A DNA stretch of 41,255 nucleotides, taken from Acidimicrobiales bacterium. GTDB taxonomy: Bacteria > Actinomycetota > Acidimicrobiia > Acidimicrobiales > AC-9. The notes under the pieces were generated by a model. It was not told the DNA's origin, ran no database searches, and saw nothing but the letters and a program-made list of their open reading frames with translations. The stretch covers positions 1-41,255 of the forward strand of contig DASXCO010000109.1 of NCBI GenBank assembly GCA_036491125.1. Reading direction: 5' to 3'. Positions 1-41,255 of this stretch are shown piece after piece. Both the position numbers and the translations under genes were made by a program. Positions within the stretch are counted from its first letter, which is position 1, and every line of letters starts with the position of its first letter.

Positions 1-630
1 GGAGGCCAGCTCGACCAGGGCGTCGGCGCAGCGGGACTCGTAGGGCTCGTAGAGCCTGGTCACCGGGTCGGGCCCGGCGGCGGTGGCCAGGCTGCCGATG
101 GCGGTGGCCACCACCGCCCCCTCGGCGTCGGCCAGGCGGCCGGAGATGCGAAGGACACCGCCCTCTTCGTCCCACCACAACCGCAGGGCCCGGCGGCGGT
201 GGGCCTCGTTGGTCTCCTCGGTGCCCACCGGCCTCGCTCGCCGGGCGGCCGCCTCCAGCTGGGCCGCCGAGCATCCCCTCGCCCGCTCGGCCACCGCCGC
301 CTCGGTCTCGGGGCCGGCCAGCTTGGTGGCCGGGGCCAGCTGGTCGAAGCACAGCCGCCCCTCCCCGAAGGCCGTGGCCAGGGTGGGCAGCTCCTCCAAG
401 GACCGGGCCACCCGCACCCACTCCCGAGCCTGGCGGTGGGACAGGCCCAGGCGGGCCACCAGCCAGTCAGCCATGGAGGTGGCGCCGTCCTCGCGCCAGT
501 CCTCACGGCGGTCGTAGTCGGCCACCAGCGCCAGCAGCTGGGCGTGGGTGGCGCTCATGAGGCCGTGCAGCTGATCGATGGCGTCGGCCCGCTCCGCCGT
601 CGAGCAGCCCTCCAGCGCTCCAACATCCAT
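1..630 (-). CDS. DUF222-domain protein (HNH endonuclease family), 3' end outside window
   Basis: The minus strand is open from an ATG at 630 to the window edge, giving 210 codons without a stop. The translation begins MDVGALEGCSTAERADAI and carries the DUF222 pattern of a helical N-terminal region (HAQLLALVADYDRR, then MADWLVARLGLSHRQAREWV) followed by FDQLAPATKLAGPETEAAV. Such proteins usually end in an HNH nuclease domain, which would lie beyond base 1 and is not visible. They occur in many copies in actinobacterial genomes; their role is unclear. An in-frame TGA at 658-660 limits the start to the ATG at 630 or a GTG at 636. A TACAAT box at 639-644 lies 8 bases upstream, favouring leaderless initiation at the ATG. 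The stretch 631-739 holds no other gene. Confidence 0.8.
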   Translation of the reverse strand, partial: MDVGALEGCSTAERADAIDQLHGLMSATHAQLLALVADYDRREDWREDGATSMADWLVARLGLSHRQAREWVRVARSLEELPTLATAFGEGRLCFDQLAPATKLAGPETEAAVAERARGCSAAQLEAAARRARPVGTEETNEAHRRRALRLWWDEEGGVLRISGRLADAEGAVVATAIGSLATAAGPDPVTRLYEPYESRCADALVELAS

Positions 631-638
631 GAGCACCG

Positions 639-644
639 ATTGTA
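639..644 (-). promoter_or_regulatory. -10 box (TACAAT) of the DUF222 gene
   Basis: TACAAT on the minus strand ends 8 bases before the ATG at 630, the spacing of a leaderless transcript. TTGCCT 15 bases upstream is a weak -35 candidate. Confidence 0.45.
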
Positions 645-739
645 CGGAAAGGGTGTATCAGGCAACGAGAGTCGGCCAGCGTCGTCCGAGCTCCTGGCAT
701 TCCTGTTCGAAGGACAGTCCTGAGCCTCGGCCGTACGCG

Positions 740-1033
740 TTACCGCCGGCGAAGGTCGACCCGACCACGCGTGACGCGCACGCCCTCAGCGCGCAACAGG
801 CGGGCGTGGCGCCCCTCGTGACCCGGCACGAGGCGTCCAGTCGAGGTGACCACCCGCCACCACGGCAGATCACCAGCCCCGTCGGTGCCGAGCAGTCTCC
901 CGACCGCACGTGCCGAACCGGGAGCACCGACCTCGGCCGCAACCTCCCCGTAGGTCACGACCTCGCCTGGTTCCAGGCCGGCGATCACCGCGCGCGCCCG
1001 CTCGGAAAAAGTTTGCTCACCCCTGTCGCTCAG
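740..1033 (-). CDS. Alkyltransferase-like protein (ATL), probable CTG start
   Basis: A 97-residue protein of the O6-alkylguanine-DNA alkyltransferase-like family, which binds alkylated guanine without repairing it directly and passes it to nucleotide excision repair. The sequence shows the HTH segment VVTYGEVAAEVG, the arginine-finger region GSARAVGRLL, and LPWWRVV in place of the PCHRV active site of true alkyltransferases, so the acceptor Cys is a Trp. No ATG, GTG or TTG lies in a plausible in-frame position: the nearest upstream is deep in the preceding gene and the first downstream GTG (988) removes the first helix. A CTG at 1031-1033 overlaps the TGA stop of the upstream gene as CTGA, and AGGA lies 7 bases before it. 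Family assignment is firm; the start is inferred. A sequencing frameshift is the alternative explanation. Confidence 0.85.
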   Translation of the reverse strand: MSDRGEQTFSERARAVIAGLEPGEVVTYGEVAAEVGAPGSARAVGRLLGTDGAGDLPWWRVVTSTGRLVPGHEGRHARLLRAEGVRVTRGRVDLRRR

Positions 1034-3132
1034 CGCAGCATCCTGTCCAGCCGGAGGGGCAGGTCGCGCACCCGGATCCCGGTGGCGTGGTGAGCGGCGT
1101 TGGCGATGGCGGCTGCTGTGCCCACGATGCCGATCTCGCCAATTCCCTTCACCCCGATGGGGCCCAGCTCGGGCTCCTCCTCGTCGACCCAGCTCGCCTC
1201 GATGTCCATCACGTCGGCGCAAGCCGCCACGTGGTAGCTGGCCAGGTCGTGGTTCGGGAAATCGCCGAACTCGGGGTCGAGGACGCTTTCCTCGTGCAGG
1301 GCCATGGAGAGCCCCATCGTCATGCCACCGATGAGCTGCGAACGTGCGGTCGTGGCATTGACGATGCGTCCGGCGGCGAACACGCCGAGCAGGCGAGGAA
1401 CGCGCACCTCACCCGTATCAGTGTCCACCCGCACCTCAGCGAACTGCGCCCCGAACGCAAAGCGGGCCGAGCTCGGGAGAGCGGCGATGTCCGCCTCGGT
1501 GCTCGCCTCCGCCGACAGCCCGCCCACCGGCACCGTGCCGCCGTGGTCATGCTCGATGCGCTCCCGGAGGGCACGACAGGCGTTGACGACGGCCCACGTC
1601 CATGACGTGGTGCCCATCGAGCCGCCGGCGATCATGGCATCCGGCAGCGAACTGTCGCCGATACGCATCTCGACAGCGTCGGTTGGGACCCCAAGCGACT
1701 CGGCTGCGATGAGCAGCAACGCGGTCCGCGCCCCGGTGCCGATGTCGACGGCCGCGATCGACACCTCGAAACGGCCCGAGTCGTCGACGGTGACGCGGGC
1801 CGTCGACGGTAGGGCTCGCGCTGGGTAGGTGGACGACGCCACGCCCGTTCCGACCAGCCAGACGCCGTCGCGCCGCACGCCCGGCGTCGGATCCCGGCGC
1901 TCCCAGCCGAACCGGGCTGCCCCCTCGCGCAGGCACGCCACCAGGTTGCGGCTCGAGAAGGGCTGGCCGGTCTCCGGATCGGCGATGGGTTCGTTTCGAA
2001 TGCGCAGCTCGACCGGATCGAGGTCGCAGGCCTGGGCGAGCTCGTCCATGGCCGACTCGAGCGCGAACATGCCCGGGCACTCCCCCGGCGCCCGCATCCA
2101 CGACGGCGTCGGGACATCGAGCCGCGCCAGCCGGTGCGTCGTGCGCCGATGTGGTGCGGCGTACATGTGACGGGTGGCGACTGCGGTCTGCTCGGCGAAC
2201 TCCTTGATCGTCGAGCTCTGCTCGACGACGTCATGGCCGATGGCGACCAGGTGGCCGTCCTTGTCGGCGCCCAGCTGCACGCGCTGGATCGAGGGGCAGC
2301 GGTGGCCGACGACAGAGAACATCTGCTGGCGGGTAAGGGCGCACTTGACCGGGCGGTGCACGACTCTCGCTGCCATGGCCGCCAGGACGACGTTGGGGCG
2401 GGCGAAGCCCTTCGATCCGAAGCCCCCGCCGACATGCTCCGAGACGACGCGGACCTGCACGGGATCGAGGTTGAACAAGCGGGCGATGGTCGGCTTGACG
2501 CGGGGCGGTCCCTGGCTGGAGTCGATCAGCGTCAGCTGGTCACCGTCCCAGGCCGCGATCGTCGCGTGGGGCTCCATCGGGTTGTTGTGCTCAGCCGGCG
2601 TTCGGTAGGTCTGGTCGACTCGCACCGCCGCGCTCGAGAGCCCGACGTCGAGATCACCGACCACCGTGTCGGTCTCGAACCGCGGGTTGACGTAGTCCGG
2701 CGCGTACAGGCCGGGGTGATCCGGGGTCAGGGTGACGTCATGGCTCGCGGCCGCGTAGTCGATCGTCATGCGCTCGGCGGCGTGGCGTGCGACCTCGAGG
2801 CTCGTCGCCACGACGGCAGCCACGAGCTGACCGCGGTAGGCAACCGAGCTCGACTGGAACAGCGCCAGCTCGGCGTCATCGGTCGACGCCAGGCGTGGCG
2901 CGTTGTCCGGTGTGATGACCGCCAGCACGCCGGGAAGGCCGAGCGCGGTGTCCGCCGCGATGGAGCGAATCTCCCCCTTGGCGATCGTCGAGGCGACCGG
3001 CCAGGCGTAGGCGATGTCGTCGAGGGGATGTTCGAACGCGTAGCGGGCTCTGCCGGTCACCTTGTCCGGTGCTTCCACCCGGCTGCGGGCCACACCGGTC
3101 GATCGCCTGATCGGCTCGGTGAGGACAGTCAC
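1030..3132 (-). CDS. Aldehyde oxidoreductase, molybdenum-binding subunit (PaoC/YagR type)
   Basis: A 700-residue large subunit of the xanthine dehydrogenase/aldehyde oxidase family, which would bind molybdopterin cofactor and carry out substrate hydroxylation. It begins VTVLTEPIRRSTGVARSRVEAP (the family start RVDAPxKVTGxAxYA follows) and contains GGGFGSKGFARPNVV and the C-terminal KGIGEIG motif, whose Glu (near residue 666) is the expected catalytic base. The length matches PaoC (about 730) rather than XdhA-type enzymes (about 770-800). The GTG start overlaps the upstream FAD gene's stop as GTGA, so translation is probably coupled. Longer upstream reading is ruled out because it lies inside that gene. 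Substrate is unknown; aromatic or aliphatic aldehydes are likely from the family. Confidence 0.9.
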   Translation of the reverse strand: MTVLTEPIRRSTGVARSRVEAPDKVTGRARYAFEHPLDDIAYAWPVASTIAKGEIRSIAADTALGLPGVLAVITPDNAPRLASTDDAELALFQSSSVAYRGQLVAAVVATSLEVARHAAERMTIDYAAASHDVTLTPDHPGLYAPDYVNPRFETDTVVGDLDVGLSSAAVRVDQTYRTPAEHNNPMEPHATIAAWDGDQLTLIDSSQGPPRVKPTIARLFNLDPVQVRVVSEHVGGGFGSKGFARPNVVLAAMAARVVHRPVKCALTRQQMFSVVGHRCPSIQRVQLGADKDGHLVAIGHDVVEQSSTIKEFAEQTAVATRHMYAAPHRRTTHRLARLDVPTPSWMRAPGECPGMFALESAMDELAQACDLDPVELRIRNEPIADPETGQPFSSRNLVACLREGAARFGWERRDPTPGVRRDGVWLVGTGVASSTYPARALPSTARVTVDDSGRFEVSIAAVDIGTGARTALLLIAAESLGVPTDAVEMRIGDSSLPDAMIAGGSMGTTSWTWAVVNACRALRERIEHDHGGTVPVGGLSAEASTEADIAALPSSARFAFGAQFAEVRVDTDTGEVRVPRLLGVFAAGRIVNATTARSQLIGGMTMGLSMALHEESVLDPEFGDFPNHDLASYHVAACADVMDIEASWVDEEEPELGPIGVKGIGEIGIVGTAAAIANAAHHATGIRVRDLPLRLDRMLR

Positions 3133-4115
3133 GGGCCGAGCCCCGCGAGGTCGGAGAGCGAGCGCGTGATCACGTTGCTCATCAGCGGGACTTTGAACCC
3201 GTTGTCCCGGCGTGGTCGGGCGTCGGCCAGCTCCGCCTCGGCTGCGCGCCGGAAGCTCGCTTCGGTCGCCGGCTGGCCCCGGAGGGCGTCTTCTGCCCGG
3301 TGGGCGCGCCACGGCACCGGAGCGACGGCGCCGAGGGCCATGCGCACGTCACGCACCACGCCCTCATGCACGTCGAGGGCGGCGGCCACCGAGGCGACCG
3401 CGAAGGCATACGACGCCCGGTCCCGGACCTTGCGGTAGGTCGACCGCCTGCTGAAGCCGAGGGGCGGAATCTCGACCGCGGTGATCAGCGAGCCCCGAGG
3501 CAGCGTCGTGTCCCGATGGGGCTCGTCACCGGGCAGCCGGTACAACTCGCCGATCGGTACGGCGCGGGGTCCTCCGCTGTCCTCGAGATGGACGATGGCG
3601 TCGAGGGCGACCAGGGCGACCGCCATGTCGGAGGCGTGGGTGGCGATGCACGATGGAGACCCACCCAGGATGGCGAGATTGCGGTGATCGCCCTCCATCG
3701 CTGGACACCCCGACCCCGGCATTCGCTTGTTGCACGGCTTGCTGACGTCCTGGAAGTACAGACAGCGGGTGCGCTGGAGGAGATTGCCGCCCACGGTGGC
3801 CACATTGCGCAGCTGGCCCGAAGCACCCGCCAGCACGGCCCTGGCGAGCACCGGCAGCTGGCGTCGGATCACGAGGTCGGCGACGAGGTCACTGTTGCGG
3901 ACGCCGGCGCCGATTCGGACGCCTCCATCAGTCGTCTCGATGCGGTCGAGCGGCAGGCGGGTGATGTCGACCAGGAGCTCGGGCGCCTCGACGCCGAGCT
4001 TCATCAGGTCGACGAGGTTGGTGCCGCCAGCGAGGAACGCGGCCGGCGAGGAGCCACTGACCGTCGCGATGGCTCCCGCCGTGTCGGCGGCCCGCTCGTA
4101 GGCAAACCGTCTCAT
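3129..4115 (-). CDS. Aldehyde oxidoreductase, FAD-binding subunit (PaoB/YagS type)
   Basis: A 328-residue FAD-binding subunit that carries electrons between the 2Fe-2S protein and FAD. The FAD motif AGGTNLVDLMK is at residues 29-39 and the second at VATVGGNLLQRTRC (105-118). Cysteines at 118, 128, 137 and 156 form the extra 4Fe-4S cluster pattern of PaoB-like subunits (the segment CNKRMPGSGCPA is typical), which XdhB-type subunits lack. The start is the ATG at 4115, whose last bases overlap the upstream TGA as ATGA. It is the middle gene of a three-subunit operon. Confidence 0.92.
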   Translation of the reverse strand: MRRFAYERAADTAGAIATVSGSSPAAFLAGGTNLVDLMKLGVEAPELLVDITRLPLDRIETTDGGVRIGAGVRNSDLVADLVIRRQLPVLARAVLAGASGQLRNVATVGGNLLQRTRCLYFQDVSKPCNKRMPGSGCPAMEGDHRNLAILGGSPSCIATHASDMAVALVALDAIVHLEDSGGPRAVPIGELYRLPGDEPHRDTTLPRGSLITAVEIPPLGFSRRSTYRKVRDRASYAFAVASVAAALDVHEGVVRDVRMALGAVAPVPWRAHRAEDALRGQPATEASFRRAAEAELADARPRRDNGFKVPLMSNVITRSLSDLAGLGP

Positions 4116-4633
4116 CGGGCGTTGTCGAGGATCGCAGGAACGATGTTGGCGTAGGCACCGCAGCGGCAGAAGTTGCCGCTCATGCGCTCCCGTACCTCGT
4201 TGGCATCGACCGTGATGCTCTGGCTGCCTAGGTCCTCGGTAGCGGCGCTCGGCCAGCCCGCTCCGACCTCGGCCAGCATGCCCACCGCCGAGCAGATCTG
4301 GCCAGGCGTGCAGTACCCACACTGGAGGGCGTCGCGGTCGACGAAGGACGACTGCACCGGGTGCATCCCGACATCAGCGCCGAGCCCCTCGATGGTGGTG
4401 ATGTCGGCCCCCTCCATCGCCACGGCGAAGAGCAGGCAGCTGTTGGCCCTTCGACCATCGACGAGCACGGTGCAGGCCCCGCATTGTCCGTGATCGCAGC
4501 CCTTCTTCGATCCGACGAGATCGAGGTGCTCCCGCAGGACGTCGAGCAGCGTCGTCCGGTTGTCGATCGACAGCTCCCGGCTCTGGCCGTTCACCCGCAG
4601 GCTGATCCGGCTCACCGTCTGGACGTCGCTCAT
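4112..4633 (-). CDS. Aldehyde oxidoreductase, 2Fe-2S subunit (PaoA/YagT type)
   Basis: A 173-residue electron-transfer subunit with two [2Fe-2S] clusters. The N-terminal plant-type ferredoxin motif CDHGQCGACTV, the fourth Cys in RRANSCLLF, and the C-terminal CGYCTPGQ with GNFCRCGAY are all present. No Tat signal is visible, unlike E. coli PaoA, so the complex is probably cytoplasmic. The start is placed at the ATG at 4633 (MSDVQTVSRISLRVNGQ), where homologous sequence begins. A GTG at 4672 in the same frame is an alternative, supported by a TATAGC box 5 bases upstream that would make it leaderless. It is the first gene of the operon and diverges from a methyltransferase gene. Confidence 0.9.
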   Translation of the reverse strand: MSDVQTVSRISLRVNGQSRELSIDNRTTLLDVLREHLDLVGSKKGCDHGQCGACTVLVDGRRANSCLLFAVAMEGADITTIEGLGADVGMHPVQSSFVDRDALQCGYCTPGQICSAVGMLAEVGAGWPSAATEDLGSQSITVDANEVRERMSGNFCRCGAYANIVPAILDNAR

Positions 4634-4677
4634 GTCCGCAGCCGCCCCCGATCCGTGGTCAGCCTGCGCCACCCGAA

Positions 4678-4704
4678 GCTATACCAGGGGCGCAAGACTG
4701 GTAT
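4678..4704. promoter_or_regulatory. Divergent promoter region with inverted repeat (possible operator)
   Basis: Between the aldehyde oxidoreductase operon and the methyltransferase gene there is a perfect 7-bp inverted repeat, ATACCAG (4681-4687) and CTGGTAT (4698-4704), separated by 10 bases. Its left arm overlaps a minus-strand TATAGC box (4678-4683). A dyad on a -10 box suits a repressor site for the operon, but no regulator gene is adjacent. Confidence 0.4.
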
Positions 4705-4744
4705 CCAGACTTGTTACTGCTACCGGCTCGTCGAACGGGGGACC

Positions 4745-5380
4745 GTGACAGAGAGCAACGACCACTCCCAGGAGACCCCACATCCACCGCGAGCCGAGGA
4801 CTTCGACGCCATGTACGCCGGCACCCCGCCGTGGGACATCGGTCGGCCTCAGCCCGCCTTCCTCCAGTTGGCGGAGGCCGGCGAGCTCAAAGGGCGGCTG
4901 CTCGATGTCGGCTGCGGCACGGGCGAGCACGCGCTGATGGCTGCGGGTCTGGGGCTGCCAGCCACCGGCATCGACGCCGCCCCGAGCGCCATCGCCCTCG
5001 CCGAGGGCAAGGCCCGCGACCGGCAGCTGACTGCCCGCTTTCTCGTGGGCGATGCCCTGGAGCTGGGCGCCGTGGGCGAGCAGTTCGACACCGTGCTCGA
5101 CTGCGGGCTGTTCCACATCTTCGACGACGATGACCGTTCCCGGTTCATCGACAGCCTTCGCGCCGCGATTCCCGCGGGTGGCTGCTACTTCATGCTGTGC
5201 TTCAGCGATCGGCAGCCGGGTGAGTGGGGCCCCCGACGGGTGACCGAGGACGAGATCAGGTCCAGCTTCGCCGCTGGATGGACCGTTGACGGCATCGAGC
5301 CGACGAGGATCGACATCACCATCGACCCCGAGGGCGCCCAGGCCTGGCTCGTCGCCCTCACCCGGCGGGTAAGGTCGTGA
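4745..5380 (+). CDS. Class I SAM-dependent methyltransferase
   Basis: A 211-residue methyltransferase. Motif I is LLDVGCGTGEHALMAAG, motif II is GIDAAPSAI, and the acidic-loop region DTVLDCGLFHIFDD follows. The N-terminal stretch MYAGTPPWDIGRPQPAF is typical of small-molecule methyltransferases related to thiopurine methyltransferase and TehB. The substrate cannot be read from the sequence. The start is a GTG (VTESNDHSQE) preceded by GGGGG at a suitable distance. It diverges from the aldehyde oxidoreductase operon. Confidence 0.85.
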   Translation: MTESNDHSQETPHPPRAEDFDAMYAGTPPWDIGRPQPAFLQLAEAGELKGRLLDVGCGTGEHALMAAGLGLPATGIDAAPSAIALAEGKARDRQLTARFLVGDALELGAVGEQFDTVLDCGLFHIFDDDDRSRFIDSLRAAIPAGGCYFMLCFSDRQPGEWGPRRVTEDEIRSSFAAGWTVDGIEPTRIDITIDPEGAQAWLVALTRRVRS

Positions 5381-5415
5381 GCAGCACCAACCAGGCGTGG
5401 GAGGACTGAGGACCG

Positions 5416-5976
5416 ATGGCGACCACGGGCGTACGAGCCTCGTTCAAGAGCTTCGACCAGTCCACCAAGGAGGACTGGACGGCGATCATGCCCCAGCTCC
5501 AGGTGACCCAGAGCATGGTCGCCGATCGTGTCCTCGAGCAGCTGGGCTACCTCCGCAACGACTACGGCGGGTTCCCCGTGGATCGGCTCGAGCACTCGCT
5601 GCAGACAGCGACCAGAGCCGAGCGAGACGGCCGTGACGACGAGTACCTCGTGTGCGCGCTGGTCCACGACATCGGCGACACCCTGGCCCCCTTCAACCAT
5701 CCCACCATCGCCGCCGGCATCCTGGAGCCCTTCGTGTCCAAGGCAAACCACTGGATGGTCGCCCACCACGGGATCTTCCAGGGCTACTACTTCTGGCAGC
5801 ACATCGGGCTGGACCAGAATGCCCGGGACGCCTACCGGGAGTCGCCGTTCTTCGACTACACGGCTGAGTTCTGCGCCAACTACGACCAGGTGGCCTTCGA
5901 CAGCGACTACAAGAGCGAGCCGTTGGAGCACTACGAGCCCCTCATCCGCGCCTTCTTCGGGGCCACCACGGGGTAG
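5416..5976 (+). CDS. HD-domain protein, possibly a diiron oxygenase relative
   Basis: A 186-residue protein with an HD metal-binding fold: H60 (in RLEHSLQTA), H84-D85 (ALVHDIGD), H117/H118 (VAHHG) and a later D157 (NYDQVAFD). The preceding Tyr/acidic segment NDYGGFPVDRLEH and the 24-residue gap between H60 and H84 resemble HD-type mixed-valent diiron oxygenases such as PhnZ and myo-inositol oxygenase more than phosphohydrolases, though one PhnZ metal ligand position holds D88 rather than His. The start is an ATG after GGAGGACTGAGGACCG. It lies 35 bases after the methyltransferase and may be co-transcribed with it. Metal-dependent function is likely; the reaction is unknown. Confidence 0.75.
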   Translation: MATTGVRASFKSFDQSTKEDWTAIMPQLQVTQSMVADRVLEQLGYLRNDYGGFPVDRLEHSLQTATRAERDGRDDEYLVCALVHDIGDTLAPFNHPTIAAGILEPFVSKANHWMVAHHGIFQGYYFWQHIGLDQNARDAYRESPFFDYTAEFCANYDQVAFDSDYKSEPLEHYEPLIRAFFGATTG

Positions 5977-6031
5977 CGCACCGCGTCGCCCACCGGCCGG
6001 CGCCAGGTGGCTGAACCGGCACAAAATGGAC

Positions 6032-6037
6032 GATACT
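6032..6037 (+). promoter_or_regulatory. -10 box (GATACT) of the cyclase-domain gene
   Basis: GATACT ends 7 bases before the GTG at 6045, fitting a leaderless transcript. The same box precedes the DUF1707 gene that starts at 32978. Confidence 0.5.
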
Positions 6038-6044
6038 GGCGGGC

Positions 6045-7043
6045 GTGGCAACCGAGGCCCTGGGGAGCCTGGCGTCCGCTGGGGACCGCGAGCGGGCGAT
6101 CGAGCGCTTGCGCGCCGCCGCCGGCCAGCTGGGACTGGAGGAGCTGGAGCAGCGTCTCGACACTGCCGTCCGGGCCCGCACGATCGGCGAGCTGGCCGGG
6201 CTGGTCTGGGACCTCGAGCCGGCGGCCAGCAGTGAACCCCAGCCCGCCGGTGTACGCCAGAACGTCGGGTTCCGACTCCATGCCGCCGCCTACTGGCTGA
6301 CGAACGGCCTCCTGGTCGGGACGTGGGCCCTGACGGGACACGGTTTCTTCTGGCCCTTCTTTCCCGCCGCCGGCTGGGGCATTGCGTTGGGCCTCCATGC
6401 CGTCTGTGTGCGCTCGGCGCAGGAGCGCCGTGGACGTCCAAGACCAGAGCACCGTGTGTGGTCATTACCGCCCGCGACCGTCGGGCCGCCGCCCACAACC
6501 GTCGGGCCGCCGCGCACCAACGGGCCCTCGCCCAAGCCGACGCGCCGCCAGGTGGTCGCCATGTTCATCGACGTCGTCGACTCCACTCGCTTGACGGAGG
6601 TGGTCGGCGACGAGGAATGGAGCCGGATCCGCTCGCGCTGTCGGACCCTGCTGCGCAGCTGCTATGCGACCAATGGCGGCGCCGAGGTAAGCGCCCAGGG
6701 CGACGGCTTCCTGGCTCGGTTCGGGTCGTCCTGCGACGCCGTGCGCTGCGGGATCGAGGTCCAGCGGCGCCTGCGGGACCAGCGTGAGGACACCGGTTTC
6801 GCCCCTGGCGTGCGCATCGGTCTGCACGCCGGCGAGGCGGTGGAGGAGACGGGGGACCTGCTGGGGACGGTCATCAACATGGCCGCCCGGGTCACGACGG
6901 AGGCCCAGCCGGCCGAGGTGCTCATCACCGAGGCCGTCGCCGACCAGCTCGACGGCCGATTCGAGCTGGAGGACCGGGGCCTGCGGACCCTCAAGGGTCT
7001 CTCCCGGCCGCGGCACCTGGTGGCCGTGCGCTGGGCGGACTGA
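6045..7043 (+). CDS. DUF1707-2TM protein fused to a class III nucleotide cyclase domain
   Basis: A 332-residue protein in three parts. Residues 13-57 (GDRERAIERL, then LEELEQRLDTAVRARTIGEL) are a DUF1707/SHOCT-like helical module. Residues 74-122 are a 2TM region containing GHGFFWPFFPAAGWGI. After a Pro-rich linker with a TVGPP repeat, residues 169-332 form an adenylate/guanylate cyclase domain: metal Asp176 (FIDVVDST) and Asp220 (QGDGFLARF), with N278 and R282 in INMAARV, so it looks catalytically competent. The cyclase would face the cytoplasm on a membrane anchor. The GTG start sits 7 bases after a GATACT box. The nucleotide product cannot be told with confidence. Confidence 0.85.
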   Translation: MATEALGSLASAGDRERAIERLRAAAGQLGLEELEQRLDTAVRARTIGELAGLVWDLEPAASSEPQPAGVRQNVGFRLHAAAYWLTNGLLVGTWALTGHGFFWPFFPAAGWGIALGLHAVCVRSAQERRGRPRPEHRVWSLPPATVGPPPTTVGPPRTNGPSPKPTRRQVVAMFIDVVDSTRLTEVVGDEEWSRIRSRCRTLLRSCYATNGGAEVSAQGDGFLARFGSSCDAVRCGIEVQRRLRDQREDTGFAPGVRIGLHAGEAVEETGDLLGTVINMAARVTTEAQPAEVLITEAVADQLDGRFELEDRGLRTLKGLSRPRHLVAVRWAD

Positions 7044-7078
7044 GCCGGCGGTCGTGGTGGAGTCGGGCCCGGGGCGCG

Positions 7079-7084
7079 TAGGCT
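7079..7084 (+). promoter_or_regulatory. -10 box (TAGGCT) of the ParA-like gene
   Basis: TAGGCT ends 6 bases before the GTG at 7091, typical of leaderless actinobacterial genes. Confidence 0.5.
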
Positions 7085-7090
7085 CAGCCC

Positions 7091-7714
7091 GTGCTGATCG
7101 TCGTTGCGGCCCTCAAGGGCGGAGTTGGGAAGACGACCGTTGCCGTCGGCCTGGCCGAGGCGGCTGCCGTGGAGCATGGCTCCTCGCTGCTCGTCGACGC
7201 CGATCCGCAGGCCTCGGCCATGCGCTGGTCGGACACGGCGTCCGAGGAGGGCTCCGGGCTCCGGGCGGTCACGGTGGCGCTACCCACCCGGGATCTCCGA
7301 CGTCGCCTGAGTGGGATCGGCGGCGGCTACCCCGTGGTGGTGGTGGACACACCGCCCGGCCAGCTGCCCATCGTCAGCGCCGCCGTGGACCTGGCCGACA
7401 TCGTTGTCGTGCCCTCCCAGACCAGCTGGTCCGACCTCGACCGGCTGGACGGGACCCTGGACCTGGCCCGTGAAGCCCGCGTCCCGGCGATGGTGGTGCT
7501 GAACCGGGTCCGGGCCGGCACCCGGTCCCTGGACGAGGCCACGGCCAGCCTCGAGGAGGCCCGGGTCTGGTTGGCCAAGACCGCCCTCCCCCAGCGAGAG
7601 GCAATCGCCGCCACCTACGGCCGCCGCCCCGGATCGGCCCTCACCTCCCTGACGGGGGAGCTGGTGGCCGAGATCGAGGCGGGGGTCAACACCCGTCGCA
7701 AGCGTCGCCGCTGA
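7091..7714 (+). CDS. ParA/MinD-family ATPase
   Basis: A 207-residue P-loop ATPase with the deviant Walker A motif KGGVGKTT at residues 9-16, VDADPQASA (Walker A-prime region) and VVVDTPPGQ (Walker B). It has no N-terminal DNA-binding extension and no ParB-like partner gene beside it, so it is an orphan relative and not the chromosome partition ParA. Possible roles include positioning of a protein cargo on nucleoid or membrane. The start is a GTG with a leaderless-type -10 box. Confidence 0.85.
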   Translation: MLIVVAALKGGVGKTTVAVGLAEAAAVEHGSSLLVDADPQASAMRWSDTASEEGSGLRAVTVALPTRDLRRRLSGIGGGYPVVVVDTPPGQLPIVSAAVDLADIVVVPSQTSWSDLDRLDGTLDLAREARVPAMVVLNRVRAGTRSLDEATASLEEARVWLAKTALPQREAIAATYGRRPGSALTSLTGELVAEIEAGVNTRRKRRR

Positions 7715-7719
7715 TGAGC

Positions 7720-7739
7720 TGACGGCCTCACCGCCGTCA
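7720..7739 (+). terminator. Hairpin after the ParA-like gene
   Basis: TGACGGC (7720-7726) pairs perfectly with GCCGTCA (7733-7739) across a 6-base loop, six bases after the ParA-like stop. There is no T-tract, so intrinsic termination is only a possibility. Confidence 0.4.
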
Positions 7740-7794
7740 CCCCTCGTCCCCGACGCCGGAACGTGAGAGCATCGGAGAAAAGGGGGCGGTGCAA

Positions 7795-8088
7795 ATGGCC
7801 TTTGTCCAGATCATCGAATTTCGGAGCGGCAACATCGACGGCGTGCTGGGGGTCGGGGAGCAGTGGGAGAAGGCGACCGAAGGGAAGCGGTCAGCGGGCA
7901 GGCGCATGATCTGCCGGGACCGCAAGGACGCCAACCGCTACTTCAACGTGGTCTTCTTCGACTCCTACGAGTCGGCCATGCAGAACTCGGACCTGCCCGA
8001 GACCCAGCGCTTCTCGCAGGAGATGATGAAGTTCGCTGACGGGCCGCCGACCTTCTACGACCTGGACGTGGTCGACGACCGCGCCTGA
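7795..8088 (+). CDS. Small uncharacterised protein, dimeric alpha/beta-barrel-like
   Basis: A 97-residue protein starting MAFVQIIEFRSGNIDGV and containing RYFNVVFFDSYESAMQNSDLPET. The alternation of a strand, helix and strand and the wording of the second strand resemble ABM/EthD-like ferredoxin-fold proteins, but I do not recognise the family. The ATG at 7795 has AAAGGGGG 8 bases upstream and is preferred over the in-frame GTG at 7789, which is only 2 bases from it. It stands alone between two hairpins. Confidence 0.75.
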   Translation: MAFVQIIEFRSGNIDGVLGVGEQWEKATEGKRSAGRRMICRDRKDANRYFNVVFFDSYESAMQNSDLPETQRFSQEMMKFADGPPTFYDLDVVDDRA

Positions 8089-8100
8089 GGTTGCGCCCGG

Positions 8101-8117
8101 GCGGCCATGACGGCCGC
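8101..8117 (+). terminator. Short hairpin after the 97-residue gene
   Basis: GCGGCC (8101-8106) and GGCCGC (8112-8117) pair across a 5-base loop just after the stop at 8088. It is short and lacks a T-tract, so the call is tentative. Confidence 0.3.
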
Positions 8118-8152
8118 GTGACAAACTGGGGTCTCTGCTGGGGAGAGTCCAC

Positions 8153-9205
8153 ATGTCGCACGTCAAACCTGGTTGGCGGCGCGGGATCTGTGCCGCCGCG
8201 ACACTGGCTCTGGCCACGGTCGTCGCCACGGCGGGCGCCAGCACGGCTTCCGCCGGCACCACGGGCGCCGGCACGACGAACGCCGTCGCGTGCGCACCGC
8301 GCCTGCTGGTCCTGTCGGCCATGCCGCTCGAGCTCGACCCGCTGCTGGCGGCGGCGTCAATCGACCCCAGGCGCACGGTGGTACTGAACGGCCGCAGCTT
8401 CTACGAGGGATCCCTGCGGGGGAACGACGTGATCATGTCGCTCACCGGGATCGGGCTCGTCAACGCCAGGCGGTCGGCAGAGGCCGCCTTCGAGCATTTC
8501 CGCTGCGGGGCTCGGCCGGCGATCTCCGGTGTCGTCTTCTCCGGCACCTCGGGTGGCGACTACATCGGTGACGTGATCGTGCCCAGTCGCTGGACCCAAG
8601 ACGGGAGGACGTGGGCCGGCGCCGACCCGGCGATGCTGGCGACGGTCGGCGACATGATCCGCCGCGACGCCGTCAAGCTCGAGCAGTCGACCCCGACCGG
8701 GGATCCCGCCTGCGCCTGTCTGGCGACCCCGAACCTCGTCACACCGGTGCGGGTGACGCACACACCCCAGGTCGAAGTAGGCGGGAACGGACTGAGCACG
8801 GACCCATTCGGCATGCGCGCCCTACCGTGCACCCCTGCGGGAAGTGACGTCTTCGGCTGCACCCCGTGCCGGGAGCCGAACACCGACGCCGTCTCCCAGA
8901 CGGGGCGGTTCGTGTCGGGCGCCGCACCATTCGTCGACCCGAGCTTCGTCCTGGGCTACCAGGCGGCGTCGACCCCGCCACCCGGAAGCTACGTCGAGCA
9001 GGACATGGAGACGGCAGCCGTCTTCCAGGTCGCCGCCACCTACCGAGTGCCCTCCATCGGCTTTCGGGCCGCGTCGGACGGAAAAGGCGACCCCCTCATG
9101 CTGCCCGGCTTCCCTGTCCAGTTCTTCGTCTACAGGCAGCTGGCTGCTGACAACGCCGCGGCCACCGCGTTGGCGTTCCTGTCAGCGTGGGCCGCCCGGC
9201 CCTAG
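8153..9205 (+). CDS. Secreted nucleoside phosphorylase/nucleosidase-like protein
   Basis: A 350-residue protein with a Sec signal peptide: basic [10 protein letters not shown], a hydrophobic [15 protein letters not shown] core, and an Ala-rich cleavage region near residue 34. The mature part has the phosphorylase/MTAN fold signature: [15 protein letters not shown] (first strand), [29 protein letters not shown] (the conserved Met-Glu of the ribose site) and [11 protein letters not shown], where the Asp is the expected catalytic acid. An inserted region (about residues 180-245) carries several Cys ([18 protein letters not shown]), suiting an exported disulfide-bonded protein. SD GGGGAGAG precedes the ATG. 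It could salvage extracellular nucleosides; substrate is not known. Confidence 0.82.
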
Positions 9206-9208
9206 AGT
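9203..9208 (+). promoter_or_regulatory. -10 box (TAGAGT) inside a stop codon
   Basis: TAGAGT begins with the TAG stop of the upstream nucleosidase-like gene and ends 6 bases before the ATG at 9215, so the next gene may have its own leaderless promoter. Confidence 0.4.
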
Positions 9209-9214
9209 TGCCAT

Positions 9215-9622
9215 ATGGCAGACTCCGCCCGCGCCCTGATCAGCGCCATCCTCGCCTTCTCGACCTTGCTGGTGACCGCTGCCTTGTGGCGACACCCTGT
9301 CGCCCTCATAGTGCTCGTTTTTGCCGTGGGGATCGGCATCTTCTTCCTTCGTCCGACCCGCCCGAGCCTGGTCGTCTACGCGGTGGGATTCGTCTTTGGC
9401 CCGACAGCCGAGATCCTGGGGATTCACGCTGGAGCGTGGAGGTATTCGACGAACGATTTCCTCGGTATCCCCATCTGGCTGCCCTTCGTCTGGGGCAATG
9501 CTGCGCTGTTCATACAGAACACGGGCGAGTTCGCGACGAGCGTCCTCTCGCCCCGTCGCCGTCGCGACGCCGTGTCACAGGTGCCATCGCAAGCGAGGCC
9601 GACCGAGCGCGAACGAGTCTGA
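9215..9622 (+). CDS. Small multi-pass membrane protein
   Basis: A 135-residue protein with hydrophobic segments at about residues 6-25, 28-45, 50-68 and 84-100 and a charged C-terminal tail (SPRRRRDAV). The central motif GIHAGAWRYSTNDFLGIPI followed by WLPFVWGN recalls small bacterial membrane proteins related to lycopene-cyclase-like folds, but I cannot name a family. It starts at an ATG 9 bases after the previous gene. Confidence 0.75.
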   Translation: MADSARALISAILAFSTLLVTAALWRHPVALIVLVFAVGIGIFFLRPTRPSLVVYAVGFVFGPTAEILGIHAGAWRYSTNDFLGIPIWLPFVWGNAALFIQNTGEFATSVLSPRRRRDAVSQVPSQARPTERERV

Positions 9623-9646
9623 GAGCAGTCACGGCGCAGCGGCGGC

Positions 9647-9674
9647 TTGACAGCGCCCGGCACCGGGAGATAAT
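9647..9674 (+). promoter_or_regulatory. Near-consensus sigma-70-type promoter
   Basis: TTGACA (9647-9652), a 16-base spacer and GATAAT (9669-9674), 8 bases before the ATG at 9683. It is the closest match to consensus seen in the window and predicts strong, leaderless expression of the gene downstream. Confidence 0.75.
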
Positions 9675-9682
9675 GAAAGTGC

Positions 9683-10342
9683 ATGAAAGATCACCAAGCT
9701 CTCCCGACAGGTATGGGGGCGACGCTCATCGTCGTCCCTTGGCCCGACGTGGTCATCGATGCCCTCGGCCACGACCCCCGCTCGCCCTATGTGGAGACCT
9801 ACTGGCTCGCGGTCCTCGGCCCCTCGACGACCTGGCTGCTGCGCCGTCTGGCCTACCGCCTCGAGGCCGAGCCCGACGGCTTCTCCCTCGACTTGCCCGA
9901 GACGGCCCGCAGCCTCGGTCTGGGCGCCAAGGGCGGTCGCCATTCCCCCTTCGTCCGGGCCCTCGGTCGGTGCGTGGCCTTCGAGCTGGCCAGGCCGGAG
10001 AGCTACGACAGTCTGGCCGTTCGGCGCCGCATCCCGCCGCTCAACCGCAGGCAGGTCCTCCACCTGCCGGAGACACTGCAGCACAGTCACCGGCGGTGGC
10101 AGGAGGCACAACTGGGCCCCGCTGCGGAGGAGAAGCAGCGTCATCGTTCGCGCCAGCTGGCGCTCAGCCTGTGCCAGCTGGGCGAGGACCACGAGGCCGT
10201 CGAGCGCCAGCTGCGGCGGTGGCGGTTCTCGCCCGCGCTGGCGACGGAGTCGACCGCCTGGGCGTGGGCACGCCGGCCGGCCGTCAACGCGGCGCCGACG
10301 GCTCCCGACGCGGCGCCTCGAACAGCGACACCAACTCGATGA
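9683..10342 (+). CDS. Uncharacterised actinobacterial protein
   Basis: A 219-residue protein with no signal peptide or membrane segment. The first part reads GATLIVVPWPDVVIDALGHD, followed by LGPSTTWLLRRLAYRLE, which looks like a short winged-helix or helical module, and SLGLGAKGGRHSPFVRALGR. The C-terminal half is rich in Arg and Gln and ends in a Pro/Ala tail. I do not recognise a named family. A near-consensus promoter immediately precedes it. Its 3' end overlaps the convergent aminopeptidase gene by 59 bases. Confidence 0.8.
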   Translation: MKDHQALPTGMGATLIVVPWPDVVIDALGHDPRSPYVETYWLAVLGPSTTWLLRRLAYRLEAEPDGFSLDLPETARSLGLGAKGGRHSPFVRALGRCVAFELARPESYDSLAVRRRIPPLNRRQVLHLPETLQHSHRRWQEAQLGPAAEEKQRHRSRQLALSLCQLGEDHEAVERQLRRWRFSPALATESTAWAWARRPAVNAAPTAPDAAPRTATPTR

Positions 10343-11789
10343 GGGTGCGCACGCCGAAGCCGGTGGCTCCCTTGCGCGTGTAGCCCTCGTCGGAGTCCGA
10401 GCGCGCCGGTCCGGCGATATCCAGGTGCGCCCAGGGGACCCCGTCGACGAACTCGCCCAGGATGAGGCCAGCCGTGAGGGCCCCGCCGGCGCCGGCGGGT
10501 GAAGAGATGTTCTTCATGTCCGCCACCTCTGACTCGATGCCCTTGCGATACTCCTCGGGTAGCGGAAGGTGCCAGACGAGCTCGCCGGCCCGTTCGGACG
10601 CCGTTCGTACCTGGCTCACGAGCTCCTCGCTGTTGCCCATGACGCCGGCGATCTGGCGGCCGAGGGCAACGACGCAGGCGCCGGTGAGGGTCGCGATGTC
10701 GACGATGGCGTCAGGAGCGGCCTCGGCCGCCAGCGAGAGCCCGTCGGCCAGGACCAGTCGCCCCTCGGCGTCGGTGTTGAGCACCTCGATCGTCTTGCCG
10801 TTCCGGATCTTCAGCACATCCCCTGGCTTGACGGCTCGGCCACCGGGCATGTTCTCGGTGGTCGGCATGATGGCGATCACCTTGACCCCGACATCGAGGT
10901 CGGCGAGGGCCGACATGGTGGCGAGCACGGCGGCGGCCCCGCTCATGTCCGTCTTCATCGTCATCATCCCGTCGGCGGTCTTGATCGACAGCCCTCCGGA
11001 GTCGAACGTGATGCCCTTGCCCACGAGAGCGACGGTCGGTATGTCCCCGTCACCGGCGCCAGACGCGGGGTTCGAGGGCTCATAGACGAGCTCGATCAGG
11101 CGAGGCGGCTCGTCCGAGCCCTGCGCCACGCCGGCCAGCCCGCCCAGGCCCTCGCTGGCGATCGCCACCTCGTCGAGGACGGTCACCGACATGCCGTGCC
11201 GGTCGGCCAGCTCCCGGGCCACCTCGGCGAGGCGCCTCGGCGTCATCGCCCCGGCGGGCTCGTTGACCAGATCACGGGCCATGGAGACCGCTTCGGCGAT
11301 TCGGGCGCCCCGCGCCACGCCAGCTCCAAGCTTGGTGACGTCGTCCCCGACAACCGACACACGCTCGAGCCGACTCGGCTTCGCCTGAGCCTTGTAGGTC
11401 GTGAACTGGTAAGCGGCCAGAGACATCCCCTCGGCTACCGCTTCGGCGGCCTCGGCGGCGTCGAGGCCCGCTGGTCGTGACCCCGGGAGGCTGAAGGCCG
11501 CCGTCGCCGCTTGCCAGGAGGTCCGGGCGAACGCAGCGCCTGCCTTCCGAAAGCTCTCCCGCCCCACCTCACCGGGCGCGCCCAGACCGACCGCCACGAC
11601 GGTGACGCCATCATCGCCCTGCATCGGCAGGGCCTCACCCGCTTTGGCGTCGAAGCCCCGCTGCTCGCAGTACCGGCGGTCGATCTCGACCGGAGCTCCG
11701 GGGATCGGGTCGAGGCCCGCGAACACAGGGACGGCGACGGCATCCAGGTTGTCCGGAACCTCGCTGGCGGTGGAGAAGGCGATCGTCAT
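10284..11789 (-). CDS. pepA: Leucyl aminopeptidase (M17 family)
   Basis: A 501-residue cytosolic aminopeptidase that removes N-terminal residues from peptides using two metal ions. The M17 motifs are clear: VGKGITFDSGGLSIK, MKTDMSGAAAV, and the signature NTDAEGRLVLADGL. The N-terminal domain (MTIAFSTASEVPDN onwards) is poorly conserved as expected. The ATG at 11789 has a strong AAGGAG site upstream and shares one base with the upstream adenosyltransferase's TGA (TGATG), so the two are probably co-transcribed. Apparent upstream extension lies within that gene and is discarded. The length fits the family (about 500). Confidence 0.93.
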   Translation of the reverse strand: MTIAFSTASEVPDNLDAVAVPVFAGLDPIPGAPVEIDRRYCEQRGFDAKAGEALPMQGDDGVTVVAVGLGAPGEVGRESFRKAGAAFARTSWQAATAAFSLPGSRPAGLDAAEAAEAVAEGMSLAAYQFTTYKAQAKPSRLERVSVVGDDVTKLGAGVARGARIAEAVSMARDLVNEPAGAMTPRRLAEVARELADRHGMSVTVLDEVAIASEGLGGLAGVAQGSDEPPRLIELVYEPSNPASGAGDGDIPTVALVGKGITFDSGGLSIKTADGMMTMKTDMSGAAAVLATMSALADLDVGVKVIAIMPTTENMPGGRAVKPGDVLKIRNGKTIEVLNTDAEGRLVLADGLSLAAEAAPDAIVDIATLTGACVVALGRQIAGVMGNSEELVSQVRTASERAGELVWHLPLPEEYRKGIESEVADMKNISSPAGAGGALTAGLILGEFVDGVPWAHLDIAGPARSDSDEGYTRKGATGFGVRTLIELVSLFEAPRREPSAPR

Positions 11790-12352
11790 CAGGACTCCTT
11801 GCGTGGCTGGCGTCTCTTGCCCCCCGAGCGACTGGGCAGATGCTCGTCCTCCTGCCACCGGGCCATCGTCCAGCACAGGTCGGACAGGCGGTTGAGGTAC
11901 GGGCCGACCTGCGACCCCTCGACGAAGGACAGGGACAGCCGCTCGGCTCGCCGCACGACCGTGCGGGCGGTGTCCAGGAGGGCGGCCACGCGGGTCTGTC
12001 CCGGCACCACGAACTCGGTCGGCATCTCGAAGCTGTCGTCGAGGGCGTCGATCCGGGCTTCCAGGGCGGTCACCATGTCGGGGGTGACCAGGCTCACGCC
12101 CGGCGTCAGCTTGTGCAGGTTGTCGGGCGCCGTCGCCACCTCGGCCATGAGGACCCACAGATCCCGCTCCAGGCCGATCAGCAGCTCGTCGAGCTCCGAG
12201 CCCCGCTCCGCCTCGGCCCGGGCGACACCCAGGGCAGCCTGGGCCTCGTCAACCGCCCCGTTGAGGTCGATGGTGGCGGAGTCCTTGCGCACCCGACCGC
12301 CGTACAGGAGGCCCGTGGTGCCGTCGTCGCCACGCCTGGTGTAGATCTTCAC
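11789..12352 (-). CDS. Cob(I)alamin adenosyltransferase, PduO/MMAB type
   Basis: A 187-residue enzyme that transfers the adenosyl group of ATP to cob(I)alamin to make adenosylcobalamin. The N-terminal ATP-binding motif YTRRGDDGTTGL, the LNGAVDEAQAALG segment and the C-terminal RTVVRRAERLSL and YLNRLSDLCW motifs place it in the PduO/MMAB family. Its start is a GTG, 9 bases after a TAGATT box. It diverges from metH, so two cobalamin-related genes share an 83-bp control region, and it is followed by pepA. Confidence 0.93.
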   Translation of the reverse strand: MKIYTRRGDDGTTGLLYGGRVRKDSATIDLNGAVDEAQAALGVARAEAERGSELDELLIGLERDLWVLMAEVATAPDNLHKLTPGVSLVTPDMVTALEARIDALDDSFEMPTEFVVPGQTRVAALLDTARTVVRRAERLSLSFVEGSQVGPYLNRLSDLCWTMARWQEDEHLPSRSGGKRRQPRKES

Positions 12353-12361
12353 GGCAGACTC

Positions 12362-12367
12362 AATCTA
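12362..12367 (-). promoter_or_regulatory. -10 box (TAGATT) of the cobalamin adenosyltransferase gene
   Basis: TAGATT ends 9 bases before the GTG at 12352. The intergenic region is only 83 bp, too short for a cobalamin riboswitch, and none is apparent. Confidence 0.45.
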
Positions 12368-12420
12368 CCGGTGGGCGGGCGGCGCGCCGGGCGGCGGCGA
12401 GGGTCGGGCACGACCCCCGG

Positions 12421-12426
12421 TAACCT
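12421..12426 (+). promoter_or_regulatory. -10 box (TAACCT) of metH
   Basis: TAACCT ends 9 bases before the metH ATG, a leaderless arrangement. The same box and spacing recur before the gene that starts at 33474. Confidence 0.45.
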
Positions 12427-12435
12427 GAACCGGCA

Positions 12436-15400
12436 ATGACCAGCTATCTCGAGGCCGTGGCCGAGCGCGTCGTCGTGTTCGACGGCGCCATGGGCACCAG
12501 TCTGCAGCTGGCCGGGCTCGGCCCGGACGACTTCGGCGGCGCCCAGCTCGAGGGCTGCAACGAGGTGCTGGTCAGCACCAGGCCCGACCTGGTGGCCGGC
12601 GTGCACCGGTCGTTCCTCGAGGTCGGCGTGGACGTGGTCGAGACGGACACCTTCGGCGCCTTCCCCACCGTCCTCACCGAGTACGGCATCGCCGACCGGG
12701 CCCACGAGCTCAACCTGGCCGCCGCCCGCCTGGCCCGGGAGGTCGCAGACGGCTACGCCAGGCCCGACCGACCCCGCTGGGTCGCCGGGAGCATCGGCCC
12801 CGGTACCAGGTTCCCCTCGCTGGGCCAGATCCGGCTGGCCGAGCTACGGGATGCCTACGAGGTGCAGGCCCGGGCGCTCCTCGAGGGCGGCGTGGACCTT
12901 TTCGTCATCGAGACCGTGTTCGACCTGCTCCAGGCCAAGGCGGCCATCATCGCCTGCCGTCGGGCCATGGCGGCCGTCGGACGGCAGGTTCCCATCCAGG
13001 TCCAGGTCACCATGGAGCTCACCGGGAGGATGCTCCCGGGCACGGAGATCGGGGCTGCGCTGTGCGCGCTGGACGCCATGCGGCCCGACCTCATCGGCCT
13101 CAACTGCGCCACCGGGCCGGCCGAGATGGGCGAGCACCTGCGCCACCTCTCCCACCACGCCCGGATGCCCATCTCGTGCCAGCCCAATGCCGGTCTGCCG
13201 TCGGTCGTCGAGGGCCGCATGCACTACGACCTGACGCCCGAGCAGCTGGTCGAGTTCCATCGGCGGTTCATCACTGATCTGGGCGTGTCGGTCGTCGGAG
13301 GGTGCTGCGGCACGACTCCCGAGCACCTTCGCCAGGTGGTGGACAGCTGTGGCGGGCTGACGCCGGCGCACCGCTCCCCCGAACCCGAGCCCGGCGCCGC
13401 CTCGCTGTACACGAACGTCCCCTTCGCGCAGGAGACGTCGTTCCTGGTGGTGGGCGAGCGCACGAACGCCAACGGCTCGAAGCGCTTCCGCGAGGCGATG
13501 CTGGCCGAGGACTGGGACACCACCACGGCCATGGCCCGCGACCAGGTCAAGGAGGGCGCCCACCTCATCGACGTGTGCGTCGACTACACCGGCGCCGACG
13601 GCCGGGCCGACATGGAGCAGGTGGCGAGCCGCCTGGCCACCCAGGCCAGCCAGCCCATCGTGCTCGACTCGACCGAGGCCGAGGTGGTGGAGACGGGGCT
13701 CTCGTGGATCGGCGGGAGAGCCGTGCTCAACTCGGTGAACCTGGAAGACGGCGACGCGCCCGGAACGAGGCTCGACCGCTTCCTCTCCCTGGCCCGGGAG
13801 TACGGGGCCGCTGTCGTGTGCACCTGCATCGACACCGAGGGCCAGGCGCGGACCGCTGACTGGAAGCTGCGGGCGGCCCGCGCCATCCACGACATCGCCG
13901 TGGGCCGCTACGGGCTCGAGCCGTCCGATCTCCTGTTCGACCCCCTCGCCCTGCCGTTGTCGACGGGCATGGAGGAGAGCAGGCGCGACGGTATCGAGAC
14001 CATCGAGGGGATCCGCCGCATCAAGGCCGAGCTACCCGGCGTGTACACGATCCTCGGCCTCTCCAACGTGTCCTTCGGCCTCACTCCCGCCGCCCGCCAC
14101 GTGCTCAACTCGGTGTTCCTGCACGAGTGCGTCGACGCCGGCCTCGACGCCGCCATCGTGCACGCCGGCCGCATCCTCCCCCTCAATCGGATCGACGACC
14201 GCCAGCGGCAGGTCTGCCTCGATCTCGTCTACGACCGCCGCAGCGAGGGCTACGACCCCCTTGGCGAGCTGCTGTCGCTCTTCGAGGGCGTGTCGTCGAG
14301 CGCCACGTCGAGTGCCGAGGACCGCAGCGACTGGAGCCTCGAGCGCCGGCTCGAGCAGCGCATCGTCGACGGTGATCGCAACGGCCTCGAGCCCGAGCTG
14401 GACCAGGCGCTCGGCGACGGCTGGTCGGCCCTCGGCATCGTCAACGACCTCCTGCTGGCCGGGATGAAGACGGTCGGCGACCTGTTCGCCTCGGGCGAGA
14501 TGCAGCTCCCGTTCGTCCTCCAGTCGGCCGAGACGATGAAGGCCGCGGTGGCCCACCTGGAGCCGCACATGGAGCACGACGACCAGGGAGGCAAGGGTCG
14601 CGTGGTGCTGGCCACGGTCAAGGGCGACGTGCATGACATCGGCAAGAACCTGGTCGACATCATCCTCACCAACAACGGTTACGAGGTGCACAACCTCGGC
14701 ATCAAGGTGTCGATCGGCGAGATGATGGCCAAGGCCGAGGAGGTGGATGCCCACGCGCTGGGCATGAGCGGTCTACTCGTCAAGTCGACCCTGATCATGC
14801 GGGAGAACCTCGAAGAGATGAACGGTCGAGGGCTCTCTCGCCTGCCCGTGCTGCTCGGCGGGGCCGCCCTCACCCGCACCTACGTCGAACGGGATCTGCG
14901 CGAGGTCTACGAGGGCCGCCTCTTCTACGGCCGCGACGCCTTCGAGGGCCTGCGCACGATGGACCGCCTGCGGGAGCTCCAGCGCACCGGCGAGAACGAC
15001 CCGAGCTTCGGCCGCGAGCCGGGTGGTCGGGACCTGCCTCCGCGCAAGAGCCAGCGGCCGGCCGAGGTCAGCCCCGACGAGATCCCCGCCCGGTCGCCCG
15101 AGGTGGCGACGGACAACCCGGTCTTCGACCCGCCCTTCGTCGGATCGGAGCTGGCCAAGGGGGTCGCCATCGACGAGATCGCCGCCTATCTGAACGAGAC
15201 GGCGCTGTTCCGCAACCAGTGGGGGTACCGACCCGAGCGAGGCGAGCCCGACGCCGAGTTCAAGACCCGCGTCCGCGCCGTGCTGCGCGACCAGCTGGCC
15301 GAGGCGCGGGCCAGTGGTGTCCTGGTTCCCCAGGTGGCGTGGGGCTACTTCGCTGCCAACGCCGACGGCGACGACCTGGTGATCTGGAAGGACGAGGCCC

Positions 15401-15906
15401 GTCAGGCCGAATGGCTCCGCTTCACGTTCCCCCGCCAGCAGAAGACGCCCTGGCTCTGCATCGCCGACTTCTTCCGGTCCGAGGCGTCCGGAGAACCCGA
15501 CTGGGCCGCCTTCCAGGTCGTCACCATGGGCCACTCGGTCTCCGACGCGACAGCCCAGCTCTTCGCGAAGGACCAGTACCAGGCCTATCTGCTGCTGCAC
15601 GGTCTAGGGGTCGAGATGGCGGAGGCCCTCGCCGAGCTCTGGCACCGCCGCATACGTGAAGAATGGGGCTTCGCCGATGAGGACGGTCCCAGCCTGGGTG
15701 GGCTGTTCCGTCAGCAGTACCGCGGCGGGCGCTACTCGTGGGGCTATCCCGCCTGCCCCAATTTGGAGGACAACGCCAAGGTCGCCGAGCTGCTGGCGGT
15801 CGAGCGGATCGGGGTCGAGCTGAGCGAGGGGTTCCAGCTACACCCGGAGCAGACCACCTCGGGCATCGTCTGTCACCACCCTCGCGCCAAGTACTTCGTG
15901 GCCTGA
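12436..15906 (+). CDS. metH: Cobalamin-dependent methionine synthase
   Basis: A 1156-residue enzyme that methylates homocysteine using methyltetrahydrofolate through cobalamin. All four modules are present: a homocysteine domain (residues 1-310) with zinc ligands C224, C290 and C291; a pterin domain (about 330-600, with FLVVGERTNANGSKRFREAM); a cobalamin domain with the cap (about 630-720) and DVHDIGKNL, where H733 is the lower axial ligand; and a C-terminal SAM-binding activation domain (about 930-1156) ending with RYSWGYPACPNLED. It is slightly shorter than E. coli MetH (1227). It diverges from the cobalamin adenosyltransferase, which fits joint dependence on B12. Confidence 0.97.
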   Translation: MTSYLEAVAERVVVFDGAMGTSLQLAGLGPDDFGGAQLEGCNEVLVSTRPDLVAGVHRSFLEVGVDVVETDTFGAFPTVLTEYGIADRAHELNLAAARLAREVADGYARPDRPRWVAGSIGPGTRFPSLGQIRLAELRDAYEVQARALLEGGVDLFVIETVFDLLQAKAAIIACRRAMAAVGRQVPIQVQVTMELTGRMLPGTEIGAALCALDAMRPDLIGLNCATGPAEMGEHLRHLSHHARMPISCQPNAGLPSVVEGRMHYDLTPEQLVEFHRRFITDLGVSVVGGCCGTTPEHLRQVVDSCGGLTPAHRSPEPEPGAASLYTNVPFAQETSFLVVGERTNANGSKRFREAMLAEDWDTTTAMARDQVKEGAHLIDVCVDYTGADGRADMEQVASRLATQASQPIVLDSTEAEVVETGLSWIGGRAVLNSVNLEDGDAPGTRLDRFLSLAREYGAAVVCTCIDTEGQARTADWKLRAARAIHDIAVGRYGLEPSDLLFDPLALPLSTGMEESRRDGIETIEGIRRIKAELPGVYTILGLSNVSFGLTPAARHVLNSVFLHECVDAGLDAAIVHAGRILPLNRIDDRQRQVCLDLVYDRRSEGYDPLGELLSLFEGVSSSATSSAEDRSDWSLERRLEQRIVDGDRNGLEPELDQALGDGWSALGIVNDLLLAGMKTVGDLFASGEMQLPFVLQSAETMKAAVAHLEPHMEHDDQGGKGRVVLATVKGDVHDIGKNLVDIILTNNGYEVHNLGIKVSIGEMMAKAEEVDAHALGMSGLLVKSTLIMRENLEEMNGRGLSRLPVLLGGAALTRTYVERDLREVYEGRLFYGRDAFEGLRTMDRLRELQRTGENDPSFGREPGGRDLPPRKSQRPAEVSPDEIPARSPEVATDNPVFDPPFVGSELAKGVAIDEIAAYLNETALFRNQWGYRPERGEPDAEFKTRVRAVLRDQLAEARASGVLVPQVAWGYFAANADGDDLVIWKDEARQAEWLRFTFPRQQKTPWLCIADFFRSEASGEPDWAAFQVVTMGHSVSDATAQLFAKDQYQAYLLLHGLGVEMAEALAELWHRRIREEWGFADEDGPSLGGLFRQQYRGGRYSWGYPACPNLEDNAKVAELLAVERIGVELSEGFQLHPEQTTSGIVCHHPRAKYFVA

Positions 15907-15917
15907 CCCTCGGAGGG

Positions 15918-16652
15918 CTACAACGCCAGCGTCGAACCTCCGTCGACGACGACGGCGGCGCCGTTCACGAACCCGGCCGGCTCGGAGCACAAGAAGGCGA
16001 CGACCTTGCCGAAGTCGGCGGGATCGCCCATGCGGACGCCGCCACCGGCCCCGAGCTCGGCCATGCGCTCGGTGGCGTGCGGTCCGGGACAGATGAGGTT
16101 CAAGGTGACGCCCTGGTCGGCGAGGTCGGCAGCAGCCGTCTTGGCCCAGGCCCACAGTCCGACCCTGGCGGTGTTGGAGAGCGCCAGGGTGGGGACCGGC
16201 TGCTTGACGGAGTAGGAGGTGATGAAGCAGATCCGGCCCCATTCCCCCGCCCGGAGGGGCGACGCGGCGGCGCGGGCCAGCCGCACCGAGGTGAGCAGGT
16301 TGGCCCCGATGGCAGCCTCGAGCGCGGCGTCGTCGACCTCGAGGGCGCGGCCGAGCGGCGGTCCTCCGGCGTTGGCAACCAGGATGTCGAGGCCGCCGAA
16401 GCGCTGGACCGTCTCCTCGACGAGCCGAGCCGGTGAAGCCGGCTCGGTCACGTCCGCCACCACGCCGGCGACCTCGGCTCCGCGCACAGCGCGCGACCGG
16501 AGCGTCTTCTGCGCGGCGGCGACAGAGTCTTTGCCGCGGCCGGAGATCAGAACGCTGGCGCCCTCCTCGACCAAGGCCGCGGCCGAGGCGAAGCCGAGCC
16601 CGCGGGACGACGCGGCCACCAGCGCGACGCGCCCCTCGAGGCCGAGGTCCAC
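15918..16652 (-). CDS. SDR-family protein with altered catalytic residues
   Basis: A 244-residue short-chain dehydrogenase/reductase-like protein. The nucleotide-binding turn reads AASSRGLG, NAG is present at residues 94-96, and the C-terminus (GFVNGAAVVVDGGSTLAL) is typical. After the catalytic-region Ser146, the positions expected to hold Tyr and Lys are S159 and R163 (LALSNTARVGLWAWAKT), so the usual YxxxK is absent. Similar LALSNxxR sequences occur in a divergent SDR group whose activity is not clear. The GTG start lies 5 bases after the lipBA stop, and the gene ends the lpd-E2-lipBA operon. Confidence 0.85.
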   Translation of the reverse strand: MDLGLEGRVALVAASSRGLGFASAAALVEEGASVLISGRGKDSVAAAQKTLRSRAVRGAEVAGVVADVTEPASPARLVEETVQRFGGLDILVANAGGPPLGRALEVDDAALEAAIGANLLTSVRLARAAASPLRAGEWGRICFITSYSVKQPVPTLALSNTARVGLWAWAKTAAADLADQGVTLNLICPGPHATERMAELGAGGGVRMGDPADFGKVVAFLCSEPAGFVNGAAVVVDGGSTLAL

Positions 16653-16657
16653 CTGGG

Positions 16658-18286
16658 TCAGCCCGTCGCCGAGTGTGCGGTGGCGGCCGCCGCCGCGCCC
16701 CGAGCGTGGTAGCTCGACCGGGTCAACGGTGACGCCTCGACGTGCGTCAGCCCGAGCGCCATCCCTACCCTCCGCAGCTCCTCGAACTCCTCGGGCCGCC
16801 ACCAGCGCGCCACCGGCAGGTGATCGGCTGTCGGCCGCAGGTATTGGCCGAGGGTGACGATGTCGACCCCGACCGCCCGCATGTCGGCCAGGGCTCCGAC
16901 GACCTCGCTCTCGGTCTCACCCATCCCGAGGATCAGACCGGACTTGGTGAGTAGCCCGGCTTCCTTGGCCCGACCCAGCACCGACAGACTGCGGGCGTAG
17001 GACGCCGATGGCCGTACCGCCCGTTGGAGGCGGGCGACGGTCTCCAGGTTGTGGTTCAACACCTCGGGGCGGGCCTCGAAGATCGTGCTCAGGGCGGCCT
17101 CGTCGCCCTTGCAGTCGGGGATGAGGACCTCGACCGCCGTGCCCGGGGAACGGTCACGGATGGCAGCGATGGTGGCGGCGAACGCGGCCGCCCCGCCATC
17201 GGGCAGGTCATCCCGCGCGACGGCCGTGACGACGGCGTGGGCCAGGCCGAGGCGGGCCGTGGCCTCGGAGACCCGCTGCGGCTCCTCCGGATCGATCGGC
17301 TCTGGGTGGCGGGTATCGACGAGGCAGAAGCCGCAGGCCCGGGTGCACCGCTCCCCGTTGATCATGAACGTGGCCGTGCCCTCGGCCCAGCATTCGAAGA
17401 TGTTGGGGCACCCCGCCTCCTCGCACACCGTCACCAGGTCGAGGCTGCGCATCGTCCGCTTGAGGTCCCGGTACTCGGGCCCCATGACCGCCTTGGCCCT
17501 GAGCCAGCGCGGCTTGGGCTCGGCCAGCGCCACTCCTCGAGACGGGTCGACCCCGGCCTCGGCGAGACGTCCCTCGAGCCGGCTGGGCCCGGCCCGGGTG
17601 AAGGCGGACAGGTCCGACGGCGCCACTCGCCAGGCCACGTCCTGCCGCTCCGCCTGGCCCCAGAGACTCGAGGCCCGCGCCATCACCGCGTCGACCACCG
17701 TCGACATGGGGACGGGCACGTCCTCCGCCGCCAGTGACGTCACGGCCTTGTCGGGGATGCCACAGGGAACGATGTGGTCGAACATGGCGAGGTCAGGGTC
17801 GACGTTGAGGGCAAAGCCGTGCATCGAGCGTCCCCTGCTGATGCGGACGCCGATCGCCGCGATCTTGCGGGGCTCGGCCCCGTCGGGGTCGACCCAGACG
17901 CCCGGGTACCCGCCGAGGCGCCCGGTACCGGGCAGGCCAAGATCGGCGAGCGCGTCGATGACCAGCTGCTCCACGGACCTGACGTAGGACCGGGTCGCTC
18001 CAGGAACGGTCGGCACGCTGACGATCGGGTAGCCGACCAGCTGTCCGGGCCCGTGGTAGGTGACGTCGCCTCCCCGGTCTGCCCGCACCAGCTCGGCCCC
18101 CACCGACTCTGGAGGCACGAGCACGTGCTCGGGCTCGGCCCTGACGCCGAGCGTGTACACGTGAGGATGCTCGAGGAGGAGCAGGTAGTCGTCGGCGCCC
18201 CGTGCGAACAGCGCCCGCTGGAGCGCGTGGGCATCGCGATAGCGGACCCGTCCCAGCCAGCGTGCTCGCAACACCGTCGATCCCAA
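16658..18286 (-). CDS. Octanoyltransferase-lipoyl synthase fusion (LipB-LipA)
   Basis: One 542-residue frame holds both lipoate-making enzymes. Residues 1-225 are LipB, moving octanoyl from ACP to a lipoyl domain: RGGDVTYHGPGQ (71-82), K141 (KIAAIGVR) and C175 (HIVPCGIPDK) are the catalytic pair. Residues about 255-542 are LipA, a radical-SAM enzyme that inserts two sulfurs: auxiliary cluster C288, C293, C299; radical-SAM cluster C314, C318, C321; and the C-terminal RSSY (523-526) that ligates the auxiliary cluster. About 30 residues join them. The start is a TTG at 18286, or a GTG at 18274, just after the E2 gene that encodes the probable substrate protein. No stop or frame change separates the halves. 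Confidence 0.93.
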   Translation of the reverse strand: MGSTVLRARWLGRVRYRDAHALQRALFARGADDYLLLLEHPHVYTLGVRAEPEHVLVPPESVGAELVRADRGGDVTYHGPGQLVGYPIVSVPTVPGATRSYVRSVEQLVIDALADLGLPGTGRLGGYPGVWVDPDGAEPRKIAAIGVRISRGRSMHGFALNVDPDLAMFDHIVPCGIPDKAVTSLAAEDVPVPMSTVVDAVMARASSLWGQAERQDVAWRVAPSDLSAFTRAGPSRLEGRLAEAGVDPSRGVALAEPKPRWLRAKAVMGPEYRDLKRTMRSLDLVTVCEEAGCPNIFECWAEGTATFMINGERCTRACGFCLVDTRHPEPIDPEEPQRVSEATARLGLAHAVVTAVARDDLPDGGAAAFAATIAAIRDRSPGTAVEVLIPDCKGDEAALSTIFEARPEVLNHNLETVARLQRAVRPSASYARSLSVLGRAKEAGLLTKSGLILGMGETESEVVGALADMRAVGVDIVTLGQYLRPTADHLPVARWWRPEEFEELRRVGMALGLTHVEASPLTRSSYHARGAAAAATAHSATG

Positions 18287-18295
18287 CTCCCGCGC

Positions 18296-19729
18296 CTAGA
18301 GCTCCTGGATCCAGTCCCGGGTCTCGATGACCTCCCGGAGCTTGGCCAGGAACCGCGACGCGTAGGCGCCGTCGACCGCCCGATGGTCGAACGACAGGGC
18401 CAGCACACCCACCGAGTGGATGGCGATGCCCTCGCTGCCGTCGGGGAGGGTCACCACGACCGGACGCCGCTTGACGCCGTCGGTGGAAAGTATGCCGACC
18501 TGAGGCTGGTTGATGATCGGCACCGTGATCAGCGTCCCGAACGGACCCGGGTTCGTGATCGTGAAGGTGCCGCCCGCGATGTCGTCAGCGCCGAGCCTGC
18601 GCTCGCGTGCCCGGCTGGCGAGGTCCGCCGCCTCTCTCCCCAGGACGGGGAGCCGTTTGCCGTCGGCGTAGTGGATGACCGGCACGATCAGGCCCTCGGC
18701 GTCGAGATCGACAGCGATCCCCAGGTGCAGGTCGTGGTGGACGATCAGGGCGTCGTCACCCACCGACGCGTTGAGGTGGGGGAAGGCCCGAAGCGCCTCG
18801 ATCGTTGCCCGGGCGACGAACGGCAGGTACGTGAGCGAGATGCCCTCCTCGGCCCTGAACCGCTCGCGCTCGGCCCCCCGCACCCGGTCGACCGCCTCGA
18901 AGTCCGCCTCGACAGCTACGAGCGTGTGGGCCGAGGTGGCCTTCGACCGGACCATGTGCTCGGCCGTTCGCCGGCGGATGTTGGAGAAGGGGATCACCTC
19001 GTCGCGCTCGCCGGTGGGAGTCGCGACCACCTGCGGCCTACTCGGGAGCGGAGGTGGCGCGGCCGGCGGGGCCGGGGCAGTGCGGCTCGGTGCCGGTCGA
19101 GCCGGTACCGGTCGAGCGGGTGCCTCACCACCTCCGCTGCGGGCGTCTATCACCGCCAGCACGTCGGCCCGGGTGATCCGGTCGCCGGCCCCGGTTCCCC
19201 GGATCTCGGATGGATCGAGGTCGTGTTCGGCGAGGAGACGTCGGACCACCGGGGACAGCACCTGTCCCCCGCCGCCTTGGCCGTCGGTGGGGGCGTCCGT
19301 CGCCGAGGGCCGCGGCGCCTGCGCGGGTGCGGGCTCGGGCGCCGGTGGCGCGGGCGCCGCGGGCGCCTGCGCGGTTGCGGGCTCCGGTGGAGCGGGCGCC
19401 GGCTCAGGCGGTGCGGGCGGGGTCTCTGGCGCCTCGGTCCGCTCGGGCGCCACGGCAGCGCCGGCGCCGTCGCCGCCACTCGCCCCCGAGGGGGGCTCGG
19501 GGCTGATCACCGCCAACCGCGCCCCCACGTCCACGGTGTCGCCCTCGGGGACCAGGATCTCGGACAGGTAGCCCGCCGACGGCGAAGGCACCTCCGAGTC
19601 GACCTTGTCCGTCGAGACCTCGAAGAGCACCTCGTCCTGGCCGATCGGCTCACCAACCTGCTTGAGCCATCTGGTGATGGTCCCCTCGGTCACGGTCTCG
19701 CCGAGCTGGGGCATGGTGACGTCAGCCAA
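18296..19729 (-). CDS. dlaT: 2-oxoacid dehydrogenase E2 (dihydrolipoamide acyltransferase)
   Basis: A 477-residue E2 core subunit, also annotated as sucB in relatives. It has one lipoyl domain with the lipoylated K42 (STDKVDSEV), a long Ala/Pro linker, a peripheral-subunit-binding domain (VVRRLLAEHDLDPSEIRG onwards) and a catalytic domain with H449 and D453 in FDHRAVDGAY. It starts with TTG (MADVTMPQLGETVTEG), with GAGAGGA about 8 bases upstream, and overlaps the lpd stop by 8 bases. Gene order E3-E2-LipB/A resembles the M. tuberculosis dlaT-lipB-lipA region. With aceE about 8 kb away it is probably pyruvate dehydrogenase E2, though a shared role in other complexes is possible. Confidence 0.93.
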   Translation of the reverse strand: MADVTMPQLGETVTEGTITRWLKQVGEPIGQDEVLFEVSTDKVDSEVPSPSAGYLSEILVPEGDTVDVGARLAVISPEPPSGASGGDGAGAAVAPERTEAPETPPAPPEPAPAPPEPATAQAPAAPAPPAPEPAPAQAPRPSATDAPTDGQGGGGQVLSPVVRRLLAEHDLDPSEIRGTGAGDRITRADVLAVIDARSGGGEAPARPVPARPAPSRTAPAPPAAPPPLPSRPQVVATPTGERDEVIPFSNIRRRTAEHMVRSKATSAHTLVAVEADFEAVDRVRGAERERFRAEEGISLTYLPFVARATIEALRAFPHLNASVGDDALIVHHDLHLGIAVDLDAEGLIVPVIHYADGKRLPVLGREAADLASRARERRLGADDIAGGTFTITNPGPFGTLITVPIINQPQVGILSTDGVKRRPVVVTLPDGSEGIAIHSVGVLALSFDHRAVDGAYASRFLAKLREVIETRDWIQEL

Positions 19730-21122
19730 CGTGCAGTCCTCTCCCCGTCATGGCCAGCACCGTCTCGCCGAACGCCTCGGACAGCGTCGGGTGCGGCTGG
19801 ATGAACTGCGCCGCCTCTTCGGCCGTCGCCTCCCAGTTCACGGCCAGATAGCCCTGACCGAGCTGCTCGGTGACCCAGGGCCCGACCATGTGGACCCCCA
19901 GGAGCCGTCCGGCACCACCGTCGGGACCCCGCTCGGCGATGACCTTCACCAACCCCTCCGTCTCGCCGACGATCTTGGCCCGGCTGTTTCCCCCGTACGG
20001 GTCCTTCTTCACGACCACGTCGTAGCCCGCCTCCCGGGCCGCGGCCTCGGAGAGGCCGGCGAAGGCCACTTCCGGGTGTGTGTAGATGCACCAGGGGACG
20101 GTCGTGTAGTCAACCGGCACTACCGGCTCGCCGAGCATGTCCTTGATGGCAACGATGGCCTCGGCGAACCCGACGTGGGCAAGCTGCGCCGTCGGAACCA
20201 CGTCTCCTACCGCGTAGACGCCGTCGGCGGTCGTGCGCATGTGGTCGTCGACCCGCACGAAACCGCGCTCGTCCAGCTCGACGCCGGCGCCGGCGTCCGC
20301 CAGACCGTGGCTGTCGGGCCGGCGCCCGACCGACACGACCACCGCGTCCACGCTCACCTGCCCGCCATCGCCGAAGGACACGGTCGTCCCGTTCCCGTTG
20401 GGCTGATGGCCGTGGACCTCGACGCCCGTGTGCACCACGATGCCGCGCTTCTTGAACGACCGGGCCACGGCGCCGGAGACCTCGGCGTCGCACCCGGGAA
20501 TGAGCGACGGCAGGACCTCCAGCACCGTCACCTGCGTCCCGAGGTCGGCCATCATCGAGGCGAACTCGCAGCCGATGGCTCCGCCCCCGATGACCACGGC
20601 GGACGCGGGCAGGCGCTCCAGCTCGAGGACCTCGTCGGAGCTCATCACCAGCTGCCCGTCGATCTCGAAGCCGGGGATGGTCCTCGGTACCGACCCCGCG
20701 GCCAACACGACGTGCCGGCCGACCAGCTCGGACCCGTCGTCGACGCGCACCAGGTGGTCGGCGGCCAAGGATCCGGTGCCGATGACGGTCGTGATCTTGC
20801 GGTGCTTCATGAGACCGGCGAGACCCTTCCACAGCTGGTCGACGACCTTCTGCTTGCGGGCCTGGCTGGTACCGAAGTCGACGCTCGGCTGGCTGGCCTG
20901 GATGCCGAACTCCTTGGCTCCCGCCACGGTCCGGAACACGGTGGCCGTCTCCAGGAACTCCTTGGCCGGGATGCACCCCCGGTGCAGACAGGTCCCCCCC
21001 ACCTTGTCCTTCTCGACCACGGCCACCGACAGCCCGGCGGCGGCGCCGTACAGGCCGGCCGCGTACCCTCCGGGCCCCCCGCCGATGACCACCACGTCGA
21101 ACTCGCGGGCCGTGCTGACCAC
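19722..21122 (-). CDS. lpdA: Dihydrolipoamide dehydrogenase (E3)
   Basis: A 466-residue flavoprotein that reoxidises the dihydrolipoyl groups of 2-oxoacid dehydrogenases with NAD+. FAD motif GGGPGGYAAG (14-23), redox pair C45 and C50 (GGTCLHRGCIP), NAD motif VIGGGAIGCEFA and the C-terminal H444-E449 dyad (HPTLSE) are all present. The GTG start is inferred: AGGAGG overlaps it, so the true start could lie slightly downstream. A TAGGCT box lies upstream at 21141-21146. It is the first gene of the E3-E2-LipBA-SDR operon. Confidence 0.95.
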   Translation of the reverse strand: MVSTAREFDVVVIGGGPGGYAAGLYGAAAGLSVAVVEKDKVGGTCLHRGCIPAKEFLETATVFRTVAGAKEFGIQASQPSVDFGTSQARKQKVVDQLWKGLAGLMKHRKITTVIGTGSLAADHLVRVDDGSELVGRHVVLAAGSVPRTIPGFEIDGQLVMSSDEVLELERLPASAVVIGGGAIGCEFASMMADLGTQVTVLEVLPSLIPGCDAEVSGAVARSFKKRGIVVHTGVEVHGHQPNGNGTTVSFGDGGQVSVDAVVVSVGRRPDSHGLADAGAGVELDERGFVRVDDHMRTTADGVYAVGDVVPTAQLAHVGFAEAIVAIKDMLGEPVVPVDYTTVPWCIYTHPEVAFAGLSEAAAREAGYDVVVKKDPYGGNSRAKIVGETEGLVKVIAERGPDGGAGRLLGVHMVGPWVTEQLGQGYLAVNWEATAEEAAQFIQPHPTLSEAFGETVLAMTGRGLHVG

Positions 21123-21140
21123 CTCCTCTTGACTCCCCTC

Positions 21141-21146
21141 AGCCTA
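21141..21146 (-). promoter_or_regulatory. -10 box (TAGGCT) of the lpd operon
   Basis: TAGGCT on the minus strand lies 18 bases before the lpd GTG and leaves room for a short leader with AGAGGAGG. It is close to the plus-strand promoter of the LapA-domain gene. Confidence 0.4.
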
Positions 21147-21174
21147 GTAACTCTCCCCAGCTCGGCTGACGGGG

Positions 21175-21180
21175 TATACA
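21175..21180 (+). promoter_or_regulatory. -10 box (TATACA) of the LapA-domain gene
   Basis: TATACA ends 7 bases before the ATG at 21188, fitting a leaderless transcript. Confidence 0.5.
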
Positions 21181-21187
21181 GGCAGTC

Positions 21188-21580
21188 ATGAGGTTCGGGC
21201 GGAAGAAGCCGCAGGCCGGCGCTGCGTCGGCTGACCAGGGCGAGGGGACGGTTCAGCCGCAGGCCGGCCAGCCCTCGGCCGCACCGGCAGCAAAGGCTGT
21301 CCCCCGCACGCGGCTGAGCGCCGCCTGGACCACGGTCGCTGTCGGCCTCGTGTTCCTGATCGCCCTGCTTGTCTTCATCTTCCAGAACCTGACCGACGTG
21401 CGAGTGACGTTCCTCGCCTTCCACGGGACTTTCCCCCTGGCGCTGTCACTCCTCTGCTCGGCCGTCGGTGGGGCCGTCATCGTCCTGCTCCTCGGAGGCG
21501 CCCGCATGATCCAGCTGCGCCGGGCGGCGCGCCGGCAGCGCAGCGCCGCCGTGGCCGCCAGCCGGTCGACCGGGTCGTGA
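21188..21580 (+). CDS. LapA-domain (DUF1049) membrane protein
   Basis: A 130-residue protein with a charged, Gln/Ala/Pro-rich cytoplasmic N-terminus (residues 1-43), two membrane segments (about 46-66 and 80-102) and a basic C-terminal tail (RAARRQRSAA). The segment FIFQNLTDVRVTFLAFHGTFP between the two helices, written here only in part as QNLTDVRVTFLAF, is the LapA/YciS pattern. In proteobacteria the family serves lipopolysaccharide assembly; in actinobacteria its role is unknown. It diverges from lpd. Confidence 0.85.
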   Translation: MRFGRKKPQAGAASADQGEGTVQPQAGQPSAAPAAKAVPRTRLSAAWTTVAVGLVFLIALLVFIFQNLTDVRVTFLAFHGTFPLALSLLCSAVGGAVIVLLLGGARMIQLRRAARRQRSAAVAASRSTGS

Positions 21581-21593
21581 CGCGACGACGGGG

Positions 21594-21615
21594 AGAGGTG
21601 CTCAGTTCCACCTCT
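21594..21615 (+). terminator. Hairpin after the LapA-domain gene
   Basis: AGAGGTG (21594-21600) and CACCTCT (21609-21615) form a 7-bp stem with an 8-base loop, 14 bases after the stop codon. No T-tract follows. It may end transcription towards the convergent aldo/keto reductase gene. Confidence 0.4.
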
Positions 21616-21660
21616 TGTCGAATCAGGTCTGTCGACTCCCGAAGACCACGCGGTGGAGGA

Positions 21661-21710
21661 TGCTCACGCGATACGGGCGGTCCGCGCCCGAGAGAGTGAC
21701 CGCGTGAGCA
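21661..21710. terminator. Nested inverted repeat between convergent genes
   Basis: A perfect 10-bp inverted repeat, TGCTCACGCG (21661-21670) and CGCGTGAGCA (21701-21710), encloses a second hairpin with CGGGCG (21674-21679) and CGCCCG (21685-21690). It ends 4 bases before the aldo/keto reductase stop at 21714 and lies about 80 bases after the LapA-domain stop, so it could serve as a bidirectional terminator or an mRNA 3' stabiliser. Confidence 0.45.
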
Positions 21711-21713
21711 GCC

Positions 21714-22682
21714 TCAGCCTCGGCGGATGAGCGTCTGAACGATGCCGGGGAGAGCGGCCGGACCGGAGACGGGATCGAAGGCGTCCGACGCACCGGTCAG
21801 CCGGGCGACCTCCTCGTCGGTGAGCTCCAGGTCGGCGGCGGCGGCGTTCGACTCGAGCTGGGCGACGCTGCTGGCGCCGGGAATGGCCACCACGTTGGGG
21901 TGCCGGATGACCCAGGCCAGCGCCACCTGGGCCGCGGTGGCGTCGTAGACCTTGGCGACGTCCCGCAGAGCGGCGAGCAGTTGGGCTCCCCGCTCGAGGT
22001 TCTCGGGGAGGAACAGGCTGGCGAAGGCCCGCATCCCACCCGGGCGGTGCTCGCTGCTGTAGCGGGCCGAGAGGAACCCCTGGCCGAGCGGGCTGTAGGC
22101 GATGACGAGGCGGTCGTTCGCTTGCGCCCAGCCGAGCACCTCCTTCTCCGGCTTCCGGGCCACCAGGCTGTACTGCACCTGATTGCTCAGCACCGGAGCG
22201 CCGAGGGCGCCCTCGGCCGCTCGCCAGTCGCCCAGGGAGAAGTTGCTCACGCCCACGTGACGAACGAGGCCTGATCGCTTGAGCTGGCGCATGCCAGCCA
22301 TCGTCGGGCCGATGGGGACGACCGGATTGGGCCAGTGGAGCTGGTACAGGTCGAGGTGATCGACGTGCAACCGACGGACGCTGCCCCTCGCCCGCTGCTC
22401 GACAACCGGGGGGATGGGCATGACGGGAAGGATCTTCGTGGCGAGGAAGACCTCGTCCCGGCGGTCGGCGATCGCCCGCCCCACGATGCGCTCCGATCGA
22501 CCGAAGGCGTAGATCTCGGCCGTGTCGACCAGGTTGATCCCGAGGTCGAGGGCGCGAGTGAGGATATCGAGAGCATCGTGCTGGGCGTAGGCGGAGCCGT
22601 AGCCCCACTCCCGCGATCCGAACTGCCAGGTGCCCAGCCCGACCGCCGAGACCCGGACCCCACCGACTTCCACGTAGCGCAT
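21714..22682 (-). CDS. Aldo/keto reductase
   Basis: A 322-residue NADPH-dependent oxidoreductase with a TIM-barrel fold. The catalytic tetrad is complete: D53 and Y58 (VDTAEIYAFG), K83 (FLATKIL) and H116 (DLYQLHWP). The signature VGVSNFS and the C-terminal coenzyme segment IPGASSVAQLESN are clear. The substrate is not identifiable. Seventeen bases separate it from the SDR gene upstream on the same strand, so the two may be co-transcribed. Confidence 0.92.
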   Translation of the reverse strand: MRYVEVGGVRVSAVGLGTWQFGSREWGYGSAYAQHDALDILTRALDLGINLVDTAEIYAFGRSERIVGRAIADRRDEVFLATKILPVMPIPPVVEQRARGSVRRLHVDHLDLYQLHWPNPVVPIGPTMAGMRQLKRSGLVRHVGVSNFSLGDWRAAEGALGAPVLSNQVQYSLVARKPEKEVLGWAQANDRLVIAYSPLGQGFLSARYSSEHRPGGMRAFASLFLPENLERGAQLLAALRDVAKVYDATAAQVALAWVIRHPNVVAIPGASSVAQLESNAAAADLELTDEEVARLTGASDAFDPVSGPAALPGIVQTLIRRG

Positions 22683-22699
22683 CGGTGCAGCTTATTGCG

Positions 22700-23467
22700 C
22701 TATCTGGGCTGCATCCTCAGGCCGCCGTCGAGGCGGATCACCTCGGCGTTCAGGTACCGGTTCTGGCACAGGTGGACGACCAGAGCGGCGAAGTCGTCGG
22801 GGGTGCCCAGCCGCTTGGGAAAGGGCACGCCGGCGGCGAGGGCCTGGCGCCCTTCGTCGGGGAGCAGGCCGAGCAAGGGCGTGTCCATCACGCCGGGCGC
22901 GATCGTGAGCACCCGGATACCCGATGGCGCAAGGTCGCGCGCCGCGGGAACGGTCATGCCCACGATCCCTCCCTTCGAGGCCGAGTAGGCGATCTGGCCG
23001 ATCTGACCTTCAAAGGCGGCGATCGAGGCGGTGTTCACGATCACACCCCGCTCGCCGTCATCGAGCGCGTCGGTCGCGACCATCGCCGCCGCGGCGAGCC
23101 GCATGACGTTGAACGTGCCGATCAGGTTGACGCTCACGACGAAGCGGAAGGCGTCGAGGTCGTGTGGCGCACCGTTGCGGTCGACCAGTCGCGAGGCACT
23201 GCCCAGGCCGGCGCAGTTCACCGCGATGCGCAGCGGGCCTGACTGGGCGGCGTGATCGACGGCCTGCCCCACCTGCGCCGGGTCGGTGACGTCGGCAGCC
23301 ACGAAGGAGGTCGCGCCGCCGAGCTCCTTGGCCAGCGCCTCGCCGCGCTCGGCGTTGCGGTCGATGATCGTGCACGCCGCTCCGTTGGCGACGAGCAGAC
23401 GCGCCGTCGCCTCGCCGAGCCCGGACGCCCCTCCGCTGACCAGTGCGGCGCTGCCGTCGATCCGCAT
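22700..23467 (-). CDS. SDR-family dehydrogenase (3-hydroxyacyl-CoA type)
   Basis: A 255-residue short-chain dehydrogenase with an intact active site: SGGASGLG nucleotide motif (11-18), NCAG (84-87), S148, Y161 and K165. The sequence PAARDLAPSGIRVLTIAPGVMDTPLL (only part decisive: IAPGVMDTPLL) and the loop EGQIGQIAYSASKGG are typical of the HSD10/3-hydroxyacyl-CoA dehydrogenase type 2 group, suggesting a role in fatty or branched-chain acyl-CoA oxidation. The ATG at 23467 follows a TAGAGT box by 8 bases. Confidence 0.88.
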   Translation of the reverse strand: MRIDGSAALVSGGASGLGEATARLLVANGAACTIIDRNAERGEALAKELGGATSFVAADVTDPAQVGQAVDHAAQSGPLRIAVNCAGLGSASRLVDRNGAPHDLDAFRFVVSVNLIGTFNVMRLAAAAMVATDALDDGERGVIVNTASIAAFEGQIGQIAYSASKGGIVGMTVPAARDLAPSGIRVLTIAPGVMDTPLLGLLPDEGRQALAAGVPFPKRLGTPDDFAALVVHLCQNRYLNAEVIRLDGGLRMQPR

Positions 23468-23475
23468 GGTCAGGA

Positions 23476-23481
23476 ACTCTA
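23476..23481 (-). promoter_or_regulatory. -10 box (TAGAGT) of the SDR gene, at the edge of a repeat
   Basis: TAGAGT ends 8 bases before the ATG at 23467. Its first bases come from the CTAG that opens the adjacent REP-like repeat. Confidence 0.4.
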
Positions 23482-23587
23482 GGGCCGGCCCGGGAGGCCG
23501 GCCGACAGCATCAGCCGCAGCCGCACGGCGGCTAGGCCGGCCCGGGAGGCCGGCCGAAAACATCAGCCGAAGCCGCGAAGCGGCTAG
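23479..23587. repeat. Two tandem copies of a REP-like palindromic element
   Basis: Two units of 53 and 52 bases (23479-23531 and 23532-23583) run head to tail, each opening with CTAG, with a further CTAG at 23584. Each has a first hairpin with GGCCGGCC arms around a CGGGA loop, and a second hairpin with AGCCGC/GCGGCT arms around a 3-base loop (ACG in the first, GAA in the second). The stem is unchanged while the loop varies, which suggests selection on structure. The terminal CTAG supplies the stop codon of hyuB. Related copies lie at 36109 and 39243. Confidence 0.8.
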
Positions 23588-25107
23588 GCGGCAGGCCCGT
23601 AGCCGCCACCACCCGGGGTGAGGATGCGGAGCACGTCGCCCGGGCCCAGCTCGAGCGTCACCTTCGGGGGGAGGAGCCGGGCCCGACCCTCGTCTCCTCC
23701 CGGCAGCAGCCAGTTCTCGCCCCGTCCGCCGGGCTCGCCGCCCGCAAGTCCCCAGGGCTGGCTGACGCGCCGATCGGTCACCAGCGAGACCGTGACCGGC
23801 TCCAGCGCCTCCAGGTCGCGTTCGATGCCCTCCCCACCGGGCCAGCGGCCGCGTCCACCGCTGCCCCGGCGCAGGGAGTAGCGCCGGACCCGGAGGCCGA
23901 AGGACCGCTCGAGGGCCTCCACCGGCGTGTTGCGGGTGTTGGTCATGGCCGTGTGCACGCCGCTCATGCCGGCGCGGGTCGGGCGGGCGCCCTGTCCCCC
24001 GCCGATCGTCTCGTAGTACACCCAGCCGCGGCCGCCGATCATGACGTTGTTCATGGTCCCCTGCCCGGCTGCTCCCACCCGCCCGGGCGCGGCCTCGCCC
24101 AGGACCCGGAGGCACACGTCGGCCACCCGCTGGCTGACCTCGACGTTGCCAGCGCCCACCGCGGCCGGCGGTCGGGCGGCCACGATCGTCCCCGGCGGGG
24201 CCACCACACGCACCGGACGGAGCGCACCGCCGTTGGCGGGGATGCTCGAATCCGTCGCGGCGCGCACGGCAAAGGCGACGGCGCTCACCGTGACCGCCTC
24301 GACCGCGTTGACGTTCCCCCGCTGCTGGGGTGACGAGCCCGTGAAGTCGAACACGGCCTCGTCACCAGCGACCGTGAGCCCGACGGTGACCTCCGCGCCT
24401 CCGGCCGAGTCGAGGACGTCGGTGAACGACCAGGCCCCGTCGGGGAGTGATGCGAGCGCTGCCCGCATGCGCCGCTCGCCGTAGGCGACCACCTCGTCCA
24501 CCGGCGCCCCGGTGGCAAGGATCTCCGCCATCCGTTCGACCCCGACGCCGTTGGCGCCGACCTGGGCGTCGAGGTCGCCCCTGCGTTCCTCGGGGGTACG
24601 CGAGTTGGCAGCGAGGAGGGCCTCGATCTCGGGCCCGAGACGGGCGGGAGGGATGCGCAGGCCCTCCTGATAGATCTCGGTGGCGTCGGGCGGTATCGAA
24701 CCGGCCGCCATCCCTCCGACGTCGGAGTGGTGGGCGCGGTTGGCGACCCAACCCGACAGGACACCGTCGACGAAACAGGGCGAGACAAGGGTGAGGTCGT
24801 TGAGGTGGGTGCCGCCGGCAAACGGGTCGTTGAGGACCAGCCGATCGCCGGGCCGGAGCGGGCTGTCGAGCTCGCCGACGGCGTCGATGACGGCCCGGAC
24901 CGATGCCGGCATGGAGCCGAGGTGCACCGGTATGTGCTCGGCCTGGACAAGCAGCTCGCCGCCGGCGGTGAACAGCGCGGCCGAGCAGTCGGCGCGCTCC
25001 TTGATGTTGGGGCTGAAGGCGGAGCGCCGGAGCACGGCGCCCATCTCCTCGGCCACACCCGTGAGCCGGGAGATGAGCACCTGCAGCGAAGCTGGGTCGA
25101 GACTCAT
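23584..25107 (-). CDS. hyuB: Hydantoinase B / N-methylhydantoinase (5-oxoprolinase-type) subunit
   Basis: A 507-residue subunit of the ATP-dependent hydantoinase/oxoprolinase family. The start MSLDPASLQVLISRLTGVAE, the segment SPNIKERADCSAALF, GDRLVLNDPFAGGTHLNDLT with VANRAHHSDVGG, and the C-terminal TPGGGGYG are characteristic. It overlaps hyuA by 4 bases (ATGA), so the subunits are probably translated in step. A longer reading into the upstream gene is spurious. Its stop codon lies in a REP-like repeat. Substrate (hydantoins, 5-oxoproline or another cyclic amide, or acetophenone-carboxylase-like activity) cannot be decided. Confidence 0.9.
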   Translation of the reverse strand: MSLDPASLQVLISRLTGVAEEMGAVLRRSAFSPNIKERADCSAALFTAGGELLVQAEHIPVHLGSMPASVRAVIDAVGELDSPLRPGDRLVLNDPFAGGTHLNDLTLVSPCFVDGVLSGWVANRAHHSDVGGMAAGSIPPDATEIYQEGLRIPPARLGPEIEALLAANSRTPEERRGDLDAQVGANGVGVERMAEILATGAPVDEVVAYGERRMRAALASLPDGAWSFTDVLDSAGGAEVTVGLTVAGDEAVFDFTGSSPQQRGNVNAVEAVTVSAVAFAVRAATDSSIPANGGALRPVRVVAPPGTIVAARPPAAVGAGNVEVSQRVADVCLRVLGEAAPGRVGAAGQGTMNNVMIGGRGWVYYETIGGGQGARPTRAGMSGVHTAMTNTRNTPVEALERSFGLRVRRYSLRRGSGGRGRWPGGEGIERDLEALEPVTVSLVTDRRVSQPWGLAGGEPGGRGENWLLPGGDEGRARLLPPKVTLELGPGDVLRILTPGGGGYGPAA

Positions 25108-26885
25108 CGCTCGAGCACCCACGCTCCGTCGGCGGCCACGTCCGCCCGCCAGCCGTCGGGGATCCACAGCGTGCAGTCGGGCTCGGCGACCACGCACGGC
25201 CCGCGGGCCGGCCGGCGGGAAGGCGGGCGCCCGAGATCTTCCACCGTGAACGGGGCCGGCGCCGTCGCCCTCGCCCGCAGGGCCACCACCTCCACCGGCG
25301 CGCCGGGCCTGGAGAACCCGTTCCGCCGCCGGTGCTCCGCCGGGAACTGCTCGGGCGACCCCACGGTGAGCTCGTGGCTCTGGCCTGCGTAGCGGCAGTC
25401 GACGGCCGTCTCGACGACGATGTCGGCGCCCTGGTCGGTCGCGACCGCATCGGCGGCGTGGCGGGCCAGCTCGGAGAGCGCGCGGGCCAGACCATCGACA
25501 GACCCGGGCGTCGGCCAAGACCGCACGACGTCGGCCTGGCGTGGCGAGCACAACAGGCCCACGGCCGACAACACGCCGGCGCGAGGTGGCACCACGACCG
25601 CGGCCATGTCCAGGGCCTCGGCCAGGGCGCAGGCGTGGAGCGGGCCCGCGCCCCCGAAGGCGACCAGGGCCAGCGATCGGGGATCGACGCCGCGTTGGAC
25701 CGACACGACCCGCAGCGCCTGTTCCATGGCCGCGTCCACCACCTCGATGACGCCCTCGGCGTCCATGGCGCCGTGATCGAGCGCCCGCCGGGCGGCGCGG
25801 TCGTCCAGGGGGCCGATCCCGGGGAAATCCGTGCCCTCGGGGATCCGCCCGGCGACGAGGTCGGCATCGGTCACCGTCGCGGTCGTGTCCTGGCGGCCGT
25901 AGCACGCCGGTCCGGGGTCGGCACCAGTTGACTGCGGGCCGACGGCCAGGGCGCCGCCGGGGTCGATGCGGGCGATCGACCCACCGCCGGCGCCGATGCT
26001 GTGGATGTCGAGGGCGGGTAGCCGCAGCGGTAGACCCGCGATGGTCCGCTGCCCCGCCGGCTCCGGTACACCGTCGCGCACGAGGCAGACATCGGTGCTC
26101 GTGCCCCCCATGTCGAAGGTGATCACGTCGGGGTAACCGGCAGCCGCGGCGGCGGCCGCACCGGCCTGCACCCCGCCCGCAGGTCCCGACAGCAACAGCG
26201 TGGCCGGCTTCGCCGCCGCCTGGTCGACGCGAACGAGGCCGCCGGCCGAGGTCATCACCAGGACGCGGTCGGCCATGCTCGCCAGCCGGGCCAGGTAGTC
26301 GCGACAGGTGGGGCCGAGGTGGGCGCTCACCACGGTGGTCACCGTCCGCTCGTACTCCCGGAACTCCGGAGAGACCTGGCTCGAGCGCCACACGGGCAAC
26401 GCCAGGGGGACGAGGCGCTCGGTGAGCTCGCGCTCCTGGGACTCGTCGAGGTCCGAGTGCAGCAGGCACACGGCCAGGGACTCGACTCCGGCCGGCACCG
26501 TCGGCAGCTCCTGTGGCAGAGGTTCGAGCTGGGCACCGGTGGCGTCCAAGCGTCCAGCCACCTCGAGTCGCAGCTCCCGGGGAACGAGGGGCTCGGGCCG
26601 GTCGGTCCACTGGTCGTACAGCGCGGGCCGGTCCTGGCGGGCGATCTCGATCACGTCGGCGAAGCCCCGGGTGGTCACCAGGGCGACCCGGGCGCCGCGC
26701 CGCTCGAGCAGGGCGTTGGTGGCCACCGTGGTGCCGTGAGCGAGGAGGTCGGGTCGCGCTACGCGCTCGAGGGCGTCGGCCACAGCCAACGACGGGTCCT
26801 GGGGTGTGGACGGAATCTTCAGCACGCGCCCGTCGTCGCCGACCACGTCGGTGAACGTGCCGCCGGTATCCACGCCGACCGCCAT
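25104..26885 (-). CDS. hyuA: Hydantoinase A / oxoprolinase-type ATP-binding subunit
   Basis: A 593-residue partner of HyuB with the ASKHA-type ATPase fold: phosphate-binding motifs VDTGGTFTDVV (residues 5-15) and FDMGGTSTDV, HGTTVATNALLER, and FGGAGPLHACALAEAL in the C-terminal half. The ATG at 26885 starts directly at the family motif (MAVGVDTGG) and lies 10 bases after the RNase H stop. A GTG at 26921 inside the RNase H gene is a less likely alternative. Confidence 0.9.
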   Translation of the reverse strand: MAVGVDTGGTFTDVVGDDGRVLKIPSTPQDPSLAVADALERVARPDLLAHGTTVATNALLERRGARVALVTTRGFADVIEIARQDRPALYDQWTDRPEPLVPRELRLEVAGRLDATGAQLEPLPQELPTVPAGVESLAVCLLHSDLDESQERELTERLVPLALPVWRSSQVSPEFREYERTVTTVVSAHLGPTCRDYLARLASMADRVLVMTSAGGLVRVDQAAAKPATLLLSGPAGGVQAGAAAAAAAGYPDVITFDMGGTSTDVCLVRDGVPEPAGQRTIAGLPLRLPALDIHSIGAGGGSIARIDPGGALAVGPQSTGADPGPACYGRQDTTATVTDADLVAGRIPEGTDFPGIGPLDDRAARRALDHGAMDAEGVIEVVDAAMEQALRVVSVQRGVDPRSLALVAFGGAGPLHACALAEALDMAAVVVPPRAGVLSAVGLLCSPRQADVVRSWPTPGSVDGLARALSELARHAADAVATDQGADIVVETAVDCRYAGQSHELTVGSPEQFPAEHRRRNGFSRPGAPVEVVALRARATAPAPFTVEDLGRPPSRRPARGPCVVAEPDCTLWIPDGWRADVAADGAWVLER

Positions 26886-26895
26886 GTTCGCTCTG

Positions 26896-27363
26896 CTACC
26901 CGACGTCGGGTGGCCCGTCACCTCGGCGACCCGCCTGGGTGCGCGCCGCCTCCACGGCCAGCGCGTCGACGAGGTCGTTGTAGGGGTCGGCCGAATGCCC
27001 CTTCACCCACCTGAAGGTGATCCCGCCCTCCGAGCGGACCAGATCGACGAGCGGCTTCCACAGATCCTGGTTGGCGACGGGCTGGCCGCGCGCGTTCCGC
27101 CAGCCCTTGCGCACCCAGGTCTCCCACCACCGCTGGCGGAAGCAGTTGACCACGTAGATCGAGTCGCTCACCACCTCCACGGGCGACTCCAGCGCGCGCA
27201 ACGCCTCGAGCGCGGCGGTGATCTCCATGCGCTGGTTGGTGGTCATGGAGTCGGCGCCGCTGGCGAAGCGACCGCCGGGGACCGCCCAGGCCCATCCGCC
27301 CGGGCCCGGGTTCCCGAGGCAGGCGCCGTCGGTGTACACGATCGTGGCCATCTCCAACAGCAT
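26896..27363 (-). CDS. rnhA: Ribonuclease HI
   Basis: A 155-residue endonuclease that cuts the RNA strand of RNA-DNA hybrids. Catalytic residues D12 (YTDGAC), E47 (RMEITAALEAL), D67 (VVSDSIYVV) and D133 (NDLVDALA), with H123 in WVKGHS, are all in place. The ATG at 27363 (MLLEMATIVYTDG) or the ATG at 27351 could be the start. It diverges from aceE and is followed closely by hyuA on the same strand, although the functions seem unrelated. Confidence 0.95.
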   Translation of the reverse strand: MLLEMATIVYTDGACLGNPGPGGWAWAVPGGRFASGADSMTTNQRMEITAALEALRALESPVEVVSDSIYVVNCFRQRWWETWVRKGWRNARGQPVANQDLWKPLVDLVRSEGGITFRWVKGHSADPYNDLVDALAVEAARTQAGRRGDGPPDVG

Positions 27364-27406
27364 GCCCCGAGGAGCACTCCTAGCCGACCGAAAGCGCGAG
27401 GATGGA

Positions 27407-30133
27407 ATGGTGATATTCGACGGTTTTTCCCATCAGCTTCCGGACATCGACCCCGAGGAGACCCTCGAGTGGCTCGACTCGTTCGACTCCATCGTGGAGA
27501 CCCGGGGCCGGACCAGGGCCAGCTTCCTGCTCATGAAGCTGCTGGAACGGGCCCGGGCGGCCCAGGTGGGATTCCCGGCCACCGTCTCGACGCCGTACAT
27601 CAACACGATCCCGCCCGAGGACGAGCCGTGGTTCCCGGGCGACGAGTACATGGAGCGGCGCATCCGCGCCTTCATCCGGTGGAACGCAGCCGTGATGGTC
27701 ACTCGGGCGAACGCCCGCTCGGAGGGCATCGGGGGGCACCTGGCCACCTACGCCAGCTCGGCGTCGCTCTACGAAGTCGGCTTCAATCACTTCTTCAGGG
27801 GCAAAGAAGACGGCACCGCTGGCGACCAGGTGTACTTCCAGGGTCACGCGTCCCCGGGCATCTACGCCCGGGCCTACCTCGAGGGCAGGCTGACCGAGAC
27901 CCAGCTGGACAACTTCCGCCAGGAGATCGGGGGCGAGGGACTGTCGAGCTATCCCCATCCCCGACTGATGCCGGAGTTCTGGGAGTACCCCACGGTGTCG
28001 ATGGGGTTGAGCCCGATCAACGCGGTGTACCAGGCGCGCTTCAACCGCTACCTCCGGCACCGGCACGTGGCCGATACGACCGCGGCGCGGGTGTGGTGCT
28101 TCCTGGGCGACGGCGAGGTGGACGAGCCCGAGACCCTCGGCGGCCTCTCGCTGGCGGCGCGCGAAGGGCTCGACAACCTGGTCTTCGTCATCAACTGCAA
28201 CCTCCAGCGCCTCGACGGCCCGGTGCGCGGCAACGGCAAGATCATCCAGGAGCTCGAGGCGACGTTCCGGGGCGCGGGCTGGAACGTCATCAAGGTGATC
28301 TGGGGCTCCAAGTGGGACGAGCTGCTGATGCGCGACGTCGACGGCGTGCTGGTGAACAGGATGACCACGACCGTGGACGGCGAATACCAGAAGTACGCGA
28401 CGGAGTCGGGTGCCTACATCCGCGAGCATTTCTTCGGACCCGACCCGCGGCTCCGGCGCATGGTGGAGCACCTCTCCGACCCCGACCTGCAGGCGCTGCC
28501 GCGCGGTGGCCACGACTACCGCAAGCTCTACGCCGCCTACAAGGCGGCCACCGAGCACCAGGGCGCCCCAACCGTCATCCTGGCCAAGACGATCAAAGGC
28601 TGGACGCTCGGGCCCGAGATCGAGGCCCGCAACGCCACCCACCAGATCAAGAAGATGAACAAGGCGCAGCTCCTGCGCCTTCGCGAGCGCCTCTACCTCG
28701 AGGACGAGATCCCCGACAAGGCGCTCGACGACGACCTGCCGCCCTACTACCGCCCCGCCCCTGGCTCGCCGGCGCACGAGTACCTGATGACCCGACGCAA
28801 GGCCCTGCACGGTCCGTTGCCAGCCCGCGTCGTGCGGCCCAAGGCCCTGCCGGCACCGGATCCCAAGGCGTTCGCGGAGTTCCTGGCCGGCTCCAGGAAC
28901 CAGGCCGTGTCGACGACGATGGCCTTCGCCAGGCTTTTGCGCAACCTGCTGCGGGACAGCGCCATCGGTAGCCGCGTGGTCCCGATCATCCCTGACGAGG
29001 CCCGCACGTTCGGACTCGACGCCCTGTTCAAGGAGTTCGAGATCTACGCCGAGGGCGGCCAGCGGTACACGCCGGTGGACGCCGACCTGCTGCTGTCGTA
29101 CTCGGAGAGCGAGTCGGGACAGATCCTCGAGGAGGGCATCACCGAGGCCGGCTCCATGGCCAGCTTCACCGCCGCCGCCACCTCGTACGCCACCTGGGGC
29201 CAGCCCATGCTGCCCTTCTACATCTTCTACTCGATGTTCGGGTTCCAGCGCGTGGGTGACCTGGCCTGGTCGCTCGGTGACTCCAGAGGACGGGGCTTTC
29301 TCCTAGGGGCCACCGCCGGGCGGACGGCGCTGAACGGCGAGGGCCTCCAGCATCAGGACGGCCACTCGCACGTGCTGGCGTCGACCGTCCCCAACCTGTC
29401 GGCCTACGACCCCGCCTTCGCCTACGAGGTGGCCGTCATCGTGTCGGAGGGCATCACCCGCATGTACGGCGACGAGCCCGAAGATCGCTTCTACTACCTC
29501 ACGCTCTACAACGAGAACTACGTGATGCCGTCATTGCCCGAGGGGGCGGACGGCGACCGGGTCCGAGAAGGTGTCATCCGGGGGATGTACCGCTTCGCCG
29601 GCCCACCCGAGGGACCACGGGCCAAGGGGTCGCAGCGCCGTCGGGCCGCCATCTTCTTCTCCGGGCCCGCCTGGCAGACGGCGATGGAGGCGCGGGAGAT
29701 GCTGGCCAAGGACTGGGACGTGGCAGCCGAGGCGTGGTCGGTGACCTCCTACAAGGCGCTTCGGGAGGACGCCCTTTCCGCCGAGCGGTGGAACCGGCTC
29801 CATCCCGGGCGGCAGGCCCGGACGCCGTACGTCACCGAGATCCTGTCCCGGAACGAGGGCCCGGTCGTGGCCGTCACCGACTTCATGAAGGCCGTGCCCG
29901 ACCAGGTGGCCCGGTGGGTGCCGGCTCACTTCACCGCCCTCGGCACCGACGGGTTCGGGCGCTCGGATACCCGCGCCGCCCTGCGTCGACATTTCGAGAC
30001 CGACGCCGCCCACGTGGTCGTCGCCGTCCTCACCGCCCTCGTCGAGCTGGGCGAGGCCAAGGCCGAGGAGGTCGCCGACGCCATCTCCCGCTACGGCATC
30101 GATGCCGAGAGGCCCGACCCTCGGGACGCGTGA
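27407..30133 (+). CDS. aceE: Pyruvate dehydrogenase E1 component, homodimeric type
   Basis: A 908-residue thiamine-diphosphate enzyme that decarboxylates pyruvate and passes the acetyl group to the E2 lipoyl arm. The N-terminal DPEETLEWLDSFDSIVE, the conserved GGHLATYASSASLYEVGFNH (written here up to 20 residues), the ThDP motif GDGEVDEPETLGGLS at about residue 234 running to VINCNLQRLDGPVRGN, and the transketolase-type second half (GFQRVGDLAW, then LNGEGLQHQDGHSH) all match AceE. The size agrees with the family (887-930). ATG at 27407 with GAGGA upstream is preferred; the next codon is GTG. The partners E2 and E3 are encoded 6-8 kb upstream on the other strand. Confidence 0.96.
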   Translation: MVIFDGFSHQLPDIDPEETLEWLDSFDSIVETRGRTRASFLLMKLLERARAAQVGFPATVSTPYINTIPPEDEPWFPGDEYMERRIRAFIRWNAAVMVTRANARSEGIGGHLATYASSASLYEVGFNHFFRGKEDGTAGDQVYFQGHASPGIYARAYLEGRLTETQLDNFRQEIGGEGLSSYPHPRLMPEFWEYPTVSMGLSPINAVYQARFNRYLRHRHVADTTAARVWCFLGDGEVDEPETLGGLSLAAREGLDNLVFVINCNLQRLDGPVRGNGKIIQELEATFRGAGWNVIKVIWGSKWDELLMRDVDGVLVNRMTTTVDGEYQKYATESGAYIREHFFGPDPRLRRMVEHLSDPDLQALPRGGHDYRKLYAAYKAATEHQGAPTVILAKTIKGWTLGPEIEARNATHQIKKMNKAQLLRLRERLYLEDEIPDKALDDDLPPYYRPAPGSPAHEYLMTRRKALHGPLPARVVRPKALPAPDPKAFAEFLAGSRNQAVSTTMAFARLLRNLLRDSAIGSRVVPIIPDEARTFGLDALFKEFEIYAEGGQRYTPVDADLLLSYSESESGQILEEGITEAGSMASFTAAATSYATWGQPMLPFYIFYSMFGFQRVGDLAWSLGDSRGRGFLLGATAGRTALNGEGLQHQDGHSHVLASTVPNLSAYDPAFAYEVAVIVSEGITRMYGDEPEDRFYYLTLYNENYVMPSLPEGADGDRVREGVIRGMYRFAGPPEGPRAKGSQRRRAAIFFSGPAWQTAMEAREMLAKDWDVAAEAWSVTSYKALREDALSAERWNRLHPGRQARTPYVTEILSRNEGPVVAVTDFMKAVPDQVARWVPAHFTALGTDGFGRSDTRAALRRHFETDAAHVVVAVLTALVELGEAKAEEVADAISRYGIDAERPDPRDA

Positions 30134-30139
30134 CACAAT
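30134..30139 (+). promoter_or_regulatory. -10-like box (CACAAT) of the HhH-GPD gene
   Basis: CACAAT directly follows the aceE stop codon and ends 7 bases before the GTG at 30147, the spacing seen at leaderless genes in this window. Read-through from aceE is also possible. Confidence 0.35.
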
Positions 30140-30146
30140 CGGGCCC

Positions 30147-30740
30147 GTGCCTGCCCGTTCACTCGCCCTGTCCGGCGACGACGCTGCCGACGAGCTCCTG
30201 AGCAGGGACCCACTTGCTCTGCTGATCGGGATGGTGCTGGACCAGCAGGTGCCGCTGGAATGGGCATTTCGGAGTCCGCTCGAGCTGCGCGAACGGCTGG
30301 GGGGACGCCTTGACCCGGCGGAGATGGCCGCGATGGACCCCGAGGCGCTGGTCAAGGTGTTCACCGGCCCGCCGGCACTGCACCGGTTCCCCGGGTCCAT
30401 GGCCCGCCGGGTCCACGAGCTGTGCCGGGTCGTCGTCGACGACTACGGCGGGGACGCGTCGAGCATCTGGCGCTCGGCGGCGAGCGGGCAGGAGCTGCTG
30501 AAGACGGTCAGGTCCCTGCCCGGGTTCGGCGACCGGAAGGCCAGGATCTTCGTCGCCCTGTTGGGCAAGCGCATGGATGTGCGCCCCGCAGGCTGGGAGG
30601 AGGCGGCGGGCCCCTTCGGCCAGCCGGACAGCTTCATGTCGGTCGCAGACATCGATGGTCCTGACGCCCTCGGGAAGGTGCGCGAGCACAAGCGAGCAAT
30701 CAAGGCACAGGCGCGGACCGAGCCCTCGGCCCCCGCCTGA
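30147..30740 (+). CDS. HhH-GPD-family protein (uncharacterised actinobacterial type)
   Basis: A 197-residue helix-hairpin-helix protein related to base-excision DNA glycosylases. The N-terminal LLIGMVLDQQVPLEWAF matches the first glycosylase helices and SLPGFGDRKARIFVALLGKR is the HhH motif. No C-terminal Fe-S cysteine set is seen and the usual catalytic Lys is not evident, so DNA binding is supported but glycosylase activity is not shown. The C-terminal half (DSFMSVADIDGPDALGKVRE) is typical of a family specific to actinobacteria. The GTG start is 13 bases after aceE. It overlaps thiE by 4 bases. Confidence 0.85.
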   Translation: MPARSLALSGDDAADELLSRDPLALLIGMVLDQQVPLEWAFRSPLELRERLGGRLDPAEMAAMDPEALVKVFTGPPALHRFPGSMARRVHELCRVVVDDYGGDASSIWRSAASGQELLKTVRSLPGFGDRKARIFVALLGKRMDVRPAGWEEAAGPFGQPDSFMSVADIDGPDALGKVREHKRAIKAQARTEPSAPA

Positions 30741-31408
30741 CGGGCGTCATCACCACCGCGGCGCGCCACACCCTTGACGAACGCCGCCTCTATCTGTGCT
30801 GTCCCGATCGCGACGACCTCGCCACCTTCCTCGCCGGCTGCATCCGCGGCGGGGTCGACGTCGTGCAACTGCGGGAGAAGTCGCTCGAGGCTCGGCCGCT
30901 GCTGGCGCGCGCCCGCGTCGCCCTGGAGGTGTGCCACAACTACGACGTTCCCTTCGTCCTCAACGACCGCCCGGACCTCGCTCTCGAGCTCGGAGCGGAC
31001 GGCGTCCACCTCGGCCAGGAGGACGCGCCGCCCACCCTGGCCCGACGCATCATGGGTCCCGACGCCCTGATCGGGCTCTCGACGCACGATCCCGCCCAGC
31101 TCGAGGCCGCCGAGCGCGAGCCGGTCGACTACCTCTCGGCCGGGCCCGTCAGCCCCACGCCGACCAAGCCGGGACGGGCCGGCACGGGGCTGGGCTACGT
31201 GTCCCACGCGTCGGCCCGCACCGCCCGGCCGTTCTTCGTGACCGGCGGCGTGACGCCGGAGACGGTGAGGGCCATGGTCGAGGCCGGCGGTCGCCGCTTC
31301 GTGGTCGTCCGCTTCCTGACCGAGGCCGACGATCCCGAGCACCGGGCCCGGGCGCTGCGGCACGCCATCGATGACACGCTGGCCGCCGTCGAACCCCGCA
31401 AGGGGTGA
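30737..31408 (+). CDS. thiE: Thiamine-phosphate synthase, probable CTG start
   Basis: A 223-residue enzyme joining HMP-pyrophosphate and HET-phosphate into thiamine phosphate. Motifs: LYLCCPDR (first strand), VQLREKSL, LNDRPDLALELGADGVHLGQ, SAGPVSPTPTKPGRAGTG and FFVTGGVTPETV. From an in-frame TGA at 30662 to the GTG at 30863 there is no in-frame ATG, GTG or TTG, and a start at 30863 would delete the first strand. The CTG at 30737 overlaps the upstream TGA as CTGA and places the protein start where relatives begin. No clear ribosome binding site precedes it, so coupled reinitiation is inferred. Its product is the cofactor of AceE upstream. Confidence 0.9.
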   Translation: MTGVITTAARHTLDERRLYLCCPDRDDLATFLAGCIRGGVDVVQLREKSLEARPLLARARVALEVCHNYDVPFVLNDRPDLALELGADGVHLGQEDAPPTLARRIMGPDALIGLSTHDPAQLEAAEREPVDYLSAGPVSPTPTKPGRAGTGLGYVSHASARTARPFFVTGGVTPETVRAMVEAGGRRFVVVRFLTEADDPEHRARALRHAIDDTLAAVEPRKG

Positions 31409-31411
31409 GGC

Positions 31412-32179
31412 TCAGGTCTCCTCGCGGTGGCGCTCGAGCCATCCGAGCAGGACGGCGACGGCCCGCGGATCGTGGCGGAGACGGTGACCCGCGCCGCTGA
31501 GCACGCGCAGCTCCCCTCGCCCATCGGCGGCGTCGTCGAGGGCGCGCGCCTCCACCACGGGCACGACCGCGTCGTCCCCGCCGTGCACGATCAGCAGCGG
31601 CCGGGGCGGCACCTTCCCCACCAGGGCGAGGGGCCGGAGCTCGTCGAGCTCTCGGGCCCAGGCCGCCGGGTCGTCGGGAAAGCCGGCGCTGCGCACCACC
31701 CCGAGGTCACCGGCCTCGGCCAAGAGGCGATCGGGAGCAGCGGCCCACTGCGAGAAGTCGGCGGGAGCCGCCAGGGCGGCGACGCCTCGGACCCGCTCGT
31801 CCTCGCCCGCCCCGCACAGGGCGAGCGAACCGCCCGTGCTGAACCCGGCCAGCCACACGCCGCTGATCTGGGGCAGACCGAGGGCGTGGTCGACCGCGGC
31901 CCTGAGGTCGTCCATCCAGCCACCGAGGGAGAAGTCGCCCTCTGACTCCCCTGTCCCCCGGAAGTTGAACGTCAGGACGGCCCACCCGGCCTCCGCGGCC
32001 AAGCGGTCCGCGAGCTGGGGGTAGGTGTGGGCGGCGCCCGCCGCTCCCTTCGGGGCGGCGGGAAAGCCGTGGCACAGGATCACCAGCCCGCAGGAGCGAC
32101 CCGGCTCGAGGTCGGGTCGCACCAGATACCCACGCAGCGTGATCCCACCGCTGCGTATGTCCACCTGCACCAGTCGCAC
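31412..32179 (-). CDS. Alpha/beta-hydrolase (dienelactone hydrolase/esterase-like)
   Basis: A 255-residue hydrolase with the nucleophile S114 in GFSTGG, the oxyanion region LCHGFPAAP, the acid in VHGGDDAVVP and H in GAGHRLRHDP, a complete triad. The early FNFRGTGESEGDF is typical of this family of small esterases and acylpeptidase-like hydrolases. GTG at 32179 is used; a GTG at 32170, 6 bases after TAGGTG, would be a leaderless alternative. It is convergent with thiE (3 bases between stops). Substrate unknown. Confidence 0.87.
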   Translation of the reverse strand: MRLVQVDIRSGGITLRGYLVRPDLEPGRSCGLVILCHGFPAAPKGAAGAAHTYPQLADRLAAEAGWAVLTFNFRGTGESEGDFSLGGWMDDLRAAVDHALGLPQISGVWLAGFSTGGSLALCGAGEDERVRGVAALAAPADFSQWAAAPDRLLAEAGDLGVVRSAGFPDDPAAWARELDELRPLALVGKVPPRPLLIVHGGDDAVVPVVEARALDDAADGRGELRVLSGAGHRLRHDPRAVAVLLGWLERHREET

Positions 32180-32248
32180 CTACCCCTGGCAATCATGAGC
32201 CAACCTGGCCCGGCTCCACCCCCTGCCCGGACAGCAGCCCGGACATGG

Positions 32249-32278
32249 GTCCGGGGGGCGCCGAAGCGCCCCCCGGAC
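32249..32278 (-). terminator. Strong GC hairpin ending the small-peptide unit
   Basis: GTCCGGGGGGCGC (32249-32261) and GCGCCCCCCGGAC (32266-32278) pair perfectly over 13 bp with a 4-base loop (CGAA on plus, TTCG on minus). It lies about 30 bases after the second stop of the small reading frame. There is no T-tract, but GC-rich stems without one are common terminators in actinobacteria. It is the strongest hairpin noticed in the window. Confidence 0.75.
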
Positions 32279-32308
32279 AAATCTTGCTGGAAAGGACCCG
32301 ACGAGGAC

Positions 32309-32444
32309 CTATGGCATCGAGTGGGACCGGCTCCCGACCGCCTCGCCGAGCGGTGTCTGGTTGAGATTCACCAGGTGGTCCAGCAGCCGCCTAACGGCCA
32401 GCCACCTCCAGGGTCCCGAGACTTGGACTGTTCAGTTGGACCAC
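32309..32444 (-). CDS. Putative small protein requiring a +1 shift at a TAG codon
   Basis: A minus-strand AAAGGAGG (32444-32451), almost perfectly complementary to the 16S rRNA tail, is followed in frame by GTG or CTG and 17 codons (MVQLNSPSLGTLEVAGR) ending at TAG 32391-32393. A +1 shift there, reading AGG from 32392, opens 27 codons of protein-like sequence (RRLLDHLVNLNQTPLGEA and on to SRSHSMP) up to TAG 32309-32311. GGAGGTGG lies 6 bases before the CGT-TAG slip point, resembling the SD-assisted shift of prfB. The start, the shift and expression are all inferred; two separate peptides by reinitiation, or a leader peptide, are alternatives. I do not recognise the peptide. Confidence 0.45.
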
Positions 32445-32466
32445 CTCCTTTCTCTGGTGCCAACAG

Positions 32467-32472
32467 GCTATA
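32467..32472 (-). promoter_or_regulatory. -10 box (TATAGC) of the small-peptide unit
   Basis: TATAGC lies 15 bases before AAAGGAGG, predicting a transcript start near 32460 and a very short leader. No good -35 is visible. The rest of 32473-32528 shows no feature. Confidence 0.45.
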
Positions 32473-32528
32473 CGGACGGACGCGCACCGCGAGGGCATTT
32501 CCGGGCCGTCATTTCGCTCGACCCGGTC

Positions 32529-32978
32529 TCAGCCGTCGTCGGGGTGACGACCGGCGGCGCGCACCACGCTGACGACGTGGGCGGCGACCAGCACGGCCCA
32601 CGCCACGATGGGCCATATGGGCCAGAAGTACCCGCCTCCCGTCGCCGCCCACACGGCCACCAGCACGGCGTTCACGACGGCGTAGACGGCCACGTGGGTC
32701 GCCAGCGCCCGACCCGGTGTCGGAACGGCTGTCCGCAGCTGGGGAAGGTGCTCGGCCAGGTGCGGGTGCGGCTCGGGATCGGGCAGGTCATTGGTGAGGG
32801 CGAACAGCTGGTCGAGGGTGCGCGCCCCGTACACCTGCCCCAGTCGTTCCGAGAGCTCCTCGAAGGTCAGCCGCCCGGCGGAGCAGTGTTGGCGTAGCAC
32901 GGCGGCCACCCGGTCCCGATCGGCGTCGGAGGCCCGCAGCCCGCCGTCTCCCGAGTCCCGCTCCGGTGTAGATGCCAC
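32529..32978 (-). CDS. DUF1707 and 2TM domain membrane protein
   Basis: A 149-residue protein. Residues 15-62 (LRASDADRDRVAAVLRQH, then GRLTFEELSERLGQVYGARTLDQL) are DUF1707. Residues about 92-138 (HVAVYAVVNAVLVAVWAA, then GGGYFWPIWPIVAWAV) are a 2TM region. The layout matches the N-terminal half of the cyclase fusion at 6045. The start is a GTG 6 bases after a GATACT box. The function of DUF1707 proteins is not established. Confidence 0.87.
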   Translation of the reverse strand: MASTPERDSGDGGLRASDADRDRVAAVLRQHCSAGRLTFEELSERLGQVYGARTLDQLFALTNDLPDPEPHPHLAEHLPQLRTAVPTPGRALATHVAVYAVVNAVLVAVWAATGGGYFWPIWPIVAWAVLVAAHVVSVVRAAGRHPDDG

Positions 32979-32984
32979 CCCGTC

Positions 32985-32990
32985 AGTATC
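32985..32990 (-). promoter_or_regulatory. -10 box (GATACT) of the DUF1707 gene
   Basis: GATACT ends 6 bases before the GTG at 32978; it is the same hexamer as for the related cyclase-fusion gene at 6045. Confidence 0.5.
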
Positions 32991-33003
32991 GCGCCAGGCC
33001 AGC

Positions 33004-33474
33004 TCAACGAGGCTCCGGCGGGTCCTCGCCGACGGCCCCGATGGACTCCAGGTAGTTCATCTGAGCGGCCAGGACGGCGTGCACCTGGGCGGGTGTGTAG
33101 GACGTGCCCACCGCGCCGGCCCGCTCCAGTACGTAGTCGACCGTCTCGGCGCCAGCCACCACGATCGGTGCTTCCACGCTGGCCGAGTGGCCGTTGCCGG
33201 AGGTGGTCCGCGAGCGGAAATACTCGAGGTTCCAGCCGATGATCTGTCGCACGTCCTGCTGGCTCAGGCGCTCGCTGACCTCGAACGGCAGGTGACGCGT
33301 CACCCAGGACGCCACCACATCCTGATCGACCGCCCGCCGCGGTGCGTGGCGCCCCTCTGCATGTCCGCGCGGTCGGGGCCGCCGCCGCTCGGTCTGCCGG
33401 GTGACGGTGGCCGCCGTCGCCACCAGCGCCGCCACGAGCACCGCCGCCACGATCACCAGCACGACAGTGACCAT
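33004..33474 (-). CDS. Membrane-anchored protein of unknown function
   Basis: A 156-residue protein with one N-terminal membrane helix (MVTVVLVIVAAVLVAALVA), a basic linker (RRRPRPRGH) and a soluble domain of about 100 residues: VDQDVVASWVTRHLPFEVS, DVRQIIGWNLEYF and a C-terminal AQVHAVLAAQMNYLESIGAV. I do not recognise the domain. The ATG at 33474 follows TAACCT by 9 bases, as in metH; a GTG at 33480 would be only 3 bases from that box and is rejected. Confidence 0.8.
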   Translation of the reverse strand: MVTVVLVIVAAVLVAALVATAATVTRQTERRRPRPRGHAEGRHAPRRAVDQDVVASWVTRHLPFEVSERLSQQDVRQIIGWNLEYFRSRTTSGNGHSASVEAPIVVAGAETVDYVLERAGAVGTSYTPAQVHAVLAAQMNYLESIGAVGEDPPEPR

Positions 33475-33483
33475 GACCACGCG

Positions 33484-33489
33484 AGGTTA
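33484..33489 (-). promoter_or_regulatory. -10 box (TAACCT) before the gene at 33474
   Basis: TAACCT ends 9 bases before the ATG at 33474 and decides that start over the upstream GTG. Confidence 0.4.
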
Positions 33490-33491
33490 GT

Positions 33492-33525
33492 CACCGACCG
33501 GCGCCGGCCGGCGTCGGGCCCGGTG
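33492..33525 (-). terminator. GC-rich dyad after the acyl-CoA dehydrogenase gene
   Basis: CACCG (33492-33496) and CGGTG (33521-33525) enclose a near-palindromic GC-rich core containing CGCCGGCCGGCG. It sits 19 bases past the acyl-CoA dehydrogenase stop. No T-tract is present. Confidence 0.4.
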
Positions 33526-33543
33526 GCTCAGAGGCCCCGTGCC

Positions 33544-34659
33544 CTAGAGACCGATGCGCTGCGCGAGCAGCTCCCGGTGGTAGGTCGGATCGCCGAGGAA
33601 CAGCTCGGAGGACTTGGCCCGCTTGAAGTACAGATGGGCGTCGTGCTCCCACGTGAAGCCGATGCCGCCGTGGATCTGGATGTTCTCGGCGGCGGCGTGG
33701 AAGTAGGCGTCGGAGCAGTAGGCCTTGGCCAGACTGGCCACCACGGGCAGCTCGTCAGAGCTGTCGGCCGCGGCCCATCCGGCGTAGTAGGCCGCCGACT
33801 TGGCCGACTCGACCTCGAGGAGCATGTCGGCGCACTTGTGTTTGATCGCCTGGAAGCTGCCGATGGGCCGGCCGAACTGGACCCGCTCCTTGGCGTACTC
33901 GACGCTCATGTCGAGACAGCGCTGGGCCCCGCCGACCTGCTCGGCGGCGAGGGCCACCGCGGCCAGGTCCAGGGTCCGACTCAGCCCCGCCGATGCCCCC
34001 CCGTCGGTACCGATCAGGCGTCCCGGCGTGCCCGCCAGCTCGACGCGCGCCTGCTTGCGGGTCTGGTCCATGGTGGCCAGCGCGGTGCGGCTCAGCCCCG
34101 GCGCAGTGCCCTCGACCGCGAACAAGCTCAGCCCCGCAGGCGTGCGCGCCGCCACGACCAGCAGGTCGGCCACGTGGCCGTCGAGCACGAACATCTTGTG
34201 CCCGTCGAGGGTCCAGCCGTCCCCCGCCCTCGTCGCCGCGGTGGCGATGCCGTCCTCGTCCCAGCGCCCGTTGTCCTCGGTGAAGGCCAGGGTGGCGATG
34301 GTGTCACCGGTGGCGATGCCAGGGAGCAGCTCCTTCTTGGCCGCGTCGTCCCCGGAGGTGAGGATGGCGTTAGCAGCCAGGGCTATGGTGGCGAAGTACG
34401 GCGCGCACAGCAGGGATCGACCCATCTCCTCGAGCACGACGATCAGCTCCACGTACGTGAAGCCCGAACCCCCGTGCTCCTCGGGGATGGCAAGCCCCTG
34501 GAGTCCCAACTGGGTGCCCATCTGGGCCCAGACGGCCGGGTCGTAGCCGTCGGTGGTCTCCATGAGCCGGCGTACCTCGGGTATCGGAGACTTGTCGTCG
34601 AGGAACCGGCGCACCGAGCGCCTGAGCTCCTCCTGTTCCTCGCTGAACGCGAAGTTCAC
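33544..34659 (-). CDS. Acyl-CoA dehydrogenase (FadE-like)
   Basis: A 371-residue flavoprotein that introduces a double bond into an acyl-CoA. The N-terminal MNFAFSEEQEELRRSVRRF, the GLAIPEEHGGSG loop, the FAD-contacting AFTEDNGRWD region, RVQFGRPIGSFQAIKH and the C-terminal IQIHGGIGFTWEHDAHLYFKR (decisive part GGIGFTWEH) mark the family. The latter motif is shared with mycobacterial FadE subunits that act on large substrates such as steroid side chains, some of which work as heterotetramers; no partner subunit is adjacent. The GTG start has AGGGGGAA upstream. Confidence 0.9.
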   Translation of the reverse strand: MNFAFSEEQEELRRSVRRFLDDKSPIPEVRRLMETTDGYDPAVWAQMGTQLGLQGLAIPEEHGGSGFTYVELIVVLEEMGRSLLCAPYFATIALAANAILTSGDDAAKKELLPGIATGDTIATLAFTEDNGRWDEDGIATAATRAGDGWTLDGHKMFVLDGHVADLLVVAARTPAGLSLFAVEGTAPGLSRTALATMDQTRKQARVELAGTPGRLIGTDGGASAGLSRTLDLAAVALAAEQVGGAQRCLDMSVEYAKERVQFGRPIGSFQAIKHKCADMLLEVESAKSAAYYAGWAAADSSDELPVVASLAKAYCSDAYFHAAAENIQIHGGIGFTWEHDAHLYFKRAKSSELFLGDPTYHRELLAQRIGL

Positions 34660-34709
34660 TGCTTCCCCCTCGATCGGGCGGCGAGAATGAGTCAGTTCTA
34701 CTAGACCGG

Positions 34710-35321
34710 GTGGTCAAGATGAAATTTCAAGACAGCAGGGCCGAGATCCATCACGTGGTGGTGGGCCCGATGGACAACAACGTGTACGTCCTGCGGTGCA
34801 AGGAGACGGGACAGGCCGTCCTCATCGACGCCGCCAACGAGCACGACCGCCTGCTCGAGCTGTGCCGGCGGCTCAACGTCGTGAAGGTCCTGGAGACCCA
34901 CGGTCATTGGGACCACATTCAGGCCGTCCCTGCCGTGCGGGAGGCCGGTATCGACGTGGGCGTCACCCCCGACGACGCCGGCATGCTGCCGTCCTACGAC
35001 TTCCTGCTGGAGGACGATTCGGTGTTCGAGGTGGGCCGGCTGCGCCTCAAGACGATCCAGACACCGGGCCACACGCCGGGCTCGATGTGCTTCCTGCTCG
35101 AGGGGGCACCGGTGCTCTTCAGCGGGGACACGCTGTTCCCCGGCGGTCCCGGCGCGACCGGCTTCCCGGGAGGCGACTTCCCGACCATCATCCGCTCGCT
35201 CGAGGAGCGGCTCTTCGCTCCCCTCGGCCCGGACGTGCTGGTGCTGCCCGGGCACGGCGACGACACGACGATCGGCAACGAGCGGCCCCACCTCCAGGAG
35301 TGGATCGACCGGGGCTGGTAA
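34710..35321 (+). CDS. MBL-fold metallo-hydrolase (glyoxalase II-like)
   Basis: A 203-residue metallo-beta-lactamase-fold hydrolase. The metal motif THGHWDH (H64, H66, D68, H69), the second His in TPGHTPGSMCF, the bridging Asp in LFSGDTLFPGG and the final LPGHGDDT are all present, so two metal ions are likely. The relation is to glyoxalase II and other thioester hydrolases. The start may be the GTG at 34710 (7 bases after TCTACT) or the ATG at 34719. It diverges from the acyl-CoA dehydrogenase gene and precedes sufC. Confidence 0.87.
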   Translation: MVKMKFQDSRAEIHHVVVGPMDNNVYVLRCKETGQAVLIDAANEHDRLLELCRRLNVVKVLETHGHWDHIQAVPAVREAGIDVGVTPDDAGMLPSYDFLLEDDSVFEVGRLRLKTIQTPGHTPGSMCFLLEGAPVLFSGDTLFPGGPGATGFPGGDFPTIIRSLEERLFAPLGPDVLVLPGHGDDTTIGNERPHLQEWIDRGW

Positions 35322-35353
35322 ATCGGGGGTTTCCCCTACCGTCGTAGTGCTAA

Positions 35354-35359
35354 TAGAAT
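35354..35359 (+). promoter_or_regulatory. -10 box (TAGAAT) of sufC
   Basis: TAGAAT ends 6 bases before the GTG at 35366, so sufC appears to have its own leaderless promoter. Confidence 0.55.
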
Positions 35360-35365
35360 CGACGC

Positions 35366-36112
35366 GTGGCCGAGCCGATCTTCGAGATACAGGACCTCCA
35401 CGTCGCCGCCGACGGTACCGAGATCCTCAAGGGCGTGGACCTGATCATCCGGCCCGGAGAGATCCACGCCCTGATGGGGCCCAACGGATCGGGCAAGTCG
35501 ACGCTGGCCAACGCCCTGCTGGGAAGCCCCGACCACCGGGTCACCGGCGGGCGGGTGCTGTTCAAGGGCGAGGACGTCACGGATTGGCCGCCCGACGTGC
35601 GGGGCAAGGCCGGGATGTTTCTCGCCTTCCAGTACCCCGAGGAGATCCCGGGCGTCCCAGTGGCCCAGTTCCTGCGTCAGGCGCTCTCGGCCCGCCGGGG
35701 CATGGACATGTCGGTCCTCGAGCTGCGCCTGTCGATCATGGAGTGGATGAAGAAGCTGGGGATGGACCCGTCCTTCGGCGACCGCTACCTCAACGAGGGG
35801 TTCTCGGGCGGGGAGAAGAAGCGCAACGAGATTCTGCAGATGGCCATCATGGAGCCGGAGGTGGCCATCCTCGACGAGACCGACTCCGGGCTCGACATCG
35901 ACGCCCTCCGGGTGGTCGCAAGGGGTGTGCAGGAGGTGCGGGCCGCCCGCCCCGAGCTCGGGGTGCTGCTGATCACCCACTACCAGCGCATCCTTTCCGA
36001 GCTGCGGCCGGATCGGGTGCACATCCTCATCGACGGGCGGCTGGTCGCCTCGGGCGGTCCCGAGCTGGCTGGCCGGCTCGAGGAAGAGGGCTACGACGCA
36101 TGGCGCGCCTAG
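35366..36112 (+). CDS. sufC: Fe-S cluster assembly ATPase SufC
   Basis: A 248-residue ABC-type ATPase that powers the SufBCD scaffold. Walker A GPNGSGKST is at 38-46, the Q-loop is AFQYPEEIPG, the signature FSGGEKKRNEI and Walker B AILDETDSGLDID follow; the last two are specific to SufC. Its usual partners sufB and sufD are not adjacent: upstream is the MBL-fold gene. The GTG start is leaderless. Its TAG stop lies at the opening CTAG of a REP-like repeat. Confidence 0.96.
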   Translation: MAEPIFEIQDLHVAADGTEILKGVDLIIRPGEIHALMGPNGSGKSTLANALLGSPDHRVTGGRVLFKGEDVTDWPPDVRGKAGMFLAFQYPEEIPGVPVAQFLRQALSARRGMDMSVLELRLSIMEWMKKLGMDPSFGDRYLNEGFSGGEKKRNEILQMAIMEPEVAILDETDSGLDIDALRVVARGVQEVRAARPELGVLLITHYQRILSELRPDRVHILIDGRLVASGGPELAGRLEEEGYDAWRA

Positions 36113-36173
36113 GGCCGGCCCGGGAGGTCGGCCGGGAGGACAGCCCGCAGGCGCCTCAGCGCCTGGAAGCGGG
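36109..36173. repeat. REP-like palindromic element between sufC and sufS
   Basis: The first 26 bases (36109-36134) match the copy at 23479-23504 with one difference. They form the CGGGA-loop hairpin, here with one arm base changed (GGTCGGCC). A second hairpin follows: CCCGC, AGGCGC, loop CTCA, GCGCCT, a GGAA bulge and GCGGG (36144-36173). The element might affect mRNA processing or stability between sufC and sufS. Confidence 0.7.
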
Positions 36174-36213
36174 CCGGGACGAGAGATCGCAGGCGCATCG
36201 GCATCTGGGGCAG

Positions 36214-37458
36214 ATGGACAGGGTCGACTCCGTCGACGGCGGGCTCCTCAGGGCCGACTTCCCGGTCCTCGACCGTCCACGCGAAGGTCCTCGCCTCGTT
36301 TATCTCGACTCGGCCTCCTCGTCCCAGAAGCCGCGTGCCGTCCTGGAGACCATGGACGCCTACTACGAGTCGACCTACGCCAACGTCCACCGGGGCCTGT
36401 ACTCGATCGCCGAGGAGTCCGACCGACTGTTCGCCGAGGCCCGGGGCAAGATCGGCCGCTTCATCGGCGCACCGGCGCCCGACCGTGAGGTCGTCTTCAC
36501 CAAGAACGCCACCGAGTCGCTGAACCTCGTGGCCCAGGCGTGGGGACGCCGCAACCTGCGGGCGGGTGACCGCGTCCTGCTCACCGAGATGGAGCACCAC
36601 TCCAACATCGTGCCCTGGCTCATCATGGCCGAGGAGCTCGGCCTCGAGCTGCGCTACCTCAACGTCGACGACGATGGGCAGCTGGCCCTGGACCATCTCG
36701 AGCGGCTGGCCGACGGCGTGAAGCTCGTCGGGGTGACGCTCATGTCCAACGTCCTCGGGACGATCAACCCGCTCGAGCGCATCGTCGAGGCGGCGCGGGC
36801 CAATGGCGCGGTCGTGGTGGGCGACGGGTCGCAATACGTCCCCCATGTCCCGACCGACGTGACCGAGCTCGGTTGTGACTTTCTCGCCTTCACCGGTCAC
36901 AAGATGCTCGGGCCCACCGGGATCGGGGTCCTCTGGGGTCGCGAAGAGCTGCTCGAGGCGACGCCCCCCTTCCTGGGCGGGGGCTCCATGATCCGCGACG
37001 TGCGCCTCGACGGCTTCGAGCCGAACTCCCTGCCCTGGAAGTTCGAGGCGGGCACCCCGCCGATCGCCGAGGCCATCGGGCTGGGCGCGGCCGTCGATTA
37101 CCTCGAGGCCCTGGGCATGGACGCGGTGCGCGCCCACGAGATCGAGCTGACGACCTACGCCCTCGAGACCCTGGGCAGGCGCCACGGCGACGCCCTGGTG
37201 ATCCACGGACCTCGTGACCCGCTCCGACAGGGCGGACTGCTGTCGATCTCGTACAAGGACGTCCATCCGCACGACCTCTCCCAGGTGCTCGACCAGGCCG
37301 GGGTCTGCGTGCGCGCTGGCCACCACTGCGCCAAGCCCCTCATGCGCCGACTGGGCGTGAGCGGTACAGCCCGCGCCTCGCTGTACGTTTACAACGATGA
37401 GTCGGACGTCGACGCGCTGTCGGAGGCTCTGACCCAGGCCGAAGCGCTGTTCTTCTAG
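36214..37458 (+). CDS. sufS: Cysteine desulfurase SufS
   Basis: A 414-residue PLP enzyme that takes sulfur from cysteine as a persulfide and hands it to SufU. PLP-binding K230 (FTGHKMLGPTG), H in EMEHHSNIVPW, and the active-site C372 (RAGHHCAKPL) match group II desulfurases. The residues around the PLP aspartate read VGDGSQYVPH rather than the more common DGAQ. The ATG at 36214 is the first good start after the REP-like element; the long open frame running upstream across sufC is a shadow. sufU follows by 8 bases. Confidence 0.95.
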   Translation: MDRVDSVDGGLLRADFPVLDRPREGPRLVYLDSASSSQKPRAVLETMDAYYESTYANVHRGLYSIAEESDRLFAEARGKIGRFIGAPAPDREVVFTKNATESLNLVAQAWGRRNLRAGDRVLLTEMEHHSNIVPWLIMAEELGLELRYLNVDDDGQLALDHLERLADGVKLVGVTLMSNVLGTINPLERIVEAARANGAVVVGDGSQYVPHVPTDVTELGCDFLAFTGHKMLGPTGIGVLWGREELLEATPPFLGGGSMIRDVRLDGFEPNSLPWKFEAGTPPIAEAIGLGAAVDYLEALGMDAVRAHEIELTTYALETLGRRHGDALVIHGPRDPLRQGGLLSISYKDVHPHDLSQVLDQAGVCVRAGHHCAKPLMRRLGVSGTARASLYVYNDESDVDALSEALTQAEALFF

Positions 37459-37466
37459 GAGCTTGC

Positions 37467-37961
37467 ATGGCCGGACTCGAAGACCTGTACCGCGAGATCA
37501 TCCTCGACCACTACCGCAACCCGAGGAACCGGGGTGAGCTGCCGTCACCACCGGCCCGCCGGGTGGAGGGCTTCAATCCGCTGTGCGGGGACGAGATCAT
37601 CGTCTACCTCGACGTCGACGGCGGCACGATCGCCGACGTCAAGGTCAGCGGGCAGGGCTGCTCGATCAGCCAGTCCTCGGCGTCGATGATGTCCACCGTC
37701 GTCAAGGGTCGGTCGATCAACGAGGCTCGGGCGGTGATCAGAGCCTTCAAGGGACTCATGTCGGTACACGAGGCCCGCCTGGACGGCGAGGACAGCGACG
37801 GGAACGGCGCCGGCGCTCTCGGTGATGGCACCGAGCCCGAGGTCGCCCTCGGCGACCTGGCCGCGTTGCAGGGGGTCGTGAAGTTCCCGGTGCGGATCAA
37901 GTGCGCCACCCTGTCCTGGAACGCCCTGGCCCAGGGCCTCGACGAGCCCAGCCCCGCCTAG
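37467..37961 (+). CDS. sufU: SufU sulfur-transfer protein
   Basis: A 164-residue zinc-dependent sulfur acceptor for SufS. The zinc ligands C40, D42 (NPLCGDE), C65 (GQGCSISQSS) and C146 (RIKCATLSW) are present, as is the N-terminal LYREIILDHYRNPRN. An acidic, glycine-rich insertion (about residues 105-125: LDGEDSDGNGAGALGDG) distinguishes SufU from IscU. AGGAG precedes the ATG at a good distance. It probably forms one transcript with sufS. Confidence 0.95.
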   Translation: MAGLEDLYREIILDHYRNPRNRGELPSPPARRVEGFNPLCGDEIIVYLDVDGGTIADVKVSGQGCSISQSSASMMSTVVKGRSINEARAVIRAFKGLMSVHEARLDGEDSDGNGAGALGDGTEPEVALGDLAALQGVVKFPVRIKCATLSWNALAQGLDEPSPA

Positions 37962-38023
37962 TCCTGGTCGCTTCGCCGCCCGGGCGCCCCAACCCCGCGC
38001 CGGCCGCGTGGGCTGCCCGCCGG

Positions 38024-39301
38024 CTATCCGCTCGAGGCCGCGTGGGCGAGGGCCTCGTCCCACGATGCACGCTCGCTCAGCAGCCGGCGGTACGCCATGA
38101 GGGGGCGGGGCGAGCTGAACGCCAGCGCGGCACTGAGCCGGCCCCTGTGCCCGTAGAGGGCAACGAAACGACGCTCCTCGACCGAGCCCCGGACCACCTG
38201 GACCTCGTCGCCCGGCCGCGGGTGGCCGACCAGCTGGATCTTCGTGTCGTACTGGTCCGACCAGAAGTACGGCACCGGGGCGTAGGCCTGCCCGCCACCC
38301 GGTCCGGCGAGCAGGTTCTGCGCCGCCACCACGCCCTGATCGGATGCGTTCGTCCAGTGCTCGACGCGCATCTCCTCCTCGAACAGCGGGTTGTGCCACC
38401 GAGCCACGTCGCCAGCGGCGTAGACACCCGGGGCGCCGGCGGCGCAACGCTCGTCGCAGACCACGCCGTTGTTGATCGACAGCCCTGAGGAGTCCAGCCA
38501 GGACGTGTTGGGCGTCACCCCCACGCCCACCACCACCACGTCGGCCTCGATGGCGGACCCGTCGGCCAGCCACACCTGCTCGACTCGTCCGTTGCCGTCG
38601 AATCCGGCGACCGCGGTGTCGCACCGGAGGTCCACCCCATGATCACGATGCAGCTCGCCGCACACGCCGCCGATCGCTTCGCCCAGCCCGTTGGCGAGGG
38701 GCACGGGCAGCGCCTCGAGGAGGGTCACATCGAGGCCACGCGAGCGCGCCGTCGCCGCCACCTCCGAGCCGATGAAGCCGGCACCGACAACGACCACCCG
38801 AGCCCCCTTCTCGAAGGCACGCCGAAGGCTCAGGCAGTCCTCGAGGGTCCGCAGCACGTGGACGCCGTCCAGGTCGGGCGTGTCGGGCAGGTGGCGGGGC
38901 CTCGCTCCGGTGGCGACGAGGAGACCGTCGAAGCCGAGGCGGGTCCCGCCGTGGAGCACCACCACCCGCTCGTCGAGGTCGAGGTCGGTCGCCGTGTGGC
39001 CGAGATGAGCCTCGACGTCGAGGGCGGCAAAGTCGTCCTCGTCCTCGAGCCAGATGCGGTCGGCCTCCCACGCACCGGCCAACACCTGCTTCGAGAGCGG
39101 CGGCCGGTCGTAGGGGAGGTGCTCCTCGGCACCGACCAGATGGAGGCGACCGTCGTAGCCGGCCCGGCGGAGCGTCTCCACCGCCCGCAGGCCGGCCAGA
39201 GACGCACCGACGACGACGATCGTCCCGAGCGCCCCGCCGCCCCGGGAAGCCGGCGCATCGGCACTGCCGGCTCGGGAAGCCGGCGCGACTGATGATCCCA
39301 T
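38024..39301 (-). CDS. FAD-dependent ferredoxin reductase-like oxidoreductase
   Basis: A 425-residue flavoprotein of the putidaredoxin/rhodocoxin/BphA4 reductase group, which passes electrons from NAD(P)H to a ferredoxin for a P450 or dioxygenase. FAD motif VVVGASLAGLRAVETLR, EEHLPYDRPPLSKQ, LLVATGARPR, NAD motif VVVGAGFIGSEVAATAR, the second FAD segment VYAAGDVARWHNP and the C-terminal reductase domain are all seen. No ferredoxin or oxygenase gene is adjacent. The first 26 residues, including APASR twice, arise from a repeat; no other start is available. A TAGGGT box is 9 bases upstream of the ATG. Confidence 0.9.
   Translation of the reverse strand: MGSSVAPASRAGSADAPASRGGGALGTIVVVGASLAGLRAVETLRRAGYDGRLHLVGAEEHLPYDRPPLSKQVLAGAWEADRIWLEDEDDFAALDVEAHLGHTATDLDLDERVVVLHGGTRLGFDGLLVATGARPRHLPDTPDLDGVHVLRTLEDCLSLRRAFEKGARVVVVGAGFIGSEVAATARSRGLDVTLLEALPVPLANGLGEAIGGVCGELHRDHGVDLRCDTAVAGFDGNGRVEQVWLADGSAIEADVVVVGVGVTPNTSWLDSSGLSINNGVVCDERCAAGAPGVYAAGDVARWHNPLFEEEMRVEHWTNASDQGVVAAQNLLAGPGGGQAYAPVPYFWSDQYDTKIQLVGHPRPGDEVQVVRGSVEERRFVALYGHRGRLSAALAFSSPRPLMAYRRLLSERASWDEALAHAASSG
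39243..39286. repeat. REP-like element inside the start of a flavoprotein gene
   Basis: CGGGAAGCCGGCGC occurs twice (39243-39256 and 39273-39286) with a 30-base period. The second copy makes a hairpin with arms GCCGGCT and AGCCGGC around the CGGGA loop, the loop of the elements at 23479 and 36109. The repeat is translated in frame as APASR twice at the N-terminus of the protein that starts at 39301. Confidence 0.6.
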
Positions 39302-39310
39302 CGGGCCGGC

Positions 39311-39316
39311 ACCCTA
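39311..39316 (-). promoter_or_regulatory. -10 box (TAGGGT) of the ferredoxin reductase-like gene
   Basis: TAGGGT ends 9 bases before the ATG at 39301, a leaderless-type spacing. Confidence 0.4.
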
Positions 39317-39338
39317 GCGTCGGGCGCCGAACGTCAGA

Positions 39339-40148
39339 TCACGAGGGCGTGATCTTGCCGTCGGTGGGGATGGAATCGTGCTGGCCGTTCTCTGTCGAGG
39401 GGCCGTTCTCTGTCGAGGAGCTGGCCTCCGCGTGTCCCGGACCGATGGCGCCGGCCGGCGCCTCGGCTCGATCGAGCGAGGGGGGTGCGCCCTGGGCGGC
39501 CCGCAGTGCCGTCTCGTAGTCGACCGTGGCGGCGTACAGCGCCTCGTCCTGCTCGCGCGTCGCTTCCCGCAGCTCCTCCGCCCGGCCCCGGGCGGCGGCG
39601 TCGAGAGACGCCTCGTAGGTCTTGGTGGCGTCGCGCACGGTCTCGGCTCGCGACTTGCTGGCATTCCTCATGGCCTCGGCCCGGGCAAGGGCCGCCTGTC
39701 GCACCGTAGCCGCCCGAGTGATCGCGCTCACCGCCGCCGTCTCGGCCGCACGCAACGCCTCCTCGTTGGCCGCCTGGGCCGCCACCATCTCCGCTTCGTA
39801 CGCGTACTCGACGGCCTTGGTGGCCGATTCCTCCGCCGTTTCCAGCGCTTCCTGGTACCGGGTCTCGGCACGCCGTAGCGCCGCCGTCCGGTCCGCCTCG
39901 GCCCGCCGCACGGAACCGATGTGCTCGCCTGAGATCCGGCGCAGCGCGTCCGCCCGCGCGACCGTCGCGGCGCGCAGCGCCTCGGCCCGTGCGAGGGTCG
40001 CCACGCGCAGCGCTTCGGCCCGCTCGAGCTCGCTGTTGGCCACGTCCATCGTGGCGTGCATGGCCTTGTCGTACGCCTGGTCCGCAACCCGCAGGGCTTC
40101 TTCCTCGGCCTCCACGCCAGCGTCCAGGGGGATCACGTGCCTACCCAT
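39339..40148 (-). CDS. Alanine-rich coiled-coil protein
   Basis: A 269-residue, highly charged and Ala-rich protein with no signal peptide or membrane segment. Residues about 15-225 are almost wholly helical and built on an 11-residue period (ARAEALRAATV, ARADALRRISG, RRAETRYQEAL and similar), as in hendecad coiled coils, with a Ser/Gly/Pro tail (about 230-269) that repeats STENGPSTENG. The ATG at 40148 has GGAGG 6 bases upstream; the ATG at 40154 is too close to it. I do not recognise a family; filament-forming, scaffold or nucleoid-associated roles are possible. Its stop lies in a small hairpin (GATCACG/CGTGATC, 39337-39354). Confidence 0.75.
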   Translation of the reverse strand: MGRHVIPLDAGVEAEEEALRVADQAYDKAMHATMDVANSELERAEALRVATLARAEALRAATVARADALRRISGEHIGSVRRAEADRTAALRRAETRYQEALETAEESATKAVEYAYEAEMVAAQAANEEALRAAETAAVSAITRAATVRQAALARAEAMRNASKSRAETVRDATKTYEASLDAAARGRAEELREATREQDEALYAATVDYETALRAAQGAPPSLDRAEAPAGAIGPGHAEASSSTENGPSTENGQHDSIPTDGKITPS

Positions 40149-40160
40149 CGGCATCCTCCG

Positions 40161-40166
40161 GTTATC
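40161..40166 (-). promoter_or_regulatory. -10 box (GATAAC) of the coiled-coil gene
   Basis: GATAAC lies just upstream of the GGAGG site, allowing only a very short leader before the ATG at 40148. The region 40167-40361 otherwise shows only a TACCCT box (40300-40305) that may serve the plus-strand zinc-ribbon gene. Confidence 0.35.
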
Positions 40167-40361
40167 GCCCACAACACCAGAATGCCCGGTTCGGGCCGAC
40201 GCATCTACCCGAACGCGAGATTCCCCCGGCGTCCTCGGCGACCGACCGGCCGACCGGCACGACCAGGAATGGTCACCCCCAGGCCCCCGCGTCACGCGGT
40301 ACCCTGCACGCCGACGGGTGCTTGGAGCGGGGCAACCCCTGTCGAGGAAAGGTGTTGAGTC

Positions 40362-40898
40362 ATGCCTTACTGCGGCCGATGTGGGCATGAGGTGCCCTCG
40401 GAGTTTCGATTCTGTCCCCACTGCGGCGCCGACCTCGCGTCGCCGGGTGGCCCGGCGGTGGGCGGCGGTGGACCCAGCCCTGCAGGGGGCACGAGCGGCC
40501 CGAGCGGCATCAGCGGCATGAGCGGCGGGACCGGCGGTCCGGCCCCGGGCATGGGCACCGCCACGATGGCCGCCACGGCTACGAGAAATCCCCCTGCCGG
40601 ACCAGGCGGACCGGGTGGCCCGGGCGGGCCCAGCGGAGCCCCCGCGCCCCAGACCCAGCCGGTGATGGCGACGGCGACACCGCCGACCCACCGACACCGG
40701 GCGAGCATTGCTCCTGGCCTGTTTCTGGCCGCCGCCGGCTTCGTGATCGTCGGCTTCGCGTACGGGGCGCTCGCCTACGAGGCGTTCACGCATGTCACCC
40801 TGAACCTGACCCGCGGATCGACCGTCGGCTTCGGCGCCGGCTTTCTCGTCGTCGGGGTCGGGCTCGTGGTCCTCGCCGTGATGCGGGCACGCGAGTAG
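40362..40898 (+). CDS. Zinc-ribbon membrane protein
   Basis: A 178-residue protein. Residues 1-22 are a zinc ribbon with C4, C7, C18 and C21 (YCGRCGHEVP, FRFCPHCGADL). A low-complexity Gly/Pro/Ser linker with GGPGG and SGISGMSGG repeats follows to about residue 108, then two membrane helices (about 113-135 and 148-172). AGGAAAGG precedes the ATG. It diverges from the coiled-coil gene with 213 bases between them. The family is common in actinobacteria; the role is unknown. Confidence 0.8.
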   Translation: MPYCGRCGHEVPSEFRFCPHCGADLASPGGPAVGGGGPSPAGGTSGPSGISGMSGGTGGPAPGMGTATMAATATRNPPAGPGGPGGPGGPSGAPAPQTQPVMATATPPTHRHRASIAPGLFLAAAGFVIVGFAYGALAYEAFTHVTLNLTRGSTVGFGAGFLVVGVGLVVLAVMRARE

Positions 40899-40908
40899 TC
40901 GGGACCAG

Positions 40909-41255
40909 CTACGCGGCCAGGTGGGCCCCGACCGCCTCGATCAGCTCCTCGGGCTTCTCCAGGGGCAACAGGTGCGCAGCGCCGTCGATCTCCACCAGTC
41001 GAGCTCGGGAGATGCCGCGGGCGTAGGCCTCGGCGTGCGCGCCGGGCACGAGCGTGTCCTGCGCGCCGCGGACGATGAGCGTGGGCGAGGTCACGCGGTA
41101 GAGCCGGCGGGCCAGCTTGGGATCGTGCAGATAGGGATCCCAAGCCAACTTGGCCGTGGCGGCCATGGACTGGAGCAAGGGACGCAGAACCTCGAAGGGG
41201 ATCTCGACCTCGCTGGCCGCCATGATGTCCAGCTGGCTCATCATCTGGGCCATGG
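40909..41255 (-). CDS. Alpha/beta-hydrolase, 5' end outside window
   Basis: The C-terminal 115 or so residues of an alpha/beta-hydrolase. The segment VTSPTLIVRGAQDTLVPGAH carries the expected acid residue and EIDGAAHLLPLEKPEELIEAV the catalytic His. The nucleophile region would lie beyond the right edge, so an apparent Met near 41253 is internal. Substrate unknown. Confidence 0.8.
   Translation of the reverse strand, partial: MAQMMSQLDIMAASEVEIPFEVLRPLLQSMAATAKLAWDPYLHDPKLARRLYRVTSPTLIVRGAQDTLVPGAHAEAYARGISRARLVEIDGAAHLLPLEKPEELIEAVGAHLAA

Follow-up and report, generated by a model that had tools for sequence, protein, structure and literature searches.

Layout of the locus

The window (i.e., the whole stretch of 41,255 nucleotides that was analysed, from an Acidimicrobiales bacterium) features, on its minus strand, a gap of about 350 bases between flanking open reading frames (ORFs; 32180-32528), bordered by the gene of a DUF1707 protein on one side and by an alpha/beta hydrolase gene on the other side, in agreement with the gap described in an earlier note on this DNA. 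This gap contains a stretch encoding a small structured RNA found across much of Actinomycetota (32459-32285, minus strand), followed by a terminator-like hairpin (32278-32249), and the folding of the stretch beats that of shuffled sequences (z = -3.07). The earlier note had described a self-contained unit with a TATAGC box, an exceptionally strong Shine-Dalgarno (SD) site, a 17-codon frame and a 13-bp perfect hairpin. The box (32472-32467), the SD (AGAAAGGAGGTGGTCC, 32453-32438), a 17-codon frame leading from a GTG within the SD to a TAG (32393-32391) and the hairpin (32278-32249) are indeed all present on the minus strand, and the very strong SD, the short translated frame and the terminator are supported by what follows. 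Regarding the frame itself, the end at the TAG stands, while the likely start is the CTG at 32435 (14 codons) and not the GTG inside the SD. The features of the locus, all on the minus strand, are:

32465-32472 (-): probable -10 promoter element TATAGCCT; similar box at a like distance in relatives
32438-32453 (-): SD1, AGAAAGGAGGTGGTCC; complementary to the 16S 3' end over 17 bases when the following A is included, with one G-U pair
32391-32435 (-): mini-ORF, CTG start, 14 codons (LNSPSLGTLEVAGR) and TAG; start-to-stop frame in 254/254 distinct homologs
32403-32409 (-): SD2, GGAGGTG within the ORF (sequence); GAGGTG in nearly all covariance-model homologs, locus L108 (GAGGCG) being the exception
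32447-32452 (-): P1 5' strand, GAAAGG; weaker outside the class
32290-32295 (-): P1 3' strand, CCTTTC; fold of the RNA stretch and of relatives
32437-32446 (-): P2 5' strand, SD1 paired; 96.5% of cells paired in alignment A1
32373-32382 (-): P2 3' strand, TGGACCACCT, mimic of the anti-SD; alignments of homologs
32412-32417 (-): P3 pseudoknot 5' strand, GGGACC, within the ORF; 93.7% paired with double changes
32323-32328 (-): P3 pseudoknot 3' strand, GGTCCC, in the P5 loop; alignments of homologs
32398-32406 (-): P4 5' strand, GGTGGCTGG, covering the last codons of the ORF; the part of the ORF that covaries most strongly across the family
32352-32360 (-): P4 3' strand, CCAGACACC; alignments of homologs
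32387-32397 (-): P2a hairpin, stop codon in the loop; alignments of homologs
32316-32338 (-): P5 hairpin (GTCGGG / CTCGAT); alignments of homologs
32297-32350 (-): P6 stem (CTCGG / TCGGG), enclosing P5; alignments of homologs
32249-32278 (-): terminator-like hairpin, 13 bp, without a T run (sequence); hairpin at the equivalent place in relatives

Judging from the position of the -10-like box, the transcript is expected to start around 32460; no match to the sigma-70 consensus was found at the promoter region of the RNA. ARAGORN detected neither tRNA nor tmRNA in the window. Within about 20 bases behind the 13-bp hairpin, more GTCCGGGC repeats are observable (32218-32278), and an upstream ORF of 158 amino acids without Pfam match (33004-33480, minus strand) is kept beside the RNA in many relatives of the order.

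Family, distribution and neighbourhood

The best Rfam match of the stretch is RF02471 (Ms_IGR-5), over the full-length positions 1-184 (32.6 bits, E = 4e-6). As this score is below the gathering cut-off of 45 bits, so that a search at the gathering threshold returns no match and RF02471 emerges only when searching by E-value, the window copy does not qualify for membership under the Rfam rule and is classified here as a divergent relative. Homology is nevertheless linked through intermediates: RF02471 finds genomes of this order and, in reverse, a model (R1) that we built from 20 relatives finds loci scoring above the RF02471 cut-off. Ms_IGR-5 is reportedly an sRNA first found in Mycobacterium smegmatis; Rfam lists it as sRNA, and no function was found for it in openly searchable papers. 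In addition to the full-length homology, both share the same order of elements (SD, short frame, P4, P5/P6) and, as a rule, a single copy per genome, whereas the copies of Acidimicrobiia differ by burying the SD in P1/P2 and those of the window's order by starting mostly with CTG.

Searches of related genomes reveal that the RNA is widely kept along with its SD, frame and stop. Model R1 has matches in 82 of the 149 class genomes and 81 of the 298 phylum genomes searched, usually once per genome, while RF02471 matches 38 of 149 phylum genomes (14 above cut-off) and none of 14 control genomes. With blastn, a homolog emerges in about 40 of the 59 genomes searched within the order, most with E<1e-10, and these genomes nearly all represent separate families. 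Matches with a taxon name belong to Acidimicrobiia, Actinomycetes and Thermoleophilia. The RNA is not universal, being either absent or overlooked in many genomes of the phylum, and no match was found in many of the reduced genomes of the order. Plasmids gave only short chance matches, and no viral contig matched the strict pattern. Two loci (L167 and L196) sit on contigs labelled as Acidobacteria, which are probably mis-binned or mislabelled actinobacterial sequences, and a second match in genome G301 (L162), devoid of the motif, looks like a false positive.

Neighbour genes are stable within a class and different between classes: an acyl-CoA dehydrogenase and an alpha/beta hydrolase in the window's group, genes that (by eye from the sequences) we take to be Fur, YgfZ and a nitrobindin-like protein in several Actinomycetes, and presumably, again by eye, gyrA and an HNH gene in Thermoleophilia. 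The RNA is followed by a gene on the opposite strand in 63 of 106 loci. Since the neighbours are class-specific and often convergent, the RNA would not be a leader; judged from this comparison of neighbourhoods, it is a standalone unit. In S. avermitilis, an sRNA transcription unit with mapped ends matches MS_IGR-5 and is a separate unit (PMC8780764), RNA-seq confirms MS_IGR-5 in S. lividans (PMC8079986), and a transcript map of M. smegmatis puts ncMSMEG15794c, a separate small transcript, on IGR-5 (PMC10454040). Moreover, protected Ribo-seq reads cover the MS_IGR-5 homologs of M. abscessus and M. smegmatis, even though the same authors warn that many non-coding RNAs also give footprints (PMC4974804).

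Pairing with 16S rRNA, fold and mini-ORF

Read in relatives of the same order, the 16S 3' end is ..GGCTGGATCACCTCCTTTCT, and the window RNA is complementary to 17 of its bases, counting one G-U pair. Among the 254 homologs, a set partly selected for the SD, 251 show 15-16 contiguous pairs with 16S. The predicted SD1-16S duplex reaches -29.4 kcal/mol, against -8.7 for GGAGG alone, and the predicted cost of freeing SD1 from the RNA's own fold is about 12.9 kcal/mol. In the 3.8-Mb genome, AGAAAGGAGGTGRTCC has a single exact match, the runner-up having two mismatches. The fallback idea of the earlier note, a regulatory RNA engaging the anti-SD, is thus far supported by the comparison. The second site, SD2, lies 8 nt ahead of the last sense codon, which is also the distance between the GGAGG of SD1 and the start, so that a terminating ribosome could be held there. 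Locus L108, in which GAGGCG stands for GAGGTG and the P4 3' strand has changed accordingly (..TATCGCC), keeps P4 but loses GAGGTG, hence a parking role of SD2 would not be essential.

The fold is a seven-helix structure with two pseudoknots, in which 91.7% of cells are paired across 20 relatives, versus at most 51% when partners are slid. In an alignment of 84 homologs from several classes, 373 double changes are counted where shuffles predict 106, none of 500 shuffles scoring as high. Most of this covariation is carried by P4, P5 and P6, whose counts are favoured because these helices were part of the model that made the alignment, but P3, which was absent from the search model, is still 93.7% paired with double changes. 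P2, the helix that buries the SD, is about 90% paired in the same 84-homolog alignment, with changes that are almost only one-sided owing to an SD strand that hardly varies. Unlike P3 and P4, the helix proposed in Rfam, in which the SD pairs with the segment that follows, lacks covariation. Altogether, covariation supports a pseudoknotted fold that buries the SD. Outside the class, P1, P3 and the P2 partner are not found throughout, and in the clade including L143 and L149 the core consists of the SD, the short frame, P4 and a terminator.

A frame of 10-17 codons, starting 5-13 nt past the SD and ending at a fixed place, is present in 254 of 254 distinct homologs, a union of two overlapping sets of related sequences in which trials are not independent; among several possible starts, we retained the one whose distance to the SD was closest to 9 nt. 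Set 1 corresponds to 145 distinct homologs from model or blastn searches and leaves out L108 (same frame, GAGGCG) and the likely false positive L162, both devoid of the anchor motif. In this set, 143 of 145 homologs have ATG, GTG, TTG, CTG, ATT or ATC 5-13 nt past the SD and in frame with the stop, the remaining two having ACG and ATA, while the other two frames pass in 8 of 290 trials; the stop offset is identical in 138 homologs and one base earlier in seven. Set 2 was chosen by a pattern silent on start and stop: the stop is in place in 120/120 homologs and one of the six start codons in 118/120 (ACG in the other two), versus 5/240 off frame. Overall, starts are TTG (85), ATG (80), CTG (36), GTG (23), ATC (18), ATT (8), ACG (2) and ATA (2), with 68% of non-AUG codons and 26% for CTG, ATT, ATC, ATA and ACG together, and stops are TAG (194), TGA (44) and TAA (16). 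The frame persists in the face of varying loop lengths, shifted starts and exchanged start and stop codons, though part of its conservation amounts to RNA conservation, as it overlaps the P4 5' strand.

Regarding the encoded peptide, the comparison of synonymous and nonsynonymous changes suggested in the earlier note detects no selection in this upstream frame. Over 63 near-neighbour pairs, changes between the start and P3 are spread evenly (70/71/67 on codon positions 1/2/3), and the pN/pS of about 0.7 does not differ significantly from 1 (P = 0.13). Furthermore, seven loci (L143, L149, L150, L154, L158, L160 and L161) read GGAGGTGGC or GGAGGTGAC in another frame, yielding for example ..GGGSS* instead of ..EVAGR*, with start, stop, P4 and ORF intact, which implies that the apparent E-V motif is the GAGGTG of the RNA. 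Taken together, the even changes and this clade indicate that evolution appears to keep the translation of the tiny frame and its end point, not its peptide. In the same clade, the terminator stands directly behind the P4 3' strand.

Beyond the stop, the 27-codon +1 frame pointed out in the earlier note does exist past the TAG, but there is nothing special about it: past the stop, the 252 homologs compared have frames of 27 codons or more 164 times in +1 versus 171 and 199 times in the other two frames. Indels of 1 and 2 nt accumulate freely downstream of the stop, the distance from the stop to the P5 loop being distributed 8/6/5 modulo 3 in 19 relatives, whereas the upstream frame is kept in every homolog. 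The CGT-TAG of the window usually corresponds to CGC-TAG, CGC-TGA or CGC-TAA, and CGT, CGC, AGC, TGC and other codons are found before TAG, TGA or TAA. The internal GGAGGTGG ahead of CGT-TAG is present, but its end lies at 5 bases from it instead of the 6 previously given.

Possible modes of action

The interpretation that we favour, with about an even chance of being right, is a standalone sRNA of about 200 nt, a divergent relative of Ms_IGR-5, with a fold operated by a ribosome on a decoy ORF. In the unoccupied RNA, P1/P2 would bury the SD, while P3 and P4 would sequester the body of the mini-ORF. A 30S subunit would capture the exceptionally long SD, then the ribosome would translate 10-17 codons, opening P2, P3 and P4 in turn, and stop at the fixed codon just behind the P4 5' strand, where SD2 may hold it briefly. 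The peptide would be a by-product, only the translation of the stretch and its end point being kept. We infer that the passage of the ribosome switches the RNA between two states, and that either the exposed 3' half or the ribosome held on the RNA acts in trans. The strands of the SD, P3 and P4 are those that an initiating or elongating ribosome must open. Against this interpretation, P1, P3 and the P2 partner are not universal beyond the class, many genomes of the phylum lack the RNA or at least a detected copy of it, part of the ORF conservation is due to the overlapping P4 5' strand, Ribo-seq footprints are common on non-coding RNAs (PMC4974804), and CTG is an inefficient start in a mycobacterial reporter with a consensus SD, in which ATT worked, ATC hardly and CTG not (0.03%; PMC4633059).

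Ms_IGR-5 would thereby become a testable machine with a buried super-SD, a peptide-independent frame, a fixed stop and two pseudoknots opened by the ribosome, and the idea is directly testable because relatives exist in two groups amenable to routine genetics and Ribo-seq, the mycobacteria and the streptomycetes. While the family is already known, its architecture and the evidence of an sRNA keeping a translated frame without its peptide seem new: among the openly searchable papers, we found none describing them. More tentatively, and with a clearly smaller likelihood than the switch itself, the RNA might sense translation in trans throughout the phylum, its opened, anti-SD-like 3' half or the held ribosome reporting capacity. 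If so, ribosome or initiation capacity would be reported to other genes, whatever the decoy peptide.

A somewhat unlikely alternative to the ribosome-operated switch is that the RNA simply holds 30S subunits or ribosomes through its 17-base complementarity to 16S, aided by slow non-AUG initiation and pausing at SD2, without any switching of the 3' half. The uniqueness of the SD in the genome, the duplex of -29.4 kcal/mol, the prevalence of non-AUG starts (68%, of which CTG, ATT, ATC, ATA and ACG make up 26% of all starts) and the equal spacing of SD1 and SD2 all fit this view, but it would need an abundant RNA and leaves unexplained both the burial of the SD and the covariation of P3-P6 downstream of the ORF. 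Structured RNAs engaging the ribosome or RNA polymerase include tmRNA and 6S/Ms1 RNA, from which the window RNA differs in having no tRNA-like domain (ARAGORN) and no Rfam match to them.

We regard as improbable a dual-function sRNA that would pair with mRNAs via the anti-SD-like P2 3' strand or other segments and encode a mini-peptide with a job of its own. The RNA is a standalone sRNA carrying its own ORF, some of the P2 3' strands, for instance GGACCACCTCC or GGATCACCTCC, look like the 16S tail, and the start and stop are conserved (254/254), but the peptide is devoid of detectable constraint (pN/pS about 0.7, P = 0.13) and in one clade the same RNA segment gives an unrelated peptide. SgrS and SR1 are likewise small RNAs with their own translated short frame, but their peptide acts (PMC11133741), whereas that of the window RNA appears unselected.

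Still less probable is a purely structured non-coding RNA, in which paired segments and a U-rich loop would give rise to the frame as a by-product. The coincidence of the conserved codons with P3 and P4 and the unconstrained peptide would agree with it, but not a frame found in 254/254 homologs, against 8/290 and 5/240 in other frames, and kept in spite of altered loop length, start position, and start and stop identity.

Leader-peptide attenuators, such as those of whiB7 and the cysteine uORFs, rely on a ribosome on a short frame to alter the pairing of the downstream RNA. Our proposed mechanism resembles them in placing a ribosome on a short frame, but the window RNA has no controlled gene in cis. 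It is very doubtful that the RNA serves the downstream alpha/beta hydrolase gene (31412-32179) as a leader or attenuator whose controlled element would be the terminator: this gene does lie downstream on the same strand in many relatives within the order, but a same-strand gene is not conserved in this position, the neighbours being unrelated and often convergent (63/106) in other classes, no alternative pairing with the terminator was seen, and the S. avermitilis transcript is a separate unit (PMC8780764).

Finally, the programmed +1 frameshift at CGT-TAG proposed in the earlier note (about 44 residues), or a reinitiation in the second frame, is almost certainly wrong, for although an internal GGAGGTGG precedes the stop and a 27-codon +1 frame follows it, this frame is broken by indels and no longer than the others, and the slip codons are not conserved. 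A prfB-type mechanism was rejected in the same way: the SD-like sequence just ahead of the stop is common to both, but the window RNA lacks both the conserved coding frame after the stop and the conserved slip codon.

The weak starts of the mini-ORF may be tolerated thanks to the much longer SD, or else weak initiation may itself belong to the mechanism. The frequency of CTG, ATT, ATC and even ACG starts is unusual for bacteria and may serve studies of start-codon selection. At three loci (L190, L250 and L032), an ACG lies at the start position, in frame and 8 nt past the GGAGG, and is a possible start codon.
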